Assembly: GCA_018820855.1 (NCBI GenBank)
Contig: JAHJNL010000077.1
Location: 1-64,000, forward strand
Reading direction: 5' to 3'
Length of the DNA stretch: 64,000 nt
Source of the DNA: Pseudomonadota bacterium
GTDB taxonomy: Bacteria > Desulfobacterota > Desulfobulbia > Desulfobulbales > Desulfocapsaceae
The notes below the pieces were generated by a model, which searched no databases, was not told the origin of the DNA, and saw nothing but the letters and a program-made list of their open reading frames with translations. This document shows positions 1-64,000 of this stretch, one piece after another. The stretch's first letter is position 1, and each line of letters opens with the position of its first letter. Position numbers and translations under genes: made by a program.

Positions 1-980
1 CTGGACTGCATTTCGATATCGCTTGCGTTCATCTGGATATCGATACTGAGACGGCTTCCATGTTTCTTCTCAGGAGAAAAGAATATCTGCAGACTGGTGT
101 CAGCGTGTCCCTTGGATAGTGTCAGAGGAAAGGCGGAGGGGAGGTAAGAAAAGTAAGGGACAAGGTCAAGGGCTTGAACGGAGCAGGAGAGCCTGGTCAG
201 AAATCCCTGACCTTTGCTGACCTGCACAGCTTCACCACTGAGTTGAACAGGGCTGCCGTTTACAATCGCTGAGAAATGCGGTTGGATATAGTTTGTTGAT
301 TGGAAGGAGAAATTGGAAAAAGTGGGGATGGCAAGATGCAGTTGTTCAACAGAGTGTGCCTTGCCGGTGAGCCTGTCGTCATAATGAATACGGCTGTCAC
401 TGATGTCGATATTGTTCAGGGAAAAGAGAAAGGGCAGTTGGGCAAAATCCATGATTTCTCCCTGGTTCCGTTCAGTGGAGAAGTGGAAGAGGGCAGGGAT
501 GTTGTAGCTTTTATCTTTGAAGCGAATCAGGTTAAGTTGCAGTCCCTGCATGGTAAGTGAATCGCAGACAAAACCGTTACGCAGCAGGGAGGTGAGGTCC
601 AGGTCCATGAAAAGGGAATCGGCTTGAAGCAACGGTGCTGATGCGGGCGATTTCGGAAGACTTGCCTGGATTTCTTTGAGTGTGAGCTGGAAGTTGAGGG
701 GGTTGAGCTGAATGCTCTCAATTGTGAGCTCCAGGCCAGCAGTTTCGTGGAGATAACGAGCAAGATACTTTTTCAAAGGTCCGGGGACGAGGTATATCCC
801 TGCCAGAAAATAGAATACCAGCAGCAGAAAGGCAACAAGAGAAAAAAACAGTGCCTTTCCAGGTTTTGCCTTTTTTTTCTTTATCCGCACAGGCCGACGG
901 GGCAGAGGGGGGTCTGTTTTCTTGAGAGCCGGAGATTGTTTGTCGGAGGTTATGGATATGGAGCCGAAACGATCAGACAT
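1..980 (-). CDS. AsmA-like DUF748 family protein, 5' part only
   Basis: An open frame runs on the minus strand from an ATG at 980 to the left edge without a stop, so only the N-terminal 326 or so residues are visible. The protein begins with a Lys/Arg/Pro-rich cytoplasmic segment, then one membrane helix at about residues 43-63 (AKPGKALFFSLVAFLLLVFY), followed by a periplasmic region of alternating beta-type sequence starting LELTIESIQLNPLNFQLTL. The order 'single TM anchor, then IESI-x-LNP-x-x-x-x-LTL' is typical of the DUF748 branch of the AsmA superfamily, giant proteins proposed to bridge the inner and outer membranes and move lipids. No strong ribosome site precedes the ATG, so the start could shift slightly. 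The function is a family-level inference; the remainder lies outside the window. Confidence 0.75.
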   Translation of the reverse strand, partial: MSDRFGSISITSDKQSPALKKTDPPLPRRPVRIKKKKAKPGKALFFSLVAFLLLVFYFLAGIYLVPGPLKKYLARYLHETAGLELTIESIQLNPLNFQLTLKEIQASLPKSPASAPLLQADSLFMDLDLTSLLRNGFVCDSLTMQGLQLNLIRFKDKSYNIPALFHFSTERNQGEIMDFAQLPFLFSLNNIDISDSRIHYDDRLTGKAHSVEQLHLAIPTFSNFSFQSTNYIQPHFSAIVNGSPVQLSGEAVQVSKGQGFLTRLSCSVQALDLVPYFSYLPSAFPLTLSKGHADTSLQIFFSPEKKHGSRLSIDIQMNASDIEMQS

Positions 981-1323
981 GAAACTGTGGGCGGTAAAAA
1001 AAGAGGATTTTAACTTGCACCTGGTATGATTTATACAATAGAATGAGAGTTAAGTTCTAACTAGTGAATAATTTAATTGATTTTCTTAGTAGTTAAAAGG
1101 TGATACTTGATAACCTGCATCAGCAGCCGGACTTCAGGATGGCTATGTCGGCAAGCGAAGACTGCCAGCGATGTCATATTCAAGATTTTTTAAAGCGCCA
1201 CCATACGTAAGTCACCATCATACTAAACACTCTTATGTCTGCTCTTTCAATGGCTAACTTCATAATAGTTCACCTGGGGTTATAAATCTTGCTGCAACGC
1301 GCACTTCTATTTAGTTTTTGATT
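981..1323. other. Intergenic region, no gene seen
   Basis: This 343-base AT-rich gap lies between two divergently transcribed genes, so it should hold the promoters of both the DUF748 gene and the K+ channel gene. I saw no convincing -35/-10 pair, no -24/-12 element and no riboswitch. In particular, no cyclic-di-AMP (ydaO-type) riboswitch could be recognised despite the nearby cdaA. Short frames here have no protein-like character. Confidence 0.5.
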
Positions 1324-2685
1324 ATGGATAGCCGTCGGCGGATCATTCTTTCTCTCTGTCTCACTCTGTTTTTTCTGGTGGCCGGCACTGTAGGTTATAT
1401 ATTTATTGAGCGTTATACCCTGCTGGAAGCTGTTTATATGACGGTCATTACCATCACCACCGTGGGATATGGTGAAATTCATGCCTTGTCCGAGACCGGA
1501 CGACTCTTTACCATATTTCTTCTCCTTTTTGGGGTGGGAAGTCTGGCTTTTGCTGCACATGCCTTTACCGAATCAATGATAGAACGGGCCTGGAGCCCTG
1601 CGCGGGGGAAACGTGTTATGAAAAAAAGAATCAGTCAGTTAACCGATCACACCATAATCTGTGGACATGGAAGGGTGGGCGAGGCTGCTGCCAGGCATCT
1701 GGCAGATTCCCAGAGAAGTTTTGTTGTCCTTGAGAGTTCACCAGAACAGTGTGTCATTTTGAAAGAGCGCGGCTATCTCTATTTATCTGAAGATGCCACT
1801 AGAGAGCAGACGTTGCGTGATGCAGGGATCAAATCTGCCGGGGCCCTGCTGGCCCTTCTTGATTCGGACCCTGATAACCTTTTTACGGTGCTCACCGCAC
1901 GAGAGTTGAATCCTACGTTACATATTGTTGCCCGTTCCGAATCGGCTTCTGCAGAATCACGAATCCTTCGCGCTGGCGCAGATTCTATTATTTCTCCCTA
2001 TGCCTCTGCCGGGAGAAAGGTTGCCGATAAGATCATGGCCAGGGCACAGCAACAGCGTCTTGATTCGAAGATGACTGAATCCATCCCCAGCTCTCAACCC
2101 CGATGGTTTAAGGTGAACGAGGAATCGGGACTTATTGATCATGCCGTGGAGGCGGCTGGGATTTTTCTGGAAGGACAAATTGTCGGTATTCGTCGTGATG
2201 GCAAAGATATGCTGGCACCGACAGCAGATACCCGCCTAGTACAGGGTGACATGTTATTGGTAGTGCATGTGCGGGGGGTTGAAGTAAATGAGGTGCGCCT
2301 GGAGCAACCGCAGAAAATTGTACTGGTGGACGATAACCCTGTTATTCGCCGTCTTTATACCCGTCTATTTCAAAAAGCAGGCTTTAATATCATCACAGCC
2401 TCCACCGGACGGGAAGGATGTGATTTGATCCTGGAGGAAAAACCGGATGCGGCAGTGGTGGATTACAGACTTGCTGACATATCCGGGCTGGAAATATGTG
2501 AATTTGTACGTAAAAGCGAAGGAGGGCAGGACGTGAAGCTGTTTCTCTTTACTGCAGATGAAAGTCTTGAGGTGCGCGAGAATGCACTTAAAGTCGGGGT
2601 GGATGTTGTAGTGCTGAAAAGTCCGGATGCCGGTGAAATTGTTAATTTGGTGAGAAGGGAGGTGGCAAAAAAGGAAAAAGGCTGA
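1324..2685 (+). CDS. Two-helix K+ channel with RCK domains and C-terminal receiver domain
   Basis: A 453-residue potassium channel subunit of unusual architecture. Residues 8-28 and 58-80 are membrane helices flanking a pore loop with the selectivity filter TVGYGE (46-51). A Rossmann-type RCK_N/TrkA_N domain follows (about 108-228, with GHGRVGE), then an RCK_C/TrkA_C domain (about 258-320). A CheY-like receiver domain occupies 330-453, with the acidic pair in LVDDN, phospho-acceptor Asp380 in VVDYR, Thr410 and Lys432. RCK_N usually binds nucleotide, and RCK_C is a known cyclic-di-AMP target in several families. The fused receiver implies gating or output under a histidine kinase, which is inference. 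ATG at 1324 was chosen over an in-frame TTG at 1318; neither has a clear ribosome site. The cyclic-di-AMP synthase gene lies 153 bases downstream. Confidence 0.88.
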   Translation: MDSRRRIILSLCLTLFFLVAGTVGYIFIERYTLLEAVYMTVITITTVGYGEIHALSETGRLFTIFLLLFGVGSLAFAAHAFTESMIERAWSPARGKRVMKKRISQLTDHTIICGHGRVGEAAARHLADSQRSFVVLESSPEQCVILKERGYLYLSEDATREQTLRDAGIKSAGALLALLDSDPDNLFTVLTARELNPTLHIVARSESASAESRILRAGADSIISPYASAGRKVADKIMARAQQQRLDSKMTESIPSSQPRWFKVNEESGLIDHAVEAAGIFLEGQIVGIRRDGKDMLAPTADTRLVQGDMLLVVHVRGVEVNEVRLEQPQKIVLVDDNPVIRRLYTRLFQKAGFNIITASTGREGCDLILEEKPDAAVVDYRLADISGLEICEFVRKSEGGQDVKLFLFTADESLEVRENALKVGVDVVVLKSPDAGEIVNLVRREVAKKEKG

Positions 2686-2769
2686 AATAACTTGTAATTC
2701 CCGAAATTTTTCTTGGTAAAAGGTGTTTGTTTCATGTAACCTGTAAAAAGAGCTACCGGCTGTCCTTCG

Positions 2770-2788
2770 TTCACCCCTTCCGGGTGAA
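2770..2788. other. Small hairpin after channel gene
   Basis: A perfect 7-base stem (TTCACCC/GGGTGAA) with a 5-base loop lies between the channel gene and cdaA. It has no T-run on either side, so it is a poor intrinsic terminator; it may be a weak transcript-processing site or chance. Confidence 0.25.
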
Positions 2789-2838
2789 TAAATGTGTTCT
2801 TGAGTTATCGCTTAAAAAAATTGTACCTATGAATACGA

Positions 2839-3630
2839 ATGTTTGAAAGCCTGAATATTTTTCGCTGGCAGGATATCCTGGATATCCTGATCGTAGCTTT
2901 TGTTATCTATCAGCTCATTACCGTTATTCGTGGTACGCGTTCGGTGCAGATGGTACTGGGCCTGGTTGTTCTGACCGTGGTCTATTTTATGTCTTCCATT
3001 CTTGATCTGGCCGCGTTGCAATGGCTGCTCAAGACCTTTCTCAGTTCCTTGCTCCTTATTGTAATTATTGTCTTTCAGCAGGATATTCGCAGGGCCCTGA
3101 CTCAGGTGGGTAAATCGCCTTTCCAGAAGAACCTGGATATGGCAGAAAAAGATCTCGATGAGATTATTCGTGCTGTTTTTTATCTGTCTAAACGACGCAT
3201 TGGAGCTCTGATCGTTATTGAGCGCGAGACCGGTCTGCGTGATTTCGTCGAGTCGGGGTTCAAGCTTGATGCCAATCTCAGCAAGGAATTGCTTATCTCT
3301 ATCTTCATGCCGGTTTCACCCCTCCATGATGGCGGGGTGATCATTTATAAGGGAAGAATCCAGACAGCGGGTTGTATCATGCCCCTTTCGCAGAATCCTT
3401 ATATCAGTAAGCGTCTTGGGACAAGACATCGGGCCGCCATAGGACTTTCTGAAGATACAGACGCCGTAATTATAGTGGTCTCAGAAGAGACTCAGGCGGT
3501 ATCCCTGGTACAGCATGGGGCTCTCACCGCCATGCATGATGAAATGACTCTTACCAACACCTTGCGAAACATTTTTCTTCCGAAAAATGGAGCTGCGGGT
3601 GGCTGGAGACAGTGGGTGATCAGGTCATGA
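2839..3630 (+). CDS. cdaA: Membrane diadenylate cyclase CdaA
   Basis: A 263-residue enzyme that condenses two ATP to cyclic-di-AMP at the inner face of the cytoplasmic membrane. Three N-terminal membrane helices (about 12-30, 38-56, 62-80) precede the DAC domain. The catalytic motifs are LHDGGVII (162-169) and GTRHRAAIGLSE (194-205); the usual first motif is DGA, so residue 166 is Gly instead of Ala. The ending IVVSEETQAVSL is typical of CdaA. It is the first gene of cdaA-cdaR-glmM, the order known from Firmicutes, where CdaR and GlmM modulate the cyclase. The stop overlaps the cdaR start (ATGA). The upstream neighbour is an RCK-domain K+ channel, a plausible target class for cyclic-di-AMP. 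Identity is secure; regulation is inferred by analogy. Confidence 0.94.
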   Translation: MFESLNIFRWQDILDILIVAFVIYQLITVIRGTRSVQMVLGLVVLTVVYFMSSILDLAALQWLLKTFLSSLLLIVIIVFQQDIRRALTQVGKSPFQKNLDMAEKDLDEIIRAVFYLSKRRIGALIVIERETGLRDFVESGFKLDANLSKELLISIFMPVSPLHDGGVIIYKGRIQTAGCIMPLSQNPYISKRLGTRHRAAIGLSEDTDAVIIVVSEETQAVSLVQHGALTAMHDEMTLTNTLRNIFLPKNGAAGGWRQWVIRS

Positions 3631-4646
3631 GTATCTTTACTGTAAACTACTGGTTACAACTCTCTCCCAAAGACTATATACTTCGTCTGGTCTCGTTGAT
3701 TCTGGCCGTTGTCCTCTGGTATTTTGTCGGCGGAGAAGACACCGTTAATAAAAATGTCTTGGTACCTGTTGAGGTAATTAATATGCCTCGTGATCTGGTT
3801 ATTTCCAATCAGTTTAAAAAGGTAATTGAGGTGTCGGTCAGTGGGCCCCGCAGGCTGGTGCTGGATATGGGAAATCTGGACATCTCTCGACAGGTGGATA
3901 TGTCCCATGCCACACCCGGTACCATGGTAATTGAAAACAGTAATGATGTAATTGCGGTTCCACGCGGGGTCAAGGTTCTGCGTATCCAGCCGGAGAGCGT
4001 GATCCTTTCCTTGGATAAGTTGATCCAGAAACAGTTTGCTGTGAGTCCAGTGACCACCGGAGCCCTTGCTCCGGACTATATTCTTACGGAAATTCGGATG
4101 GAACCGGCTTCCATCTCCATCACCGGGCCGCAGACAGTACTGGCGCAGTATGATATGCTGCGGACAAAGGTCATCAATATTGAAGGACTGCGGGCGTCTA
4201 CCCACGTCCAGGTACCTCTTGATCTGGATGCAAAGCTTGTTGACCTGATTGGTGAGACCACTGTAACTGCAGATCTCGGGATCTCTGTGGAGACGGTGCA
4301 GAGAAAGATCTCCAATATTCCTGTAGAGGTTTTGAAAAACGGCGTGATACAGAGAGTCAGTCCAGCAACGGTAACTATCACGGTTGCTCTGCCCAAGACC
4401 CTTATTCGAGCCCATGTGGATCTGAATTCCCTGTTTAAAGTAACGGCAACAGGCGAGCAGAAGGATAAACAGATGCAGGTCAAGGTTATCCCGGCCATGA
4501 CGTTTGATGATCCGGTACGTATCCTCAGCATTGACCCTGAGAAGGTAACTCTCATTGAAGACATAATCTTGCCTGTTCCTGATGAACAGGAACTCAAAAA
4601 AGAAAATGGATTGTTGGAAGAGGTCATCGAAAAGAAGGTAAATTGA
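3627..4646 (+). CDS. cdaR: CdaA regulator CdaR, YbbR-domain protein
   Basis: A 339-residue protein with a short cytoplasmic start, one membrane helix (about residues 18-35, YILRLVSLILAVVLWYFV) and an extracytoplasmic region of repeated YbbR-type beta domains, each showing the pattern V-P-V-x-V and x-P-x-x-V-x-V-x-G-P (for example VIEVSVSGPRRL and SISITGPQTVL). In Firmicutes CdaR binds and modulates CdaA. ATG 3627 was preferred to an in-frame GTG at 3612 because it forms the usual ATGA overlap with the cdaA stop. The family call rests on the membrane anchor, the repeats and the gene order; sequence conservation in this family is low. Confidence 0.88.
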   Translation: MSIFTVNYWLQLSPKDYILRLVSLILAVVLWYFVGGEDTVNKNVLVPVEVINMPRDLVISNQFKKVIEVSVSGPRRLVLDMGNLDISRQVDMSHATPGTMVIENSNDVIAVPRGVKVLRIQPESVILSLDKLIQKQFAVSPVTTGALAPDYILTEIRMEPASISITGPQTVLAQYDMLRTKVINIEGLRASTHVQVPLDLDAKLVDLIGETTVTADLGISVETVQRKISNIPVEVLKNGVIQRVSPATVTITVALPKTLIRAHVDLNSLFKVTATGEQKDKQMQVKVIPAMTFDDPVRILSIDPEKVTLIEDIILPVPDEQELKKENGLLEEVIEKKVN

Positions 4647-4677
4647 ATAGTCGGTGTTGTATTATATGAATTTATAC

Positions 4678-4711
4678 CGGGACAGGCTTGTAGAGCTTTT
4701 GTCCCGTTTTT
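4678..4711 (+). terminator. Intrinsic terminator-like hairpin between cdaR and glmM
   Basis: A 7-base stem (CGGGACA at 4678-4684, TGTCCCG at 4700-4706) encloses a 15-base loop that can itself pair GCT with AGC. The stem is followed at once by TTTTTATT. This is a good intrinsic terminator shape, 19 bases before the glmM start, so part of the cdaA-cdaR transcript probably ends here and glmM may be attenuated or have its own promoter. Confidence 0.7.
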
Positions 4712-4729
4712 ATTGAGAGAATGTGAACT

Positions 4730-6082
4730 ATGAGAAAATTATTCGGAACGGACGGCATTCGGGGAGTAGCCAATATCTATCCCATGACCACAGAGATTGC
4801 CATGCAGGTGGGACGGGCCATTGCCTTTATTGTCAAGAACAGGAGTGGTCGTCATCGCATTGTTGTTGGGAAGGATACCAGGCTGTCGGGATATATGATC
4901 GAAAATGCCCTGGCAGCAGGGATATGCTCCATGGGTGTGGATGTCCTTCTGGTGGGACCGCTGCCGACTCCGGGCATCGCCTTTATTACTACCTCCATGC
5001 GTGCCGATGCCGGAGTGGTGATCTCCGCTTCCCATAATCCCTTTCAGGATAACGGGATCAAAATTTTCTCACACGACGGCTTCAAGCTTCCGGATAAACT
5101 GGAAGCTGATATCGAAGATCTGATTTTTTCCCAGAAGATGGCGGCACTCAGACCGGTTGCCGAGGAAATCGGGCGGGCAAAACGTATTGATGATGCCAAG
5201 GGCAGATATATTGTCTTTCTGAAAAATATATTTCCTAAAAAGTATACCCTTGAGGATTTGCATATCGTCCTTGATTGTGCCAACGGCGCCACCTACGGCG
5301 TTGCCCCCCATGTTTTTGAAGAACTCGGGGCCAAGGTGACAACGCTTGGGGTGAGCCCTGACGGCAAGAATATCAATCATCAGTGCGGAGCCCTGCATCC
5401 GGAACTGATGGCTGCAAAGGTCAAGGAGACTGGTGCTGATATCGGTCTGGCTCTTGATGGTGATGGGGATCGGCTTATCGTCTGTGACGAAAAGGGACGG
5501 GTGGTGGGTGGTGATCATGTTATGGCAGCCTGTGCCCAGGACCTTATGAAAAAGAGAAAGCTGAAGAAAAAAACGCTGGTTACCACTGTTATGTCAAATA
5601 TGGGGCTGGAAGTGGCCATGGCCAAGATGGGCGGAAAAATGGTGCGCACCAAAGTGGGCGACCGTTACGTGGTCGAAGAGATGCGCAGGAAAGGGTACTC
5701 ATTCGGCGGTGAACAATCCGGTCACCTGGTCTTCCTTGATCATATCACCACCGGAGATGGAAACCTCGCTGCTCTGCGCCTCCTGGCAATCATGAAAAAA
5801 CGGCAGAAGCCCATGTCCGAGCTGGCAAAAGTCATGGAATCCTATCCCCAGGTCCTGAAAAATGTGCGCACCGCCAGTAAGCTCGACCTTGACCTTGTCC
5901 CGGATTTTCAATCGACCATTCAGAAAATGGAAAAGAAATTAGGGAAAACCGGCCGCATTCTGGTGAGACCATCAGGAACCGAACCGGTGATCCGGGTGAT
6001 GGTGGAAGGAGAGAATGAAAAACTTATCAACCAGATGGCAGATGAGTTAGCAGGATTGATTGGTAAGGTTAATCCTGTCTGA
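4730..6082 (+). CDS. glmM: Phosphoglucosamine mutase
   Basis: A 450-residue enzyme, the normal family length, converting glucosamine-6-phosphate to glucosamine-1-phosphate for UDP-GlcNAc, peptidoglycan and lipopolysaccharide synthesis. It begins [11 protein letters not shown], the usual GlmM signature. The phosphoserine loop is [12 protein letters not shown] with Ser101; the metal loop is DGDGDR (243-248). The sugar-binding loop GEQSGH and the phosphate-binding C-terminal motif [14 protein letters not shown] are intact. It lies downstream of cdaA-cdaR, and GlmM is known in Firmicutes to inhibit CdaA, so the neighbourhood ties cyclic-di-AMP to cell-wall precursor supply. A terminator-like hairpin precedes the gene. 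Confidence 0.96.
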
Positions 6083-6245
6083 AACTGGTGAAACGTTGGA
6101 CTCTCATAGAGAGTGGAGTAGCTTTTGAGGATTTCTTTGGGAATATCGAAGTGAAGAGGCTGCCACTGGAGTTAACACAGGTGCTTGGCAACACTTTAGA
6201 GGATAAGTATATTCTGATTTGGTTGAAGAGAATATCGAGGGATTA

Positions 6246-7838
6246 ATGAACAGACATAATATCGCTGTAATAGGTACCGGTTATTGGGGAAAAAATCTGG
6301 TACGTAATTTTAATAATCTGGATGCACTGCATACGATATGCGATACAAATACTGAAACACTTAAAACTTTTGTTCAACAATATCCTCTGGTAAGGGGGGT
6401 GAGTTCTTTTGGTGAGATTTTGACCAGTAAGGAGATCCAGGGAGTCGCTATCTCCACTCCTGCTGAAACGCATTTTGAATTGGCCCGTGAAGCCCTTCTT
6501 GCCGGTAAGGATGTCTATATTGAAAAACCTCTCTGTCTCTCAGAGCAGGATGGACGTGAACTCAATAAATTTGCGGAACAAAATAAACGTGTTTTAATGG
6601 TTGGCCATCTGTTGTGGTATCATCCGGTTGTCTTGGAACTGAAAAAGATGATTCATGCCGGAGAGCTGGGCCGGATACAGTATATCTATTCCAATCGTTT
6701 GAATCTTGGAAAACTTCGCCGGGAAGAAAATGTTCTTTGGTCCTTTGCTCCCCACGATATCTCAGTGATTCTTGGCCTTCTCGAAGAAATGCCTGAATTT
6801 GTTCAGGCCCAGGGAGGAAATTACCTTCACCAGCAGATTGCTGACACCACTGTTACACTCCTTGATTTTCCCAGCGGGGTGAAGGCTCATATCTTTGTTT
6901 CCTGGCTTCACCCCTTTAAAGAACAGAAGCTGGTGGTAGTCGGCGAAAAGGGTATGGCAGTCTTTGATGACACGGCTCCCTGGTCCGGGAAGTTGATGGT
7001 TTACCCCCATAGTGTTGAATGGAATGACAATATTCCTGTGGCAAACAGGGCTGAAGGTCGGTCTGTGACGGTGATAGAGGAAGAGCCATTGCGTGCCGAA
7101 TGCAATCATTTTCTCCAATGTATAGAAAACAGGCAGCGGCCAAGAACTGACGGAGAGGAGGGGTTACGGGTGCTGAAGATCCTTAATCGTTGTCAAGAGG
7201 CACTGGAAAAACGTTGTAGAGTCTGTGTTGATAAAAAAGAGAAGATTAGCGGCAGTGATTTCTTTATTCATCCGACAGCGGAAGTCGATGAGGGAGTGAG
7301 CCTGGGAAGTGGGACTAAAGTTTGGCATTTCAGTCATCTCCTGGCCGGTGCCCGAATCGGTAATAATTGTTCATTAGGTCAAAATGTAGTTATTAGTCAG
7401 AATGTGATAATTGGTGACGGTTGTAAGATTCAGAATAATGTGTCAGTCTATGAGGGAGTGGTCTTGGAGGACAATGTATTCTGTGGTCCTAGCATGGTTT
7501 TTACCAATGTTATTAATCCTCGTTGTGAGTTTCCAAGAAAGGATGCCTATAAGCCAACTCTAGTAAAAAGAGGGGCAAGCCTGGGTGCAAATTCTACTGT
7601 AGTCTGTGGTCATACAATAGGGGAATATGCCTTTATCGGAGCAGGTGCGGTTGTTACAACCGATGTCCCTAATTTTGCTCTGATGGTTGGTAATCCTGGC
7701 CGTCAAGTTGGTTGGATCAGTCGGTATGGCAAACGCCTTGAACTTCCTCTGGATGGAGATGGTGAGTTTGTGTGCCCATACACCGGAGAATGTTATCAAC
7801 TCTGTGATGGCGTGGTGACGGTAGCAGCGACGGTATGA
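6246..7838 (+). CDS. Fusion: Gfo/Idh/MocA dehydrogenase + WbpD-like N-acetyltransferase
   Basis: A 530-residue two-domain sugar-nucleotide enzyme. The N-terminal 320 or so residues are a Gfo/Idh/MocA NAD-dependent oxidoreductase: [10 protein letters not shown] binding loop at 8-17, catalytic-type EKP at 93-95, and HDIS further on. From about residue 335 a left-handed beta-helix acetyltransferase begins ([15 protein letters not shown]), with hexapeptide repeats and the [10 protein letters not shown] ending of WbpD/WlbB proteins. In Pseudomonas and Bordetella the separate proteins WbpB/WlbA and WbpD/WlbB oxidise UDP-GlcNAcA at C3 and acetylate the later 3-amino product in making UDP-diacetamido-uronic acids; here the two steps appear fused. 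ATG 6246 was chosen over TTG 6219 because GAGGG sits just upstream. It heads the polysaccharide cluster. Confidence 0.87.
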
Positions 7839-7970
7839 ATCAATGAGAGGAAAACTGTCGTGGAATGGGGCAATGTATGTGGTACCTTCTTGCAGAAATT
7901 GTTTCTGTCGCTTTTGTGTGTAACTTATTAGAATTGAAAACTCTTTTGTCTAGTGAAGGGAATGTGACCT

Positions 7971-8840
7971 ATGCAGGGAAATAATAAAACGATTGAAGTG
8001 ACTATTCTTCTTCCCGCATACAACGAAGAACTGAGTCTTGGTGAAACAATTCAAAAGCTTAAGTCACTCTATCCTGATTTTGAAATTTTGGTAGTAGACG
8101 ATGGCTCGACAGATCATACCATGCAGGTTGCCATGGATGCTGGGGCAAATGTTTGGCCGCATCCATATACTATGGGCAAGGGTGCTGCTGTAAAAACAGG
8201 TTTACGTTGTGCCAAAGGTCAGTGGGTACTCATGATGGATGCTGATAGTGAGTACAATCCAGATGATATTAGCAGGCTTCTGGAGTTTAAAGATAACTAC
8301 GACATGATTGTTGGGGCAAGAAGTAATCTCTCCTCAAAACCACTACATCTTGGTATCGCTAATAAGATATACAATCGATTCGCATCGTATATTACAAAAT
8401 TTAATATTCAGGATCTGACTTCCGGGTTTCGAATAGTTAAAATTAAAACTGCAAGACAATTTATTTATTTGTTACCGAATACCTTCTTGTATTCATCTAC
8501 ATTAACGTTAGCGTATCTTCGAAGTGGACGTAGTGTGAAGTATGTGCCAGTGGAAACAATGGTAGGAAAGGAGAAAGATACAATCAGATTATTACCAAAT
8601 AGTTTGCGTTTTTTTCTCACCATTGTTCAGACGGCTACGATTTTTTCTCCGCTTCGAATTTTTCTGCCTATCAGTGGGGTTCTTTTTTTGACGGGTTTGT
8701 TTTATTACCTGTACACGTTCATCGCATATGCTCGTTTTACTAATATGTCAGCTCTACTTTTTAATACTTCCATTATTATTTTAATGATGGGACTCATTTC
8801 AGAGCAAATAACACAGATGCGCTATGATAAGGTCGAGTAG
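7971..8840 (+). CDS. Family 2 glycosyltransferase, polyprenyl-phosphate type
   Basis: A 289-residue GT-A fold transferase. It starts VTILLPAYNEE, followed by EILVVDDGSTDHT, GKGAAVKTGL and MMDADSEYNPDD, the ordered motifs of GT2 enzymes of the dolichol-phosphate mannosyltransferase/ArnC type. Two membrane helices close the protein (about 224-249 and 258-278), as in enzymes that load a sugar on undecaprenyl phosphate. The sugar cannot be predicted. It follows a 130-base gap after the dehydrogenase/acetyltransferase fusion and leads into a tight run of genes (radical SAM two bases further on). The sequence is AT-rich, as common for surface polysaccharide loci. Confidence 0.85.
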   Translation: MQGNNKTIEVTILLPAYNEELSLGETIQKLKSLYPDFEILVVDDGSTDHTMQVAMDAGANVWPHPYTMGKGAAVKTGLRCAKGQWVLMMDADSEYNPDDISRLLEFKDNYDMIVGARSNLSSKPLHLGIANKIYNRFASYITKFNIQDLTSGFRIVKIKTARQFIYLLPNTFLYSSTLTLAYLRSGRSVKYVPVETMVGKEKDTIRLLPNSLRFFLTIVQTATIFSPLRIFLPISGVLFLTGLFYYLYTFIAYARFTNMSALLFNTSIIILMMGLISEQITQMRYDKVE

Positions 8841-8842
8841 AG

Positions 8843-9811
8843 GTGCCTCCTCATTCAACGTCTATGAGCAATCTTGATATGAAAAATTATACAGAATCTC
8901 TTCCCAGGGTATCTCAATTTCCTAAACGGGTAACATTGGAATTAACAAACAGCTGTAATCTTAACTGTGTTTTTTGTCCAAGAAAGCATATGGACGGACA
9001 TCTTGGTTATATGTCCCGAGAACTGGCGGAAAAGCTCATAGATGAAATGGCTGATAATTTGCCTGTAACTATGGTGCCATTTTTTCGTGGAGAGTCCTTG
9101 CTACACCGGCACTGGTACGAGATTCTTTCTTATGCCAAACAAAAAGGAATTGGCCCAATTCAATTTACGTCAAATGGGACTCGACTTAATAAAGACGCAG
9201 CAGAAAAAATTCTCGATTTAGAGATTGAATTTATTTCATTTTCTTTAGATACCATTGACGCAACCCTCTATGAAAGCACTCGGCTCGGAGCTAAGTATGA
9301 GAAAGTGTTAGATAACATTTTGCAGTTTTTGGATTTAAAGAAAAAGAGAAATGCAAAGTTGCCTCAGGTCCAGATAAGTGCGGTAGAAACTGAGCAGCAT
9401 AAACCAGGAATGAAGGATTTTATCCAATACTGGCAACCCAAGGTAGATCGGGTGCGTGTCTATGTTGAACATTCTTCCTCTGATCATCCGGGAACAATCG
9501 ATGCGCCACTTCCCAGTTTTTCTAAACGATTGCCCTGTCATAAACCATTTGAAGATCTGATTGTTCTTTGGGATGGTAACATTGCTCTATGTAATCATGA
9601 TTGGACTAGAGAAAAGAATAGATCAATTGGAAATGTCAGTAGCCAATCAATTGTATCTGTCTGGAATTCTGAAAGATATCAATACATTCGTATTATGCAT
9701 GAAAACGGAATACTCGACAAGGAACCACTTTGCGCCCATTGTGATCACTGGAAAATGTTTTATCTGGACGAAGGATATCTCGGTCAATTGTATACCAAGG
9801 AGGAGCGCTGA
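8843..9811 (+). CDS. Radical SAM/SPASM-type protein in polysaccharide cluster
   Basis: A 322-residue radical SAM enzyme. The cluster-binding motif CNLNCVFC (Cys38, 42, 45 from the GTG start) and a downstream FFRGESLLH/SNGTRL order are typical of the family. A C-terminal Cys-rich segment (ALCNHDW, then IGNVSSQSIVSVWNSERYQ, then CAHCDHW) matches the SPASM/twitch pattern that binds an auxiliary Fe-S cluster. No peptide substrate gene is adjacent; the setting among glycosyltransferases suggests sugar or aglycone modification, but the reaction is unknown. The GTG at 8843 sits just behind the preceding stop; ATG codons at 8864 and 8879 are alternatives. The stop overlaps the next start (TGATG), implying translational coupling. 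Confidence 0.8.
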   Translation: MPPHSTSMSNLDMKNYTESLPRVSQFPKRVTLELTNSCNLNCVFCPRKHMDGHLGYMSRELAEKLIDEMADNLPVTMVPFFRGESLLHRHWYEILSYAKQKGIGPIQFTSNGTRLNKDAAEKILDLEIEFISFSLDTIDATLYESTRLGAKYEKVLDNILQFLDLKKKRNAKLPQVQISAVETEQHKPGMKDFIQYWQPKVDRVRVYVEHSSSDHPGTIDAPLPSFSKRLPCHKPFEDLIVLWDGNIALCNHDWTREKNRSIGNVSSQSIVSVWNSERYQYIRIMHENGILDKEPLCAHCDHWKMFYLDEGYLGQLYTKEER

Positions 9812-10965
9812 TGGCCCCGCTACCGCCCAAGAGAATAATTCCAATCTCACAGCCCGCTCTGGGCGAGGAGGAATGGCAGGCACTCAGGGAACCTGTTCTC
9901 AGTGGTTGGGTAACTCAGGGTCCAAAGGTGGCAGAGTTTGAACGACAATTTTCCAAACATCACCGAGTAAAACATGCAATAGCTGTATCCTCATGCACCA
10001 CAGGTTTACATCTTGCGTTATTAGCAATGGGAGTTGGTCAAGGCGATGAAGTCATCGTACCGGCGTTTACCTGGATTGCAACTGCCAACGTAGTTTTACA
10101 TTGTGGCGCAACTCCAGTTTTTGTAGACATTGACAGATTAACTTACAATCTTTCTTTAGCAGAACTTGTTCAAAAAGTAACTGCCCGGACAAAGGTTGTT
10201 GTCCCGGTGCACCTATTTGGCAGATGCTCCGATATAGCTGCTATTCGTGCGCTATTACCAGCTGATGTGAAAATTTTAGAAGATGCTGCCTGTGCTGTTG
10301 GCGCAAGCCTTAGAGGTATTCCTGCAGGTTCTCAAGGTGATGCGGCTGCTTTTTCTTTCCATCCTCGAAAAGTGATTACAACCGGGGAGGGTGGCATGGT
10401 AACAACCAATAATGATGAACTTGCTGAAATAATGAATCAGTTAAGAAATCATGGAGCTACCGTTTCTGAAGAACAGAGACATATAGGCCCTAAACCTTAT
10501 ATACTGCCAGACTTCAATCTCCCTGGATATAATTATCGAATGACCGATTTACAGGGTGCTATCGGTGTTGTCCAGCTGAGTAAATTAGAAGCACTTATTA
10601 AAGAGCGCTCAAAATGGGCTAACTGGTACAAGCAACGTTTGTCCTGCATTGAATGGTTACGGTGCCCAGAAGAGTCTATAGATGGTAATGATTCATGGCA
10701 GGCTTATGTAGTCTATGTATATCCGGATAAATCTCCAATGACACGTAATGACATTATGGAAATACTGCTGGGTAAAGGTATTGCAACACGTCCGGGAACT
10801 CATGCTGTCCACATGACGAACTTTTATCGACGCAAATTTAATATTCGACCAGAACAATTTCCCAATGCTATGGACTGTGATGGGCAAACCATTGCAATTC
10901 CACTTCACAACAATATGTCTGCGCAGGATTATGAATATGTCGTTGAACAACTCAAGTCAATTTAA
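9811..10965 (+). CDS. DegT/DnrJ/EryC1 family sugar aminotransferase
   Basis: A 384-residue PLP-dependent aminotransferase acting on keto-sugar nucleotides. Recognised motifs are AVSSCTTGLHLALLA (cofactor phosphate region), GDEVIVPAFTWIATAN, VPVHLFGR, EDAACAVGA and FSFHPRKVITTGEGG, where Lys187 is the Schiff-base lysine. This ordering is diagnostic of the family, whose members include WbpE and perosamine synthases. With the dehydrogenase/acetyltransferase fusion upstream it could supply the 3-amino step of a WbpB-E-D pathway, but the motif around the lysine is not specific enough to prove it. A strong AGGAGG lies 8 bases before the ATG. Confidence 0.9.
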   Translation: MAPLPPKRIIPISQPALGEEEWQALREPVLSGWVTQGPKVAEFERQFSKHHRVKHAIAVSSCTTGLHLALLAMGVGQGDEVIVPAFTWIATANVVLHCGATPVFVDIDRLTYNLSLAELVQKVTARTKVVVPVHLFGRCSDIAAIRALLPADVKILEDAACAVGASLRGIPAGSQGDAAAFSFHPRKVITTGEGGMVTTNNDELAEIMNQLRNHGATVSEEQRHIGPKPYILPDFNLPGYNYRMTDLQGAIGVVQLSKLEALIKERSKWANWYKQRLSCIEWLRCPEESIDGNDSWQAYVVYVYPDKSPMTRNDIMEILLGKGIATRPGTHAVHMTNFYRRKFNIRPEQFPNAMDCDGQTIAIPLHNNMSAQDYEYVVEQLKSI

Positions 10966-11992
10966 TGCACTAATACCTCATTGGTTTCTGGATCTTCTAG
11001 GTTGTGAGGAGATTCCTGACGAGGGGCAAGAGGTAACTGTTGGAACTCAGACGTTTGTTTTTAGAGACGGAATACTGAGGCAACAACTTGAATCATCGAG
11101 TAAGCAGAGACAAACAGACGAAACCTTTGGTTATAAATGGCATAAGCGAGACACTTTCGAATCTGATGCAAGCTTGAAAAGAATGGGGGAGTGGCTGCGA
11201 GAACGCTACGGCAACGTTTCAGAGTTCGATTGGCTCAATAATGCGAATAAACCCTTAATCCTAGACGCAGGTTGTGGTGCTGCAATGTCTGCATTAGAAC
11301 TCTTCAGGCCGATTATCAATAAAATAAAATATATTGGGGTAGATATATCAGCGGCAATAGATGTTGCAGCCAAACGTTGCTTAGAAAAGAACCTTGATGC
11401 TGCCTTTTTACAGGCAAACATAACCAAGCTTCCATTTCCTTCACAATCAATAGATGTAATCTTTTCTGAAGGGGTGCTTCATCATACTGATTCAACTAGA
11501 GATGCTATTTTTTCCTTATCGCCTTTACTGAAACAAGGAGGTAGATTTATGTTTTATGTCTATCGAAAAAAAGGTCCGATTCGGGAATTCTCAGATGATT
11601 TTATACGTGAAGCTATTCAAGATCTGCCTCCGCAAAAAGCATGGGAAGCAATGATGTCACTTACCAAGCTTGGCAAAGCACTGGGGGAATTAAATGTTCA
11701 AGTTGATGTGCCAGAAGATGTGACTTTGTTGAATATACCAGCAGGTCGGATTGATATACAGCGCCTTTTCTACTGGCATGTATTTAAAGCCTATTACCAC
11801 TCAGAACTGAATTTAGAAGAGATGAACCATATAAATTTTGATTGGTATGCCCCAGCGAATGCCCACAGGCAAACTCCGGAAGATGTTCGAACGTGGTGTA
11901 ATAATGCAGGACTTGATATTGAACATGAACAGATAGAACAGGCAGGCATAACAATAATTGCTCGAAAAACAAACAGAGAAGTGATGCAATAA
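10937..11992 (+). CDS. SAM-dependent methyltransferase, class I
   Basis: A protein of 351 residues. The SAM-binding core is complete: LILDAGCGAAMS (motif I), GVDIS (acidic end of strand 2), FLQANITKLPFPSQSIDVIFSEGVLHH (shown here only as the motif II to IV stretch, starting FLQANITKLP) and LLKQGGRFMFYVY. This is the Methyltransf_11 arrangement; the substrate is probably a sugar residue or a lipid-linked intermediate, judged only from the neighbours. The ATG at 10937 lies inside the end of the aminotransferase gene (29-base overlap) with AGGA 9 bases upstream; ATG 10931 is an alternative. The stop overlaps the asnB start (TAATG). Confidence 0.85.
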   Translation: MSLNNSSQFNALIPHWFLDLLGCEEIPDEGQEVTVGTQTFVFRDGILRQQLESSSKQRQTDETFGYKWHKRDTFESDASLKRMGEWLRERYGNVSEFDWLNNANKPLILDAGCGAAMSALELFRPIINKIKYIGVDISAAIDVAAKRCLEKNLDAAFLQANITKLPFPSQSIDVIFSEGVLHHTDSTRDAIFSLSPLLKQGGRFMFYVYRKKGPIREFSDDFIREAIQDLPPQKAWEAMMSLTKLGKALGELNVQVDVPEDVTLLNIPAGRIDIQRLFYWHVFKAYYHSELNLEEMNHINFDWYAPANAHRQTPEDVRTWCNNAGLDIEHEQIEQAGITIIARKTNREVMQ

Positions 11993-13887
11993 TGTGTGGA
12001 ATTGCTGGGATTTTCAACCTTACTGGCGAACCAGTATCACCAGTAAGTCTTCGGAATATGACCGATGCCATTGCCCACCGTGGTCCAGACAGTGAAGGGT
12101 TCTATATCGATAGTTTTATTGGACTCGGTCATCGGCGTCTGGCAATTCTTGATCTTTCACGAGCCGGGCATCAGCCCATGGCTTCAGATGATGGAAAATT
12201 TGTTTTGTCATATAATGGCGAAATATACAATTATCAGAAGATTCGTGTTCAACTTGAGGATCGTGGTCATCGCTTTCATTCTCAAACGGATAGTGAAGTG
12301 GTGCTCCATGCCTATATCGAATGGGGGCCGGCATGTGTAACCCATTTCAACGGCATGTTCGCCTTTGCAATCTGGGATAAATCCAGACAGCACCTTTTTT
12401 TAGCCCGCGACCGGTATGGTATAAAGCCATTATATTATACATTCTGCAATAATAGCTTTTTTTTTGCTTCTGAGCAAAAGGCACTTCTGACTCACTCAAA
12501 GATCAAGAAAGAAATCGAGCTTGAGGCGTTACTCGAATATTTAACCTTTCAAAATATTTTCACCAATAAGACTTTGCTAAAAGGGATAAATCTATTCCCT
12601 CCTGGCAGTTGGGCCACAATCAAACTTGGTGAAATTTGCTCTGAGTTGTCGCCAACCACTTACTGGGATTATGACTTTCGCCAACCTGACCAGTCCGCCA
12701 GTGAAGATGAGTATTTTGAGGAACTGGATCGTCTCTTTCAGCAAGCGGTCACCAGGCAACTGATTAGCGATGTACCGGTTGGGGCCTATCTCAGTGGAGG
12801 CATGGATTCCGGGGCCATAACTGCCATTGCTGCAAAACAAGTACCTTGGATGGCTTCTTTTACCTGTGGTTTTGATTTACACTCCGCCTCTGGACTGGAG
12901 CTTGCTTTTGATGAGCGGGAGAAGGCGGAATATATGTCATACCTATTTAAAACTGAACATTATGAAATGGTGCTGAAAGCGGGCGACATGGAACGGATCA
13001 TTCCCAAGCTCGTATATCATCTCGAAGAACCAAGGGTGGGACAAAGCTATCCAAATTACTATATTGCCCAGCTTGCCTCAAAATTTGTCAAAGTTGTTCT
13101 TGCCGGAACCGGAGGAGACGAATTGTTTGGTGGCTATCCATGGCGCTATTATCGTGCTGTGGTGAATGATGGGTTTGAGGATTATATTGATAAATATTAT
13201 CTGTTTTGGCAACGCCTTATCCCCAATAAGATTATCCATGAAGTGTTTTCTCCGGTGTGGGATGGGGTGAAGCACGTCTGCACCAGAGATATTTTTCGGG
13301 ATGTATTTAAACATCATGCTAGCAACTTAGAGCGACCTGAGGATTATATTAACCACTCACTTTATTTTGAGGCCAAAACCTTTCTCCATGGTCTTTTAGT
13401 AGTGGAAGACAAACTAAGTATGGCCCACGGTCTGGAAAACAGGGTGCCGTTTTTGGACAATGATCTGGTCGATTTTGCCATGCAGGTACCAATCTCTATG
13501 AAACTAGGTAATCTAGGGAAAGTTGTTCGATTAAACGAAAATGAGCCAGGATTGAAAACGCAAAAATATTTTCAGAAATCCAAAGATGGAAAATTATTAC
13601 TACGTAAAGTGATGCAACGTTACATTCCTGATACTATAACTGATTGTCCTAAACAAGGTTTTGCTGCTCCGGATGCCACCTGGTTTAAGGGGGAAAGCCT
13701 TGATTATGTGAGGAAATCCTTGTCAAACAACACTGCAAAAATTTATGATTATTTAGACTTCGATACGGTACAAAAACTAATAAATGAACATTTGGGTGGA
13801 CAAAAAAATAGGCGTCTCTTGATGTGGTCCCTGTTGAATATTGAGGAATACTTTAAGCAATATTTTGCTGATAACGTATTGGAATAA
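11992..13887 (+). CDS. asnB: Glutamine-hydrolysing asparagine synthetase
   Basis: A 631-residue class B asparagine synthetase. It starts MCGIAGIFN, exposing Cys2 after Met removal as the glutaminase nucleophile; RGPDSEGF, SYNGEIYNY and DRYGIKPLYY complete the N-terminal glutamine amidotransferase domain. The synthetase half has the PP-loop SGGMDSGAI and the later GTGGDELFGGYPWRYY. Such genes often sit in surface polysaccharide clusters, where they may amidate sugar uronic acids rather than make asparagine; that role is inferred here from context. The start overlaps the methyltransferase stop. Confidence 0.93.
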   Translation: MCGIAGIFNLTGEPVSPVSLRNMTDAIAHRGPDSEGFYIDSFIGLGHRRLAILDLSRAGHQPMASDDGKFVLSYNGEIYNYQKIRVQLEDRGHRFHSQTDSEVVLHAYIEWGPACVTHFNGMFAFAIWDKSRQHLFLARDRYGIKPLYYTFCNNSFFFASEQKALLTHSKIKKEIELEALLEYLTFQNIFTNKTLLKGINLFPPGSWATIKLGEICSELSPTTYWDYDFRQPDQSASEDEYFEELDRLFQQAVTRQLISDVPVGAYLSGGMDSGAITAIAAKQVPWMASFTCGFDLHSASGLELAFDEREKAEYMSYLFKTEHYEMVLKAGDMERIIPKLVYHLEEPRVGQSYPNYYIAQLASKFVKVVLAGTGGDELFGGYPWRYYRAVVNDGFEDYIDKYYLFWQRLIPNKIIHEVFSPVWDGVKHVCTRDIFRDVFKHHASNLERPEDYINHSLYFEAKTFLHGLLVVEDKLSMAHGLENRVPFLDNDLVDFAMQVPISMKLGNLGKVVRLNENEPGLKTQKYFQKSKDGKLLLRKVMQRYIPDTITDCPKQGFAAPDATWFKGESLDYVRKSLSNNTAKIYDYLDFDTVQKLINEHLGGQKNRRLLMWSLLNIEEYFKQYFADNVLE

Positions 13888-13918
13888 TCCTAGTTACCCT
13901 GAAGTCCTTTTAAATATA

Positions 13919-14431
13919 ATGGATGAAAAATTACTCAATCAAATAAAAATTCTATATAATTCTCTGTCAAAGCAAATGAGACAACGTTTTAATCGGCACG
14001 TTTCTTTTGGTGATCTTATAACGGATCGTTATGAAACTGCACGAAGATATGGTTTTGCAGAGGGCGTTTCCTGCTATGACAATGTGTTAATAATAGGTGA
14101 TGTGAAGGTAGCGCATAACACGTGGATAGGCCCCAATGTAATTCTCGACGGAGGTGGAGGGCTTGAAATTGGTTCATATTGTTCTATTAGTGCTGGAGTA
14201 CAAATTTATACTCACGATACAGTAAAGTGGGCTACCTCACAAGGAAAGCAAAGCTCAGAAGCCGCTCCAGTTAAAATAGGTTCCGGTGTGTATATCGGCC
14301 CTCAGTCAGTTATTCAAAAAGGTGTAACCATTGGAGATGAGGCCATAATCGGGGCGATGTCGTTTGTAAATAGGGATATCCCTCCTGGCATGCGAGCATG
14401 GGGGATTCCAGCTAGAATCCATCCCATTTAG
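13919..14431 (+). CDS. Left-handed beta-helix acyltransferase
   Basis: A 170-residue hexapeptide-repeat transferase. Repeats such as NTWIGPNVILDGGGGLEIG and VYIGPQSVIQKGVTIGDEAIIG form the trimeric helix, with a His in YTHDT as probable catalytic residue and the usual WGIPAR ending. It resembles sugar O-acetyltransferases of the WbbJ/NodL type. ATG 13919 was chosen because upstream in-frame codons lie in asnB and do not look like the family. It is the last plus-strand gene of the cluster; its stop overlaps the convergent flippase gene by four bases. Confidence 0.82.
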   Translation: MDEKLLNQIKILYNSLSKQMRQRFNRHVSFGDLITDRYETARRYGFAEGVSCYDNVLIIGDVKVAHNTWIGPNVILDGGGGLEIGSYCSISAGVQIYTHDTVKWATSQGKQSSEAAPVKIGSGVYIGPQSVIQKGVTIGDEAIIGAMSFVNRDIPPGMRAWGIPARIHPI

Positions 14432-15735
14432 GTCTCTTTTTGATTTAACTTCGTCATTTTTTTTCTGAGTAAAAAAAATGAGAGAAGACAGGCGATTACG
14501 TCAAGTAGAGAAGTGGAGATAGCCACACCTTTCAGGCCTATCAGATTCAAAAACAATAGATTAAATAAATAATTTAATCCACAAAGTAATAAGGCAATTT
14601 TGGCTAGCGTTTTAATTTCACGGAGAACTAAAAATGCTTTTGATAAAATGTAATAGCCCGCAAGCATTGGGACTCCCGTTAAGTACCAAAAAAGTAATTT
14701 TTTTAGATCTTCTAGATTGGCAGGGGTGAATTTTTCGGAAAAGAAAACGAGAGAGACAATTGAATCAAGAAATAAAATCATGGCTACAACTATCACGACA
14801 GCACCAATAATTACACCAATACATATTTGTTTTACCTGCTTAAATTGCAAAGAAACCTTCTGCTGCAAGTGCTGGTATGACCATTTTCCTAGAAGCATTG
14901 TCAAGATTCCCCCGAACAATAAAACAGGGAATCCTCTGAGTCTTCCTGCATAATCCACTAACGTCGCACTTCCTGGCCCCATTCCTCCCACCATGGCCAA
15001 ATCAACAGCTATATTAATAAAAGATACTGTTAAAGCAAAGCTCATCCATCCAACTTCACGAGTTATTGACGAGAAGGGATTGCCAATGAGACTATTTTGC
15101 TGGGATGAAACAGGGGAAATTATTTCGAGGGTATTTGCTCCTAAAACAACCAATCTGAAAATCTCACCAGTCAAAAAAGCAATGGCAAGACAGAAAACAG
15201 TGTCACATGAGGGAAGTAATAAAAAGGGAATTATGCCGATAGCACGGAGAGATAAATGAATAGTTGGCAGGGAAAAACATTGTTTGAATTGCAACCAGCT
15301 TGAGAGAAAAGAAGACAAAAGGGCCAGAAGGGGTTGTACTCCTAGAGAAATGCATATGAAAATTGCATATAGCCAACTATGAGGAATTGCAAATCCTAGT
15401 CTTGGGGCTATCCATAAACCAGAAATCAGTGAAATGATTATCACCAGAAGAGTAGCATACACCCCCCCAAATATTGTACGCTTTAGAAGCGTTGGTATTA
15501 ACTCACTTTTAATACTGTAAAAAAAAGGGACTAAAACGCTTTCGACTGATTGGATAAATATTCCAACAATAAAGTAGACTATCGAATAGACTAAGAAAAA
15601 CCAGTCAGTTTCCTGACTGGCACCAAACTTATTAGCAATAAGCCAGAAAAGCAGAAAATTGAGAGCTCTGCCGCCAATGTTCAGTATGGTGAGATATATT
15701 GCCTGTGAGTGCATTAGGGTAGCAACATATGCCAA
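14428..15735 (-). CDS. MurJ/Wzx-type lipid-linked oligosaccharide flippase
   Basis: A 435-residue integral membrane protein with about 12 to 14 predicted helices and few charged residues outside short loops. The start (ALNFLLFWLIANKFGASQETDWFF is the recognisable region, beginning ALNFLLFWLIANKFGASQ) is the MVF/MurJ type rather than typical MATE. Features such as DAFFLAY-like DWFFLVYS in the first loop and an AGRLRGFPVLLFGGIL segment fit the MOP exporter superfamily. Its place in a polysaccharide cluster argues for flipping of an undecaprenyl-linked repeat unit, that is a Wzx role, rather than lipid II. It is convergent with the acyltransferase and 4 bases from the glycosyltransferase gene upstream. 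Confidence 0.8.
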   Translation of the reverse strand: MAYVATLMHSQAIYLTILNIGGRALNFLLFWLIANKFGASQETDWFFLVYSIVYFIVGIFIQSVESVLVPFFYSIKSELIPTLLKRTIFGGVYATLLVIIISLISGLWIAPRLGFAIPHSWLYAIFICISLGVQPLLALLSSFLSSWLQFKQCFSLPTIHLSLRAIGIIPFLLLPSCDTVFCLAIAFLTGEIFRLVVLGANTLEIISPVSSQQNSLIGNPFSSITREVGWMSFALTVSFINIAVDLAMVGGMGPGSATLVDYAGRLRGFPVLLFGGILTMLLGKWSYQHLQQKVSLQFKQVKQICIGVIIGAVVIVVAMILFLDSIVSLVFFSEKFTPANLEDLKKLLFWYLTGVPMLAGYYILSKAFLVLREIKTLAKIALLLCGLNYLFNLLFLNLIGLKGVAISTSLLDVIACLLSFFLLRKKMTKLNQKET

Positions 15736-15738
15736 TAA

Positions 15739-16950
15739 TTAAGAATTATACTGGTTTTTTGCTTGTATGATTTTATTAAATGCTTCAAGGTATAGGCTGC
15801 CACCCAGCTGGGTATTAGAAAAATATTTACCTACTTCCTTGTTCATATTGTTTACTAGTTGTGTTTGCTTTGTAGGATCACCAGCTAACTCAATAATTAT
15901 TTTTGTTAATGATTCCACATCATGCGGCTTTATCATGATGGCATTATAGTTATTCCGCCATGGAGTCTCCTGATTGTCCCAATTGTTGATCAGAATTTGT
16001 GGTTTGCCGGATATGTTGAATTCTTGACTGACTCCGTTGAATGCAATCCCACCAGCCCCTAAATCACATTGATGGATATAATCCATGACATTGTTTTTAC
16101 CGCCAAGCAAGCTGACATGTTCTATCAGGTCAAACTTGCTGATCAAGTAATGCATTTCTTTAAGTACATCTTTTTCACCAGTACCAATGTAAAAAAGATG
16201 GAAATTAAGAGATGCTTTTTTTAAGTAGTTGGAAACTCGAATCAAATCAAATATGGGCAGATTGTTATTGTCAATTTTATGCCTAACAAGTCTGCCGACG
16301 TATAAAATTATAAATGGATCTGTCTTGTTAACTAAACAATTTTGCATATCTTGTGGAATGGCAGAGGAATGAGTTGTGTTAACAATCAACGGGAGCTTGA
16401 TATAGTTACCCGCAAACTTTTTTCTGTTTTCATTACTCCAGCGTTGTACCCCAAAACAGTCAATTATGGCGTCAACATGTTTGTGGATAAATTTATTAAC
16501 AACAGTAGGCAGTAACCTGATGTCACTCCCCCTTGCAGTTGTAACGATTTTTGTTTTGAATAACCATTTTGCAGGCAACGCTAATAAGGCCGTTACGGTC
16601 CATTGGGCATGAATGATATCAGCCCATCTGGCATGTCTTGAGATGAGAAAGGAGAAAAAAAACAAAAGAAAAGGAATTTGGATTTTGCCTAATATGGATT
16701 TGTTGTCATAGAGTGGTTTTCCGGCCTGTTTTAAACATTGTAAACCATTTGGCCAAAAATAATTAAACCGTATTATCTGTATCCCAAGTTGGATTGTTTC
16801 CTTTTTAACAGCTCCGGCATAGTGCGGAGTTAATACTTTTACGTTTGCTCCGTTTTCTGCATAAGCAATTGCCTCTGCAAGGACAAAATTCCCATCGTAT
16901 ATCCCATCGCGAGGAGAAGGAAAGCTGAATGTTGTGATGAGGATATTCAT
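15739..16950 (-). CDS. Family 4 glycosyltransferase
   Basis: A 403-residue GT-B transferase. It begins MNILITTFSFPSPRDGIYDG, the Gly-rich acceptor-side loop, and has AQWTVTALLALP, the ARGSDI element and the donor-side IILYVGRLVRHK near the middle, all typical of GT4. The normally conserved E-x7-E donor motif is weak (GGIAFNGVSQEFN), so the enzyme may be a divergent member. ATG 16950 was preferred to TTG 16962 because the Rossmann strand starts directly after it. It is part of a minus-strand run of three genes that mirrors the plus-strand half of the cluster. Confidence 0.82.
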   Translation of the reverse strand: MNILITTFSFPSPRDGIYDGNFVLAEAIAYAENGANVKVLTPHYAGAVKKETIQLGIQIIRFNYFWPNGLQCLKQAGKPLYDNKSILGKIQIPFLLFFFSFLISRHARWADIIHAQWTVTALLALPAKWLFKTKIVTTARGSDIRLLPTVVNKFIHKHVDAIIDCFGVQRWSNENRKKFAGNYIKLPLIVNTTHSSAIPQDMQNCLVNKTDPFIILYVGRLVRHKIDNNNLPIFDLIRVSNYLKKASLNFHLFYIGTGEKDVLKEMHYLISKFDLIEHVSLLGGKNNVMDYIHQCDLGAGGIAFNGVSQEFNISGKPQILINNWDNQETPWRNNYNAIMIKPHDVESLTKIIIELAGDPTKQTQLVNNMNKEVGKYFSNTQLGGSLYLEAFNKIIQAKNQYNS

Positions 16951-16979
16951 TTGCAAGGGCAATTCTGATAACCAGTAAG

Positions 16980-17927
16980 TTAACGAAGGTCTTTATTGTA
17001 TTCCATGTCAAACCACATGGCAAAAAAGAGGGATTGGAGTCCTGAAATGAAAAGAAATGATGCGAAAAGAGCACTTGTCGGGGCAATGCCGCTACCAGTT
17101 AGGCGTAATATAAGTAGATAGATTCCAAAAAAGAAACCACTTGGAGTCAGTAGCAACCCCAGGAGATAAAAAAAGAGAAGGGGATGAAAATCTCTTATAA
17201 CATACTTTTCAAACATTCTTTTCCAAAAACCTTTACATAAAAGCCAAGGGATAGAGAAGATAACTTTTTTGATCTTGATGCCTGATTTTTCACCGACATT
17301 GTAGACAGGTCTTATGGAAATATCACGAACCCGAAAGTGGCCAATGTTGAGCTTGATGAGCAGATCGTTTGGCATTCCATAACGAGGGTATATTGATTCA
17401 ATGTTAATGCTTTTCAGGGCAATGAGAGAGATTGCAGTATAGCCACTTTGAGAATCGGCAACGTGCCAGTAGCCGGATGCTATTTTGGTAAAAAGGGAGA
17501 GGAATGAGTTTCCTATGTATCTGTATTTAGGTATCATTTCCCATGACTCACCGCGAAAAAGACGGTTGCCTTTTGTATAGTCGCACTCTCCGGCACACAC
17601 CGGTTCAACAATTCTTGATAAATCGGCAGGGTCCATTTGAAAGTCAGCTGCCATGACAGCTGTAACATCTATATGGTGGTCTCTAGCCCATAGATACCCA
17701 GTGGCTATCGCCTTTCCAACACCTCCATTATGCTTATGTTGTATAAGGGTGACATTCGAATGAGTTTGTTGGATTTTTGTTATGACAGTTATTGTATTGT
17801 CCGTGCTACAGTCATCAACAACAATAATGTGGTCGACAAAATCAGGCATAGTTTGAATTACTTTGCCGACGAGGTGTTCTTCGTTGTAGGCAGGAATTAC
17901 AACGGAAATAGTTTTTTTGTTAAACAT
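16980..17927 (-). CDS. Family 2 glycosyltransferase with C-terminal membrane helices
   Basis: A 315-residue enzyme beginning with KKTISVVIPAYNEE, then HIIVVDDCSTDNT, GGVGKAIATGY and AVMAADFQMDPAD, the GT2 series of DPM1-like transferases. Two hydrophobic segments close the protein (about 240-265 and 275-305), indicating membrane attachment and a polyprenyl-phosphate or lipid-linked substrate. It resembles the GT2 at 7971 in architecture but not closely in sequence. ATG 17927 was taken because the preceding 18 in-frame residues are basic and unlike the family. It is first in the three-gene minus-strand run. Confidence 0.84.
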   Translation of the reverse strand: MFNKKTISVVIPAYNEEHLVGKVIQTMPDFVDHIIVVDDCSTDNTITVITKIQQTHSNVTLIQHKHNGGVGKAIATGYLWARDHHIDVTAVMAADFQMDPADLSRIVEPVCAGECDYTKGNRLFRGESWEMIPKYRYIGNSFLSLFTKIASGYWHVADSQSGYTAISLIALKSINIESIYPRYGMPNDLLIKLNIGHFRVRDISIRPVYNVGEKSGIKIKKVIFSIPWLLCKGFWKRMFEKYVIRDFHPLLFFYLLGLLLTPSGFFFGIYLLILRLTGSGIAPTSALFASFLFISGLQSLFFAMWFDMEYNKDLR

Positions 17928-18233
17928 AGTTTTAGTCCGGTAACTGTCCTTAATTTTTAACAGATGATGACGATGTCTCAATTGAAGACATGGAGTATTC
18001 TTTGAATGTATCTAATCGTTTTATATGCGTTTTAACTAAATAATACCATGTTCTTTTTTTTCGCATCATTGAGTGTATTGATTGTTTTCAGGAGCAAGTC
18101 AGAGGTGGCTCTCTTTGTTGGGGCAGAGTCATACGTTTTTTAGACAGCGTTCTGAGGCTTCTCGCTTTGCCGGAGGAAGATCACTGGTTTGATAATGGCC
18201 GTATTTTCTAAGGAAAGTCAACCCATAATTTCT
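17928..18233. other. Intergenic region between polysaccharide and pilus blocks
   Basis: About 300 bases separating the glycosyltransferase start from the end of the TPR protein gene, both on the minus strand. No gene, no clear hairpin terminator and no -24/-12 element were found; promoter sequences for the glycosyltransferase run should be here. Confidence 0.45.
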
Positions 18234-20375
18234 TCAAAAAGAGGAGGTTGTGGTTTCCTGTGACGGCTCTACACAGTAGTTCGTGGTCTCTTTTTGTTTT
18301 TGTAGGTCTTGTTCAATAAGATCAATGGCGGCATTATATCCTTCTCTAATGAACGGTTCAATATGGTGAATGTCGGGGTAGGTAACTCCTGCTGCTGCGT
18401 TTTCTTTTACCTCTTGGATCCAATCGCATAGAGGGGTTTGCTTGGCGAACAGGATTTGACCAAGTTGCTGCGCTGTCTTTTCCTGTTGAGGTTCTGTTTG
18501 CAGAACGGCTTTATAGAGAAGATAGATTAGGTCATTGTTGTCAATTGGCACTTGGTGAAAAAGGCGTGTAGCCTCTTGAGTATCATTCTGCGCAAGGGCG
18601 ACACCGATGAGATTTAGTGAAAGTATAGGTAGATTTTGTATTTTAATACCAGCCTCAAGGGTGGCTTTAGCTTTGTCATATTGTTTTTTCTGATGATACA
18701 GGCGGGCAAGCATATTATATAGTTTGGCATCGTTCATCTTGAGTTGGAGAGCGTTGACGTAGTATTGTTCTGCATGCTCGACGTCTCCTTCAAGGTAATA
18801 CATATAACCGAGGTTGGCATGGGCTTGCGGTTCATTTTGGAAGTATCTGATACTTTCGCCGTAGAGCTGTAAGGCCTTGTTTTTGTTGCCTAGCTTGCTG
18901 TGTAACCCGCCGGCATTATAATAAAGTAGACTGATCTGATACTTTTCATAACGATCAGGGAATTGTTTAACGAGATTCTCTGCCAGTTTTAACTCTTTTT
19001 TTGCCTTGTCGAATTCTTGGGTTTTCATGTATTCAATTGCCAAAGAGATTCTGGGTCGTATATTTTGGGGTGCTTTGATAACGGCATCTTCAAGCAGGGA
19101 TCGTTGACTGCGCCAGTCTTCATTTCGCAACCAGGCTGTTGCACCCTCACCAATTAAGAGAAAAAGCATGGCAAGCGTCACCAGTGTTTGCATGAATCGT
19201 CGTCTGTGCATGATATAGTATGCTCTTCCCTGCAAAATTAGGCAGGCAAAGGCCAGAAAAAGAAACATGGAAGGGAGATAGTTTCTATGTTCAAAGTACA
19301 GTTCCAGGCCGAGAAAACTTGATTCGACCAGATGGTTGATGAAAAAAAAGAGGATGGCAAAACTGACAAGTTTGTAACGCGTCCGTGCCCAGAGGGAAAA
19401 AGACAGAAGCAGGATCAGCAGCAGGATGGAGAATAGGGTGGTGACAGGGGAAAAAAGACCTGTGGATGCAAGGATATCGGACTCATGTGCCAAGTACGTA
19501 TTGACTGGTAGGAGTATGAGTCCCAGGTACTGCACGATTATCCTGGATTCTGTCAGTAAACGTTCTCCCATGGTAAAGGGGCGATGGGCATAAGGGGTAA
19601 GTAAATAATCGAGAATACCTCCTTCTTGCATGGTTAGAAGGGTCAGGAGTGAAACGACAATGAAGAGGAGGCATAAGAACAGGGTAAAGATTTTTCTTTT
19701 TCTGGTTAAAGGAAAAAATACGAGTTCAAAGCAGAGGATGGCAAGGGGGAGAAGAACTGCATTTTCTTTTGAAAAAACACCTAGCAGCCATGAAAAAAGG
19801 GCGAGTAGTGTAAAGAGAAGGCGCACGCTGGTTTGACGGCTGAAACGGAAGCGGCAATAGCAGTAAAAACCAATAACATAGAACATTGCAGCCATAGAGG
19901 CCATACGTTGCACAATATAGGTCACTGCCTGCACCTGGATAGGATGGATGGCCCAGAGAGTGGCGGCGAGCAAGGCGGTGTCTAAGCCATCCGGCAAGGA
20001 AAGAGTTTTGCCGCGCACTCCTTCAATGTTCAGGAGGAGTTGGCAAAAGAGGAGATAGAGAAACCAGGCGGTGATACAGTGGATTGCTATATTGGTAAGG
20101 TGGTAACTGAAGGTGTTAAGGCCGGAGAAATAATAATTGAGGGCAAGCGTCAGTCTTGAAATTGGTCTGGAGAGTTTCTTTTCACTTGCCAGGGGCAATT
20201 GGCCCGTTTTTTTTATCTTTTCCCATGTCAACTCGTTGAGATGACTGTTTGTGTTATCGATAATGTTTGGATAATCGTCGAAATGAAATGGAGCGTGCAA
20301 GGAATTGGAATAACACAGGGAAATTATTATCCCAAGCAGGAGACAGTGGACGATTTTACGGTAACTGGTTGGCAT
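18234..20375 (-). CDS. TMTC-like multi-spanning membrane protein with TPR tail
   Basis: A 713-residue protein. The N-terminal 430 or so residues hold about 10 membrane helices, with an early acidic loop FHFDDYPNI (Asp33, Asp34) typical of GT-C glycosyltransferases and of TMTC/DUF1736 proteins. The C-terminal part has tandem TPR repeats, for example GNKNKALQLYGESIRYFQNEP and a following YYLEGDVEHAEQYYVNALQL (each about 34 residues). GT-C proteins transfer sugar from a polyprenyl-phosphate donor on the periplasmic side. It lies immediately downstream of two pilin genes on the same strand, so pilin O-glycosylation is an attractive inferred role. It could equally act on other secreted proteins. 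Confidence 0.75.
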   Translation of the reverse strand: MPTSYRKIVHCLLLGIIISLCYSNSLHAPFHFDDYPNIIDNTNSHLNELTWEKIKKTGQLPLASEKKLSRPISRLTLALNYYFSGLNTFSYHLTNIAIHCITAWFLYLLFCQLLLNIEGVRGKTLSLPDGLDTALLAATLWAIHPIQVQAVTYIVQRMASMAAMFYVIGFYCYCRFRFSRQTSVRLLFTLLALFSWLLGVFSKENAVLLPLAILCFELVFFPLTRKRKIFTLFLCLLFIVVSLLTLLTMQEGGILDYLLTPYAHRPFTMGERLLTESRIIVQYLGLILLPVNTYLAHESDILASTGLFSPVTTLFSILLLILLLSFSLWARTRYKLVSFAILFFFINHLVESSFLGLELYFEHRNYLPSMFLFLAFACLILQGRAYYIMHRRRFMQTLVTLAMLFLLIGEGATAWLRNEDWRSQRSLLEDAVIKAPQNIRPRISLAIEYMKTQEFDKAKKELKLAENLVKQFPDRYEKYQISLLYYNAGGLHSKLGNKNKALQLYGESIRYFQNEPQAHANLGYMYYLEGDVEHAEQYYVNALQLKMNDAKLYNMLARLYHQKKQYDKAKATLEAGIKIQNLPILSLNLIGVALAQNDTQEATRLFHQVPIDNNDLIYLLYKAVLQTEPQQEKTAQQLGQILFAKQTPLCDWIQEVKENAAAGVTYPDIHHIEPFIREGYNAAIDLIEQDLQKQKETTNYCVEPSQETTTSSF

Positions 20376-20565
20376 TGAAATTATGTATTATTCGGCTGGT
20401 TGGCTGACACTGGGGCGGGTTGAGCGTGTGGACCTGCTTTATTCCATTCTGGAATGCAGTTGTCCCTGGCTGCTATCAAGGGCAACTGGATGTTACCGGT
20501 AAGGAGTGAATTGGTTGGAAGATACTCTTGCCAGACAATAGCTTGTGTTTAGCTTTCAATTTGGG

Positions 20566-21027
20566 TTACCAGCCGAAACTATTCGGGCCTTTTAGCCCAT
20601 CTGATTGTAACCACGGAATCAGTACATCGCCGCCAACGTGGCCACGCATGGGTGTGGCAAATACGGTGAAGGCGGTTTGCGGTTGGCTGATAGTGATCTG
20701 GTAATTATAGTTCAGTTCGTTGCCTAAGTTTGCTATTGCGCCGATTCTGCCTCCATGATTAAAGGTTGTAAGAATATTCCCTGCGTTATCACAGGTATAC
20801 GTGTATACCCCAATTGCTCCATAATTGCCATTTTCCGCATAGAATGTTTCCAAGGCTAAGCCAATGGCTGGTAAATTGGCCTTGGCCTCTGAGCGGGCGG
20901 CTTTCTTTTGAATTCCCAGATAGGCAGGAATGGCAATGGCGGCCAGAATAGCTATTATCGCCACGACGATCATTAATTCGATAAGGGTAAATCCATCTTG
21001 GCTTCTTCTTTGCTCTTTTCTGTTCAT
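20566..21027 (-). CDS. Type IV pilin, second copy
   Basis: A 153-residue prepilin. The leader MNRKEQRRSQDG is cut before Phe by prepilin peptidase; the mature N-terminus FTLIELMIVVAIIAILAAIA has Glu5 and the hydrophobic stalk helix. The globular part has Cys and aromatic residues and ends LKGPNSFGW. ATG 21027 is chosen since the frame upstream overlaps a strong hairpin and has no leader character. It lies 148 bases after the first pilin gene, separated by a 16-base-pair hairpin, so it is probably read from the same promoter at a reduced level. Confidence 0.88.
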   Translation of the reverse strand: MNRKEQRRSQDGFTLIELMIVVAIIAILAAIAIPAYLGIQKKAARSEAKANLPAIGLALETFYAENGNYGAIGVYTYTCDNAGNILTTFNHGGRIGAIANLGNELNYNYQITISQPQTAFTVFATPMRGHVGGDVLIPWLQSDGLKGPNSFGW

Positions 21028-21106
21028 AGGAAGTCTGGATCCAAGGTGAAAGCTGATAGTGTTTCTCTTCAGAGCATTATCAGAGTAGAAAGGAAAAGCA
21101 GCTGAA

Positions 21107-21145
21107 ACCCACAAAGTCATCCTTTGCCAGGATGACTTTGTGGGT
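21107..21145 (-). terminator. Strong hairpin between two pilin genes
   Basis: A perfect 16-base-pair stem (21107-21122 with 21130-21145) and a 7-base loop. In the minus-strand transcript it follows the first pilin gene and is followed by only GUUUC, so it is either a leaky terminator or a stabilising 3' end for the major pilin mRNA. Such structures often set different expression of linked genes. Confidence 0.65.
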
Positions 21146-21174
21146 GGACAATAGGATTGGTGCTTCAGATAACC

Positions 21175-21684
21175 TTAGTCAACGGAAATAGAATCTTGAG
21201 TGAGGGTTACACCAGTTATGTCTAAACCAGTCATAATAACTCCACGACCATTATTTACCGTACTCAAAGTGATCTGTCCTGTTCCTGCACTGGCTACTAC
21301 GGCAATAGTAAACAATCCCTTTCTTGACCAGGGAGACCAGATTGTGCCACCACGTTTATTGTAAAATGCGGCAATAAATTCAGCGGGGGCGAGTGCCAAG
21401 GTGGCAGAAGGTGCTTCAGTTGCTCCTACAATGCCGTCACCATTTTGATCAACAACACCTAATTCCTGGGTAAGAGCAGTCTGAATGAAATTATGGAGTT
21501 CACTCTTGCTTGATGAAACACCTTCTTCGATAGCTCTTCTCTTGGCTTTTTCCTGCATACCGAGAAAGTTGGGGATGGCAATGGCTGCCAGGATGCCGAT
21601 AATGGCAACAACGATCATAAGCTCGATAAGGGTGAAGCCTTTTTCGTTACTTTTGTTACGATACTTCTTAAGTAGGTTGTTCAT
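21175..21684 (-). CDS. pilA: Type IV major pilin
   Basis: A 169-residue prepilin. The leader ends ...SNEKG, with the cleaved N-terminus FTLIELMIVVAIIGILAAIA containing Glu5. The stalk continues IPNFLGMQEKAKRRAIEEG, and the globular part contains DQNGDGIVG, a possible Ca2+ site, with no disulphide pair. ATG 21684 was taken because GGAGG is six bases upstream; ATG 21696 is an alternative. It has its own promoter region with overlapping -35/-10 and -24/-12 elements, and a following hairpin, both consistent with high expression. 'pilA' is assigned by family; it is uncertain which of the two pilins is the main fibre subunit. Confidence 0.88.
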   Translation of the reverse strand: MNNLLKKYRNKSNEKGFTLIELMIVVAIIGILAAIAIPNFLGMQEKAKRRAIEEGVSSSKSELHNFIQTALTQELGVVDQNGDGIVGATEAPSATLALAPAEFIAAFYNKRGGTIWSPWSRKGLFTIAVVASAGTGQITLSTVNNGRGVIMTGLDITGVTLTQDSISVD

Positions 21685-21750
21685 CTTTTCCTCCATAGGG
21701 GGGTTAAGGGTGACTTGCTGGTTAACGTACGAGATCTCATTCTGTTTTTT

Positions 21751-21780
21751 ATGTTACAAAAAACGTGCCATGAATGTCAA
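21751..21780 (-). promoter_or_regulatory. Pilin promoter with overlapping sigma-54 and sigma-70 elements
   Basis: On the minus strand TGGCAC-GTTTT-TTGTA (21755-21770) matches the -24/-12 consensus TGGCAC-N5-TTGCW apart from C to T at -12. The same stretch reads TTGACA (21775-21780)-N18-TAACAT (21751-21756), a possible -35/-10 pair. It lies about 70 bases before the pilin ATG. pilA is sigma-54/PilR dependent in several proteobacteria. Confidence 0.6.
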
Positions 21781-21881
21781 GGCGAGCATGAGAAAAAAAT
21801 GTTTGGTAATTACTTGAAATAGAATGAGGTTATTTGTCGTTGTTTGAGTACCCATCTTTCTGGGAGAGGAATATCGAAATT

Positions 21882-21926
21882 AAAAGGCGCACATGGTGAC
21901 ATTTATTGTCACCATGTGCGCCTTTT
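21882..21926. terminator. Bidirectional intrinsic terminator
   Basis: A 19-base-pair stem (21882-21900 with 21908-21926), 7-base loop ATTTATT, GC-rich core GGCGCAC, and T-runs on both strands. It separates the pilY1/small-protein end of one minus-strand operon from the pilin promoter and should stop read-through into the pilin genes. Confidence 0.9.
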
Positions 21927-21954
21927 TTTGTCAGCTATGTTTTTTTGACAGGGA

Positions 21955-22344
21955 TCAGTTCTTCCAGACTCCATTATCACGTGTTAGTATGGATGGTTTT
22001 TCTTCCTCACGTTTTTCTTTTACCACTGGGGCTGCGCTTTTGATCAGCCATAGTGATTTGATCTCCATGGCCTCGGAAACAAGGAGTGCCCCTACCTGAT
22101 CTCTTTCGGAAAAAGCGGCTAATGAGGTGCTGCCTTTTGGGGTATGGAATGAGGTGGATGCTCTCAATTCGTAACTGAGATCATTGATGATCACTCGATT
22201 TTCATCTATCATGTCCAGGCTCCCCTGGACATCAAATACCTCAGGGTAACCTGGATAAAGGGGTTGCAATTCACCGGCAAGCGTGCTGCAGGTGATAAAC
22301 CACGAAAGGAAGAGAACTGTGACTGCTGTATATATTATTTTCAT
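21955..22344 (-). CDS. Small secreted protein after pilY1, PilY2-like
   Basis: A 129-residue protein with a signal peptide (MKIIYTAVTVLFLSWFITCS, cleavage probably after STLA-G). The mature part reads VFDVQGSLDMIDENRVIIND, then LSYELRAST and FHTPKGSTSLAAFSERDQVG, a pattern like the small OB-like protein PilY2 that follows pilY1 in Pseudomonas (a 'reference value x at position y' type of fold). A Lys/Glu-rich stretch precedes the end. GGAG lies 7 bases before the ATG. It is the last gene of the minus-strand minor pilin operon, 53 bases after pilY1, and is followed by the strong terminator. The PilY2 link is suggestive only. Confidence 0.6.
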   Translation of the reverse strand: MKIIYTAVTVLFLSWFITCSTLAGELQPLYPGYPEVFDVQGSLDMIDENRVIINDLSYELRASTSFHTPKGSTSLAAFSERDQVGALLVSEAMEIKSLWLIKSAAPVVKEKREEEKPSILTRDNGVWKN

Positions 22345-22397
22345 TATGCTACTCCTTGTCTTGTGTACGATAGTGCAGGGGCGCGATAGAGTTCATG

Positions 22398-25300
22398 CTA
22401 GCGCTCACGCCAGTAATAAACCCCGTCTTTCTCTTTGGTTTCCCAGACTATTTCCGTGGTTCCGGCAGAACTACTGAATATCTTGAGCTCTCGTGGGTTG
22501 TCTGGGTCTCCAACAATAACAGGGGTGTGCAGCATGCCGCTGAACATCCTTCCGCTCGGTGCCACATCTCCAACACCATCACCATCAAGGTCGAGCATAT
22601 CATTGTCATCTATAATACCATCACCGTTGATATCAAATGAGGGAGAACTCAATCTGCTGCCGTCAACGGCATCTATTTCGTGCAGGATCGAATTACCGCC
22701 ACCACTGCAGGGGGAATCATCCGGAATAAAGGAGATGATGATGGCCTTGCCGTCGCGGATAATAACATTTTTGATCACTCTCTCGCCGGCCAGAGCAGCT
22801 TCATCCGCCTCATCAATGGTGCCATCTTTGTCATTATCCACACCGTCACTGCCGCGGTGCAGACCAAAAGGAAGGTTGAAATACCAGCCTGCGTGCCCGA
22901 TATCTTCCCCCGTCTCATCTATGCTTCCATCCAGATTGTTGTCGAGATTGTCAGATGCATAAGCCGTAGGGGATACAGGTACACATCTTTCCGGAACGCC
23001 TTTGCCATCGGTTTCATCGTCGTAACTGTCTATGAAGCTGTCGCTGTCATTATCGATACCATCGGAACAGGCCAGGTACCAGTTTATCGTGTTGTCGCTC
23101 AAGGTGCGAAGGTAGCTGCTTGCCGGGGCATAGTAGCGGAAATCAATTTCTGTTTGTTCAAGCAATTGAGCAGTTGTCAGGTTGCTCAGGGTATTGTCAG
23201 GCAGAAGAGTGCCTAAATAGGCTGACGGGTCGAGCCGTTTTTCACCAGCCTCATCAATGGAGCCGTCTTTATTGTTGTCAAGTCCATCAGAGTTGCCGGC
23301 TGTCGTGAGAGCATAGTCCCAAAGCCCATAAATGGTTTGTTGGCTGTGGTCATTGCGATCGTCTTCACCAAGGAATTTTCCGGTACCAAAGACAATCAGG
23401 TAACCGTCTTTGCCGTAGCTGGGATGATGCGTAACATCAGGAGCCGTGGTTATGGGTTGGCCGGTGGCGGTAAAAAGTGGTTGGGGCACGTCAATATGTC
23501 CGAGACCATCATCGTCTGCGGCGTCAATACGTATATACCCTGTCGGATTGTAATTGTCGGCACCAAAGACCACACCCCAATTGTCAGGGTTAGGATCGGT
23601 CAGGTCGAATTTCCAGAGATTCCCCTTGAGGTCACCGGCGTAGACGTAATCGACACGGTCGTCGTTGTTGATATCCACTACAGCCGTTTCAGAGAGGCCA
23701 TTGGAGCCGGTGGCACCGGTATCAATTTTTCTTACCAAATTACCGGTAAAGGCATCAACGACATAGAGGACAGCAGATTCATTGACGCTCTCATAGCCAT
23801 TGCCGAAGATTACGACCCAGGGCGAATCCGTAAGACTGAATTGTTCATTACGGGATTTGTATGACTTCACAATAAATGGAGCACTGTAACTGAATCCCAT
23901 GTCATCGTCGGAACCGGTATAGACAAGTTCACCGGTTTCATCAACTGTACCATCTCCATCATTATCGATGCTATCACTATAGTTTTCATCGGCCTCATCA
24001 ATGGTGCCATCGTCATCATTGTCGATGCTGTCACTGGACTGGTCCGCACCATAGGTGTAAGTGGGGACGGGAGGATACTCCCACATGACCATGTCACTCT
24101 CTGTGGTTGTGGTAGTTGTCAGCTGGGTTTCTGTTTGTGTGGCGGCCTTTTCAATGTTGGAAATATTCAAGGCATAGACTCCCTTGCCGCCTTTATTGAG
24201 GCCACCGACGAGCATGGTGAACTTTTTGGTTTCCCAGGCCTCGTCAACATGACCGTCTCCGTTGTTATCTACATTGTCGCTGTAATCTTCGTCATCGCCA
24301 TTCAACCCTTCGTTGCAGTAAGTTCCAGGATTGAATACATTTTTGTTGCCGTCAAAGCAGCCGTCACCGTCATTGTCGACACCGTCGGCACTCTGGTCTG
24401 CAGCAAGGAAGTTCATCCGCTTATAGGATGGGGTGGCATCCACAAAAAACCTGTGTGTGAAATCGTTTTTGGTTAGGTCATGCAGCCGATAATAAATATG
24501 GTTGGGGAGATAGGCCATCATCTCAGAACCTGTGTTGGCATTAAAGGCGTGCAGCATCCCGTCATTGCCACCGGCAAAAATAACACCTCCTGTTTCACCA
24601 GTCTCATCGATGGTGCCATCACTATTGTTGTCTATATTATCACCGCCTGCATTTTCGGCCGGGACAAGCAGGGGGGCGGAATGGATAATGTCCCCAAGCA
24701 TTTTATAACGACTTCTAAAACCAGTAATTTCATTGCCACGAATATAATCTACAGCATTGGTATCACGTAGCAGGGTGATCTGCTGGCTGTCGGAAAGGTT
24801 GGTATACCTGAAGGGTTGGCCTTTGCTTCCGTCAAAAGTTATAATTCTGCGACCGGTGTCCCAATTCTGGCTTTGCAATTTATCTTTTGCGTGCCATTTG
24901 ACGTCACTCTCTTCTTTTAACACCTCTCCTGTGCTGGGGTTGATGGGGTAAGAAGTGACATCTCCTTCCCAGGTGCCACTGCTGTAACTTGACTGGAAAA
25001 GTGAAATATTGGACGTTAACTCATCACCATTAACCGATACCGAAGCGCCGGAGGCAGCTCTGGAGGAGATGTTGCTGAATAAGTCAGTTAAGGCAGTGAC
25101 CAGAGCATCTGGATCTTTGGCGCTGAAAAATTCTCCGTGTCCACTTACTGCTGCATGCCACATGTCATCGATGTTTTCCCCCTCACAGGAATCGCAGGGT
25201 TTGGGCCAGGTCGGTGTCGGAGTTGTGGGGTCTAAAAAGTATGGGTCATCATAACAAGATGGGTTGTCGGGAGTACCGTCATTGTTCAGATCGAGCTTAT

Positions 25301-27692
25301 TCAGCACACCATCCAGGCCAAAGGAAATGGCAAAGGTAACCATGTGCTGGGAGGTCAGAGTGTCATAGTTGTTGGTGGCTAATTCATTCGGCAAACCATC
25401 TGCCAAGTCGTCATTGTAGTAGCGCCAGGCTACGTCAGCAAGGGTGTTGTCCCATCCGTCCTGATATGGAGCACCTGCTGCACCGTTCTGGTTGCCGATT
25501 CCGGGTGAGGTTCCATTCCAATATCCGTCTGACATGACAATGGCATAGGTCTGTTGACAGGCACCACCTTTATTCTCAGGATAAAAGGGAGAGTTGCCCA
25601 GGTTGCCATCTTGGTTGTCGTCCTGGTCAAAATAGCGGCCGACATTTTGCAGGGCTGTTCGTAACGGTGTGTTGCTGCCGGAATTGACGCCATACAGATA
25701 ATTAAGAAGATCATCACTTCGATCCACAGTGGTTGAACCACCACCGATAAATTTTACGGCGTCGGCAACTGTACTGCTACCTGTGCTGCCGGAGTGACGT
25801 GCTATCTCCACATAACCGGACGTGCCATCAGTAAAATCAAAATTTCCCAGATCAATCCAGTAGCCGCAACAGCCTGTTCCACTGGAACTCGTGCAGTCGC
25901 TATCGGTTGTCACATTGCTGCCGTTGGCTCGCTGGTTGTAATATGTTACGGTGTCGCCACCATTATGATGAATGGTGATTTTGGCTTTTTGGTCCCGGTC
26001 ATTGTAGCAGTTCCACCAGGCCTGCACCTGATAGTTGCCTGCTGTGGGAAGATTTGGCTGAAAGCGGGCTGCTTTGCCCGAGGTTGAGGTGTAGTAAGAG
26101 CTTTTCTCCCATTCATGAGGGCTACCGGATTCGTACCACTTTCCGTTGTCGCTGTATGTACTGTCTTTGTTGTCTGAGGTAACCGTGACGCTTTCCTCGA
26201 CTTTGATGGGGAGTACAGGCTGTCGCAGGCCGGAGTTGATCGTGTAATATCCTACATAAATACCATCAAGGTCAGCAACAGTTCTGGAAATAGCGGCCTT
26301 TGCTGTTAACTCGCGACGGCGATAGAAGGAAAACCAGTTGGCAAAGTTCTGCAAATCTTCAAGGTTGGTTTTGGGCGTAGTGCTGCCATCCTCGTTGGTG
26401 AATTTTGGGATGATGGAGTCAGGTATTTCACTGGCGGTTACGTGGGTGGCATATTCCACCTCATCGTAGGTGTCATTATCTATGTCACTGGCCGTAATCA
26501 GATAATAACGACGTTCCAGTTCATTTGCATCTACCTGGCCGACAACCCCCTCGTCGCCATCATTGTCAAGATCGTTGTTGGTTGTACTGGCACTGTCACC
26601 AGGGTCATCAGTCCAGACAAAATTGACCAGATAGGCTTCACCGTTCTGCGCTACGCCGTCGTCATTGATGTCGTTAACTGTATAATAATGGGCCACTCGA
26701 ATATCTAATTCCAGGTCATCGCCTGCAGGAACGAAGGCAACGGCATCAGCAAGGGTGCTGGCACCGTTCGGAGTGTCACGCCGAATGGTTACGGTTCCCT
26801 GCAGACCGGCATTAAACTGAAAACTCTGTCCACTGAACATTTGTACCCATTCGCCGCAAACCCCGCTCTCAGGGGTGCCGGAGACGGTTGCCTGCTGATT
26901 CCAGTCCTGGCTCACGTCAGCAGTGCCGTTGCCGTCGGCATCGACCTCAATCAAGGCGCTTTGGTCGCGTCCGTTATAGCAGTTGATAAAGGTATAGATT
27001 GCATAGTTACCAAGGGTCGGAATATTCGGTGTGAAGACTGCATATTCACCATCTGTGGAAGTATAACGAGCACTCTCTGCCCACTCTGGAGTCAGGGTGG
27101 ATTCCTGCCAATGAGCAGCGGTACCGCCACCTGCATCATATTCGACATACGATGGAGCGCCGTCGGCGTTATCGACGACAACACCTGGTGATAAGGGTAG
27201 GTTGGCATAGTAAACATTATGGATATTCTGGGTAACGCCAGAATGGATAGGATTGGATCTGGGGGTCACCAGGTCGGCTTTATGGAGTGGCGTCCCTTCT
27301 GTACCGGCCAGCGTTTCCCAGCGTGGCCAAGGTTCATAAGAAGAATGTGGATTGTAGAAAATTTTATTATATTCAGACCATTGTGACAGCCATTCCAGTT
27401 TTCTGCCGCCATCAAGTACTTCTCCTGTGTATGCATTATCACCGGGGTTATACAGATAATAGTCATTATGGAACAATCCATCATCTTCGGCAATAAACTC
27501 CCAGTCCATACTGCCGGAGTTGTCGAGAACAAACATGACATTTGGCGGAGCGGTTTGCACCTTGGTTTCCATGGGTTCATCGCTCAAGAAATCGGCGGCC
27601 CACAGGCAGGGGCTGGCTAGAGAAAAACCAATTGCCAGTGAAATTGTCAGTATGCTATTTTTCTTCATTTGTTTTCCATGTTGCGTTGCCAT
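22398..27692 (-). CDS. pilY1: PilY1 type IV pilus tip protein (copy 1) with golvesin-like insertions
   Basis: A 1,764-residue secreted protein. Signal peptide to about residue 32; von Willebrand A domain beginning VMFVLDNSGSM (57-61 metal site). Two golvesin C-terminal-like domains interrupt the VWA region: about 188-322 (ARYTSTDGEYAVFTP, FINCYNGRDQSA) and about 500-649 (SSYYTSTSGKAARFQP, WWNCYNDRDQKA). The VWA sequence resumes after each. From about residue 995 (LGDIIHSAPLL) comes the PilY1 beta-propeller, containing AGGNDGMLHAFNA and about ten inserted acidic units of the form SDGxDNDxDGxIDEAxE. PilY1 primes pilus assembly with the minor pilins and acts as tip adhesin and mechanosensor. GGAGG lies 8 bases before ATG 27692. 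It is the fifth gene of a six-gene operon. Confidence 0.93.
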   Translation of the reverse strand: MATQHGKQMKKNSILTISLAIGFSLASPCLWAADFLSDEPMETKVQTAPPNVMFVLDNSGSMDWEFIAEDDGLFHNDYYLYNPGDNAYTGEVLDGGRKLEWLSQWSEYNKIFYNPHSSYEPWPRWETLAGTEGTPLHKADLVTPRSNPIHSGVTQNIHNVYYANLPLSPGVVVDNADGAPSYVEYDAGGGTAAHWQESTLTPEWAESARYTSTDGEYAVFTPNIPTLGNYAIYTFINCYNGRDQSALIEVDADGNGTADVSQDWNQQATVSGTPESGVCGEWVQMFSGQSFQFNAGLQGTVTIRRDTPNGASTLADAVAFVPAGDDLELDIRVAHYYTVNDINDDGVAQNGEAYLVNFVWTDDPGDSASTTNNDLDNDGDEGVVGQVDANELERRYYLITASDIDNDTYDEVEYATHVTASEIPDSIIPKFTNEDGSTTPKTNLEDLQNFANWFSFYRRRELTAKAAISRTVADLDGIYVGYYTINSGLRQPVLPIKVEESVTVTSDNKDSTYSDNGKWYESGSPHEWEKSSYYTSTSGKAARFQPNLPTAGNYQVQAWWNCYNDRDQKAKITIHHNGGDTVTYYNQRANGSNVTTDSDCTSSSGTGCCGYWIDLGNFDFTDGTSGYVEIARHSGSTGSSTVADAVKFIGGGSTTVDRSDDLLNYLYGVNSGSNTPLRTALQNVGRYFDQDDNQDGNLGNSPFYPENKGGACQQTYAIVMSDGYWNGTSPGIGNQNGAAGAPYQDGWDNTLADVAWRYYNDDLADGLPNELATNNYDTLTSQHMVTFAISFGLDGVLNKLDLNNDGTPDNPSCYDDPYFLDPTTPTPTWPKPCDSCEGENIDDMWHAAVSGHGEFFSAKDPDALVTALTDLFSNISSRAASGASVSVNGDELTSNISLFQSSYSSGTWEGDVTSYPINPSTGEVLKEESDVKWHAKDKLQSQNWDTGRRIITFDGSKGQPFRYTNLSDSQQITLLRDTNAVDYIRGNEITGFRSRYKMLGDIIHSAPLLVPAENAGGDNIDNNSDGTIDETGETGGVIFAGGNDGMLHAFNANTGSEMMAYLPNHIYYRLHDLTKNDFTHRFFVDATPSYKRMNFLAADQSADGVDNDGDGCFDGNKNVFNPGTYCNEGLNGDDEDYSDNVDNNGDGHVDEAWETKKFTMLVGGLNKGGKGVYALNISNIEKAATQTETQLTTTTTTESDMVMWEYPPVPTYTYGADQSSDSIDNDDDGTIDEADENYSDSIDNDGDGTVDETGELVYTGSDDDMGFSYSAPFIVKSYKSRNEQFSLTDSPWVVIFGNGYESVNESAVLYVVDAFTGNLVRKIDTGATGSNGLSETAVVDINNDDRVDYVYAGDLKGNLWKFDLTDPNPDNWGVVFGADNYNPTGYIRIDAADDDGLGHIDVPQPLFTATGQPITTAPDVTHHPSYGKDGYLIVFGTGKFLGEDDRNDHSQQTIYGLWDYALTTAGNSDGLDNNKDGSIDEAGEKRLDPSAYLGTLLPDNTLSNLTTAQLLEQTEIDFRYYAPASSYLRTLSDNTINWYLACSDGIDNDSDSFIDSYDDETDGKGVPERCVPVSPTAYASDNLDNNLDGSIDETGEDIGHAGWYFNLPFGLHRGSDGVDNDKDGTIDEADEAALAGERVIKNVIIRDGKAIIISFIPDDSPCSGGGNSILHEIDAVDGSRLSSPSFDINGDGIIDDNDMLDLDGDGVGDVAPSGRMFSGMLHTPVIVGDPDNPRELKIFSSSAGTTEIVWETKEKDGVYYWRER

Positions 27693-27796
27693 ACCATTTT
27701 CCTCCCAAAAAATAACTGCGTTACAGGGATGTATGAAATTTACTGTACAGGCTCAGTACCATTGCTGATTGGCAGTTCCACTCGCAGCAAGAGAAC

Positions 27797-28387
27797 CTAT
27801 TGTTCCGAGGTGTCCAATCTTTTGCGAAAACCTATCTCTACCGTTTTTTTTCCAATATCTTGGGCGGAAATTCCTATGATTTTAAAATTGTACATTGCGC
27901 TGTTGGCCGTCATTTTTAAGGATGAACTGGTGTCGCTGCCACTGGCAATTCCTAATCCGTAAGCTCTTTTGGCTATTGCCTGACTGCCGTCGTCAATGCC
28001 GGAAACAGTGGAAAAGCAGGTGCGATTGATGACGGTCGCATATGTCATCTCTTCAGCCCATTCGTCCAGATTTCCTTCTTCCAGATTATCCATTTCAGTT
28101 TGCTGGGCCGCAGTGAGATGTTTGCCGTCAACCCGGCCAAGCCAGTCCCCCATGGCGCGAAGATCAATCATGCTCGATTGATTACCAATGCACTGTGATC
28201 CTTCAGTGCTTACGGCTTCGCCCTGGTAGAGATTGTTTTTTATTGACCGTTCATTGCCGGAAATCTTGACATCTGTTGTTGCGGAGCGTGTGGCCATGAT
28301 GCCACCAACAGATAGGACCATCATGATGAGCAGACAGAGAACCAAGACAAAGCCTTCATCATTAGTTGCATTAGATACTTTTTTCAT
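27797..28387 (-). CDS. pilX: Minor pilin PilX (copy 1)
   Basis: A 196-residue protein with the PilX start: short polar leader, DEGFVLVLCLLIMMVLSVGG hydrophobic segment and the ATRSATTDVKISGNERS element that follows in PilX proteins. The usual Glu5 of pilins is absent, as normal for PilX. The C-terminal part is a pilin-like domain with two Cys residues (Cys at CIGNQ and NRTCFS). PilX is the tip-side minor pilin that contacts PilY1. The gene lies between pilV and pilY1 in the minus-strand operon. Confidence 0.87.
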   Translation of the reverse strand: MKKVSNATNDEGFVLVLCLLIMMVLSVGGIMATRSATTDVKISGNERSIKNNLYQGEAVSTEGSQCIGNQSSMIDLRAMGDWLGRVDGKHLTAAQQTEMDNLEEGNLDEWAEEMTYATVINRTCFSTVSGIDDGSQAIAKRAYGLGIASGSDTSSSLKMTANSAMYNFKIIGISAQDIGKKTVEIGFRKRLDTSEQ

Positions 28388-28395
28388 AACACCCT

Positions 28396-28905
28396 CTAGA
28401 TACTTGACTTAATCGTTGAGAAACTGACACGATTACCAAAGCCTGTATTGTTTCTGATTATCACTCGAATGGTATCCATGCCGTTGTCCGGATAATTGCG
28501 GGCTACATTGATATCAAGGGTGAAATTTCCACCGTTGGTAGTTATAGCCGTGGTGTAATCGGAGGTGGTTCCGGCACCAGGGTCGGTAATGTCGTTTAGG
28601 CCGGCCTGGTTATTGTTTGAACCGAGTCCATCGGTAAATGTGGCAAGATCTGTGTCGATGATTCCATCCCCATCAGTATCAATATCAAAGTCGTAATTGG
28701 CACTGTTGTAGGGCATATTGACAATCTCCTCCACTATGATAGCCGCAGTGTTGGTGGAGGCGGTGAGTTGGTTTGCTGCAGCATTACCAGTAATGGAAGT
28801 CATCTGCATTGCATAGACAGCAATTACCCCGATGGAGAGGACGACCACCGCAATCATCACTTCAAGGAGAGTGAAGCCGGTAGTGGTATCAAGTTTGCTT
28901 TTCAT
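28396..28905 (-). CDS. pilV: Minor pilin PilV (copy 1)
   Basis: A 169-residue prepilin. The leader ends TTTG and the mature N-terminus is FTLLEVMIAVVVLSIGVIAV, the PilV form (FTLLEVxIAxxVLSIG). A DTDGDGIIDTD acidic loop lies in the middle, possibly Ca2+ binding. ATG 28905 was chosen over a GTG at 28914 directly behind the pilW stop. PilV forms the tip priming complex with FimU/FimT, PilW, PilX and PilY1 in Pseudomonas. Its paralogue is the gene at 32812. Confidence 0.87.
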   Translation of the reverse strand: MKSKLDTTTGFTLLEVMIAVVVLSIGVIAVYAMQMTSITGNAAANQLTASTNTAAIIVEEIVNMPYNSANYDFDIDTDGDGIIDTDLATFTDGLGSNNNQAGLNDITDPGAGTTSDYTTAITTNGGNFTLDINVARNYPDNGMDTIRVIIRNNTGFGNRVSFSTIKSSI

Positions 28906-28914
28906 TGTTATCAC

Positions 28915-29661
28915 TCACTGGTTACGAAGACGTACCCGACTGATGTGCAGTCGACGTCTGAAATGATCATTAGCAGGGTTACCGTTTCCAGCGACACTGC
29001 CATTTAAATCAAAATCTGTACCGGATGCTGCTGTGTATCTTGCTGTATTGGTGAAATCCGGGTCGGGTCTGTTAGCGCGTACCAGTAAAGAGACCTCGAC
29101 AAAGGCAATTTGGGCAAAATCGGCGGCAGTGGTGGGGAGGAGGGCTGGAGGGAGCCCATTTGTTAGCAGGTATCGAAATTCCAGTCCTTCAACGTTGTCG
29201 GCAATGCGAGCACCGCCGACAGCACGTCGATTAAGGCAGTCATTATCTGTTGTAAAAGCACCGTCCCCATTGAAATCTATGGCATTGTCGCAATCAAACA
29301 ATGAATAACTGAATGTTTCATTGCGGCCGATCCCTAAAGGGCCATCAGGATCTGCCGTGGCTGGGGCTCCGGCATCTTCATTTAAATCGGCAGTAAAGAA
29401 GAGTTGTGTCGCGGTGGGAGGGGTTGTCACACTGAAGCCATACAGACCACTGTCTGTACTGTCAACACCGAGATTATGGAGATCGCGGGTCAGAACTTCC
29501 ATGGCGGCCCGGATGGTTTGCTGCATCTGGGACACCTCGGTCTGGGCCTGTTGACCGCGCTGCTGCGCTCGAAATACCGTAAAAAGGATAATTGTTACCA
29601 GAGAGGTCAGTGCCAGTGATAACATTAACTCGACAAGGGTGAATCCTCTTTGCTGTTTCAT
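28915..29661 (-). CDS. pilW: Minor pilin PilW (copy 1)
   Basis: A 248-residue prepilin with leader MKQQRG and mature start FTLVELMLSLALTSLVTIIL, then FRAQQRGQQAQTEVSQMQQT and RAAMEVLTRDLHNLG, the PilW signature (Q-rich first helix, 'LxRDL'). It closes with HFRRRLHISRVRLRNQ; the RRRL motif near the end also occurs in the second copy. ATG 29661 shares a base with the upstream stop (TAATG) and has GGTGGG in front. The minus-strand gene order FimT-PilW-PilV-PilX-PilY1 is the classical one. Confidence 0.88.
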   Translation of the reverse strand: MKQQRGFTLVELMLSLALTSLVTIILFTVFRAQQRGQQAQTEVSQMQQTIRAAMEVLTRDLHNLGVDSTDSGLYGFSVTTPPTATQLFFTADLNEDAGAPATADPDGPLGIGRNETFSYSLFDCDNAIDFNGDGAFTTDNDCLNRRAVGGARIADNVEGLEFRYLLTNGLPPALLPTTAADFAQIAFVEVSLLVRANRPDPDFTNTARYTAASGTDFDLNGSVAGNGNPANDHFRRRLHISRVRLRNQ

Positions 29662-30452
29662 TATTCCCACCCCCCAGCCCCGGCGTTTAGGGTTACATTC
29701 CAATGTCTGATAACCGGAAAACCGGTGTTGAATGTTCCTACGGCAAAGACAGAAGCCGTGGCTGCACCGCAGGCATCCTGATTAGCTCCGTTACCAGGAT
29801 TGGCAGGATCCGGACAAAAATCCAGATACGCATAGTCAGCTCCACCTACGCTTGAGGTGCCATTGGGATAAAAGAGTACAAGGTTGTTGGCAAAGGAGAC
29901 ACCATTCGGAGCAAGGTTTGCGTTGACCAAGGCTGCTCCACCCTGGTTGTACCGGACATTGGTAACATCCAACAGGTCACCGGCTTCAGGGGCAGCGGGA
30001 GGGATGTTTACTGTGCCGTTGTTGTTTGTATCAAGGTTTTTTCCTGCGAGATAAATGGGTAAGACTGGGTTTAACCCGTTGGTTCCAAGATTGTCGTTAA
30101 TAGTAAGCCAGTCAGCGACGGCAGCAGTTCCCGAAGGCCCGGTAGTAGCTCCAGGGTCAGAAAAGATATAGAATCGATTGTTGGCAGTATCAAACCAGAC
30201 AGCCCAGGTTGTCCCATCTCGAACAGATCCCAGTCTGGCCTCCTGCATAGCGGAATAGATGGTACGGGCGGCCCCGCGCAGGTGACTATTATGTTGCCAT
30301 CTTTGGAAATTCGGTGCAGCTATGGCAGCTGCAATGCCAATAACCACGAGCACGATTATCAATTCGATCATAGAAAATCCGGCTTGTGGCTGTTTCTGGC
30401 TGTTGCGTTGTCGTCTGTGTTGCTTGTCTCTCTTTACATTCACTTGTTTCAC
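29661..30452 (-). CDS. fimT: FimT/GspH-type minor pilin (copy 1)
   Basis: A 263-residue pseudopilin with an unusually long basic leader of about 25 residues (KRDKQHRRQRNSQKQPQAG) cut before FSMIELIIVLVVIGIAAAIA. This is followed by APNFQRWQHNSHLRGAARTI and SAMQEARLGSVRDGTTWAVW, the GspH/FimT pattern. The globular part is longer than usual and ends LNAGAGGWE. The start is a GTG; no good ribosome site was seen, so an internal start cannot be excluded. It is the first gene of the minus-strand operon, about 100 bases behind a sigma-54 promoter. Confidence 0.85.
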   Translation of the reverse strand: MKQVNVKRDKQHRRQRNSQKQPQAGFSMIELIIVLVVIGIAAAIAAPNFQRWQHNSHLRGAARTIYSAMQEARLGSVRDGTTWAVWFDTANNRFYIFSDPGATTGPSGTAAVADWLTINDNLGTNGLNPVLPIYLAGKNLDTNNNGTVNIPPAAPEAGDLLDVTNVRYNQGGAALVNANLAPNGVSFANNLVLFYPNGTSSVGGADYAYLDFCPDPANPGNGANQDACGAATASVFAVGTFNTGFPVIRHWNVTLNAGAGGWE

Positions 30453-30565
30453 CAGACTATATTTTCAAAAGGGAAGGCCGGTTTTGTGCGAGCTATCCTG
30501 GATATCGATTAAAAACAAGAATTGGGATGTCTCGAAAGGGAAACATCTCGAATTATAATAATGAT

Positions 30566-30581
30566 TGCAATTGTCGTTCCA
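30566..30581 (-). promoter_or_regulatory. Sigma-54 promoter for minor pilin operon 1
   Basis: Minus strand TGGAAC-GACAA-TTGCA at 30566-30581 matches TGGCAC-N5-TTGCW at all positions except one. Its predicted start near 30555 leaves about a 100-base leader before fimT. The mirrored operon has the same type of element. Confidence 0.75.
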
Positions 30582-31421
30582 TTGGGAGCTGATTTTTTGT
30601 TAGAATGTAGAAAAGAGAGATGAAACAATGTGGTATCTGCTTTGTCGCTTGTGTTTTTCGTTAATGTTTAATGGGGAGATTGTATTGAATCTATAAAAAA
30701 AATTTACAGAAGGTGGAGGGGGTGTAAAAAAAGAATATAACGTGGTTCTTTGAAGATGGGCTGCAATAAGCATTTTTTCTTGTTGGAACAAGGCGTTGTG
30801 TGACTTAAAGGGTTGCTGTAATTACGAACTGTGTGATACCGTCTTTCTCTTGTTGTTTTCGCAAGTTATGGATATTTTTGTGATGATGAGTGGAAGAGCT
30901 GCTTGCAGTATTGTAATAGTGCTCGATCTGATCGTTTTTCTCTGGGCTCATGAACTGAAGGGGCTTCTTTTGAAGCGGTGTTACAGGGATGACATCTGGA
31001 TTTGGATTTTTACGGTTCTGTTAAAGTGAGCTATCAATTTGTTAATATAGGAAATTTACTTATTTGCTGGTGTCGATTGTTCTGGCTCTGATTATGTCAT
31101 CTGGGATGAGTCTGTGTTGTGGTAGAAAAAAATGTTTAGAATGGACGAAGCAGTGCCTGAAAATATTAGGTTTCCCGCGGAAAAATTTGCTTTTGGTTTT
31201 TTTTGTAAGGTTAAATATTGTGAGGCATGATGAAAAGGGGAAGGTGTGTTGTCTCTTTTTTGAGCTATAAATTTTTTATACAATTACGTGCGATGGCTAA
31301 TAGTTTTTAACAGTTATTCAGGTGGGACTGATTCCGGACTGCTGTTTTAGTTCGAAATGAAAATTCGTAATAGCCCGGCATCAGGTCGTTTTTTATGTGA
31401 TTGGCTTGGTGTTGTGCAGTA
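30582..31421. other. 840-base AT-rich gap between divergent pilus operons
   Basis: Between the two facing sigma-54 promoters no gene with protein-like sequence was found; short frames at 30600-30791 and 30796-31029 are AT-driven. The region would be expected to carry activator binding sites for both operons, but I could not define a shared operator by eye. A small RNA cannot be ruled out. Confidence 0.5.
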
Positions 31422-31437
31422 TGGAATCAATTTTGCT
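31422..31437 (+). promoter_or_regulatory. Sigma-54 promoter for minor pilin operon 2
   Basis: TGGAAT-CAATT-TTGCT at 31422-31437 fits TGGCAC-N5-TTGCW with GG at -24 and GC at -12 and the correct spacing. The predicted start near 31448 gives a leader of about 37 bases to the first ATG. Confidence 0.75.
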
Positions 31438-31484
31438 AGATCTGATATAAAAATCTAACCATAAACAACTTGAAGATACTCTCT

Positions 31485-32078
31485 ATGTTATCAAAAAAAG
31501 ACAATTCCGGATTTACTCTGATTGAGGTGATGATTGTAATTGTAATTATTGCCATCATGGCTGCAATTGGAGCTCCAACTATCTCATCTCTGATGCCTGA
31601 TATGCATTTGAAGGATGAAGCCAGGGTCTTGTACACAAATATGCAGCAAGCGAGAATTCAGGCTGTGAAGAACAATCGGAATACTGCGATTTCGTTTGAC
31701 ACTGTAAATAGTAATTACATCATCTGTGATGATTGGGATGAAACGGCAGTCCCACCCGCTTGTGCCGGGGCGACAAGAGCAGTCCAGTTCATTGTGGCTC
31801 TTACTAATAAGGACTATAAAAGTGGTGTGGGGTACGGCCATGGAAGTGCGACTCTGCAGGTTGACAACGTTACCGCTCTTCCTCTCGCGACTGATGATGA
31901 TGTAAGCTATAATTATAGTGTCGCCGATCCGAATGTGGTTGTCTTTACTCCACAGGGGATGGGAAATCCTGGTTATGTTTATCTCGATCATAAGGATAAC
32001 ACGACAACATATGTAGTGGGGAATTCGTCAAGCGGGATGATTAAACTCTTGAAGTGGGTTGGGGGCAGCTGGCAATGA
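31485..32078 (+). CDS. fimT: FimT/GspH-type minor pilin (copy 2)
   Basis: A 197-residue prepilin with leader MLSKKDNSG and mature start FTLIEVMIVIVIIAIMAAIG, followed by DMHLKDEARVLYTNMQQARI and NNRNTAISFD, the GspH/FimT pattern. Two Cys residues (IICDD and PACAG) could form a disulphide. ATG 31485 is chosen over TTG 31470 because the leader is then of normal length. It opens the plus-strand minor pilin operon; the ATGA overlap with the next gene indicates coupled translation. Confidence 0.86.
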   Translation: MLSKKDNSGFTLIEVMIVIVIIAIMAAIGAPTISSLMPDMHLKDEARVLYTNMQQARIQAVKNNRNTAISFDTVNSNYIICDDWDETAVPPACAGATRAVQFIVALTNKDYKSGVGYGHGSATLQVDNVTALPLATDDDVSYNYSVADPNVVVFTPQGMGNPGYVYLDHKDNTTTYVVGNSSSGMIKLLKWVGGSWQ

Positions 32079-32806
32079 GAGTTGACAAGAAAAATTTAGA
32101 TAAGGCATCCGAAGGGTTTACTCTGGTTGAACTTTTGATCACTATGGTGCTCTCTGTAATTATTGTTGTTGCCATTTACTCAGCCTTTAAAGTTCAGCAG
32201 CGATCATACGTTGCTCAGGATGCTGTTACTGAAATGCAGCAGAATATAAGAGCGGCGTTACTGAGTATGGCAAGCGACATCAGAATGGCAAGTTTTGATT
32301 CTACTGGTACTGCCGGAGCTGGTTTTATAGGTGCTCAGGCCGATGCTGTTGCCTTTACCGCTGATTTAGATGAATCCGGCGATCTTGTCGGTCCCGGAGA
32401 ACATATGGGATATTATCTCTATTCCTATCCTGCTCCTTCTACCATGGTGAGTTTGCGGCGGGTTGTATCAGACTCTACTAATCCGCTTACCCTGGTTGAT
32501 GATGGAACAGGACATTATCAAGTTCAAGGGGTAGCAATAACCTCTGAAGAGGATCTTGCAGAAAATATAGAAGAATTGGAATTTGATTATTTAGATAGCG
32601 ATGGCAATTCCCTTATTTTCCCAATAAATCTTGCTGACATCATTTTTATTCGTATCTCCATCCTTGCCCGTTCCGGTCAGCCTGATCCACAGTTTTCTAA
32701 TACTTCTACTTATACAATGGGTTCCGGTACAGAGTTTACGTATAGTGATAATATCCGGCGGCGGTTATTGGTTACAACTGTGAATTGCAGGAATATGGGA
32801 TTGTAA
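32075..32806 (+). CDS. pilW: Minor pilin PilW (copy 2)
   Basis: A 243-residue prepilin with leader ending KASEG and mature start FTLVELLITMVLSVIIVVAI, then KVQQRSYVAQDAVTEMQQNI and LLSMASDIRMASFD. It shares with copy 1 the phrases FTADLDE, ENIEELEFDYL and the C-terminal NIRRRLLVTTV, so the two are clear paralogues. ATG 32075 overlaps the fimT stop. The extended frame to 32054 lies within fimT and is not needed. Confidence 0.87.
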   Translation: MRVDKKNLDKASEGFTLVELLITMVLSVIIVVAIYSAFKVQQRSYVAQDAVTEMQQNIRAALLSMASDIRMASFDSTGTAGAGFIGAQADAVAFTADLDESGDLVGPGEHMGYYLYSYPAPSTMVSLRRVVSDSTNPLTLVDDGTGHYQVQGVAITSEEDLAENIEELEFDYLDSDGNSLIFPINLADIIFIRISILARSGQPDPQFSNTSTYTMGSGTEFTYSDNIRRRLLVTTVNCRNMGL

Positions 32807-32811
32807 TTGTT

Positions 32812-33324
32812 ATGAAAACAGAAAATAGACAAACTCTCTCTGATGAAAATGGCTTCACGCTTATTGAGGCCCTGATGGCAGTGGTTATTTTTTCCATTGG
32901 TCTCGTCGCATTTTTCACCATGCAGACCACTGTTATTAAGGGAAATTCTACCGCCAGTGGCTTGACAACAGCTTCTACCTGGGCCGCGGACAGGGTGGAG
33001 CGGCTTCTTGCAACGAATTATGATGATCCACTTGGCGATCTTTTTGATGGCGATGGTGATGGGACTGCTCAGGACCTCAATTATGATGGTGTCGATGATA
33101 ATGGCGGCAATTTTGGTCTTGATGATACCGGTATCGCTGCAGATGGCACTGATACCTCTCCAGATGGGCTCTATACCATTTTCTGGAATGTCGCTGACTG
33201 GGTGACTCCAGTCCCTAGTTCCAACGAATCCACTGTCAAGGCCGTTCGGGTGATTGTGCAGAGGAATGATTTAGGTTCCCAGAAAAATGTTGTTTTGAAC
33301 TATTACATCCAAAAGACATTCTGA
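32812..33324 (+). CDS. pilV: Minor pilin PilV (copy 2)
   Basis: A 170-residue prepilin with leader ending SDENG and mature start FTLIEALMAVVIFSIGLVAF, followed by TMQTTVIKGNSTASGLTTAS. The corresponding stretch in copy 1 is MQMTSITGNAAANQLTAST, showing common ancestry. An acidic loop FDGDGDGTAQDLNYDGVDD is more elaborate than in copy 1 and probably binds Ca2+. ATG 32812 lies five bases after the pilW stop. The stop overlaps the pilX start (TGATG). Confidence 0.87.
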   Translation: MKTENRQTLSDENGFTLIEALMAVVIFSIGLVAFFTMQTTVIKGNSTASGLTTASTWAADRVERLLATNYDDPLGDLFDGDGDGTAQDLNYDGVDDNGGNFGLDDTGIAADGTDTSPDGLYTIFWNVADWVTPVPSSNESTVKAVRVIVQRNDLGSQKNVVLNYYIQKTF

Positions 33325-33992
33325 TGAAATTAATAATGAATAAACTAATGATCAAAGGCAATAATGAAGAGGGATTTGTACTGATCATTGCTCTGATGAT
33401 CATGGTGGTTCTGACCGTCATAGGAATCGCTGCCACCTTCAACACCACCACGGAATTGCAAATTGCCGGTAATGACCGCATCCATAAGGAAACATTCTAC
33501 GATGCAGATGGCGGGACCGAGTTTGCCACTGAGGTATTGGAGCAAAATATAGCCTGTCTCGATTTTGCTGCAAACGGATCGGGAAGTCAGTCCATCGGCA
33601 CAAGCGCCGATATTACAATTGATGGGCATATTGCAGTTTCCGGGGCGCCGTCGTCGCTGGTAATGTGGCAGAATGTTATGGGGCGCTGGCGTGATTCCGG
33701 CGTTTCTTATCCTTCAGATGCGGCCAGAGATCTCTGGTATCCTCCTGTTTATGCCGCCGGTCAACCCCATACGAACCTGACTGTTGAAGGAATTGCTGAT
33801 TTGGCGCCAGGTACTTCTATTCTTCAGAATGCAGGCTATTTAGGCCTGGGGCGTTCAGCAGCTGCCGGTGGCGTTACCCTTGACTACGAAATATATTCAC
33901 AACATGTTGGGGACAGGAATAGTGAAAGCCGAATTCGGATTGAATGGAAGCATGCGGTTGGTAAGGAAGATCCACACTGTCGATATAATTAG
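33324..33992 (+). CDS. pilX: Minor pilin PilX (copy 2)
   Basis: A 222-residue protein with NEEGFVLIIALMIMVVLTVIG and FNTTTELQIAGNDRIHKETF, the PilX N-terminal signature; copy 1 has DVKISGNERSIKNNLY at the same place. Here the residue after the hydrophobic segment retains DADGGTEFA, with a Glu. A short polar tail HAVGKEDPHCRYN ends the protein. It directly precedes pilY1 copy 2, separated by 120 bases, the order needed for a PilX-PilY1 tip pair. Confidence 0.86.
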   Translation: MKLIMNKLMIKGNNEEGFVLIIALMIMVVLTVIGIAATFNTTTELQIAGNDRIHKETFYDADGGTEFATEVLEQNIACLDFAANGSGSQSIGTSADITIDGHIAVSGAPSSLVMWQNVMGRWRDSGVSYPSDAARDLWYPPVYAAGQPHTNLTVEGIADLAPGTSILQNAGYLGLGRSAAAGGVTLDYEIYSQHVGDRNSESRIRIEWKHAVGKEDPHCRYN

Positions 33993-34112
33993 TAAGGTAA
34001 TATTTAAGTAATGTTAAATGGGGGGCTTGTTTTTTTTATCTTCATGCAAATTGCAAAACTAAAAATTGAAGCCACTCCATACTCTTCATGCTTTCAAAGC
34101 GGAGGAAAAATA

Positions 34113-37100
34113 ATGAAGTACTTGTCAATTCCTACATCTAAACTGTTGCCCCTGGCCCTGCTGACTGCTTTTTGTTTACAGCCTGCGGCGGCCTTTGCCG
34201 ATTCATGTTCCGAAGGTGTAGGTATTCCTCCGTTTCTTTCCGCTGGCGTGGATCCTAATCTGCTGCTGCTGATTGATAATTCCGGGAGTATGCTGGATAT
34301 GGCCTATGTGGACGACATCGGTCAATGCACGGATAACACCTTTGACTCCACCGAGGACTACGCCGGTCTCTTTGATTCGGACAAATGGTATAAGTGGACG
34401 GAGGGGCAGCAGCAGTGGAAGAGTGGTACAACTTATGCTGCAGGCGCTATTGTCTATTCTGAAGGTATCTTTTACAAGGCAGCCGCAGCAAGTGGAAACG
34501 CATCTGTTGGGTATCAGATTGCCGATGACTATCGGGTAGACTGGGCGCCATTGTATGAAATTCCTATCTGGACCCAGGGCGAGACCTATGCTGCAAAAAG
34601 TTTTGTGCAGTTTGACAGTCAGCTCTATTATACCGTAGCCGGAGGTACTGCCCTTGATAATGACTTCAGTGATGGTGTTTCCATAGGAGGAGATAGCGGC
34701 GTGACCTGGGTAGCAAAGGATTCCAGCTGGTTAAACGGCAATTCATATACAACTGGTGATATCGTCAGTGATAACGGAATGCTGTTTGAAGCCCAGTCCA
34801 GTGGGACTGCTTCAGGAACCGGTGTTTGGGATGATGTCGGTGTAAGTTGGGATCGGCTGGATGAGGGATATTTTGAAGAAGTTGATTATGACGATGTTAG
34901 CGATGCAGTGACGGCTTTTGCGGCGTTGGATGGAGATGTTTACCAGCAGGATGACCTCTATCTGAGAATTGTCAGTGTCCTTGATACGGTAAATGTTGAT
35001 GACAAAGGGGATCCTCTAAATGTAATGGTCGAGTCCCGGCTGTCCGCCTTTGCAGCCTCGGGTAAGATGCTGAACTGGGCCTCGGCCTCAAAATTTGATA
35101 TCCAGAAAAAGATTCTGACTGGTGGAAAGTACAATCCGGATGCAGAGCGTTTGATCAGTCAGCATCGAGGATGTTCCGGCAAGGGTTTTATAAAAGAGGT
35201 CCCGGTGAAAAAGGGGCTTGTTGATTCGGTAATAACCTTTTCCATAAAAGGGACAGACAGTGAAAACTGGATAGACACCACTGATGACACCATGCGCCTT
35301 ACTATTATGGGTGCTTCAACCGAGGGTTTTATCTCTAGTGACCGGGCACAGTCTTGTCAGGATGCCATTGATTCCATAGCTGCCGGCTATGATGATGGCC
35401 AGGGAACCACGAAGCAGAATATTACTGACTGTCTTGATTATGGCGGAACAAATAACATCCTTGCTGAGTCAAATTCTGCCTATAATCATTCTCTCCATAC
35501 CTGTTGGCAGATGTCGACCACCAATGCAAAAGATCTGGAACAGGGCAAGGAGCTCAGCTATCAGGTTCCTGACGATTTGGGTATGATAACAGAAGTTATG
35601 AATTCCTGTGAGCATATCTATCGCTTAAATATGCCTCCCACTGCTATCACACCGGAAAACAGCGGCTATCTCTGTTATGGCGTTTATAATGATCTTATCC
35701 CTGACGCCAAGTATTTGGCTACGGTAGGAAGTGGTAGTGATCGCCTGGGATATGTCGGCCGTTGTTGGGAACTTGGTACTGTGCCAGAGGGCTGTAGTCT
35801 GGTCCCTTGTACGGTAGGCATTGCTGATTTTGAAGATCCGGCAGGAAGCAAAATCTGGAAAAGGTGTTTACCTGACGGGAATCTTTATTTTTGCGATAAC
35901 TATAATACAGGGCAGGGGGATTGTAAAAATGGATATGATTGGGCTGTTGTCATTCAGGATGCCGATGGTAGTGATGGTCTTACCTGTGACACCACTCAAC
36001 TTGTTGATATTGGAGGGTGGAGCGACGCTGATCCCCCAGGGATTAATACGGTAGCCGGGTGTATTCAGTCAGGTCTTTGGGATTACTGCCAGGGGATGAC
36101 CATCCCTGAGGTTATTGATCCTTCCGATGATGTTTTTACCACTGGTGATACCTGGGGAATGATCGGGGCATTGATAGATAGTGGTGTTGCTTCTATGTTT
36201 GGTTCGGATCATGCCCTTATCGTAATGAAAGGGTATATCAAGAAAGACATCAAGCCTGAAGGCGTTCTGCATTCAGTGGCATCCGATCTACGTATGGGGG
36301 CCATGGCATTTAATGATAACGGGGCGAAAACAGAATGTTCTGCTGTTGACGTCAATGATACTATTGTCGAGTACTGCCCTGAAAATAATCAGGATGGTGC
36401 CCGCTTGATTGCTCCCATCAAAGGTGGCGATGCCGTGACTGGTGGAACGGTCGCAGATCCGATACATCATGTTGACGATTTGACAGAAGCAATTAATGAT
36501 ATCCGGGCCACTGCCTGGACCCCTCTGGCTGAAGCGGTTTATAACGCCCTTGGCTATTATGGGCAGGATACCAGCCGACGTTTGAATCCTGGCGATTTCT
36601 ATACTGCGGCAGAAGATCCATTATTTCCTGACCCTGTTCAGAACTGGTGTCAGGAAAATTATCTGCTTGTGATCACCGAAGGAGCCTCTACGGCAGATCT
36701 TAATCCGGACGTTCTGGCTATGATAACTGCAATGGGCTATGAAGACTCTACTGTGGCCATAGCAGATGAGGGGGAATGTTACGACGATGATGGAACCACT
36801 GAATTGTATGGTTCTACCTATCTTGATGATTTGACTTATTTTGGTCAGGAGGCTGATGCCGCAGATCTTTTTACGACCCCTGCCGGTGTTGACCCGGATG
36901 GTGATGGAACTTTTGAGCATCAGGGCCAGATAGAGGATGACGATGGGGTGTGGCATGATAAGCGGAATATCACCACCTATATTGTCACCACAGGTCTGCT
37001 ACGTGATGACGGAACGACAACAAGTGAATGTAATCCGGCGACAATCATCAAAAATGCTGCGGAAAACGGTGGCAGTACGCTTCTTACCGGTGAGGATCCC

Positions 37101-40100
37101 GATCAGTTGGAGGGCAATCTGTTGCTTATCTTCTCAGATATCCTCAGTCGAGCCTCTGCAGGCTCGGCCGCTTCTGTTATTTCCTCTTCCCGTAGTGGTG
37201 AAGGCGGTGTCTATCAGGCTATTTTCTGGCCGCAGATCGACCGCGCTGTTGGTGAAGAGCCACTGGTCTGGACCGGAGATGTGCATGCCTTTTTTATAAA
37301 TGAAGATGGTTTCCTCTGGGATGATTACAGTGGTGCCGATGCAACTCCAAATGCTGCCAATCAAAAAGGGAAGCTGTGGACTGAGGATACAAACGGGAAT
37401 GGGGTCCTAGATTCTGGTGAAGATTCTAATAGCAATGGTGTACTGGATGGGGATCGGCGGATTATTACCTTTTATAATGATACCACGAAAACCACCCAGA
37501 TTTGCTTCAACTCATCCGTTGTAGAGGACGGGGTTTGTGAACCCTCCGACTATATTGGTACAGCTGTTACCACTGTAGAGTTAAGGGATTTTGATCAATA
37601 TTTATGGTCTGCAAATGAACAACTGGAGGGAATCAGTACGTTTGATGCCTCTGTCAATCGTTCCATTCTTGCGGATGGTACGTGGAATTTTGGCGATAAT
37701 CGACGCTATATCTTTACCTGGAATGACCTGGATAACGACGGAATAGTTGATTCGGCAGAGGTGCTTCCGTTCGAGGAGGGTATGAATACCGGTTTGACCG
37801 TAGCAGCATCGCGTCAGAGTGTGCTGAATGATTTTAATGTAGCCAGTGATACTAAACTCAATGAGTTGATCAACTGGTTACGGGGGAATAATAAGGCAGA
37901 AACGACCACTGATGGAACTTTTACCCCCTATGATGTGACAGAAGATGAGAATATGAATGGGGTGCAAGACTGGGTTTATCGTTGTCGAAGGTACCCGGAT
38001 TGTGCTCTCACATCAGTCGACCCGGTGTGGCGTCTTGGAGACGTTATTCATTCTACTCCGACTCTGGTCTCAAGACCTGCCGAAGGGTTTCAGTATATTT
38101 ATCGTGATGATACCTACAATACCTTTTATAAAAAATATGTTCAGCGGCGGCAGGTGATTTATTTTGGTGCCAACGACGGTATGCTCCATGCGGTAAATGC
38201 AGGGTTTTATGACGTTGGTGAAAATGGGTTTCTTCCATGTGCTCCGGATCAGCGAGATGCAGATAATAACTGTAATGTAGGTAATTACTCAGCTCTTGGC
38301 GATGAACTGTGGGCTTATGTACCCTATAACCTGCAGCCGCACCTTGCCTGCTTGAGTGACCCACTCTATAACCATAAATACTTTGTTGATGCACCACCAC
38401 GTATCTTTGACGTGCGGATTTTTGAAGAAGAAGCTGCCTGCAGTACCGGATATGATACAGATGGCTGTGTGCATCCAGGCGGATGGGGGACTATTCTTGT
38501 AGGGTATATGCGATTTGGTGGTGCGCCCTTACTTGCCGATGACAGTGTAATACCAATTGATAATCGCGAGTTTATTTCTTCATATTTTATCCTGGATATC
38601 ACTGATCCTGAGCAGCCGCCGACATTGTTGGGTGAAATGACTAAGACGACTGATACGCATGATTATGCTGGTGATGGTACAGCAGAGGATATGTACGTTG
38701 ACCTTGGCTACACCACGTCCATGCCGACAATGGTTACAATGCGTGATGATGAAGGATTCTCGGAATGGTTTTTGGTACTCGGTAATGGACCAACCACCAT
38801 TAAAGGGGAGAATGATCAGCAAGGAAAGGTTGCTGTGGTTCCACTCAATGCCATAACCGGTGTAAACTGGGCAGTAAATAAGAATGGGAGCTATGATGCA
38901 ACAACTAAAAAACCCTTCCGTATCCCCAATGAATTCCCTCCATCAGTTGCTGATGCTCCTGCTTCTCCAAGTGTCTCTAATTTCGGACGATATTTGGTGG
39001 ACGAGGCAAGTTCAGGAGAGCCAAGTTTTATCTCTGACTTGGTAACGGTGGATTATAATATAGGCGTTGATGGTGTTAGCGGTAAAGGCGTACCCTATAA
39101 ATCAGATGTTGTTTATTTCGGGACAGTTGATGGCAGCGGTTTTACCACTCCTCTTCTGGAACCTGATAAAACTATCTGGAATGGCGGAGGCAGGATGTAC
39201 CGGCTGGTGACCAATGTATCCGCTTTAGTAGATGGTGAGCTTGAGGAGCAGTATTCTTATCCTTCTCAGTGGTATTTGGATAAATTTATCGATGCCAAAG
39301 CACCCATTACTGCTGCAGCAAATATTGGTTATGACGGTGATAATTACTGGATTTATTTTGGAACCGGTCGCTTTTTTGCCCCGGAAGATAAAACAGATGA
39401 TACCCAGAACTATTTTTTCGGTGTCAAAGAACCGTTTACCGGCGATTGTGGATTTGCCTGGGGTGAGGTGAGTTGGGAACCAGATGTTGATCCGAATCCT
39501 GCACTGACTGCCGGTAGTCGCGGTCTTTTCCGTTCCGACCAGATCCGGGTCGTTAAACATGCGAGCAGTGCTCTGTATGGCGGGATAATCGATTTTGTTT
39601 ATTGCGCTGATAATGACGGTATTGAATGTGGTATGCCAGCGGGTATCACACCGTTATCCAATACTGTTGTTATTGATGTGAGTGATACAAATCCTGAGGT
39701 GAGTGACGGAATACGAAAGTATTATGATTTCTGGAATATGGAGGAATATATCGTTGGTGAGTGGTGCGGGACCACAGATAATCCAGCTATTGGTGTTGAT
39801 GGCTGGTATAGAAATCTCTACGATCCGAGGGAGCGTTCTCTTGGGATGCCGACTTTGCTGAGTGAACTTTTACTCTTTAGCAGTTATCAACCCTATTCCG
39901 ATATCTGTCAGGCAGAGGGAAACAGTTATCTTTACGGTGTTTACTATTCAACCGGTACAGCCTGGATTGATACTGTCTTTGGCACCTACCTGAACAATGA
40001 TCCCATTAAAAAGACAATAGTCAATGACAGGCTGTCTCTCGGGAAAGGCCTTACCGGAACGCCAAGTCTAGGGGTCGGGACAGGTTCTACGGCCTATGTT

Positions 40101-40190
40101 CAATCCAGTACCGGTGAGATTCTTGAGGTTTCTTACGAGCCTCCTGGAGGTCCCCCGACAAGTAGTAGAAAAAGCTGGACTGATCGATAA
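34113..40190 (+). CDS. pilY1: PilY1 type IV pilus tip protein (copy 2) with CBM5/12-like repeats
   Basis: A 2,025-residue secreted protein. Signal peptide to about residue 29 (ALLTAFCLQPAAAFA); VWA metal site DNSGSM at 55-60. Three tandem repeats of about 51 residues follow inside the VWA region (about 102-250): WKSGTTYAAGAIV, WTQGETYAAKSFV and WLNGNSYTTGDIV, each with a later G-x-x-(Y/F)-x-A and a closing V-x-W. This is the chitin-binding CBM5/12 pattern. VWA sequence resumes later (LLVITEGAST). A Ca-binding-like DTNGNGVLDSGED is near residue 1100, and the PilY1 propeller runs from about 1307 (RLGDVIHSTPTLV, FGANDGMLHAVNA) to the end. Many Cys pairs suggest an oxidised periplasmic fold. GGAGG lies 7 bases before ATG 34113; the longer frame to 34011 lacks a signal peptide at its start. 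Confidence 0.92.
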   Translation: MKYLSIPTSKLLPLALLTAFCLQPAAAFADSCSEGVGIPPFLSAGVDPNLLLLIDNSGSMLDMAYVDDIGQCTDNTFDSTEDYAGLFDSDKWYKWTEGQQQWKSGTTYAAGAIVYSEGIFYKAAAASGNASVGYQIADDYRVDWAPLYEIPIWTQGETYAAKSFVQFDSQLYYTVAGGTALDNDFSDGVSIGGDSGVTWVAKDSSWLNGNSYTTGDIVSDNGMLFEAQSSGTASGTGVWDDVGVSWDRLDEGYFEEVDYDDVSDAVTAFAALDGDVYQQDDLYLRIVSVLDTVNVDDKGDPLNVMVESRLSAFAASGKMLNWASASKFDIQKKILTGGKYNPDAERLISQHRGCSGKGFIKEVPVKKGLVDSVITFSIKGTDSENWIDTTDDTMRLTIMGASTEGFISSDRAQSCQDAIDSIAAGYDDGQGTTKQNITDCLDYGGTNNILAESNSAYNHSLHTCWQMSTTNAKDLEQGKELSYQVPDDLGMITEVMNSCEHIYRLNMPPTAITPENSGYLCYGVYNDLIPDAKYLATVGSGSDRLGYVGRCWELGTVPEGCSLVPCTVGIADFEDPAGSKIWKRCLPDGNLYFCDNYNTGQGDCKNGYDWAVVIQDADGSDGLTCDTTQLVDIGGWSDADPPGINTVAGCIQSGLWDYCQGMTIPEVIDPSDDVFTTGDTWGMIGALIDSGVASMFGSDHALIVMKGYIKKDIKPEGVLHSVASDLRMGAMAFNDNGAKTECSAVDVNDTIVEYCPENNQDGARLIAPIKGGDAVTGGTVADPIHHVDDLTEAINDIRATAWTPLAEAVYNALGYYGQDTSRRLNPGDFYTAAEDPLFPDPVQNWCQENYLLVITEGASTADLNPDVLAMITAMGYEDSTVAIADEGECYDDDGTTELYGSTYLDDLTYFGQEADAADLFTTPAGVDPDGDGTFEHQGQIEDDDGVWHDKRNITTYIVTTGLLRDDGTTTSECNPATIIKNAAENGGSTLLTGEDPDQLEGNLLLIFSDILSRASAGSAASVISSSRSGEGGVYQAIFWPQIDRAVGEEPLVWTGDVHAFFINEDGFLWDDYSGADATPNAANQKGKLWTEDTNGNGVLDSGEDSNSNGVLDGDRRIITFYNDTTKTTQICFNSSVVEDGVCEPSDYIGTAVTTVELRDFDQYLWSANEQLEGISTFDASVNRSILADGTWNFGDNRRYIFTWNDLDNDGIVDSAEVLPFEEGMNTGLTVAASRQSVLNDFNVASDTKLNELINWLRGNNKAETTTDGTFTPYDVTEDENMNGVQDWVYRCRRYPDCALTSVDPVWRLGDVIHSTPTLVSRPAEGFQYIYRDDTYNTFYKKYVQRRQVIYFGANDGMLHAVNAGFYDVGENGFLPCAPDQRDADNNCNVGNYSALGDELWAYVPYNLQPHLACLSDPLYNHKYFVDAPPRIFDVRIFEEEAACSTGYDTDGCVHPGGWGTILVGYMRFGGAPLLADDSVIPIDNREFISSYFILDITDPEQPPTLLGEMTKTTDTHDYAGDGTAEDMYVDLGYTTSMPTMVTMRDDEGFSEWFLVLGNGPTTIKGENDQQGKVAVVPLNAITGVNWAVNKNGSYDATTKKPFRIPNEFPPSVADAPASPSVSNFGRYLVDEASSGEPSFISDLVTVDYNIGVDGVSGKGVPYKSDVVYFGTVDGSGFTTPLLEPDKTIWNGGGRMYRLVTNVSALVDGELEEQYSYPSQWYLDKFIDAKAPITAAANIGYDGDNYWIYFGTGRFFAPEDKTDDTQNYFFGVKEPFTGDCGFAWGEVSWEPDVDPNPALTAGSRGLFRSDQIRVVKHASSALYGGIIDFVYCADNDGIECGMPAGITPLSNTVVIDVSDTNPEVSDGIRKYYDFWNMEEYIVGEWCGTTDNPAIGVDGWYRNLYDPRERSLGMPTLLSELLLFSSYQPYSDICQAEGNSYLYGVYYSTGTAWIDTVFGTYLNNDPIKKTIVNDRLSLGKGLTGTPSLGVGTGSTAYVQSSTGEILEVSYEPPGGPPTSSRKSWTDR

Positions 40191-40216
40191 GTGGGTAGAG
40201 TTTGATTTTAACCTTA

Positions 40217-40260
40217 TAACCTGTAATCGGGCTTTATCGCCTGGTTACAGGTTAGTTTTT
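40217..40260 (+). terminator. Terminator of minor pilin operon 2
   Basis: A 10-base-pair stem (TAACCTGTAA 40217-40226 with TTACAGGTTA 40245-40254), followed by GTTTTTG, 27 bases after the pilY1 stop. A good intrinsic terminator. Confidence 0.82.
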
Positions 40261-40378
40261 GGGAGAGGTGATACATTAAAGAAAGCTGTTTGCAGAGTTT
40301 AACTGCAGCTGAAACTTCTCTTTAGCCCTTCTTGGTGCGTATGGCGCACCATACAACTACAAAATATACACTTCCGTT

Positions 40379-40573
40379 TCAGGAAACCACCTCAAAGCCG
40401 ATTTTGGTAATAGCTTCTTTAATCACTTCCGCGTTCACATCTCCGTCATAGCTGGCCTCTCCTTTTTCGAGATCCACTTCTGCATTTGTCACCCCTGGAA
40501 CACCTTCCAGGGCCTTTTTTGTTGATGCCACGCAGTGCTGGCAGCTCATGCCTTTTATTGCTACGGTAGCCAT
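40379..40573 (-). CDS. copZ: Copper chaperone CopZ, HMA domain
   Basis: A 64-residue single heavy-metal-associated domain. The metal site is GMSCQHCVAS (Cys10 and Cys13 in the normal C-x-x-C, here CQHC), with the ferredoxin-like fold strands VTNAEVDLEKGEASYDG and the closing ITKIGFEVV. It would carry Cu(I) to the divergently encoded CopA. GGAG lies 8 bases before the ATG. The gene is transcribed away from copA across a 328-base gap. Confidence 0.92.
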   Translation of the reverse strand: MATVAIKGMSCQHCVASTKKALEGVPGVTNAEVDLEKGEASYDGDVNAEVIKEAITKIGFEVVS

Positions 40574-40901
40574 TGTTTTTCTCCAGGAGTTGAATTGGTT
40601 TTTCTGCTACAGAGTGGTAAATATATCTGTTAATGACTATCATTCTATATACACTCCAAGGGAGAATTCAAGAGTGGTGGCGTTGTAAAAAAATGATCTG
40701 TTTGGTTGTTGCGAAATATTCATCACTGCCGTTGAGCAATGGCTGCGCTATTTCATCAACTTGAGACGCCCTGTCTGTGCACTCTTTCAAAGTTTTGCAC
40801 TTAGCTGTTTTGTCATCGTGGAGTGTTGTTTTTCATAGTTTACTGAGAATGAACAAATACGTTGTCTTTCCTCATGACAGCCCCGGAAAGGAGAAAGTGG
40901 T
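40574..40901. other. Divergent copZ/copA intergenic region
   Basis: A 328-base gap holding the promoters of both copper genes. A clear MerR/CueR-type or CsoR-type operator was not identified. The only obvious dyad is the AATGA-CTA-TCATT palindrome described separately. Short frames are not protein-like. Confidence 0.45.
40632..40644. promoter_or_regulatory. Fur-like palindrome upstream of copZ
   Basis: AATGA-CTA-TCATT is a perfect dyad 59 bases upstream of the copZ ATG. The 19 bases around it match the classical Fur box at 14 positions by my count. Whether Fur, a Fur-family metal sensor or another regulator binds here is unknown; it could be a chance dyad in AT-rich DNA. Confidence 0.35.
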
Positions 40902-43379
40902 ATGCGGATGCAGGAACTTAAACTGAATGTTAACGGGATGCACTGTGCCGCCTGCTCCAGTCGTATTGAACGGGTTGTCGGGAACATGACCGGAGTGGAC
41001 AGGGCCTCGGTGAATCTTGCTGCCGAGACGATGGAACTGGTCTGGGATGAGGAAATTCACAGTTTTGATGAGATTGCAGAGCGCGTCAAGGGCTTGGGCT
41101 TTGAGCTGATCAAAGAAGAGCAGGATGAAGAAATTCGTCTGGATCTCGCTATCAGCGGCATGAATTGTGCTGCCTGTTCCGCAAGGATTGAAAAGGTTCT
41201 CGCTGCCAAGCCGGGAATCCTTTCCGTTGCCATCAACCTGGCCACAGAATCAGGAACTGTTGTTTACAAAAAGGGAGAGGTTAATCAGCGGCAGATACGC
41301 GAAATGATCAGTGGGCTAGGTTTTGAGGCCAGGCCCATGAGCGCGCAACAGGATCACTTTGAAAAAAAACGGGCTGAAACGATTGCCCGTCTGGCGACCA
41401 TGAAAAGAAAACTCATCCTTTCCATGGCCCTGGCAATCCCGCTTTTTACCCTCTCCATGGGTGAGATGGTGGGCCTGCCTTTGCCGGATCTTTTGTCTCC
41501 CCGCAGTCATCCTGTTAATTTTGCCTCTGTGCAGTTCCTGCTGGTGCTGGCCATCATGTTTCTCGGTAGGAATTTTTATCTGCTCGGCATTCCGGCCCTG
41601 TTGCGGCGCGTGCCCAATATGGATTCGCTCATTGCCGTGGGAACCGGTGCCGCCTTTATTTATTCCACCTGGAATATGATCGAGATCCTTTTGGGAGTCG
41701 ATGTGCATATGAAGGTCATGGACCTCTATTTTGAATCGGCAGGTGTACTGATTGCCTTGGTCTCATTGGGTAAATATATGGAGACCCGTTCCAAGTCCCA
41801 CACTTCTGATGCCATTGCCAAATTGATGCAGCTCACTCCGGAGACAGCGGTCCTGCTCGATGGGGACGAGCAGAAAGATATTCCGGTAGAGGAGATTGAG
41901 ACGGATGATATTCTTCTTGTTCGTCCCGGAGACAGAATCCCTGTGGATGGATTGGTGGTAAAGGGGCGGACCGTGGTGGACGAATCAATGCTCACCGGTG
42001 AGAGTCTGCCTGTCACCAAGGAGGAGGGAGATACCGTCATAGGCGGGACATTGAATAAAAATGGTGTCCTCCATGTCCGCGCACAGCAGGTGGGGCAGGA
42101 TACCATGCTCTCCCGTATAGTCCGTCTGGTCCAGAATGCCCAAGGCTCAAAGGCACCCATAGCCGGGATGGCGGATCGCATAAGTCTTTATTTTGTTCCG
42201 GTGGTTATGGCCATCGCTGTGCTTACCGGGCTTACCTGGTACTTTTCCGGCGGAGCAGATTTTTCCACCTCTCTTCGTTTTTTTATTGCTGTTATGGTTA
42301 TTGCCTGCCCCTGTGCCATGGGACTGGCAACACCTACATCTATTATGGTGGGAACCGGTCGCGGTGCCCAGCTTGGAGTCCTGATCAAGAGCGGTGAGTC
42401 TTTGGAGATGGCAGAGAAAACAGAAATTGTGGTCTTTGATAAGACCGGAACGCTCACCCATGGCAGGCCCAAGTTGACGGATTTCATCACACTTTCTGAG
42501 AAGAGTGATGAAAATGATCTCCTCCTGCTGGCCGCCTCCTGTGAACAGAGCTCGGAACATCCCCTGGCCGAGGCCCTTGTGGCAGGTGCAGTGGAAAGAG
42601 GGCTGCAGCCGGTGCAGCCGGAATCGTTTCAGGCCATCCTGGGCAAGGGGATACAGGGACAGGTGCAGGGACGAAGGATTCACCTTGGGAACAAGCAGCT
42701 GCTGAAAGATGATGGCATCAGCGTGAGTGCAATGGAAAGTTCTGCTGCCGAGCTTTCAGGCCAGGGCAAGACTGTGCTCTTCCTGGCAGTTGATAGCAGC
42801 TTCGTGGCAATCCTGGGTATTGCCGATACCCTGAAGGCAGAAGTACCGGCGGCCGTCTCCTCTCTGCAGAAGATGGGGCTGCGTCTTATTATGCTGACCG
42901 GTGACCATGAAATAACTGCCCGTGCCATTGCCGGGCAGGCGGGAATTGATGAGGTCATAGCCGGAGTCCTGCCGGAAAAAAAGGCAGATGTTATTGCAGA
43001 CCTGCAGGCCAAGGGAAAGAAAGTAGCAATGGTGGGGGACGGCATTAATGATGCTCCGGCACTGGCCCGAGCCGATGTGGGGATAGCCATGGGAACGGGC
43101 ATCGATATCGCTATTGAGTCCGGTGATATTGTAATCATGCAGGGCAATCTTGATGGGGTGATCACGGCGCTCAGTCTCTCCAGGGCAGTGATGCGCAATA
43201 TCCGGCAGAATCTTTTCTGGGCCTTTGCCTATAATATAGTAGGTATCCCGGTAGCAGCCGGACTTCTCACCCTCTTTGGCGGGCCGTCTCTTAATCCCAT
43301 GCTTGCAGGCGGAGCAATGGCACTGAGCTCGGTGTCGGTGGTATCCAATGCTCTGCGCTTACGGTTTTTCAGGCCTTGA
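40902..43379 (+). CDS. copA: Cu(I)-exporting P1B-type ATPase
   Basis: An 825-residue copper pump. Two N-terminal HMA domains carry GMHCAAC (Cys15, Cys18) and GMNCAAC (Cys89, Cys92). Eight membrane helices follow; the sixth holds the transport motif CPC (469-471). The actuator domain has LTGESLPV, the phosphorylated aspartate is Asp513 in DKTGTLTHG, the nucleotide domain has SEHPLAEA, and the hinge motif [16 protein letters not shown] is intact. The C-terminal helices have the YN and MxxSS motifs ([26 protein letters not shown]), all as in Cu(I) exporters (P1B-1). AAAGGAG precedes the ATG by 8 bases. It is divergent from copZ. Confidence 0.96.
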
Positions 43380-43534
43380 TGTTGTGGGAAAAACTCTTCA
43401 AATATGTACGCCTGAGCGATGAAGGTTTTCACGGGACCACATTGTCTTGTGCGTCTATTTGTCAAGCTTTAACAGATGCATGGAAATACAGTGCCCACAA
43501 GGAAAAAATGGACAGGGGGATTGTATCTTTTCCC

Positions 43535-43562
43535 TTGACTTTTCTCCCCACAGATTTATATA
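43535..43562 (+). promoter_or_regulatory. Sigma-70 type promoter of sat
   Basis: TTGACT (43535-43540)-N16-TATATA (43557-43562) lies about 90 bases before the sat ATG, a near-consensus -35/-10 pair, fitting strong constitutive expression of this energy-metabolism gene. Confidence 0.6.
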
Positions 43563-43653
43563 TATGACTGTTTTACTGAATGGTTGTTCATTTCATTGCC
43601 GCTTCAATTCTTATGGGTCGGTACTTTTTGAAAATTAACTAAGAGGGAGTAAT

Positions 43654-44928
43654 ATGTTCTCGAAATTGGTTGCACCACATGGTGGAAGAGGTCTGGTTTG
43701 CGCACTGTTGCATGGTAATGAGCGTGCTGCAGAGCTTGAAAAAGCGAAAGGTATGAAACAGCTTGAAATCTCTGATCGTGCCAAAGGCGATCTGATCATG
43801 ATGGGTATCGGCGGGTTCAGTCCTCTCGATGGTTTCATGACCAAAGCTGATTGGAAAGGCGTTTGTGAGAATTTCCAGATGGCAGACGGAACCTTCTGGC
43901 CCGTACCCATCACTCTTGACGTTGACAAATCAGAAGGCATTCAGGCTGGTGATGAGATTGCCCTTGTAAAAAAAGGTGAGATTTTCGCTACCATGAAGGT
44001 TGTTGAAGCTTACGAGATGACAGCTGAAGACAAGAAATGGGAATGTGAGAAGGTCTTCATGGGCGAAGGTGAAGAGTCTGTAGGCGGAAATTTCTGGAAG
44101 ATCGCTCCCGAAGATCATCCCGGCGTTATCATGGTTCAGAACCAGAAAGATATGAATATCGCTGGTCCTGTTAAAGTACTGTCCGAGGGTGAGTATCCTA
44201 AAGACTACCCAGGAGTTTACCTGACTCCTGCTCAGACCCGTCGTATGTTCGACGAGCGCGGATGGGCCAACGTTGCTGCTCTTCAGCTGCGTAACCCCAT
44301 GCATCGCTCCCATGAGTACCTCGCCAAAATTGCGGTTGAGGTATGTGACGGTGTTTTGATTCACTCCCTGATCGGTAACCTCAAAGCTGGCGATATCCCT
44401 GCTGAGACTCGTGTACAGGCTATCGAGATCCTGATTGACAAATACTTTGTCAGAGAGAATGTAATCAATGCTGGTTACCCGCTTGATATGCGTTATGCCG
44501 GTCCCCGTGAAGGTCTGCTTCATGCCACCTTCCGTCAGAACTATGGTATCAACAACATGCTGATTGGTCGTGACCATGCTGGTGTTGGTGATTTCTACGG
44601 TCTGTTTGAGGCTCAGGAAATTTTTGATCGCATCCCCAAAACCGGTGATGCTGCTAAAGATCTGCAGTGTAAACCAATGAAGATCGATTGGACCTTCTAC
44701 TGCAAAGAGTGTGACGGTATGGCTTCTCTGCGTACCTGTCCGCATGACAAAGAGTCCCGCGTTATCCTCTCTGGTACCAAGCTGCGTAAGGCCCTTTCTG
44801 AAGGCGCCGAGATTGTAGACCATTTTGGTCGTGAAGAGGTTCTGGATCACCTGAAAATCTACTATGCAAGTCTGACTGAGAAAGTTGAAGTCAAGATGCA
44901 GGGTGCTGCTTCCGGCGACTCCATGTAA
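43654..44928 (+). CDS. sat: Sulfate adenylyltransferase (ATP sulfurylase)
   Basis: A 424-residue homo-oligomeric ATP sulfurylase, catalysing the reversible reaction of sulfate and ATP to APS and pyrophosphate. Active-site motifs are [12 protein letters not shown] (QxRNPxHxxH), [12 protein letters not shown] and the later [24 protein letters not shown] is a Cys pair set seen in zinc-binding dissimilatory-type enzymes. In sulfate reducers it activates sulfate; in sulfur-oxidising or disproportionating relatives it runs in reverse. apr and dsr genes are not in the window. Codon use is more uniform than in neighbours, fitting high expression. GAGGGAG lies just before the ATG, with a good promoter and a terminator on either side, so the gene is monocistronic. 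Confidence 0.96.
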
Positions 44929-44958
44929 TCTGTTCGAAGGACTTGTATAAGTCTTATA

Positions 44959-44995
44959 GGGAGATGCTGCCGTTAGGCAGTATCTCCCTTTTTTT
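44959..44995 (+). terminator. Intrinsic terminator of sat
   Basis: A 13-base-pair stem with one G-U pair (44959-44971 with 44976-44988), a GTTA tetraloop and a run of seven T, 31 bases after the sat stop. Confidence 0.93.
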
Positions 44996-45011
44996 ATTTC
45001 TGTTAGAAGTA

Positions 45012-45105
45012 CATCAGCACCCCATCTTTGTCCGTTTTGGCTTTGTCACATAGCGGGCTATAGTGCCAAAACTAAAACGAACAAATATGAGGCACTGCTG
45101 AACTT
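45012..45105. repeat. Palindromic repeat with variable stem, copy 1
   Basis: A 94-base imperfect palindrome between sat and aroB. It begins CATCAGCACCCCATCT and ends ATGAGGCACTGCTGAACTT; the apex is CATAG-CG-GGCTAT. The stem pairs 45030-45049 with 45063-45082 with a few mismatches and a G-U pair. Copy 2 at 59291-59385 has the same ends, loop and length but an unrelated, internally complementary stem. No coding potential. Confidence 0.75.
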
Positions 45106-45188
45106 CCTATGATATGCTTCGGTGTTATATATAGAGGGGACTTCAGCAGGTCTTTAATTCTTAAATTTTAATGTTATACAATATTCTT

Positions 45189-46271
45189 ATGTCCTCATAT
45201 CAGTTAGACGTCGGTCTTGGTGAACGCAGTTATCCTATTTTTATTGAAGATGGGATCATGGAACATATCGGTGCTGATCTTGCCAAGAGAGATATTGCCT
45301 CTCGCTTTGCAGTCATCTCAGATGATTATGTGGCAAAACTCTACGGCTCCACCCTCATGTCCTCCCTCCAACAGGCTGGCATCAAAGCTGAGCTTGTCAC
45401 TTTCCCCAGGGGCGAAGCCTCGAAGAATCTTCAGGTCTTTGCGGAACTGTCCAGTCGATTGGCGCTGATGGGGATTGATCGTAAGAGCGGATTGATTGCC
45501 CTTGGCGGCGGTGTGACCGGTGATCTCACTGGTTTCCTGGCTGCATCGTATCTGCGCGGTATTCCATTTGTTCAGGTTCCCACCACTCTCCTTTCCCAGG
45601 TGGATAGTTCGGTGGGTGGAAAGACCGGAGTGGATATCCCGGAAGGAAAGAATCTGGTCGGAGCCTTTTACCAGCCAAAGGCCGTCTATATCGACACTGC
45701 AGTGCTCACCACTCTTCCGGTTGAGGAATTCCGTGGTGGCATCGCCGAGGTGATCAAGTACGGGGTAATCAGGGATTTCGAGTTCTACTGTTTTCTGGAA
45801 AGAAACCTGGATGGTATCATGGAACTTAATCCATCTCTTATTCAGGAGATGGTTTACACCTGCTGTCGGATCAAGGCTGAGGTGGTGGCTGAAGATGAGC
45901 GGGAATCAGATCTGCGGCGGATTCTGAATTTCGGGCACACCATTGGCCATGCTGTAGAGGCAGCTTCAGATTTCTCCATCATCCATGGGCATGCCGTGGC
46001 CATTGGCATGGTGGCTGCCCTGCGCCTGTCTGTTGCCCTGGGTCTTTGTAAACGTAAAGAGGCGGGCAGGGTGGCAACTCTTATTCATGCATTTGGCCTA
46101 CCCACCGAGATTCCTGAAGAGATGGATCGCCAGCGAATCAAGTCGTTTATCAAGACAGACAAGAAAAGCATTGGCGGCTCGGTTTTCTATGTCCTGGCTA
46201 CCACCATCGGCAAGGTCATCATTACCAATGAAGTAACCGACAAAGAAGTCGATGTCGTTTTACAAAGATAA
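45189..46271 (+). CDS. aroB: 3-Dehydroquinate synthase
   Basis: A 360-residue NAD-dependent, metal-dependent enzyme that cyclises DAHP to 3-dehydroquinate in the shikimate pathway. Recognised motifs are ALGGGVTGDLTGFLAASYLRG (given here from ALGGGVTGDL), the VDSSVGGKTGV loop, EFRGGIAEVIKYG, and the metal ligands in LNFGHTIGHAVE and HGHAVAIGM. Length is normal. ATG 45189 (MSSYQLDVGLGERSYP) was preferred over ATG 45171 since homologues start at this point; neither has a strong ribosome site. It is followed 46 bases later by a FmdB-type gene. Confidence 0.95.
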   Translation: MSSYQLDVGLGERSYPIFIEDGIMEHIGADLAKRDIASRFAVISDDYVAKLYGSTLMSSLQQAGIKAELVTFPRGEASKNLQVFAELSSRLALMGIDRKSGLIALGGGVTGDLTGFLAASYLRGIPFVQVPTTLLSQVDSSVGGKTGVDIPEGKNLVGAFYQPKAVYIDTAVLTTLPVEEFRGGIAEVIKYGVIRDFEFYCFLERNLDGIMELNPSLIQEMVYTCCRIKAEVVAEDERESDLRRILNFGHTIGHAVEAASDFSIIHGHAVAIGMVAALRLSVALGLCKRKEAGRVATLIHAFGLPTEIPEEMDRQRIKSFIKTDKKSIGGSVFYVLATTIGKVIITNEVTDKEVDVVLQR

Positions 46272-46317
46272 TTGAAGGTCCTCTGAGTACTGAAACTGAA
46301 CACTGAAAGATTCCCCT

Positions 46318-46824
46318 ATGCCTATTTACGAATTCTATTGCGATCACTGCAACGTCATCTTTAATTTTTTCTCCAGTCGGACCAATACTACAACTCAACC
46401 GGATTGCCCACGCTGCGGCAAAAAGGAAATCAGTCGTCAGATGTCTACTTTTGCCACGCTGAGCAAGGCAAGGGAGGATGGTGATGATGGCTCTGCCGGT
46501 TTGGATGAGACCAGGATGGAGGAGGCATTTGTTTCACTCATGAAGGAGTCTGAGGGAATGAATGAGGATGATCCCCGGCAGATGGCAACACTGATGCGAA
46601 AATTCACAGAAAAGACCGGCATGCATCTGGGCGACACCATGGAAGAGGCGGTTTCGCGTATGGAAAAAGGGGAAGACCCGGATGCCATTGAACAGGAGAT
46701 GGGAGATCGTTTGGAAGGAGATGACCTCTTTTCTTTTGCAGGAATGAAAAAGAAAGTCCTGAGCACAGAAAAGCAGCCTCCCAGCCATGATGAGAAACTG
46801 TATGAATTGAAGGCTGAAGGCTAA
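46318..46824 (+). CDS. FmdB-family zinc-ribbon protein, extended
   Basis: A 168-residue protein. The first 45 residues are a FmdB/CxxC zinc ribbon: MPIYEFYCDHCN, then CPRCGKKEI, giving two C-x-x-C pairs. The rest is an acidic, Met-rich, mostly helical tail with KESEGMNEDDPRQMATLMRK and EEAVSRMEKGEDPDAIEQEM. Similar long-tailed members occur in deltaproteobacteria without known function. The gene overlaps nothing and is convergent with the response regulator gene, with 51 bases between the stops. It may be cotranscribed with aroB. Confidence 0.8.
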   Translation: MPIYEFYCDHCNVIFNFFSSRTNTTTQPDCPRCGKKEISRQMSTFATLSKAREDGDDGSAGLDETRMEEAFVSLMKESEGMNEDDPRQMATLMRKFTEKTGMHLGDTMEEAVSRMEKGEDPDAIEQEMGDRLEGDDLFSFAGMKKKVLSTEKQPPSHDEKLYELKAEG

Positions 46825-46875
46825 AGACAGAAACGGAAACACAGAAGGAAGCCACTCTCCACTCTCCACTGCCCT

Positions 46876-48210
46876 TCATTCCATGCCGTGATTTTTCATC
46901 TTTTCCCATAAGTTTTTTCTGCTGATACCTAACAGCGCTGCGGTCTCTGTCCTGTTGCCATTGCAATGAGTAAGAGCCTTTTTCAGGCAGGCCTGCTCGG
47001 CAATGGCCATGTTTTTGGCAAGGCTGAAGCCTACGTCAGGTTCGCCATTTTGAGAGCAGAGTTCAGTGGGGAGATCGCTGGGAGTAATTATCGGCCCGCT
47101 GCAAAGGACAGATGCCCTTTCCATAAGGTTACGAAGTTCTCTCGCGTTTCCCGGGAAAGAGTATGCTGTAAGACAGGCCAGGGCTTCCGGAGACAAAGAA
47201 AAAGGCCTGTTGGGTGACGAACTGAATTCCTTCAGGAAATGGATGCAGAGATCATGGATATCTTCTTTATGTTCTCGAAGTGGTGGCATGACAATGGGGA
47301 TTACCTTCAGTCTGAAGAGCAGATCCTGACGGAAGCGTCCTTCTGCTACTTCCTTTTGCAGGTCTTTGGAGGTGCAGGCAAGTACGCGAACATCAACTCT
47401 GATCGTTCTGGTCCCTCCAACCCGTTCAAATGCCCCTTCCTGAAGAACACGCAGTAACTTTGCCTGCAGCGGTCCTGGCAGATCCCCAAGCTCGTCAAGT
47501 AACAGCGTTCCGTGGTCTGCCAGTTCGAATCTCCCTTTCCGCATCTGGTCAGCTCCTGTGAACGCTCCACGTTCATGACCGAACATTTCAGATTCCATAA
47601 GACCATCAGGGATGGCCGCACAGTTAATGGAAACAAAGGGCTTGCTTTTGCGCAGGCTGGCCTTGTGGATGGCTCGTGCGGCAAGTTCCTTACCTGTCCC
47701 GGATTCCCCGGTTATCAGGATCGTGGCGTTGGTGGGAGCCGCCTGATCAATAATGGAATAGATCTGCTGCATAGAGGGGCTGTTGCCGATGAGACCACGG
47801 TCTGTCACCTGGGCATTTGCTTCGAGGAATGCACATCTGGCTTTTACGCTCTGAATATCAAGGAATCTGCTGCTCCGGATAATAAGATCATCCAGGTCAA
47901 AGGGTTTGAGGATATAATCCGAAGCACCTTTTCGTAAACAGTCCAGGGCATCGTTGATGCTGCCATAGGCGGTCATGATGATGACATCTGTTTCCGGGGA
48001 GTGTTTTTTTATTTTCTCAAGCAGCTTCATTCCATCCAAACCCGGCATGCGTATATCGGAAATGACAAGGTGATAATCTCTCTTGTCCAGCAATTTGGCG
48101 GCGTCGAGTCCATTTTCTGCCTGATCCACATGCCAGCCAAATTGCTTCAGCCTGTCATAGACGGATATGCGCATTATTTCATCATCTTCAGCAAGAAGTA
48201 TTCTAGGCAT
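46876..48210 (-). CDS. NtrC-family sigma-54-dependent response regulator
   Basis: A 444-residue enhancer-binding protein. Receiver domain 1-115 with acidic pair Glu8-Asp9-Asp10, phospho-acceptor Asp52 in VISDIRMPG, Thr80 and Lys102. AAA+ domain about 139-375 with Walker A GESGTGKE (168-175), the sigma-54 contact loop GAFTGA (215-220) and Walker [11 protein letters not shown] Fis-type helix-turn-helix closes the protein ([20 protein letters not shown]). It is downstream of its kinase on the same strand with 28 bases between. Two pairs of matching palindromes and a sigma-54 promoter lie on the far side of the kinase, in front of the cytochrome operon, making it the best candidate regulator of that operon and possibly of itself. 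Confidence 0.95.
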
Positions 48211-48238
48211 TTCTGACTTTCTCCATGGTTCTCTTCCT

Positions 48239-49870
48239 TCAGCTTTCAGCTCTCAGTTTTTCCGTCTGTGCCGGAAAGGTGACTGTAACCGTTGTACCGA
48301 CACCCAGCTCACTTTCCACTTCAATGCTTCCCTTCATCTGTGTTACCAGTGAATACGTTACCGACAGACCTAAACCGGTTCCGATACCGACATCTTTGGT
48401 GGTAAAAAAGGGATCGAAAATATGGGTCAATGTGTTTTTAGCAATTCCCATGCCTGTATCCCTGAAAGTCAATCGGATTTCTGAGTCGATCACCTCAGAA
48501 CCAATGGTTAAGATACCTCCATCGGGCATGGCCTGAATGGCATTGAGGCCAAGGTTGACAATGACCTGTTTAAGGGCCTCAGCGTCAACATAGTAGTGCT
48601 CCTTGAGGCTGTTGTCCTGTTTAATGCTAATGTCCTTCAGCTTATAGGAAAGCAGTTCCAGGCACTCACCCAGAAGGATTCCGACATCTATTTTTCGTAA
48701 TTGCAACGGCTCCTGTCTGCCAAAATTCAATAGTTGTCTCATGGTATGTTCAATGCGCTTCAATCCTTTATCCAGAAGGGGAAGATAGCGTTCACGCATC
48801 TCATGATCGTCAGGACACTCTCGCATGGCTTTGACACAGTTGAGCATGCCGCCCAGAGGATTATTTACCTCGTGAGCAATCCCTGCAGAAAGAATGCCGA
48901 GCGAGGCCATCTTTTCATTCAACCATGCCTGCTGACGAGTTTTATCGAGTTCCCTCTGGGACTGGGTGAGGCGTTCGCACAGTTGAGAAAAGTGCTCGCT
49001 GAGGTTTCCGATTTCATCGTCGCCGGTGGGAAGAGTGAGTTGGTCAGGTTCAACTTCCGGAAAAGAATTCATCGCCGCGGAAAGTCTGTTTACTCTGTTG
49101 ACCACAAGGGTGTTGAACATGATCAGGAGTGTAATGGAAACGAGAATGAAACTTACCAGTCCGATAAAAAAGAGTGATCTGTTATTGGCCTTGATCTTTG
49201 CATCAGCCCAGGCAATGGGAATAGTGATCGAAAGAGCCCCTCTGATATCGCCTTTGACGTAGCCGTGCCGGGCGTGGCAGCCAAGGCACGAATCTTTGAC
49301 ATCTAATGGAGCCATGTAGCGGACGACCCTGCCTTGCGGACTGTCGCTTATGTCGATGGATTCAAGAGTTCCTTTTTCGAAGTTAATCATACACTGTCTT
49401 TCGTAGTCATCAGGAACATTTGCCGGATTAATTGGTTTGAGACTGGTGACGCGAAAACTGCCCAACCCTTTTTGGGTGGAATATTCGGACAGTTCCCTGG
49501 TGACCATGGCCGGGTTGCGCATCATATATTCAGTGCCCGATTGGTCTCGAATGACCGGAAGATCGAGAAAGGGGTTGCTTTTAACCCCTTCTTTTTTGAT
49601 GACGAACAGGCCGTTGTGTTCTGAAACCCATTGCCGGGTAATGAGAATCTGGTTGTGGAGCATACGCGCCTGTTGCTGTGCCTGAAGAAGAATAAGTTCA
49701 TTGTCAACTGTAGATATTCTGTAGAGAAATATCATGTACGAAACAGAGATGATTGCGCCTATGGCCACGATAAACTTTCCTCGCAGGGAAAATTTTGATT
49801 CGAGCCATTTATACAGAGATTTGATGGTGATAAGACATGATATGATAAAAACTTTGAAAGCAATTTTCAT
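48239..49870 (-). CDS. Sensor histidine kinase with haem c-binding periplasmic domain
   Basis: A 543-residue membrane kinase. A first helix at about 30-50 is followed by a periplasmic domain of about 170 residues of the Tll0287-like/DUF3365 type, with a haem c site CLGCH (195-199) and the typical GDIRGALSITIP after it. The second helix is about 231-255, then a HAMP-like linker, HisKA with His333 in AGIAHEVNNPLGG, and an HATPase domain (N-box VNLGLNAIQA, then GMGIA, FTTKDVGIGTGLGL). Related haem-binding sensors respond to redox state or small ligands such as NO. ATG 49870 was chosen because AAGG lies 7 bases upstream; ATG 49876 is possible. Nearby nitrate/nitrite genes suggest the signal may be nitrogen-oxide or quinone redox related, but this is inference. 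Confidence 0.9.
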   Translation of the reverse strand: MKIAFKVFIISCLITIKSLYKWLESKFSLRGKFIVAIGAIISVSYMIFLYRISTVDNELILLQAQQQARMLHNQILITRQWVSEHNGLFVIKKEGVKSNPFLDLPVIRDQSGTEYMMRNPAMVTRELSEYSTQKGLGSFRVTSLKPINPANVPDDYERQCMINFEKGTLESIDISDSPQGRVVRYMAPLDVKDSCLGCHARHGYVKGDIRGALSITIPIAWADAKIKANNRSLFFIGLVSFILVSITLLIMFNTLVVNRVNRLSAAMNSFPEVEPDQLTLPTGDDEIGNLSEHFSQLCERLTQSQRELDKTRQQAWLNEKMASLGILSAGIAHEVNNPLGGMLNCVKAMRECPDDHEMRERYLPLLDKGLKRIEHTMRQLLNFGRQEPLQLRKIDVGILLGECLELLSYKLKDISIKQDNSLKEHYYVDAEALKQVIVNLGLNAIQAMPDGGILTIGSEVIDSEIRLTFRDTGMGIAKNTLTHIFDPFFTTKDVGIGTGLGLSVTYSLVTQMKGSIEVESELGVGTTVTVTFPAQTEKLRAES

Positions 49871-50069
49871 TTTCATACCTTTTTTTGGGAAAAAATTGAG
49901 TGCCTGCTGAGCTGATTAGATAGTTTTTTCTAGTACAATTTTTTGAAAATGGATGATTCCTGGCGGTCCTTTTTGCCGGAAAGGAATTTGCGTCCGGCAA
50001 GGAGGGACCTGATAAGAGGAATTGAGAGTGAGTTTCTGACCAAGGTCTGAATCCTCAACCATTTTTATT

Positions 50070-50117
50070 GCTACCGTTTGGTAGCGAAACCTGCCTTTGG
50101 CGTTACCATCCGGTAGC
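50070..50117. promoter_or_regulatory. Paired palindromic operators upstream of the kinase
   Basis: Two dyads, GCTACC-GTTT-GGTAGC (50070-50085) and GTTACC-ATCC-GGTAGC (50102-50117), with centres 32 bases apart, about three helical turns. Both fit GYTACC-N4-GGTARC. They lie about 200 bases upstream of the kinase ATG. No -24/-12 element was found for the kinase gene, so autoregulation may act through another promoter type. Confidence 0.65.
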
Positions 50118-50626
50118 GTATGCTGCAGTTGACGATGATGGTTCCCGCTAACTTAGCTGAATACTCCGTGAAATACAAATGGTGCAGGTAGCTCAGATCG
50201 CCACCTGATTTTGGCCAGGCTGCCACTATTGCTGCTGTTGAAGTCTCTTTGATATCTTTTTCCATATTCCTTGATTGTAACATCTGTTTCTTTTATTACC
50301 AGCGCTCTCTTGTGCATCCCTTCTCTCGTCCTTTCCATTTGCAGCGTACCATGAATAATTAGAATTTTCGTTCAAGATTGAGGAAGGGAGAAATTAAACA
50401 GCGCAGCATAGAATGGATCTGCGAGTATTTCTTTATTTTATCGTGACGTAGAAATCGGGGAGGGGGGAGGTCATAAGTCAAGGTGGGAGGTGATCGCTCC
50501 TCAGATAATGGCGAGCGCAAATCATTTCGCCTAACCGTATGAAGAAGCACGTATTGGGGCTGTGTTTTTCTATTGACTTTTTTAGACGGTTTTTTGGGAA
50601 AACGCAGGTCACCTTCCTGATCAGTT
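50118..50626. other. Gap between the two operator pairs
   Basis: About 500 bases with no recognisable gene; frames on the minus strand (50071-50283, 50359-50697) encode low-complexity, basic sequence without family motifs and overlap the operators. A half-site GGTAGC near 50186 may be part of the operator array. No terminator is evident. Confidence 0.45.
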
Positions 50627-50675
50627 GTTACCTGCAGGTAACGATCCTGCCCGTTTCTTGCTACCATTGGGTAAC
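50627..50675. promoter_or_regulatory. Paired palindromic operators (upstream activating sites)
   Basis: GTTACC-TGCA-GGTAAC (50627-50642, perfect dyad) and GCTACC-ATTG-GGTAAC (50660-50675), centres 33 bases apart. They lie about 120 and 88 bases upstream of the predicted start of the sigma-54 promoter, the classical position for NtrC-type activator sites. The same motif pair occurs upstream of the sensor kinase. Confidence 0.8.
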
Positions 50676-50728
50676 GGAGGTGGCGTAGTATAGTCATTAA
50701 TTAATTGATATTGTATTATATTTATAAT

Positions 50729-50744
50729 TGGAATGGAATTTGCT
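50729..50744 (+). promoter_or_regulatory. Sigma-54 promoter of the cytochrome operon
   Basis: TGGAAT-GGAAT-TTGCT matches TGGCAC-N5-TTGCW with GG and GC in place and exact spacing. The predicted start is near 50755 and the first gene begins at 50865, leaving a leader of about 110 bases. Confidence 0.82.
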
Positions 50745-50864
50745 AAGTAAGGGTAACGGATTTGACTTATTCTCAATCTGAGTGATAGGCTTATATATAT
50801 TTAAGCAGCTTAGTTCCGTTTCAACAAAGTAAATCAAAAGATTAACTACTTGAGGGAGGTCTAG

Positions 50865-51419
50865 GTGGATAAGGAGTATAAATCACACTATTACAGCCAT
50901 GTGGTCAGAATTGCTTTTTTTCTGGTCATAGGCGGCGTTCTGGCCGTGGTGGCACGTGGGCTGTTTCTGCCTGACACGATGGGACAGTATGGTCACTATC
51001 GTGGTAGCAATATCGAGGAACAGAAAAATGTTGAAGTGAGAAATCACACCAATGAATCCTGTTACGAATGCCATCGCCCAATCAGACTTATTCACAAGGC
51101 TGGTGTCCACCAAACAGTCTCCTGTGAATTCTGTCACGGTCCTTATGCAGATCATATTCAAGATGGCAAGTATGTGGAAAAATTGCCGGTGAAGAGAGAT
51201 ATGGAGATTAAGGCTCTCTGCCTTCGTTGCCATAATAAAGTCATTCGCGCCCGTCCTGAAGACTCTATCAAGATGGTTGCCATGCCGCAGCATCTTGAGG
51301 AGAAAAAAGTACAGACAGATCACAACTGTAACCAGTGTCATATGGTTCATGATCCGCTGCTCTGGATAAAAGCGGCCAGAGAGATGATGGGTTTGCCGAT
51401 GAAGGAGGATAAGAAGTAA
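50865..51419 (+). CDS. Membrane-anchored tetrahaem cytochrome c
   Basis: A 184-residue protein with an N-terminal membrane helix (about 12-32) and four haem c motifs: CYECH (66-70), CEFCH (87-91), CLRCH (119-123) and CNQCH (155-159). Size and anchoring resemble NrfH/NapC-type quinol dehydrogenases, but the motif spacing and the missing fifth-haem pattern do not fit them closely. It is better described as the cytochrome subunit of a cytochrome/FeS/NrfD complex, as in Qrc- or NrfBCD-like systems. The start is GTG with GGGAGG in front. The stop overlaps the next ATG (TAATG). It would pass electrons between the NrfD/FeS subunits and the octahaem enzyme. Confidence 0.88.
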   Translation: MDKEYKSHYYSHVVRIAFFLVIGGVLAVVARGLFLPDTMGQYGHYRGSNIEEQKNVEVRNHTNESCYECHRPIRLIHKAGVHQTVSCEFCHGPYADHIQDGKYVEKLPVKRDMEIKALCLRCHNKVIRARPEDSIKMVAMPQHLEEKKVQTDHNCNQCHMVHDPLLWIKAAREMMGLPMKEDKK

Positions 51420-52222
51420 TGATTGATATAAAAAAGGAAATTCAGAAGGATCGTCGTGCCTTCATCAAGAACGTCCTTGGTGGAACTATTGCCGGTTCCC
51501 TGCTGCTGGTAATTCCAGCAGGTGCAGCACTTGACAGTAAGCTACCCGAGCAGCTTCCTGGAATGAGGGGAGATGATTCGGTATTTACTGAAAAGAAATT
51601 TGTCTTCATCGTGGATGTTACCGCCTGCATCGGTTGCGGTTCATGCTGTGTGGCAGATAAGAATGAATACAATGTCCCTGACGGGAACTATCGGACATGG
51701 GTTGAGCGTTATATCATTGACGACCATGATGAAGTCTTTGTCGATTCTCCCAATGGCGGTCTCGATGGCTATACAGAGCCTCGAACCGATATTCCCTTTC
51801 CGGTTCGCGATACCTTTTTCGTCCCCAAGCTCTGTAATATGTGTGAAAAACCCTCCTGTGTTCAGGTATGTCCGGTTGGCGCGACCTATAAGACAGAGGA
51901 CGGCTTTATCCTGATTGATAAGGACCGTTGTGTCGGTTGCGGTTACTGCATTCAGGCATGTCCCTATTCTGTGCGTTATCTGAATCCGCTGACAAGGACC
52001 GCAGATAAATGTACCTGGTGTTACCATCGGGTACGCAAGGGATTGTTACCGGCCTGCGTCAATGTCTGTCCTGTACATGCCAGAAAATTTGGTGATTTGA
52101 ACGATAAGACTTCCGAAGTCTATAGGCTTTTACGTGAGCCCCATGTGATCTCTGTACTCAAGCCGGGTATGGGCAATAAACCAGCGCTTCATTATCTTGG
52201 TCTGCGAAGGGAGGTAGTATAA
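51419..52222 (+). CDS. NrfC/PsrB-like four-cluster ferredoxin subunit
   Basis: A 267-residue protein with a twin-arginine signal (KDRRAFIKN, then a hydrophobic stretch GGTIAGSLLLVIPAGAA) for export in folded form. Four Cys sets bind [4Fe-4S] clusters: CIGCGSC, CNMCEKPSCVQVCP, CVGCGYCIQACP and CTWCYHRVRKGLLPACVNVC. This is the PsrB/NrfC subunit pattern, which wires a NrfD-type membrane subunit to a periplasmic partner. Start and stop overlap both neighbours by one base, so the three proteins are made in step. Confidence 0.93.
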   Translation: MIDIKKEIQKDRRAFIKNVLGGTIAGSLLLVIPAGAALDSKLPEQLPGMRGDDSVFTEKKFVFIVDVTACIGCGSCCVADKNEYNVPDGNYRTWVERYIIDDHDEVFVDSPNGGLDGYTEPRTDIPFPVRDTFFVPKLCNMCEKPSCVQVCPVGATYKTEDGFILIDKDRCVGCGYCIQACPYSVRYLNPLTRTADKCTWCYHRVRKGLLPACVNVCPVHARKFGDLNDKTSEVYRLLREPHVISVLKPGMGNKPALHYLGLRREVV

Positions 52223-53421
52223 TGAGTGTAGCCGCACATGGTGATACTGCCGCCGCAGTAGCAAATTATATTTTTCCTAACGATCTTCATGTCCATTGGA
52301 GTCTGATGATCGTCCTCTATCCCTACATAACTGGTATTGTGGCAGGGGCATTTATTGTTTCCTCCCTTTACCACGTTTTTCATATCAAGGAGCTGAAACC
52401 CATTTCCAGGTTCTCACTCCTCTTTGCCCTGGCCTTTTTGATTTGTGCAACCTGGCCACTGTTGAATCATCTGGGACATCCGGAACGGGCGATGAGTATG
52501 ATGCTTACTCCGAACCCGACATCAGCCATGGCCGGTTTTGGTTATATCTATTCTGCTTACATGATTGTTCTCCTCCTGGAGATTCTTTTTCTCTATCGAC
52601 CTACCGTAGTTGCTTTGAAAGAACAGGCATCCGGTTTTATGAGAACTGTTTATGGGATACTGTCAGTCGGCAGTGATAATGTCTCTGAGAAGGCGCTTAA
52701 GCTGGATCATAAAATTATCAGTTTTCTTGCCGCAATAGGCATTCCCATGGCCTGTGTCTTACACGGCTATGTCGGGTTTATCTTTGGCGGGATCAAGGCA
52801 AATCCATTATGGGCCACTCCGCTCATGCCTTTGATCTTTCTCCTCTCTGCCTGTGTCTCAGGTATCGCCGGGATTATCCTGGCCTATACCCTTATCATGA
52901 AGTTCACAGGGCAGCCGTTGGATGTGAACTGTATCCGCACCTGTGTGAAATTTCTGTGGGGATTTTTTATCCTGGATTTTGTCTTTGAGATGCTGGAGCT
53001 TTTCTCCCATTTTTATATGGCAACCCATCATTGGCACACTCTGGAAACCCTTTACTCAGGACCACTGTATGTGAGTTTCTGGGTTCTACAGGTGGGCGTG
53101 TTCTCTGTTATCCCGTTTTTTGTTCTTATGGCGCTCAGTTTGATTAACTGGAATGACAAGGTCATCGCATTCTTTGCTCCTCTGGTTTCCGTGATGATTT
53201 TGTGCCAGGTTCTGCTCATGCGCTGGAATGTCGTTGTCGGTGGTCAGCTTATGTCCAAGAGTGAGAGGGGTGCTACAACATTTCACCCTCAATGGCTTGA
53301 AAAAGAGGGTATCCTGCCTGCAATTATTATTATGGTTGCCCCCCTGGTCATTCTCTGGATCCTAGGCAAGGTCTTACCGTTTTGGCAAAAAGATGATCCG
53401 GCAGCACAGCAGGTCGGATGA
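52222..53421 (+). CDS. NrfD/PsrC-type quinone-interacting membrane subunit
   Basis: A 399-residue protein with about ten membrane helices, an N-terminal periplasmic segment, and the polytopic pattern of NrfD/PsrC (PYITGIVAGAFIVSSLYHVF, then HLGHPERAM, then LHGYVGFIFG). It should oxidise or reduce menaquinone on the periplasmic side and exchange electrons with the FeS subunit encoded before it. The neighbours (tetrahaem cytochrome, FeS protein, octahaem cytochrome) suggest a quinol-to-nitrogen-oxide electron route. Direction of electron flow and proton coupling cannot be read from sequence. Confidence 0.92.
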   Translation: MSVAAHGDTAAAVANYIFPNDLHVHWSLMIVLYPYITGIVAGAFIVSSLYHVFHIKELKPISRFSLLFALAFLICATWPLLNHLGHPERAMSMMLTPNPTSAMAGFGYIYSAYMIVLLLEILFLYRPTVVALKEQASGFMRTVYGILSVGSDNVSEKALKLDHKIISFLAAIGIPMACVLHGYVGFIFGGIKANPLWATPLMPLIFLLSACVSGIAGIILAYTLIMKFTGQPLDVNCIRTCVKFLWGFFILDFVFEMLELFSHFYMATHHWHTLETLYSGPLYVSFWVLQVGVFSVIPFFVLMALSLINWNDKVIAFFAPLVSVMILCQVLLMRWNVVVGGQLMSKSERGATTFHPQWLEKEGILPAIIIMVAPLVILWILGKVLPFWQKDDPAAQQVG

Positions 53422-53565
53422 TCTGATCAATTGTGAGAACTGCGATCAATGCGTTCATTCAACCGAAAGGAGGAAATTGCTGGGGAAAAAGAAGTTTCAC
53501 AGAAGATGCCGGTTGGTTCCGGTGTGAAAAGTGTTTTACTTTCTACTATTCGGGAGGAAAGAAAT

Positions 53566-55152
53566 ATGCAGTATTGGAAGACGACTCTTTCAATGGCAAC
53601 TCTTGGTTTGTTGCTTGCCAGCCCATCGTTTGCAACAACAAAGGCAGCAATGAATACCCAGGATGTAGCTGTTAAAGAGATGAATGTTAAATGCATTAAC
53701 TGTCATCAGAAAGAAAATTACTCACTGGTTATGCAGTGGAAGAACTCTCCCCATGCAGCAGCCCAGGACGGACAGGTAGGCTGTTATAACTGCCATGCCG
53801 CTGAACAGGGCGATGAGACATCCTACATGCATGAGGGAGCACTGATCAAAACCATCATGACTCCCAAGGACTGCGGCTATTGTCATGAGAATGAAGTGAA
53901 GCAGCAGGCTCCTTCTCATCATGCCTCTGCCGGTCAGATTATGGCTTCTCTTGATAATGTGGTCGGTGAAGTCATCTGTTCCATGGAAGACAAGGCTGAT
54001 GCCGTTAACGGTTGCTGGCAGTGTCACGGTTCCATCATCAAGGTTCAGAAAGGCAAGGACGGCAAGCCGCTGCTCAATCAATTCAAGGCCGTCATGCTTG
54101 ACCCCACGACTTATCCCAACAGTGGTATCGGTCGTCTGAATCCGGATGGAACCAAGGGCGCCTGTAATGCCTGTCATGGCAAACATTCCTTTAAAGCATC
54201 TACTGCCCGTCAGCCGGAGAACTGTGGAAAATGCCATCTCGGTCCTGATCATCCGCAGATGGAAATCTATAATGAGTCCAAGCACGGTATTGCCTATTAC
54301 TCCGCATCTCGGGATCGCGGTATGAATGGTATGAATATCCATAAATCAGGAAAATGGGTACTTGGTAAAGACTATTACACTGCCCCGACCTGTTCTACCT
54401 GTCATATGGGTTCATTTGTAAAATCTGATGGATCAGTTTCAGAGAACACCCATAATGTGGGTGATCGTATTTCCTGGACCCTGCGTCCTAAAGTATCTGT
54501 CAAGCTGAACCGTGTTGTCTTTGAAGACGGCACCCAGAAAGATATTCCCGGCGATATTGCTCCGCAACCAGGTCAGCTTATCAAGTACAAGGAATTTAAA
54601 TTTGTTGATGATAAATGGAAGGAAGTACCTGTTGAAAAAGAAGCCGTCGAAGTTGTTGCCTGGGAAGAGCGTCGCGGTAACATGAAGGCTGTCTGCAAGC
54701 AGTGTCATGGTGAACAGAAGGTTGATAATTTCTATATACAATTTGACGCCCTTGTTGTGACCTATAACGAGAAATTCGCCAAACCTGCCCAAAAGCTGTT
54801 CAAGATGGCCATGGATGATGGTCTTATTCACGGATCCACCTTTCATACCGAATTGGGCTGGCACTGGTGGGAGCTCTGGCATCATGAGGGACGTCGTGCC
54901 CGTCACGGTGCAGCTATGCAGGGCCCGGACTACACCCATTGGCATGGTATGTATGATGTTGCCCATAACTTCTATTTCAAGTTCATCCCTGAGCTCATGC
55001 ATCTCGCTGAGAAAAAAGGCATGACCGAGAAATATAAAAAAGAAGTTGGCGAAATCTTAGCCAAGCCTGAGCATCAGTGGTACCAGAAAGGTTTTGGTGA
55101 AGGTGTCATGGAAGACATCAAGGCCCAGGAAAAGGCTCGTTACAAACAGTAA
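53566..55152 (+). CDS. Octahaem cytochrome c of the hydroxylamine oxidoreductase (HAO) family
   Basis: A 528-residue secreted protein with a signal peptide ending SPSFA. Eight haem motifs, all CxxCH: residues 43, 73, 103, 150, 200, 220, 276 and 377. No CxxCK is present, which excludes the octahaem tetrathionate/nitrite reductase (OTR/ONR) families. The C-terminal region HWWELWHHEGRRARHGAAMQ and PDYTHWHGMYDVA is characteristic of HAO proteins. HAO-family enzymes oxidise hydroxylamine in nitrifiers; epsilonproteobacterial members work in reverse on nitrite or hydroxylamine. Placement between a quinone-linked module and nap genes favours a reductive role, inferred. Whether Tyr456 corresponds to the crosslinking tyrosine of the oxidative enzymes needs alignment. 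ATG 53566 has GGGAGG 7 bases upstream; the longer frame to 53449 lacks a signal peptide. Confidence 0.92.
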   Translation: MQYWKTTLSMATLGLLLASPSFATTKAAMNTQDVAVKEMNVKCINCHQKENYSLVMQWKNSPHAAAQDGQVGCYNCHAAEQGDETSYMHEGALIKTIMTPKDCGYCHENEVKQQAPSHHASAGQIMASLDNVVGEVICSMEDKADAVNGCWQCHGSIIKVQKGKDGKPLLNQFKAVMLDPTTYPNSGIGRLNPDGTKGACNACHGKHSFKASTARQPENCGKCHLGPDHPQMEIYNESKHGIAYYSASRDRGMNGMNIHKSGKWVLGKDYYTAPTCSTCHMGSFVKSDGSVSENTHNVGDRISWTLRPKVSVKLNRVVFEDGTQKDIPGDIAPQPGQLIKYKEFKFVDDKWKEVPVEKEAVEVVAWEERRGNMKAVCKQCHGEQKVDNFYIQFDALVVTYNEKFAKPAQKLFKMAMDDGLIHGSTFHTELGWHWWELWHHEGRRARHGAAMQGPDYTHWHGMYDVAHNFYFKFIPELMHLAEKKGMTEKYKKEVGEILAKPEHQWYQKGFGEGVMEDIKAQEKARYKQ

Positions 55153-55172
55153 TCTGCTATTATCTAAAAATT

Positions 55173-55204
55173 ACGCCCCGGCATGCTTCGAGATGCCGGG
55201 GCGT
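55173..55204. terminator. GC-rich hairpin after the octahaem gene
   Basis: A 12-base-pair stem (55173-55184 with 55193-55204; arm ACGCCCCGGCAT) with an 8-base loop, 21 bases after the stop. Stable, but not followed by a T-run, so it may stabilise the upstream mRNA more than terminate it. Confidence 0.55.
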
Positions 55205-55244
55205 CTCAATTATCTCTTGTTCTCGTCTCTTCAGGGTGATTGCA

Positions 55245-55298
55245 GATTACGCTTGCTGGTTTTCTTAAGGCCTTCACTGGGAACCAGCAAGCGTAATC
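55245..55298. repeat. Perfect 17-base inverted repeat
   Basis: GATTACGCTTGCTGGTT at 55245-55261 is repeated in reverse complement at 55282-55298, with a 20-base spacer that contains AAGGCCTT. It lies just upstream of the unknown secreted protein gene. It could form a long hairpin or be the end pair of a small mobile remnant; no flanking direct repeat was recognised. Confidence 0.65.
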
Positions 55299-55331
55299 CG
55301 TAAACATCTCTTGTACTCAAAAGGAAAATGC

Positions 55332-55994
55332 ATGAAAAATCCCATAATATCAAAATGGAAGACAGTCCTCTTGGTTTTGCTCATCGTTTTTATGACCTTT
55401 GCCGCAGGGACAGGACAAGGCCAGACGGTGGATTATGATGCCATGTCCAGGACCGAGCTGCAAAATAAGATTGCAACGTTGGGACTTGGCTTAGGAAGCT
55501 ACATTGTCGGCAGAGAGCTGACCCCGGAACAGCAGGCAACGGCTGAGAAAGATTCTGCATACAAGTCTTATCCTGGGACAGTGAAATTTAAGGATAAGGA
55601 CATCTTTGTCATTGCCGATCAGGAGACAAAGGTGGTGATAGCCCTTTATGTAAGGAATAAACAGGCAACGCAAGATGATTTCAAAGCAATGATAGGTGAA
55701 TTGATGATGCGCTTTGGTGAACCCACTGCTGAGGCCCATGGAAAAACAATTTACTGGAATTATGCCGCGGATGGATTGATTACTGAAGAACTGTACAGGA
55801 CAGTGAAAGACAAAGGTCTGCTGGAAACCCTTGGGGTGCTGGCAACTGTCAAATTCAGCTCCAGTCAGAGCGTAGATGAGCTCTCTGCAACAGCGAAAGA
55901 AGAGAAAGATGAGGCTGAAAAATCAATAGCCAGCAGTGATAATTATGTGATGATTCAGTCAGACGTTTTATCAAAGAAATATATGGGGAATTAG
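55332..55994 (+). CDS. Secreted protein of unknown function
   Basis: A 220-residue protein with a signal peptide (KTVLLVLLIVFMTFAAGTGQ, cleavage probably after GQG or AAG). The mature part reads MSRTELQNKIATLGLGLGSY, then KDKDIFVIADQETKVVIALY and MIGELMMRFGEPTAEAHGKT with IYWNY, and ends in a charged helical stretch. The fold looks like a small alpha/beta domain of the type 'reads a stored value', but no family was recognised. No Cys, so it binds no haem c. It lies between the octahaem cytochrome and napM on the same strand. ATG 55332 is chosen over ATG 55311 because the signal peptide then starts normally. Confidence 0.75.
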   Translation: MKNPIISKWKTVLLVLLIVFMTFAAGTGQGQTVDYDAMSRTELQNKIATLGLGLGSYIVGRELTPEQQATAEKDSAYKSYPGTVKFKDKDIFVIADQETKVVIALYVRNKQATQDDFKAMIGELMMRFGEPTAEAHGKTIYWNYAADGLITEELYRTVKDKGLLETLGVLATVKFSSSQSVDELSATAKEEKDEAEKSIASSDNYVMIQSDVLSKKYMGN

Positions 55995-56046
55995 TCGGCT
56001 GGCCGTTTACGGGAACATTCTAAAATTTCAATGGATACCTATTTGC

Positions 56047-56349
56047 ATGCAGAAATTTGTTGTCATCGTAATCATGTTGCTTGTCAGTTCCTGTTCGGCC
56101 CCAACCAAGGTTGCCACTGAATTACCGGACAGTTCCGAACTGCCAAGGATGCCGGACGAGTACCGGGATAAGGATAAAAGGATAACGGATCCCGTTGGCA
56201 TGTGGGTCTATGATGCTGCTGAAAAACAGGCAGAGGATGATTATTTCGGAGTCGAGGTGCTTTCCCTTGAGGAATCTCAGAGGATTTTACGGGATCGTAA
56301 AGAGGCACAAAAGAATGAGTCTTCGAGCGCAGAAAAAGAAAGTAAATAG
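56047..56349 (+). CDS. Small lipoprotein of unknown function
   Basis: A 100-residue protein with a signal peptide and lipobox LVSSC (Cys16). The mature part is charged and mostly helical: RMPDEYRDKDKRITDPVGMW, then VEVLSLEESQRILRDRKEAQ and a Ser/Glu/Lys-rich end. It is 52 bases after the unknown secreted protein and in line with it. It could be an outer membrane or inner membrane anchor for a partner in the nitrogen-oxide locus, but there is no family evidence. Confidence 0.7.
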   Translation: MQKFVVIVIMLLVSSCSAPTKVATELPDSSELPRMPDEYRDKDKRITDPVGMWVYDAAEKQAEDDYFGVEVLSLEESQRILRDRKEAQKNESSSAEKESK

Positions 56350-56503
56350 TCTGGAAACAGATAACGCGGAATCGATTTTTATCCTCTAGAGGCAGCTTTT
56401 CTTGAAGCAAAGAGGGGAGCTTTTTTACTGAAACTTTCGTGAGTCTTGTTTTGGCAAGAAAGAGATTGTTGTTTCATTTGATTTCAACATCGGGAGGTTG
56501 TAC

Positions 56504-56884
56504 ATGAAAAAACTGTTTGCTCTCAATCTATTATTGGCGGTTTTCTTTCTCTTCTGGGCTTGTATCGGTTCGGAAAGCAGTGGTGTGGTGAATGCCACCA
56601 CAGTTTCTGCTCATCCTGACGTCAGTGAACAGGAAAAACTCCTGCCTTGTTTCCAGTGTCACCAGGAGGCCACACCTGAGATCTATGACGAATGGTTCAA
56701 TTCGCTTCATGGTATCGGTATGGTGAAGTGTTATCAGTGTCACGGGACCTATGAAAATTTTAAAAAGGAACCTGCGGCCTCCGACTGTATGGTCTGTCAT
56801 GCCGACCAGATCGAGAAATGTCCCCAAGACAAGAAATGCTGGTCTTGTCATAACGCCCATACTTTTAAGCGAAACAATAAATAG
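56504..56884 (+). CDS. napM: Tetrahaem cytochrome c NapM
   Basis: A 126-residue protein with an N-terminal hydrophobic segment (FALNLLLAVFFLFWAC) that may be a lipoprotein signal or an anchor; the Cys20 context FWAC is not a perfect lipobox. Four haem motifs: CFQCH (49-53), CYQCH (76-80), CMVCH (95-99) and CWSCH (112-116). It directly precedes napA, as napM does in Desulfovibrio desulfuricans, where it is thought to pass electrons to NapA in place of NapB. GGGAGG lies before ATG 56504. Confidence 0.85.
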   Translation: MKKLFALNLLLAVFFLFWACIGSESSGVVNATTVSAHPDVSEQEKLLPCFQCHQEATPEIYDEWFNSLHGIGMVKCYQCHGTYENFKKEPAASDCMVCHADQIEKCPQDKKCWSCHNAHTFKRNNK

Positions 56885-56893
56885 GAGGGAACC

Positions 56894-59281
56894 ATGGTAC
56901 AGTCAAGACGTGAATTTCTGAAACGAACCGCAGCACTCAGTGCGGCCTCCTATGTGGGCATGACCCTTCCCTTCCGTGAGGAAGGATTGGCTCGGGCTGC
57001 TGATGATACTGTCTGGCATCGAGGATCCTGCAGACTCTGTGGAGTCGGTTGCAGGGTGGAACTCGGTGTAAAAGACAGCAAGCCTGTGGCGCTTCGAGGA
57101 GTACCGAAATCAAGAACAAATTACGGATATGTGTGCATGAAGGGCATGCTTTTCTGGAAGGTGATGAATCATGCCGAACGCTTGACGACTCCCCTTTATC
57201 GAGCCCAAAAATCAGACAAGTTTAAAGCCATTTCCTGGGATGAGGCCCTGGATATTGCAGCCGGGAAATTTGCCTCGGCAGTCAAAGAGCATGGCAATGA
57301 TTCCGTGGCCTATTACGGATCGGGTCAGGCCCTGACTGAAGAAACCTATTTTTTTCAGAAAATCTTTCGGGGCGGGCTGCAGACCAACAATGTGGAGGGG
57401 AATCCCAGGCTTTGTATGGCCAGTGCGGTGGGCGGCTATCTCACCTCTTTTGGTGCAGATGAACCCATAGGCGGCTATGCTGATATCGAAAAGGCCGACT
57501 GCATGTTCATTATCGGCTCGAATATGGCAGAAGCGCATCCCGTGATTTTCAGACGGGTGATGCGACGGAAACTGGACAACCCGGAAGTTACCATTATCAA
57601 CGCCGATCCTCGTATTTCTCTTACCTCCCGTATCGCTGATATCCACCTCCAGTTCAAACCTGGGACTGATCTTGCCCTGTTGAATGCCATGGCCCATGTT
57701 ATCGTCAAAGAAAAGCTCTATGACAAAAAATTTATTGATGACTATACGACCTTTAAAACAGGGAAGGGAGATCTTGCCGATCTTGCTCAGTATGAGATAT
57801 TTCTGGCAGACTATACCCCGGAACAGGCGGCAAAAACCATGGGCGGCAAGGTGACGGCCGATCAGATTCGGGAAGTAGCGCGTCGATTTGCCACCTCCAA
57901 GGGAACGATGAGTTTCTGGACAATGGGACTCAACCAGCGTAAACAAGGCGTCTGGGCCAACAATCTGGTTCATAACCTGCATATCCTCACCGGACAGCTT
58001 CTGAAAGAGGGCGCGGACAGTCTTTCTCTTACCGGCCAGCCCAACGCCTGTGGCGGCGTGCGGGAAGGTGGCGGACTCTGTCATATCCTGCCAGGGCACC
58101 GACTGGTGGCGAAGGAACCCCTGCGCAACCAGGTGGAGGAGGCCTGGGGAATTCCCAAGGGGCGCATACCACCTAAGCCCGGTTATCATACCATGGCCAT
58201 GTTCACGGCAGTGAACGAGAAGAAGATCAAGGCCATGTGGATCAACTGTACCAGTCCTGTACAGAGTCTGCCCAACTGTAATCTCTACAACGAGGGAATG
58301 GCCAGGGATGATACCTTTATCGTCTGTACCGATATCTTTCCGACATTGACCACTGAGCTTGCAGCCAATCTTGTCCTGCCCACTGCCTTTCATTTTGAAA
58401 AGACCGGGGTGTATGGATGTACCGAGCGTCGTTCTCAGTTGACCAGGAAGGCCATTGATCCGCCCAAGGGCGCCAAACCGGAAGTCTGGATTATCCGGGA
58501 GTGGGGCAGAAAACTTGCCGAAAAACTGAATGATCCGGTGATCACTCAGTGCATCAAACCCTTTGAGGGGCTGGAAGAAGGATACGAGCTGCCCAAGGCC
58601 ATCTGGGATGAATATTCTCAGAAACTGACCAAGGGGCGCGACAACGACCTGCGTGGGGCCACCTATGAGGTGCTGGAACAGATGTATGATGGTGTGCAGT
58701 GGCCGGCGCCGACTGAGGAGTATGCCCTCACGGGTGGGACTGTAAAGAAGTTTGTCCGGGGGATGGACCCCATGGCAGACAGTCATGCCAAGGACGATAG
58801 GCCCTATCAGTTTTACGGCCCGGCCCATCCGGATCAAAAGCTCTGGATATGGATGCGTCCCCAGGCCGATCCGGAAGAGATTCCTGATGCCGAGTATCCC
58901 TTCTACCTCTCAACCGGTCGAATTATTGATCATTGGCACACCATGAGTATGACCGGTCGGGTAAAGGAACTGCTGCGGGCCAACCCCTATGCCTATATCG
59001 AGGTCAACCCGGTAGATGCCGGACGTATGGGCATCAAGCCCGGAGATATGGTGGAGGTCACCTCAAGGCGCGGGACAAATGTCCTGCCGGCCAAGGTCTA
59101 TGAAGGTCCCATTGAAGGGATGGTCTTTGTCTATTGGCATGATCAGCATCCTGACCGTATGATCAACAAGGTAACCAAAGACGCCTATGATCCCGGTTCC
59201 AAGGAGCCCGAGTTCAAAATCTGTGCCTGCAAGGTGCAAAAGGTTTCCGGGCCTAAGGCTTTAAAACCCTACATCGTTTAG
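56894..59281 (+). CDS. napA: Periplasmic nitrate reductase catalytic subunit NapA
   Basis: A 795-residue molybdoenzyme with a twin-arginine signal (SRREFLKRTAA). The N-terminal [4Fe-4S] site is C46-x2-C49-x3-C53-x27-C81. The Mo ligand is Cys174 in NPRLCMASAV, and the next stretch FGADEPIGGYADIEKADCMF and GSNMAEAHPV matches NapA. The bis-MGD binding pattern runs through to the C-terminal STGRIIDHWHTMSMTGR. The length matches sulfate-reducer NapA rather than the longer enterobacterial form. It reduces nitrate to nitrite in the periplasm. napM is ten bases upstream; a 94-base palindromic repeat separates it from napD. Formate dehydrogenase is unlikely, given the Cys context and neighbours. Confidence 0.93.
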   Translation: MVQSRREFLKRTAALSAASYVGMTLPFREEGLARAADDTVWHRGSCRLCGVGCRVELGVKDSKPVALRGVPKSRTNYGYVCMKGMLFWKVMNHAERLTTPLYRAQKSDKFKAISWDEALDIAAGKFASAVKEHGNDSVAYYGSGQALTEETYFFQKIFRGGLQTNNVEGNPRLCMASAVGGYLTSFGADEPIGGYADIEKADCMFIIGSNMAEAHPVIFRRVMRRKLDNPEVTIINADPRISLTSRIADIHLQFKPGTDLALLNAMAHVIVKEKLYDKKFIDDYTTFKTGKGDLADLAQYEIFLADYTPEQAAKTMGGKVTADQIREVARRFATSKGTMSFWTMGLNQRKQGVWANNLVHNLHILTGQLLKEGADSLSLTGQPNACGGVREGGGLCHILPGHRLVAKEPLRNQVEEAWGIPKGRIPPKPGYHTMAMFTAVNEKKIKAMWINCTSPVQSLPNCNLYNEGMARDDTFIVCTDIFPTLTTELAANLVLPTAFHFEKTGVYGCTERRSQLTRKAIDPPKGAKPEVWIIREWGRKLAEKLNDPVITQCIKPFEGLEEGYELPKAIWDEYSQKLTKGRDNDLRGATYEVLEQMYDGVQWPAPTEEYALTGGTVKKFVRGMDPMADSHAKDDRPYQFYGPAHPDQKLWIWMRPQADPEEIPDAEYPFYLSTGRIIDHWHTMSMTGRVKELLRANPYAYIEVNPVDAGRMGIKPGDMVEVTSRRGTNVLPAKVYEGPIEGMVFVYWHDQHPDRMINKVTKDAYDPGSKEPEFKICACKVQKVSGPKALKPYIV

Positions 59282-59290
59282 GTAAAAGCT

Positions 59291-59385
59291 CATCAGCACT
59301 CCACCTGCGCGCGATCAAGATGTGTGGCATAGGTAGGCTATGGCCGCACATCTTGATCGCCCACATCTGAAGCACTGCTGAACTT
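59291..59385. repeat. Palindromic repeat with variable stem, copy 2
   Basis: A 95-base palindrome between napA and napD. It begins CATCAGCACTCCACCT and ends CTGAAGCACTGCTGAACTT, with apex CATAG-GTA-GGCTAT, sharing ends, apex and length with copy 1 (45012-45105). The stem pairs 59310-59330 with 59340-59361 almost perfectly but is unrelated in sequence to copy 1's stem. Being inside the nap operon, it will form a large mRNA hairpin. Confidence 0.75.
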
Positions 59386-59450
59386 TAACCTCTGTTTAAG
59401 GGGTGTTTGTATTAACAGACGAAAATTTCATGTTGTTGTGAGGAGGAATT

Positions 59451-59765
59451 ATGGTGGTTGGCGGTTTTGTGGTCCAGTGTCTGCCTGATGAGAGAAACAA
59501 AGCAGCTCAGGCCCTCTCAGCTCTGCAGGGTGTTGAGGTGTATGGAGATGATGAACAGGGAAATGTTGTCGTTGTGGCAGAGGCCGATTCTTCCGGGGAG
59601 TTGGGAGAGGTTGTGAAACGCATGGAGAAAGTGGATTCTGTTCTCAATGTGGGGATGACCTATATGAATATGGAGGACGAGGCGGAACAGATAGCCAGTG
59701 GCGAGAGTACTCCCAAGGTCTTTGACGGGAGGAAGCGGAAGCGAGATTCCCTTGAAACGCCGTGA
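59451..59765 (+). CDS. napD: NapD, NapA signal-peptide chaperone
   Basis: A 104-residue cytoplasmic protein with the NapD start VVGGFVVQCLPDERNKAAQA and the later LSALQGVEVYG, DDEQGNVVVVAE and VDSVLNVGMTY, the ferredoxin-like fold of the family. NapD binds the NapA twin-arginine signal peptide and holds back export until cofactor insertion. A Lys/Arg-rich tail of about 20 residues is longer than usual. GAGGAGG lies before the ATG. The 3' end overlaps the probable napG start. Confidence 0.88.
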   Translation: MVVGGFVVQCLPDERNKAAQALSALQGVEVYGDDEQGNVVVVAEADSSGELGEVVKRMEKVDSVLNVGMTYMNMEDEAEQIASGESTPKVFDGRKRKRDSLETP

Positions 59766-60348
59766 ATTTGTAAAAGGTGTGGCAGGATCCCTTTCTGCCA
59801 CATTTCTCCTGCCGGCTGCGGCCAGAGCCCTGTCTCTGATCAAGTCACCGGTACGTACTAACCGGCTGCGTCCTCCCGGGGCCGTGCCCGAAGAGATCTT
59901 TGCCGGCAAGTGTATTCGCTGCGGCCGCTGTGTCGAGGTCTGTCCCTATCGCTCTATCTCTCTGCTGGATATTCGGGCAGGTGTCTATGCCGGAACCCCG
60001 ATTATTGCTGCCGAAGAGATTCCCTGCTATCTCTGTATGAAATGTGTTGAGGTCTGTCCCACCGGTACCCTGCTCAAGATCCGTCAGGAAGAGACCCGCA
60101 TGGGGATAGCAATAGTAAATCGGCACCTCTGCTATACCTGGCAGAGTTTCACCATCTGTAGAACCTGTTTTGATGTCTGTCCATACAAGGAGCAGGCCAT
60201 TACCCTGGACCAGCTGCGTCCGATCATTGTGGAAGATCGTTGTGTGGGCTGCGGTCTCTGCACCCATGCCTGTCCGGTGACAGCAGAGGATGGGCAGAAG
60301 GCCATCAATATCGAACCCATCCATGCCTGGGAACGTGTGCGATGGTAA
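59752..60348 (+). CDS. napG: NapG ferredoxin-type subunit
   Basis: A protein of about 198 residues with a twin-arginine signal (KRREFVKGVAGSLSATFLLP) and Cys sets for four [4Fe-4S] clusters: CIRCGRCVEVCP, CYLCMKCVEVCP, ICRTCFDVCP (with Cys in the preceding LCYTW) and CVGCGLCTHACP. NapG works with NapH to feed electrons from menaquinol to NapA. The start is uncertain: TTG 59752 puts the KRRxF motif at the very N-terminus as in homologues, with GAAGCGAG upstream; GTG 59698 would overlap napD by more. It overlaps napH by seven bases. Confidence 0.87.
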   Translation: MKRREFVKGVAGSLSATFLLPAAARALSLIKSPVRTNRLRPPGAVPEEIFAGKCIRCGRCVEVCPYRSISLLDIRAGVYAGTPIIAAEEIPCYLCMKCVEVCPTGTLLKIRQEETRMGIAIVNRHLCYTWQSFTICRTCFDVCPYKEQAITLDQLRPIIVEDRCVGCGLCTHACPVTAEDGQKAINIEPIHAWERVRW

Positions 60349-61193
60349 GGGAAAAAAGAGGAAACATCCATCGCACCCGTTTAGTCGTACTGAGCTTGGC
60401 CTTTCTCCTGATCCTGATAAACCCATTTTTAAACTATTATCTGGAGCTCAATTTCATCCAGGGCTGGTATCAATCCTTTGGCATCGGCAAGCTCTGGTTT
60501 GTTTCTCCGCTGGAGGGGTTGGAGAGCCTTCTGGTCTCCAAACAGATATTCCTTCCTACCCTTATCGGGATGCTTCTTCCGGTCTGTCTTGCAGCATTAT
60601 TGGGCTCAGTGTACTGCAGCTGGCTCTGTCCGATTAGTTTCCTGCATGAGATCCTGGATTTCCTGCGAAAAATACTTTTCCGAAAAAAATGGCTCAAGGA
60701 TCATCTTGTCCTTTCGCGCCGAACCCTCTGGTATGCTCTCATAGGTGAGATTATCTTGTCCCTGATCCTGGCCGCTCCCCTTTTTGTCTTTCTGTCTCCT
60801 CCGGGCCTTGTCGGCCGAGAGATCATGACCGCTGTCTTTTTTCATAGCCTGGCCTTGGAAGGAGTTGTCGTCCTGTTGGTTCTGGGCATGAATCTGGTGA
60901 CCAGACGGTTTTTCTGCCGCTATTTCTGTCCTCTGGGGGCCACCCTGAACATCATCGGCAGCAGACGGAAGCTGCGGGTGATTCAGGATCTTTCCACTTG
61001 CACCGAATGTGGGTTGTGCGACCGGGCATGTCCCTTGGGGTTGACTCCATCCCTTGGTATGGCGCAATCCGCCTACTGTTGGAACTGTGGGGAGTGTACA
61101 GCGGTTTGCAAGCCAGGGGCTCTGGAATATCAGTGGGGAAAGAAAGGGGATGCCGAGACTGCGGCTGTTGTCGGACAGGGAGATGCCGGCTGA
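60342..61193 (+). CDS. napH: NapH membrane quinol dehydrogenase subunit
   Basis: A 283-residue membrane protein with four predicted helices and two cytoplasmic-side [4Fe-4S] sites, CTECGLCDRACPLG and CWNCGECTAVCKPGA, plus the conserved CSWLCP and CRYFCPLGA Cys motifs between helices. This is the NapH pattern. In other bacteria NapGH makes an alternative quinol route to Nap when NapC is absent, which fits this operon. ATG 60342 sits just inside the napG stop; the long upstream frame to 60240 is a shadow of napG. The operon ends here; no hairpin terminator was evident in the next 110 bases. Confidence 0.92.
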   Translation: MVREKRGNIHRTRLVVLSLAFLLILINPFLNYYLELNFIQGWYQSFGIGKLWFVSPLEGLESLLVSKQIFLPTLIGMLLPVCLAALLGSVYCSWLCPISFLHEILDFLRKILFRKKWLKDHLVLSRRTLWYALIGEIILSLILAAPLFVFLSPPGLVGREIMTAVFFHSLALEGVVVLLVLGMNLVTRRFFCRYFCPLGATLNIIGSRRKLRVIQDLSTCTECGLCDRACPLGLTPSLGMAQSAYCWNCGECTAVCKPGALEYQWGKKGDAETAAVVGQGDAG

Positions 61194-61308
61194 GGCCCCT
61201 CCCTCGCATCGTTCTGCAATGGTATAACTTTATTGTCTTTTGTTTTGTTTTATAAAAAAATGTTGTCGTCTTCTCTACTCTTTCCAGCAACTCAACAAAA
61301 AGGCCACC

Positions 61309-62631
61309 ATGAGTCGATATCTGCCAGTTAGAACACTCTGTCTCCTTTCTTTGTCAGGGCTGCTTCTTGCCACCTCGGTACAGGCACGTCCCAATACGTC
61401 TGTGAAAAATACTCTTTTTCGTGAGGAAAATCCGAAAGCGAACATGGAAAACAGTCTCGTCATGCCCTATGTTTTCTCCACAGAGAGTATGGGGGTTACC
61501 ATGGGTGTCGGCGGAGGAGTAAAGGGCTACGGCCAGGATCAGCTGCTGCTAGGGGCTACTGCCTTTGGCAGTAGCGAGAGTGCCGTCGGTATTTTTCTGG
61601 GAATGTGGGATTATCGGCCTTCTTTTACCAAACGATTTTTCTTTGGCGCCCAGGGAATGGTCGGGCACTACCCGGAGCAAAGGGCGTATTCCAGTCGGTC
61701 TTTCTCTCAAGGCGTTGCCCGTCCGGGAAGCAATGATTCCGACATGAATCAGTATGGACAGGACAGCGGCTATGACAACTGGAGCGACTTGAGACTGGAG
61801 TACGTGCTGCCCATGGGATCGGCCCGTTCAGATGCCATGCAGCAGTATAAACTGAAAGGGGGACTGCTTCAGTCTGCTCCTGTGGGCGGAGCGACATGGA
61901 GTCCTCTGGAATCCGGGGTCACAACTCTCCTGTTTAGGCAGTATAACCGCTACCGCAGTTTTGAACTGGAAGGAGGTGATATCGATGTCACAATCCACCC
62001 GGTTCAGCTTGCCCTTTCCTATGATAATACCGATTTCCCAGTGAATCCGTCTCGTGGAAGCCTGCAGTATATCGGGTTGACCCATGATTTCGGCTGGCTC
62101 GAATCCCCAGATGAATGGACCTTCATTGAATTTGAGGGGAGTAAATATTTTTCTCTGGGGAGTTCAGACTGGGCAAAGCAGCGCATTATCGCGCTGAACC
62201 TGTGGACAGGCGACACGCCAAGCTGGGATGAGCATACAGACAGCGCTGGAAGTACAACTGTTACCAATCGGCCTCCCTTTTATGAAGGGGCTACTCTTGG
62301 TGGTTTCTACCGGATGCGTGGGTATCCCGTAGATCGATTCAACGATCGGTCGGTCATTTATACAGCTGCAGAATATCGCTATACCATGGACTGGAACCCC
62401 ATCGGCAATATCAACTGGCTCAGATTCCTGAAGAGTGACTGGCTGCAGCTGGTTGCCTTTGTTGAAGGAGGACGGGTAGCCAATGATTATGGCTCAGATC
62501 TGTTCAAAGAGTGGAAGGTGGACGGTGGGTTTGGGCTTCGCGCCCTGTTTTCCGGGGCTGTTGTCCGGCTGGACGTAGGCTTCTCCGATGAATCCACCTC
62601 CGCATGGGTAATGTTCGGTCATCCTTTCTAA
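61309..62631 (+). CDS. Omp85-superfamily outer membrane barrel without POTRA domains
   Basis: A 440-residue protein with signal peptide (LLLATSVQA, cleavage near residue 29) and no POTRA domain between it and the barrel. Alternating beta sequence fills the rest. The loop-6 motif MRGYPVDRFNDR is the VRGF/Y-type signature of the Omp85/D15 barrel, and the closing strand VWVMFGHPF-like end (SAWVMFGHPF) has the terminal aromatic that BAM recognises. Such barrel-only members also occur attached to patatin proteins, but no lipase domain is present. AAAAGG lies five bases before ATG 61309. The substrate or role is unknown. The gene follows napH by 115 bases and may be independent. Confidence 0.78.
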   Translation: MSRYLPVRTLCLLSLSGLLLATSVQARPNTSVKNTLFREENPKANMENSLVMPYVFSTESMGVTMGVGGGVKGYGQDQLLLGATAFGSSESAVGIFLGMWDYRPSFTKRFFFGAQGMVGHYPEQRAYSSRSFSQGVARPGSNDSDMNQYGQDSGYDNWSDLRLEYVLPMGSARSDAMQQYKLKGGLLQSAPVGGATWSPLESGVTTLLFRQYNRYRSFELEGGDIDVTIHPVQLALSYDNTDFPVNPSRGSLQYIGLTHDFGWLESPDEWTFIEFEGSKYFSLGSSDWAKQRIIALNLWTGDTPSWDEHTDSAGSTTVTNRPPFYEGATLGGFYRMRGYPVDRFNDRSVIYTAAEYRYTMDWNPIGNINWLRFLKSDWLQLVAFVEGGRVANDYGSDLFKEWKVDGGFGLRALFSGAVVRLDVGFSDESTSAWVMFGHPF

Positions 62632-62657
62632 CTTTTGCCAGGGCAGGGGAGGCCTTT

Positions 62658-63005
62658 TTACTGTACCTTCATCGTGTCGTCTGCATCGATGAAGTGGTGA
62701 ATGTGGTGGGCCTTTTCCTTTGCCTTGAGCATCTCTCTGGCCTCATCTTCACTGATCCCCATGGCATTTGCCATATCCGCAATACTGTAGCAGGGTTGGC
62801 CATCCGGGGCATAGCCTTTGGCCTGCAGTTCGGGAAAGCAATTAAGTGTTGCGCTACCTGATGAGTTGAGGAGGAGTTCCCTGATGTTGTCGGGGCCATA
62901 AAGGATAAGCCACTCCACGGCTTCTGCCCAGATTTTGGAATCCACTGTCTGGTGTTTCAAGACTGCCAGGGCTGATTTAAGATCCCACTGCTCTTTCAAA
63001 TTCAT
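62658..63005 (-). CDS. Small uncharacterised protein, HTH-like
   Basis: A 115-residue soluble protein: NLKEQWDLKSALAVLKHQTV at the start, EAVEWLILYGPDNIRELLLN in the middle and CYSIADMANAMGISEDEARE near the end. The last part has helix-turn-helix character (IADMANAMGIS), and the C-terminal tail is His/Asp-rich (KAHHIHHFIDADDTMKVQ). AGGAG lies six bases before ATG 63005. No family recognised; it is convergent with the Omp85 gene and divergent from the SPFH gene. Confidence 0.65.
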   Translation of the reverse strand: MNLKEQWDLKSALAVLKHQTVDSKIWAEAVEWLILYGPDNIRELLLNSSGSATLNCFPELQAKGYAPDGQPCYSIADMANAMGISEDEAREMLKAKEKAHHIHHFIDADDTMKVQ

Positions 63006-63178
63006 GTATATCTCCTGCAACTGTGAATATCAACCAATACAAAGGTAGAGCGAATTGTGGCTGCTATTACCGTATTATCTGTTACGTGCTGAGTTTTTTC
63101 TTTTCTGTAAGAATCCTCTGTACTATAATTCTTCAATACAATGATGCAATGGTTTAGGTTTTTGCCGGGAGTAAAATT

Positions 63179-64000
63179 ATGAATCAATTTGACAGTGCTG
63201 TATTTCTGGAAAACATAGAGTGGTTTGATGAGACTGGAGAAGAGCTGGTCCATCGGCTTCCAGAGACAGGCTCAGGAGAAATCAAGTGGGGTGCTCAGCT
63301 CACGGTACGTGAGAGTCAGGCTGCGGTCCTCTTTTATAAAGGAAAGGCCTGCGATGCCTTTGGTCCTGGACGTCATACCCTGAAGACGGCTAATTTACCT
63401 ATCCTGACCAAGATTCTCTCCATTCCCTGGGGCGGCAACAGTCCGCTGCGGGCCGAAGTCTATATGGCCAACCTTAAATATTTCACCAACCTCAAGTGGG
63501 GAACCCGTAATCCGGTTGCCTTCCGAGACAGTGAACTGGGACTGGTTCGCCTTAGGGCCCACGGTGTTTTTAATATCCAGATCGTACAGCCGGTGCTTTT
63601 TATCAACTCCATGGTTGGGACCATGGGCAAAATCACCACTGACGAGATTGGCAGCTATCTCAAACGGGTGATCGTTTCCCGGTTTAATGATTATCTTGGT
63701 GAAGATCTTGACAGTCTCTTCAACCTTCCTGGGAAATTTGATGAGATTTCTGTGGGACTGCAGAAACGTCTGGTGGGAGATTTCGGTCATTTCGGCCTTC
63801 ATCTCAGCCATCTCTATATCACCTCCATTACCCCTCCTGAGGAGGTGCAGAAGGCCATTGATGATAAAAGTCGTCTCGGTGTGATCACGGATATGGATAA
63901 GTTCGTCAAGATGAAGGCGGCCATGGCCATGGAAAAAGCAGCGGAAAACCAGGGGGAGGCAGGTGCCGGACTGGGGCTGGGAATGGGCATGATGATGCCT
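63179..64000 (+). CDS. SPFH-domain protein, 5' part
   Basis: The open frame starts at ATG 63179 (GGGAGT upstream) and runs off the right edge after 274 codons. Residues from about 35 on form an SPFH/Band7-like domain: TVRESQAAVLFYKGKACDAF, GPGRHTLKTANLPILTKILS, LRAHGVFNIQIV and a GLHLSHLYITSITPPEEVQKA element before a helical, Met/Ala-rich part. It is the YdjI-like type (relatives once named 'virion core protein'), which usually continue with a zinc ribbon at the C-terminus, outside this window. Function unclear; the family is often tied to membrane stress. Confidence 0.85.
   Translation, partial: MNQFDSAVFLENIEWFDETGEELVHRLPETGSGEIKWGAQLTVRESQAAVLFYKGKACDAFGPGRHTLKTANLPILTKILSIPWGGNSPLRAEVYMANLKYFTNLKWGTRNPVAFRDSELGLVRLRAHGVFNIQIVQPVLFINSMVGTMGKITTDEIGSYLKRVIVSRFNDYLGEDLDSLFNLPGKFDEISVGLQKRLVGDFGHFGLHLSHLYITSITPPEEVQKAIDDKSRLGVITDMDKFVKMKAAMAMEKAAENQGEAGAGLGLGMGMMMP

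Follow-up and report, generated by a model that had tools for sequence, protein, structure and literature searches.

The window, by which we mean the whole 64 kb stretch of DNA analysed, carries eleven adjoining genes, all on the plus strand, and an ORF check placed them where the original prediction had put them. The first four, hereafter the quartet, encode a membrane-anchored tetrahaem cytochrome c (50865..51419; four CxxCH motifs and one TM-like segment), a Tat-exported FeS subunit resembling TtrB, NrfC and DsrO (51419..52222; DRRAFIK, 16 Cys, PF13247 at 92 bits), an NrfD-family membrane subunit (52222..53421; PF03916 at 141 bits, eight TM-like segments by hydropathy) and an octahaem cytochrome of the HAO superfamily (53566..55152; eight CxxCH motifs, PF13447), assigned to the reductive type by its active-site residues and tree position. 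The tetrahaem and FeS genes overlap by one base, as do the FeS and NrfD genes. They are followed by u1, an exported protein conserved beside the quartet (55311..55994; the true start may be slightly downstream), and u2, a small exported protein with a lipobox-like VSSC (56047..56349). The remaining five genes are napM for a tetrahaem cytochrome (56498..56884; four CxxCH motifs, PF02085 at 24 bits), napA for the molybdopterin nitrate reductase (56894..59281; Tat signal SRREFLK, best NCBIfam match NapA PRK13532 at 650 bits with a cut-off of 904), napD for the chaperone (59451..59765; PF03927 at 75.8 bits), napG for a Tat-exported ferredoxin (59698..60348; KRREFVK, a NapG-type FeS protein by Pfam and NCBIfam) and napH for a membrane ferredoxin (60240..61193; TIGR02163 at 113 bits, below the cut-off of 213), whose true start is probably inside the given ORF.

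Pfam and NCBIfam matches back the FeS, NrfD, octahaem, NapA, NapD, NapG-type FeS and NapH assignments. Together, ORFs, haem motifs and profiles bore out the predicted order of tetrahaem, FeS, NrfD and octahaem genes, two unknown exported proteins and napMADGH. The octahaem reading frame very likely begins at 53566, at the ATG behind GGAGGAAAGAAAT, and not at 53449; this is where most aligned homologues start. Among stop-to-stop frames of at least 90 aa in the window, those with more than two CxxCH motifs were the tetrahaem, the octahaem and NapM, and none had exactly two, so the window holds no NapB. The prediction that both nrfA and napB are missing stood within the window; for the genome it did not stand as regards nrfA, a full NrfA being encoded on another contig. 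The inverted repeat between napA and napD had no second copy in the window. The source bacterium is probably a sulfate reducer.

The FeS subunit scored 200 bits against TtrB, 156 against NrfC and 151 against DsrO, each below its NCBIfam cut-off. As the equivalog cut-offs for NrfBCD were missed by the FeS subunit (156 of 378 bits for NrfC) and by the NrfD-family subunit (69 of 348 bits), and as TtrB outscored NrfC, the earlier label of an NrfCD-type module is only loosely right. The tetrahaem cytochrome had no match to PF03264, the NapC/NrfH family, at E 0.001 and by this profile is not an NrfH-like partner. The FeS/NrfD/tetrahaem partner module looks quinol-linked. The protein u1 occurs in 22 of the 24 loci of the octahaem's clade, window included (L095, without u1, was counted as a miss), and a relative of u2 was present in one of the 23 other clade loci, namely L079 (76 bits). 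Neither protein matched a Pfam family at E 0.001, nor did u1 even at E 0.01. The structure model of u1 (pLDDT 89.1) gave a best Foldseek E of 0.022 (probability 0.16); in VIA-align, Z was at best 6.2, with a DUF4309 protein and an antifungal effector as matches. These values lie below what the tool rates as meaningful, and therefore no fold was assigned to u1.

With eight CxxCH motifs and 76.5 bits against PF13447 (cut-off 21.9), the octahaem protein belongs to the HAO superfamily. In numbering from 53449, it retains the catalytic Asp267-His268, and its His497 aligns with Tyr467 of NeHAO, which we take to be the cross-link residue to the active haem (the residue number itself was checked). In an alignment of 148 rows, tyrosine stood at the cross-link column in all three oxidative reference rows, which we had chosen ourselves, and in none of the 145 others; it was likewise absent from the ten octahaems of other nap cassettes. 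Of the references, 6t5e is presumably an oxidative enzyme and 6h5l the reductive enzyme of Kuenenia. The tree, a quick search with long reference branches from which 47 of the 148 rows were omitted as near-duplicates, united 18 quartet-clade rows in one group (SH-aLRT 100) separate from oxidative HAO (NeHAO and R. pomeroyi HAO). All eight motifs are CxxCH and the CxxCK active-site haem of NrfA and ONR is absent, and the OTR profile TIGR04315 was not among the NCBIfam matches at E 0.001. The best solved-structure match was 4qo5 (E 4.8e-44), the Ignicoccus hospitalis octahaem. Grouping the two on the strength of this match was ruled out by the tree, where 4qo5 falls in a separate clade, and by the Val at its catalytic His position. 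PDB searches with short C-terminal pieces returned the query itself or no match. The structure model of the octahaem is of low confidence (pLDDT 63.6), and the active-site reading is based on the alignment.

With the cross-link tyrosine absent, the Asp-His pair present and a tree position outside the oxidative HAO/HDH enzymes, the octahaem is by sequence a reductive-type HAO relative; the tree comparison that had been proposed as a check thus agreed with the original prediction. Membership of the HAO superfamily and the retained Asp-His pair would also fit an oxidative enzyme that feeds electrons from hydroxylamine or hydrazine into the quinone pool, but the missing tyrosine, the tree and the location next to nap in an anaerobic lineage make this very improbable. 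The available text of one study (PMC12758564) describes indications that His changed to Tyr separately within Desulfobacterota, so that related enzymes may differ in direction.

The distribution of the quartet was surveyed in 123 loci, comprising the neighbourhoods of 40 genomes, the window, the best 80 of at least 577 named relatives and two plasmid loci. In this set, which is biased to close relatives, FeS and NrfD genes adjoin the octahaem gene in 39 loci, and such a cluster was published in 2017 (PMC5276818, available text); the pairing is not as unusual as first supposed. Within the octahaem's own clade, all three genes occur together in 23 of 24 loci, which argues against a chance grouping; in L088, counted as a miss, some 9 kb separate the octahaem gene from an NrfD-like ORF. 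In 8 of the 24 clade loci a same-strand napA lies no more than 9 kb away, many contigs ending early, and quartets of other subclades lie beside napA in 7 of 16 cases. NrfA was rarer with the octahaem clade (4 of 37 versus 116 of 358 genomes; p = 0.005, Fisher, ancestry ignored), the 37 having been picked by us from 119 genomes with matches (E 1e-68 or better, plus G360). Where the quartet itself was seen, the figures were 1 of 15 versus 119 of 380 (one-sided p = 0.03, Fisher, ancestry ignored); the 15 came from the neighbourhoods of 40 of the 119 genomes plus the window's own, and the 380 include genomes without an inspected neighbourhood. One of 19 named genomes of the clade had NrfA. Desulfocapsa sp. 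MC-05, like the window's species, carries NrfA as well as the quartet. OTR-family proteins above cut-off were present in 14 of the 24 clade genomes, and other candidates besides the octahaem are therefore common.

The genome of the window itself encodes a pentahaem NrfA (565 bits; CWSCK and four CxxCH motifs) on contig C39, and the claim that the octahaem stands in place of NrfA consequently fails at the genome level. An nrfA elsewhere in the genome and expressed with nap had been named in advance as evidence against the prediction; the gene is there. Nowhere in the genome did NrfH match above its family cut-off, and a 501-aa frame gave a partial NapC-family match of 35 bits. The genome also encodes Hcp and three OTR-family octahaems below cut-off (241-301 bits); like NrfA, each is a possible nitrite or hydroxylamine reductase. 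One may suppose that NrfA is the working nitrite reductase here, and that the quartet, or its tetrahaem-FeS-NrfD part, serves NrfA or handles hydroxylamine or NO spill-over. The NrfA is full-length and, with no NrfH above the cut-off and just that partial 35-bit match, needs some donor; the quartet has an NrfBCD-like electron path, and HAO relatives can act on hydroxylamine. Nevertheless, this is unlikely, because most quartet genomes have no NrfA match and because the congener G339 carries an unlinked NrfA with no octahaem match at E 1e-40, indicating that NrfA does not depend on the quartet.

Ahead of the quartet, on the minus strand, lie genes for an NtrC-type response regulator with a sigma-54 activation domain (46876..48210; PF00158 at 234.5 bits, PF00072 at 102 bits) and a sensor histidine kinase with a Tll0287-like sensor domain and one CxxCH (48239..49876; PF11845 at 77 bits, PF02518 at 81 bits). 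The regulator has relatives next to nap in G357 (746 bits) and next to the L079 quartet (775 bits); relatives of the sensor are found in G357 (683 bits), L079 (893 bits) and L097 (326 bits, cut at the locus edge). A predicted sigma-54 promoter, TTGGAATGGAATTTGCT (50728..50744, plus strand), is situated 120 bp before the tetrahaem gene and had the top score over both strands of the window (17.8; next 14.5) in a scan with matrix weights hand-set from general knowledge and p values taken against mononucleotide shuffles. Sigma-54-like sites (p <= 0.035) were predicted 5' of the quartet in the window, L079 and L097, 5' of napM in G357 and L097, and 5' of nrfH in G357; with the quartets of L082, L083 and L085, these six make up the 9 of 24 upstream stretches that reached p 0.05. 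There was no such site 5' of the quartets in L036-L039, L080 and L092 (p 0.15 to 0.74), of the window napM or of three unlinked nrfA genes; that the window genome's nrfA is one of the three also speaks against NrfA as the working enzyme. Between the octahaem gene and u1, a hairpin with a 12-bp stem (55173..55204, no strand assigned) is a possible terminator or attenuator; the stretch 55165-55215 folds at -26.2 kcal/mol, and L079 and L097 have terminator-like hairpins at the equivalent spot. Given this hairpin, the quartet may be a transcription unit of its own, which the neighbouring two-component system would probably switch on via sigma-54.

We then compared nap loci in 20 genomes of the phylum sample, own included, with NapA at least 71% identical (71-100%). 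In the fetched stretches, the cassette around nap was a NapC-type octahaem in ten genomes (assigned by their best match, the D. ovata protein at 284-321 bits), the quartet in five and nrfHA in three, with none seen in two and never two together. G357, whose NapA is the closest sampled (85% identity) and sister to that of the window in the NapA tree (support 100/99), has divergent nrfHA at its nap locus, where genes closely related to those for the window's sensor and regulator also lie; an octahaem search of this genome at E 1e-40 was negative. The best NapA tree requires five cassette changes; its well-supported branches force fewer than five, at least two for the quartet, two for nrfHA and one for the NapC type. 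D. singaporensis (L097/G413) has nap and the quartet, with no match to NrfA (E 1e-30), the OTR family (E 1e-20) or NarG (E 1e-60). In a NapA search of 45 genomes, rows at 34-44% identity, many with in-frame stops, were not counted as NapA and are probably formate dehydrogenases or other relatives; G412 had no NapA in this search, yet its locus L096 carries a 446-bit napA-like ORF. The one-cassette pattern, the nrfHA locus of G357 and the cassette changes speak for the quartet being a nitrite reductase that draws on quinol and is equivalent to nrfHA; this upholds the role predicted for it beside nap, though not instead of NrfA. On balance, we favour the view that the napMADGH core in this phylum is joined at any one time by a single nitrite-reductase cassette out of three that can be exchanged, be it nrfHA, a NapC-type octahaem pair or the quartet, these being functional equivalents swapped several times and once under closely related sensors. 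The one-cassette-per-nap-locus pattern and the exchange are what is new here, the 11-gene cluster itself having been published already in 2017; no description of the exchange was found in the open literature searched, subscription papers being outside its scope.

The quartet might otherwise reduce a sulfur compound (tetrathionate, polysulfide or sulfite), with its adjacency to nap incidental or due to shared electron-acceptor-sensing control. The best score of the FeS subunit, to TtrB, points this way, as do the 16 of 24 clade loci without a same-strand napA in the 9 kb range. According to the available texts, the authors of the published cluster leave tetrathionate or polysulfide reduction as an option (PMC5276818), the Thermosulfurimonas dismutans genome paper places the four genes in its sulfur model (PMC4911364), carriers such as T. 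dismutans and Desulfocapsa use sulfur compounds (PMC4911364, PMC12998232), and nitrate represses another NrfD gene, in Deferrivibrio, which has a link to sulfur (PMC11896075). We nevertheless consider a sulfur role improbable, since nrfHA occupies the same slot in G357 with a closely related regulator pair and a sister NapA, ten further nap loci have octahaems of another type in that slot, and quartets of other subclades also adjoin napA.

We put at roughly 0.7 the probability that the locus serves the conversion of nitrate to ammonium, with Nap making nitrite and the quartet, an HAO-family counterpart of nrfHA, reducing it at the expense of quinol. NapMADGH would produce nitrite in the periplasm, NrfD would oxidise menaquinol, and the FeS subunit would hand the electrons to the membrane-anchored tetrahaem cytochrome, which in turn would reduce the octahaem enzyme; the latter would reduce nitrite, most likely to ammonium, and perhaps also hydroxylamine. 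This scheme builds on what the sequences themselves establish, namely the genes, the residues of reductive type, the placement in the tree, the conservation of the quartet, the one-cassette pattern and the cassette changes. Thermophiles that ammonify nitrate without NrfA had raised the question of how nitrite becomes ammonium in such bacteria (PMC5276818, available text); with nrfHA and the quartet trading places next to orthologous nap genes and closely related sensor genes, it can be tested directly. A genome survey (PMC10716430), in its available text, searched for nrfA and onr while HAO-type sequences served to check for false positives, so ammonifiers with octahaem cassettes would go uncounted there. 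If the cassettes are indeed exchangeable, ammonifier counts from nrfA, or from nrfA plus onr, miss two octahaem classes.

Among the closest known systems is the 11-gene cluster of T. dismutans (TDIS_0599-0609) and Dissulfuribacter thermophilus (DBT_2319-2329), which, in the available text of the 2017 paper (PMC5276818), lack NrfA, grow by reducing nitrate to ammonium and are proposed to reduce nitrite with the quartet. Compared by published description, the cluster equals that of the window in content and order (two multihaem cytochromes, FeS, NrfD, two periplasmic unknowns and napMADGH), whereas the window's genome has its unlinked NrfA (PMC5276818). L036-L039 resemble these loci, and their second unknown has no match to u2. 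Deferribacter autotrophicus, as far as the available text goes, also has napMADGH beside an octahaem Hao, no NrfA and ammonium formation from nitrate, but its partner genes, for Hcp, a small membrane protein and a decahaem cytochrome, differ from those of the window; a table in the same paper shows for nap genomes whether nrfA, hao, both or neither are present (PMC6896113). Planctomycetota MAGs are described as having FeS, NrfD and multihaem genes near nar or nap, likewise guessed to be a new nitrite reductase; unlike in the window, the multihaem is mostly a pentahaem and ActD and CcoP-like subunits are present (PMC10732223, available text). In Desulfurivibrio dismutans, a second octahaem cluster is reported to be induced by nitrate (PMC12142623, available text). 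Epsilonproteobacterial Hao is, like the window's octahaem, of reductive type and fed from quinol via a membrane partner. That partner, as Haase reportedly described in 2017, is NrfH-like, whereas the window's consists of the tetrahaem, FeS and NrfD proteins. In comparison with E. coli-type NrfABCD, the tetrahaem replaces NrfB, a pentahaem, and the place of the catalytic subunit is taken by an HAO-family octahaem lacking CxxCK. The two systems would share a path from NrfD through the FeS subunit and a small multihaem to a catalytic multihaem, as laid out for NrfABCD in the available text of PMC12285233.

The forward-strand locus at 50865-61193 opens with four genes (the quartet), which encode, in order, a tetrahaem cytochrome, an FeS protein that is Tat-exported and has 16 Cys, a membrane protein of the NrfD family and an octahaem cytochrome with eight CxxCH motifs. 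Two exported proteins without family (u1 and u2) and napM, A, D, G and H come next. The octahaem probably starts at 53566. Just upstream of the quartet, the reverse strand encodes a regulator of the NtrC type and a sensor kinase that carries a Tll0287-like domain. As u1 follows the octahaem in 22 of the 24 loci of the window's clade, window included, it is probably a fifth member of the set. Between napA and napD (59311-59360) there is a perfect 14-base inverted repeat within a long hairpin (-39.8 kcal/mol), for which no second copy was found in the window.

NapA at least 71% identical to the window's was present in 20 of 395 genomes sampled from the phylum, the window's own included (44 match at E 1e-125). 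Around nap, these genomes carried a NapC-type octahaem (10, with the tetrahaem partner seen in nine), the quartet (5), nrfHA (3) or none of these cassettes (2, G155 and G281), and two cassettes were never seen in one nap stretch among the 20. The best NapA tree gave five changes among the three cassettes (minimum possible two; average with shuffled labels 7.9), and its well-supported branches alone force at least two changes for the quartet and at least two for nrfHA. The sister of the window's NapA (85% identity, support 100/99) belongs to G357, a genome of the same family. G357 also encodes a sensor and a regulator closely related to those of the window (683 and 746 bits, respectively) and a divergent nrfHA; no octahaem match at E 1e-40 was found in it. 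In the nearest sampled nap locus a known nitrite reductase takes the place that the quartet has in the window, and the adjoining regulator pairs are closely related; cassette position is therefore the strongest evidence for the quartet's function. Judging from sequence, the quartet is probably a nitrite reductase (probability about 0.72). From family knowledge, menaquinol would deliver electrons to NrfD, which would relay them through the FeS protein and the tetrahaem to the octahaem, where nitrite would be reduced. Reductive HAO enzymes may release intermediates, and ammonium as the direct product is therefore rated lower.

The octahaem belongs to the HAO superfamily (PF13447 match). Its best match with a named genus, among the matches listed, is from Desulfocapsa sp. 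MC-05 (87%), followed by two MAGs labelled no further than Deltaproteobacteria (77% and 76%) and Desulforhopalus singaporensis (75%), which makes a source within Desulfocapsaceae likely. In a 148-sequence alignment, His497 aligns with the cross-link tyrosine of oxidative NeHAO, which we take to be number 467; residue 467 of chain 4fas is Tyr. Tyr occupied this column in all three rows that we chose as oxidative references, and the other 145 had H, Q, W, F, V, A, S or T. At the catalytic pair, the same alignment shows Asp-His conserved in the window's clade and Asp-Val in proteins of the Ignicoccus type. The 18 quartet-bearing rows formed one group (SH-aLRT 100) in a quick 101-row tree with long reference branches, apart from oxidative HAO, the Ignicoccus type and the NapC-partnered type. 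Given the key-site residues and tree position, the predicted reductive type is well supported at the sequence level. The authors of PMC12758564 infer that reductive forms, which carry His at the key position, came first and that the Tyr-bearing oxidative forms are derived; they also see signs that His changed to Tyr separately within Desulfobacterota. An insert at residues ~354-402 separates the long-form octahaem (53449-55152) from roughly 460-residue relatives and appears as beta-strands in a model of low overall confidence.

The original prediction had the octahaem standing in place of NrfA, which fails at genome level: contig C39 encodes NrfA (565 bits, CWSCK plus four CxxCH). That NrfA does the nitrite work in this genome remains a rival explanation. 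The C39 NrfA looks orphaned, since no NrfH over cut-off was found in the genome and a search for the NapC family at E 1e-5 gave just one match, a partial one within a 501-residue frame. Desulfocapsa sp. MC-05 and the congener G339 likewise have an NrfA, with no NrfH-like gene found in the stretches fetched. Genome-wide, NrfA occurred in 1/5 genomes with the quartet at nap, 0/10 with the NapC-type octahaem, 3/3 with nrfHA and 1/2 others. Octahaem matches at E 1e-40 were found in 119 of the 395 genomes. We chose 37 of these as the close clade; they had NrfA (E 1e-30) less often than the other genomes sampled (4/37 vs 116/358, p = 0.005, ancestry ignored), with one genus supplying three of the four. 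Among 19 named clade genomes, only the nearest relative, Desulfocapsa sp. MC-05, had NrfA. The window's genome also encodes Hcp and three OTR-family octahaem-like proteins, all below the curated cut-off (contigs C14, 57633-58865; C7, 45564-46775; C73, 4071-5327).

FeS, NrfD and octahaem occurred together in 23 of the 24 loci of the window's clade, which span Desulfocapsaceae, Desulfobulbaceae, Desulfobacterales, families f31 and f32, and MAGs labelled Myxococcota (one) and Campylobacterota (two). The latter (L090, Arcobacteraceae; L096, Sulfurospirillaceae) carry the quartet, perhaps through transfer or a binning error. In a set of 123 octahaem loci biased to close relatives, FeS and NrfD adjoined the octahaem in 39 (38 if the tetrahaem gene is required) and a NapC-type partner without NrfD in 11. 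Sixteen of the 39 fall outside the window's clade, five of them in another gene order, and 15 of the 39 have NapA within 9 kb on the same strand. At two loci (L100 and L126), a 350-residue membrane-type protein, possibly another partner type, lies directly upstream of the octahaem, with neither FeS/NrfD nor NapC adjoining. The quartet of Desulfocapsa sp. MC-05 adjoins a different nap set (L079:11834-17467, ~50% identical, with a NapC-type tetrahaem), which is not the window's nap type.

With a hand-set sigma-54 matrix, the top-scoring predicted site in the window (17.8; next 14.5) is 120 bp ahead of the quartet. Lower-scoring sites were predicted before the quartets of Desulfocapsa sp. MC-05 (10.1) and D. 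singaporensis (9.1), before napM in G357 (14.1) and D. singaporensis (11.2), and before nrfH in G357 (10.0); none was prominent before three unlinked nrfA genes or the quartets of L036-L039. A hairpin follows the octahaem, and Desulfocapsa sp. MC-05 and D. singaporensis have terminator-like hairpins at this position, which suggests that the quartet is its own transcription unit and that read-through extends to u1, u2 and nap.

Passages of PMC5276818 report that Thermosulfurimonas dismutans and Dissulfuribacter thermophilus, both without NrfA, grow by reducing nitrate to ammonium. Its authors proposed their four-gene locus as a possible nitrite reducer, else a tetrathionate or polysulfide handler, and action of the quartet on a sulfur compound remains the other rival to nitrite reduction. 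The cluster described there, in which this locus is joined by genes for two unknown periplasmic proteins and by five nap genes, is of the same kind as that in the window, which is therefore not new in kind.
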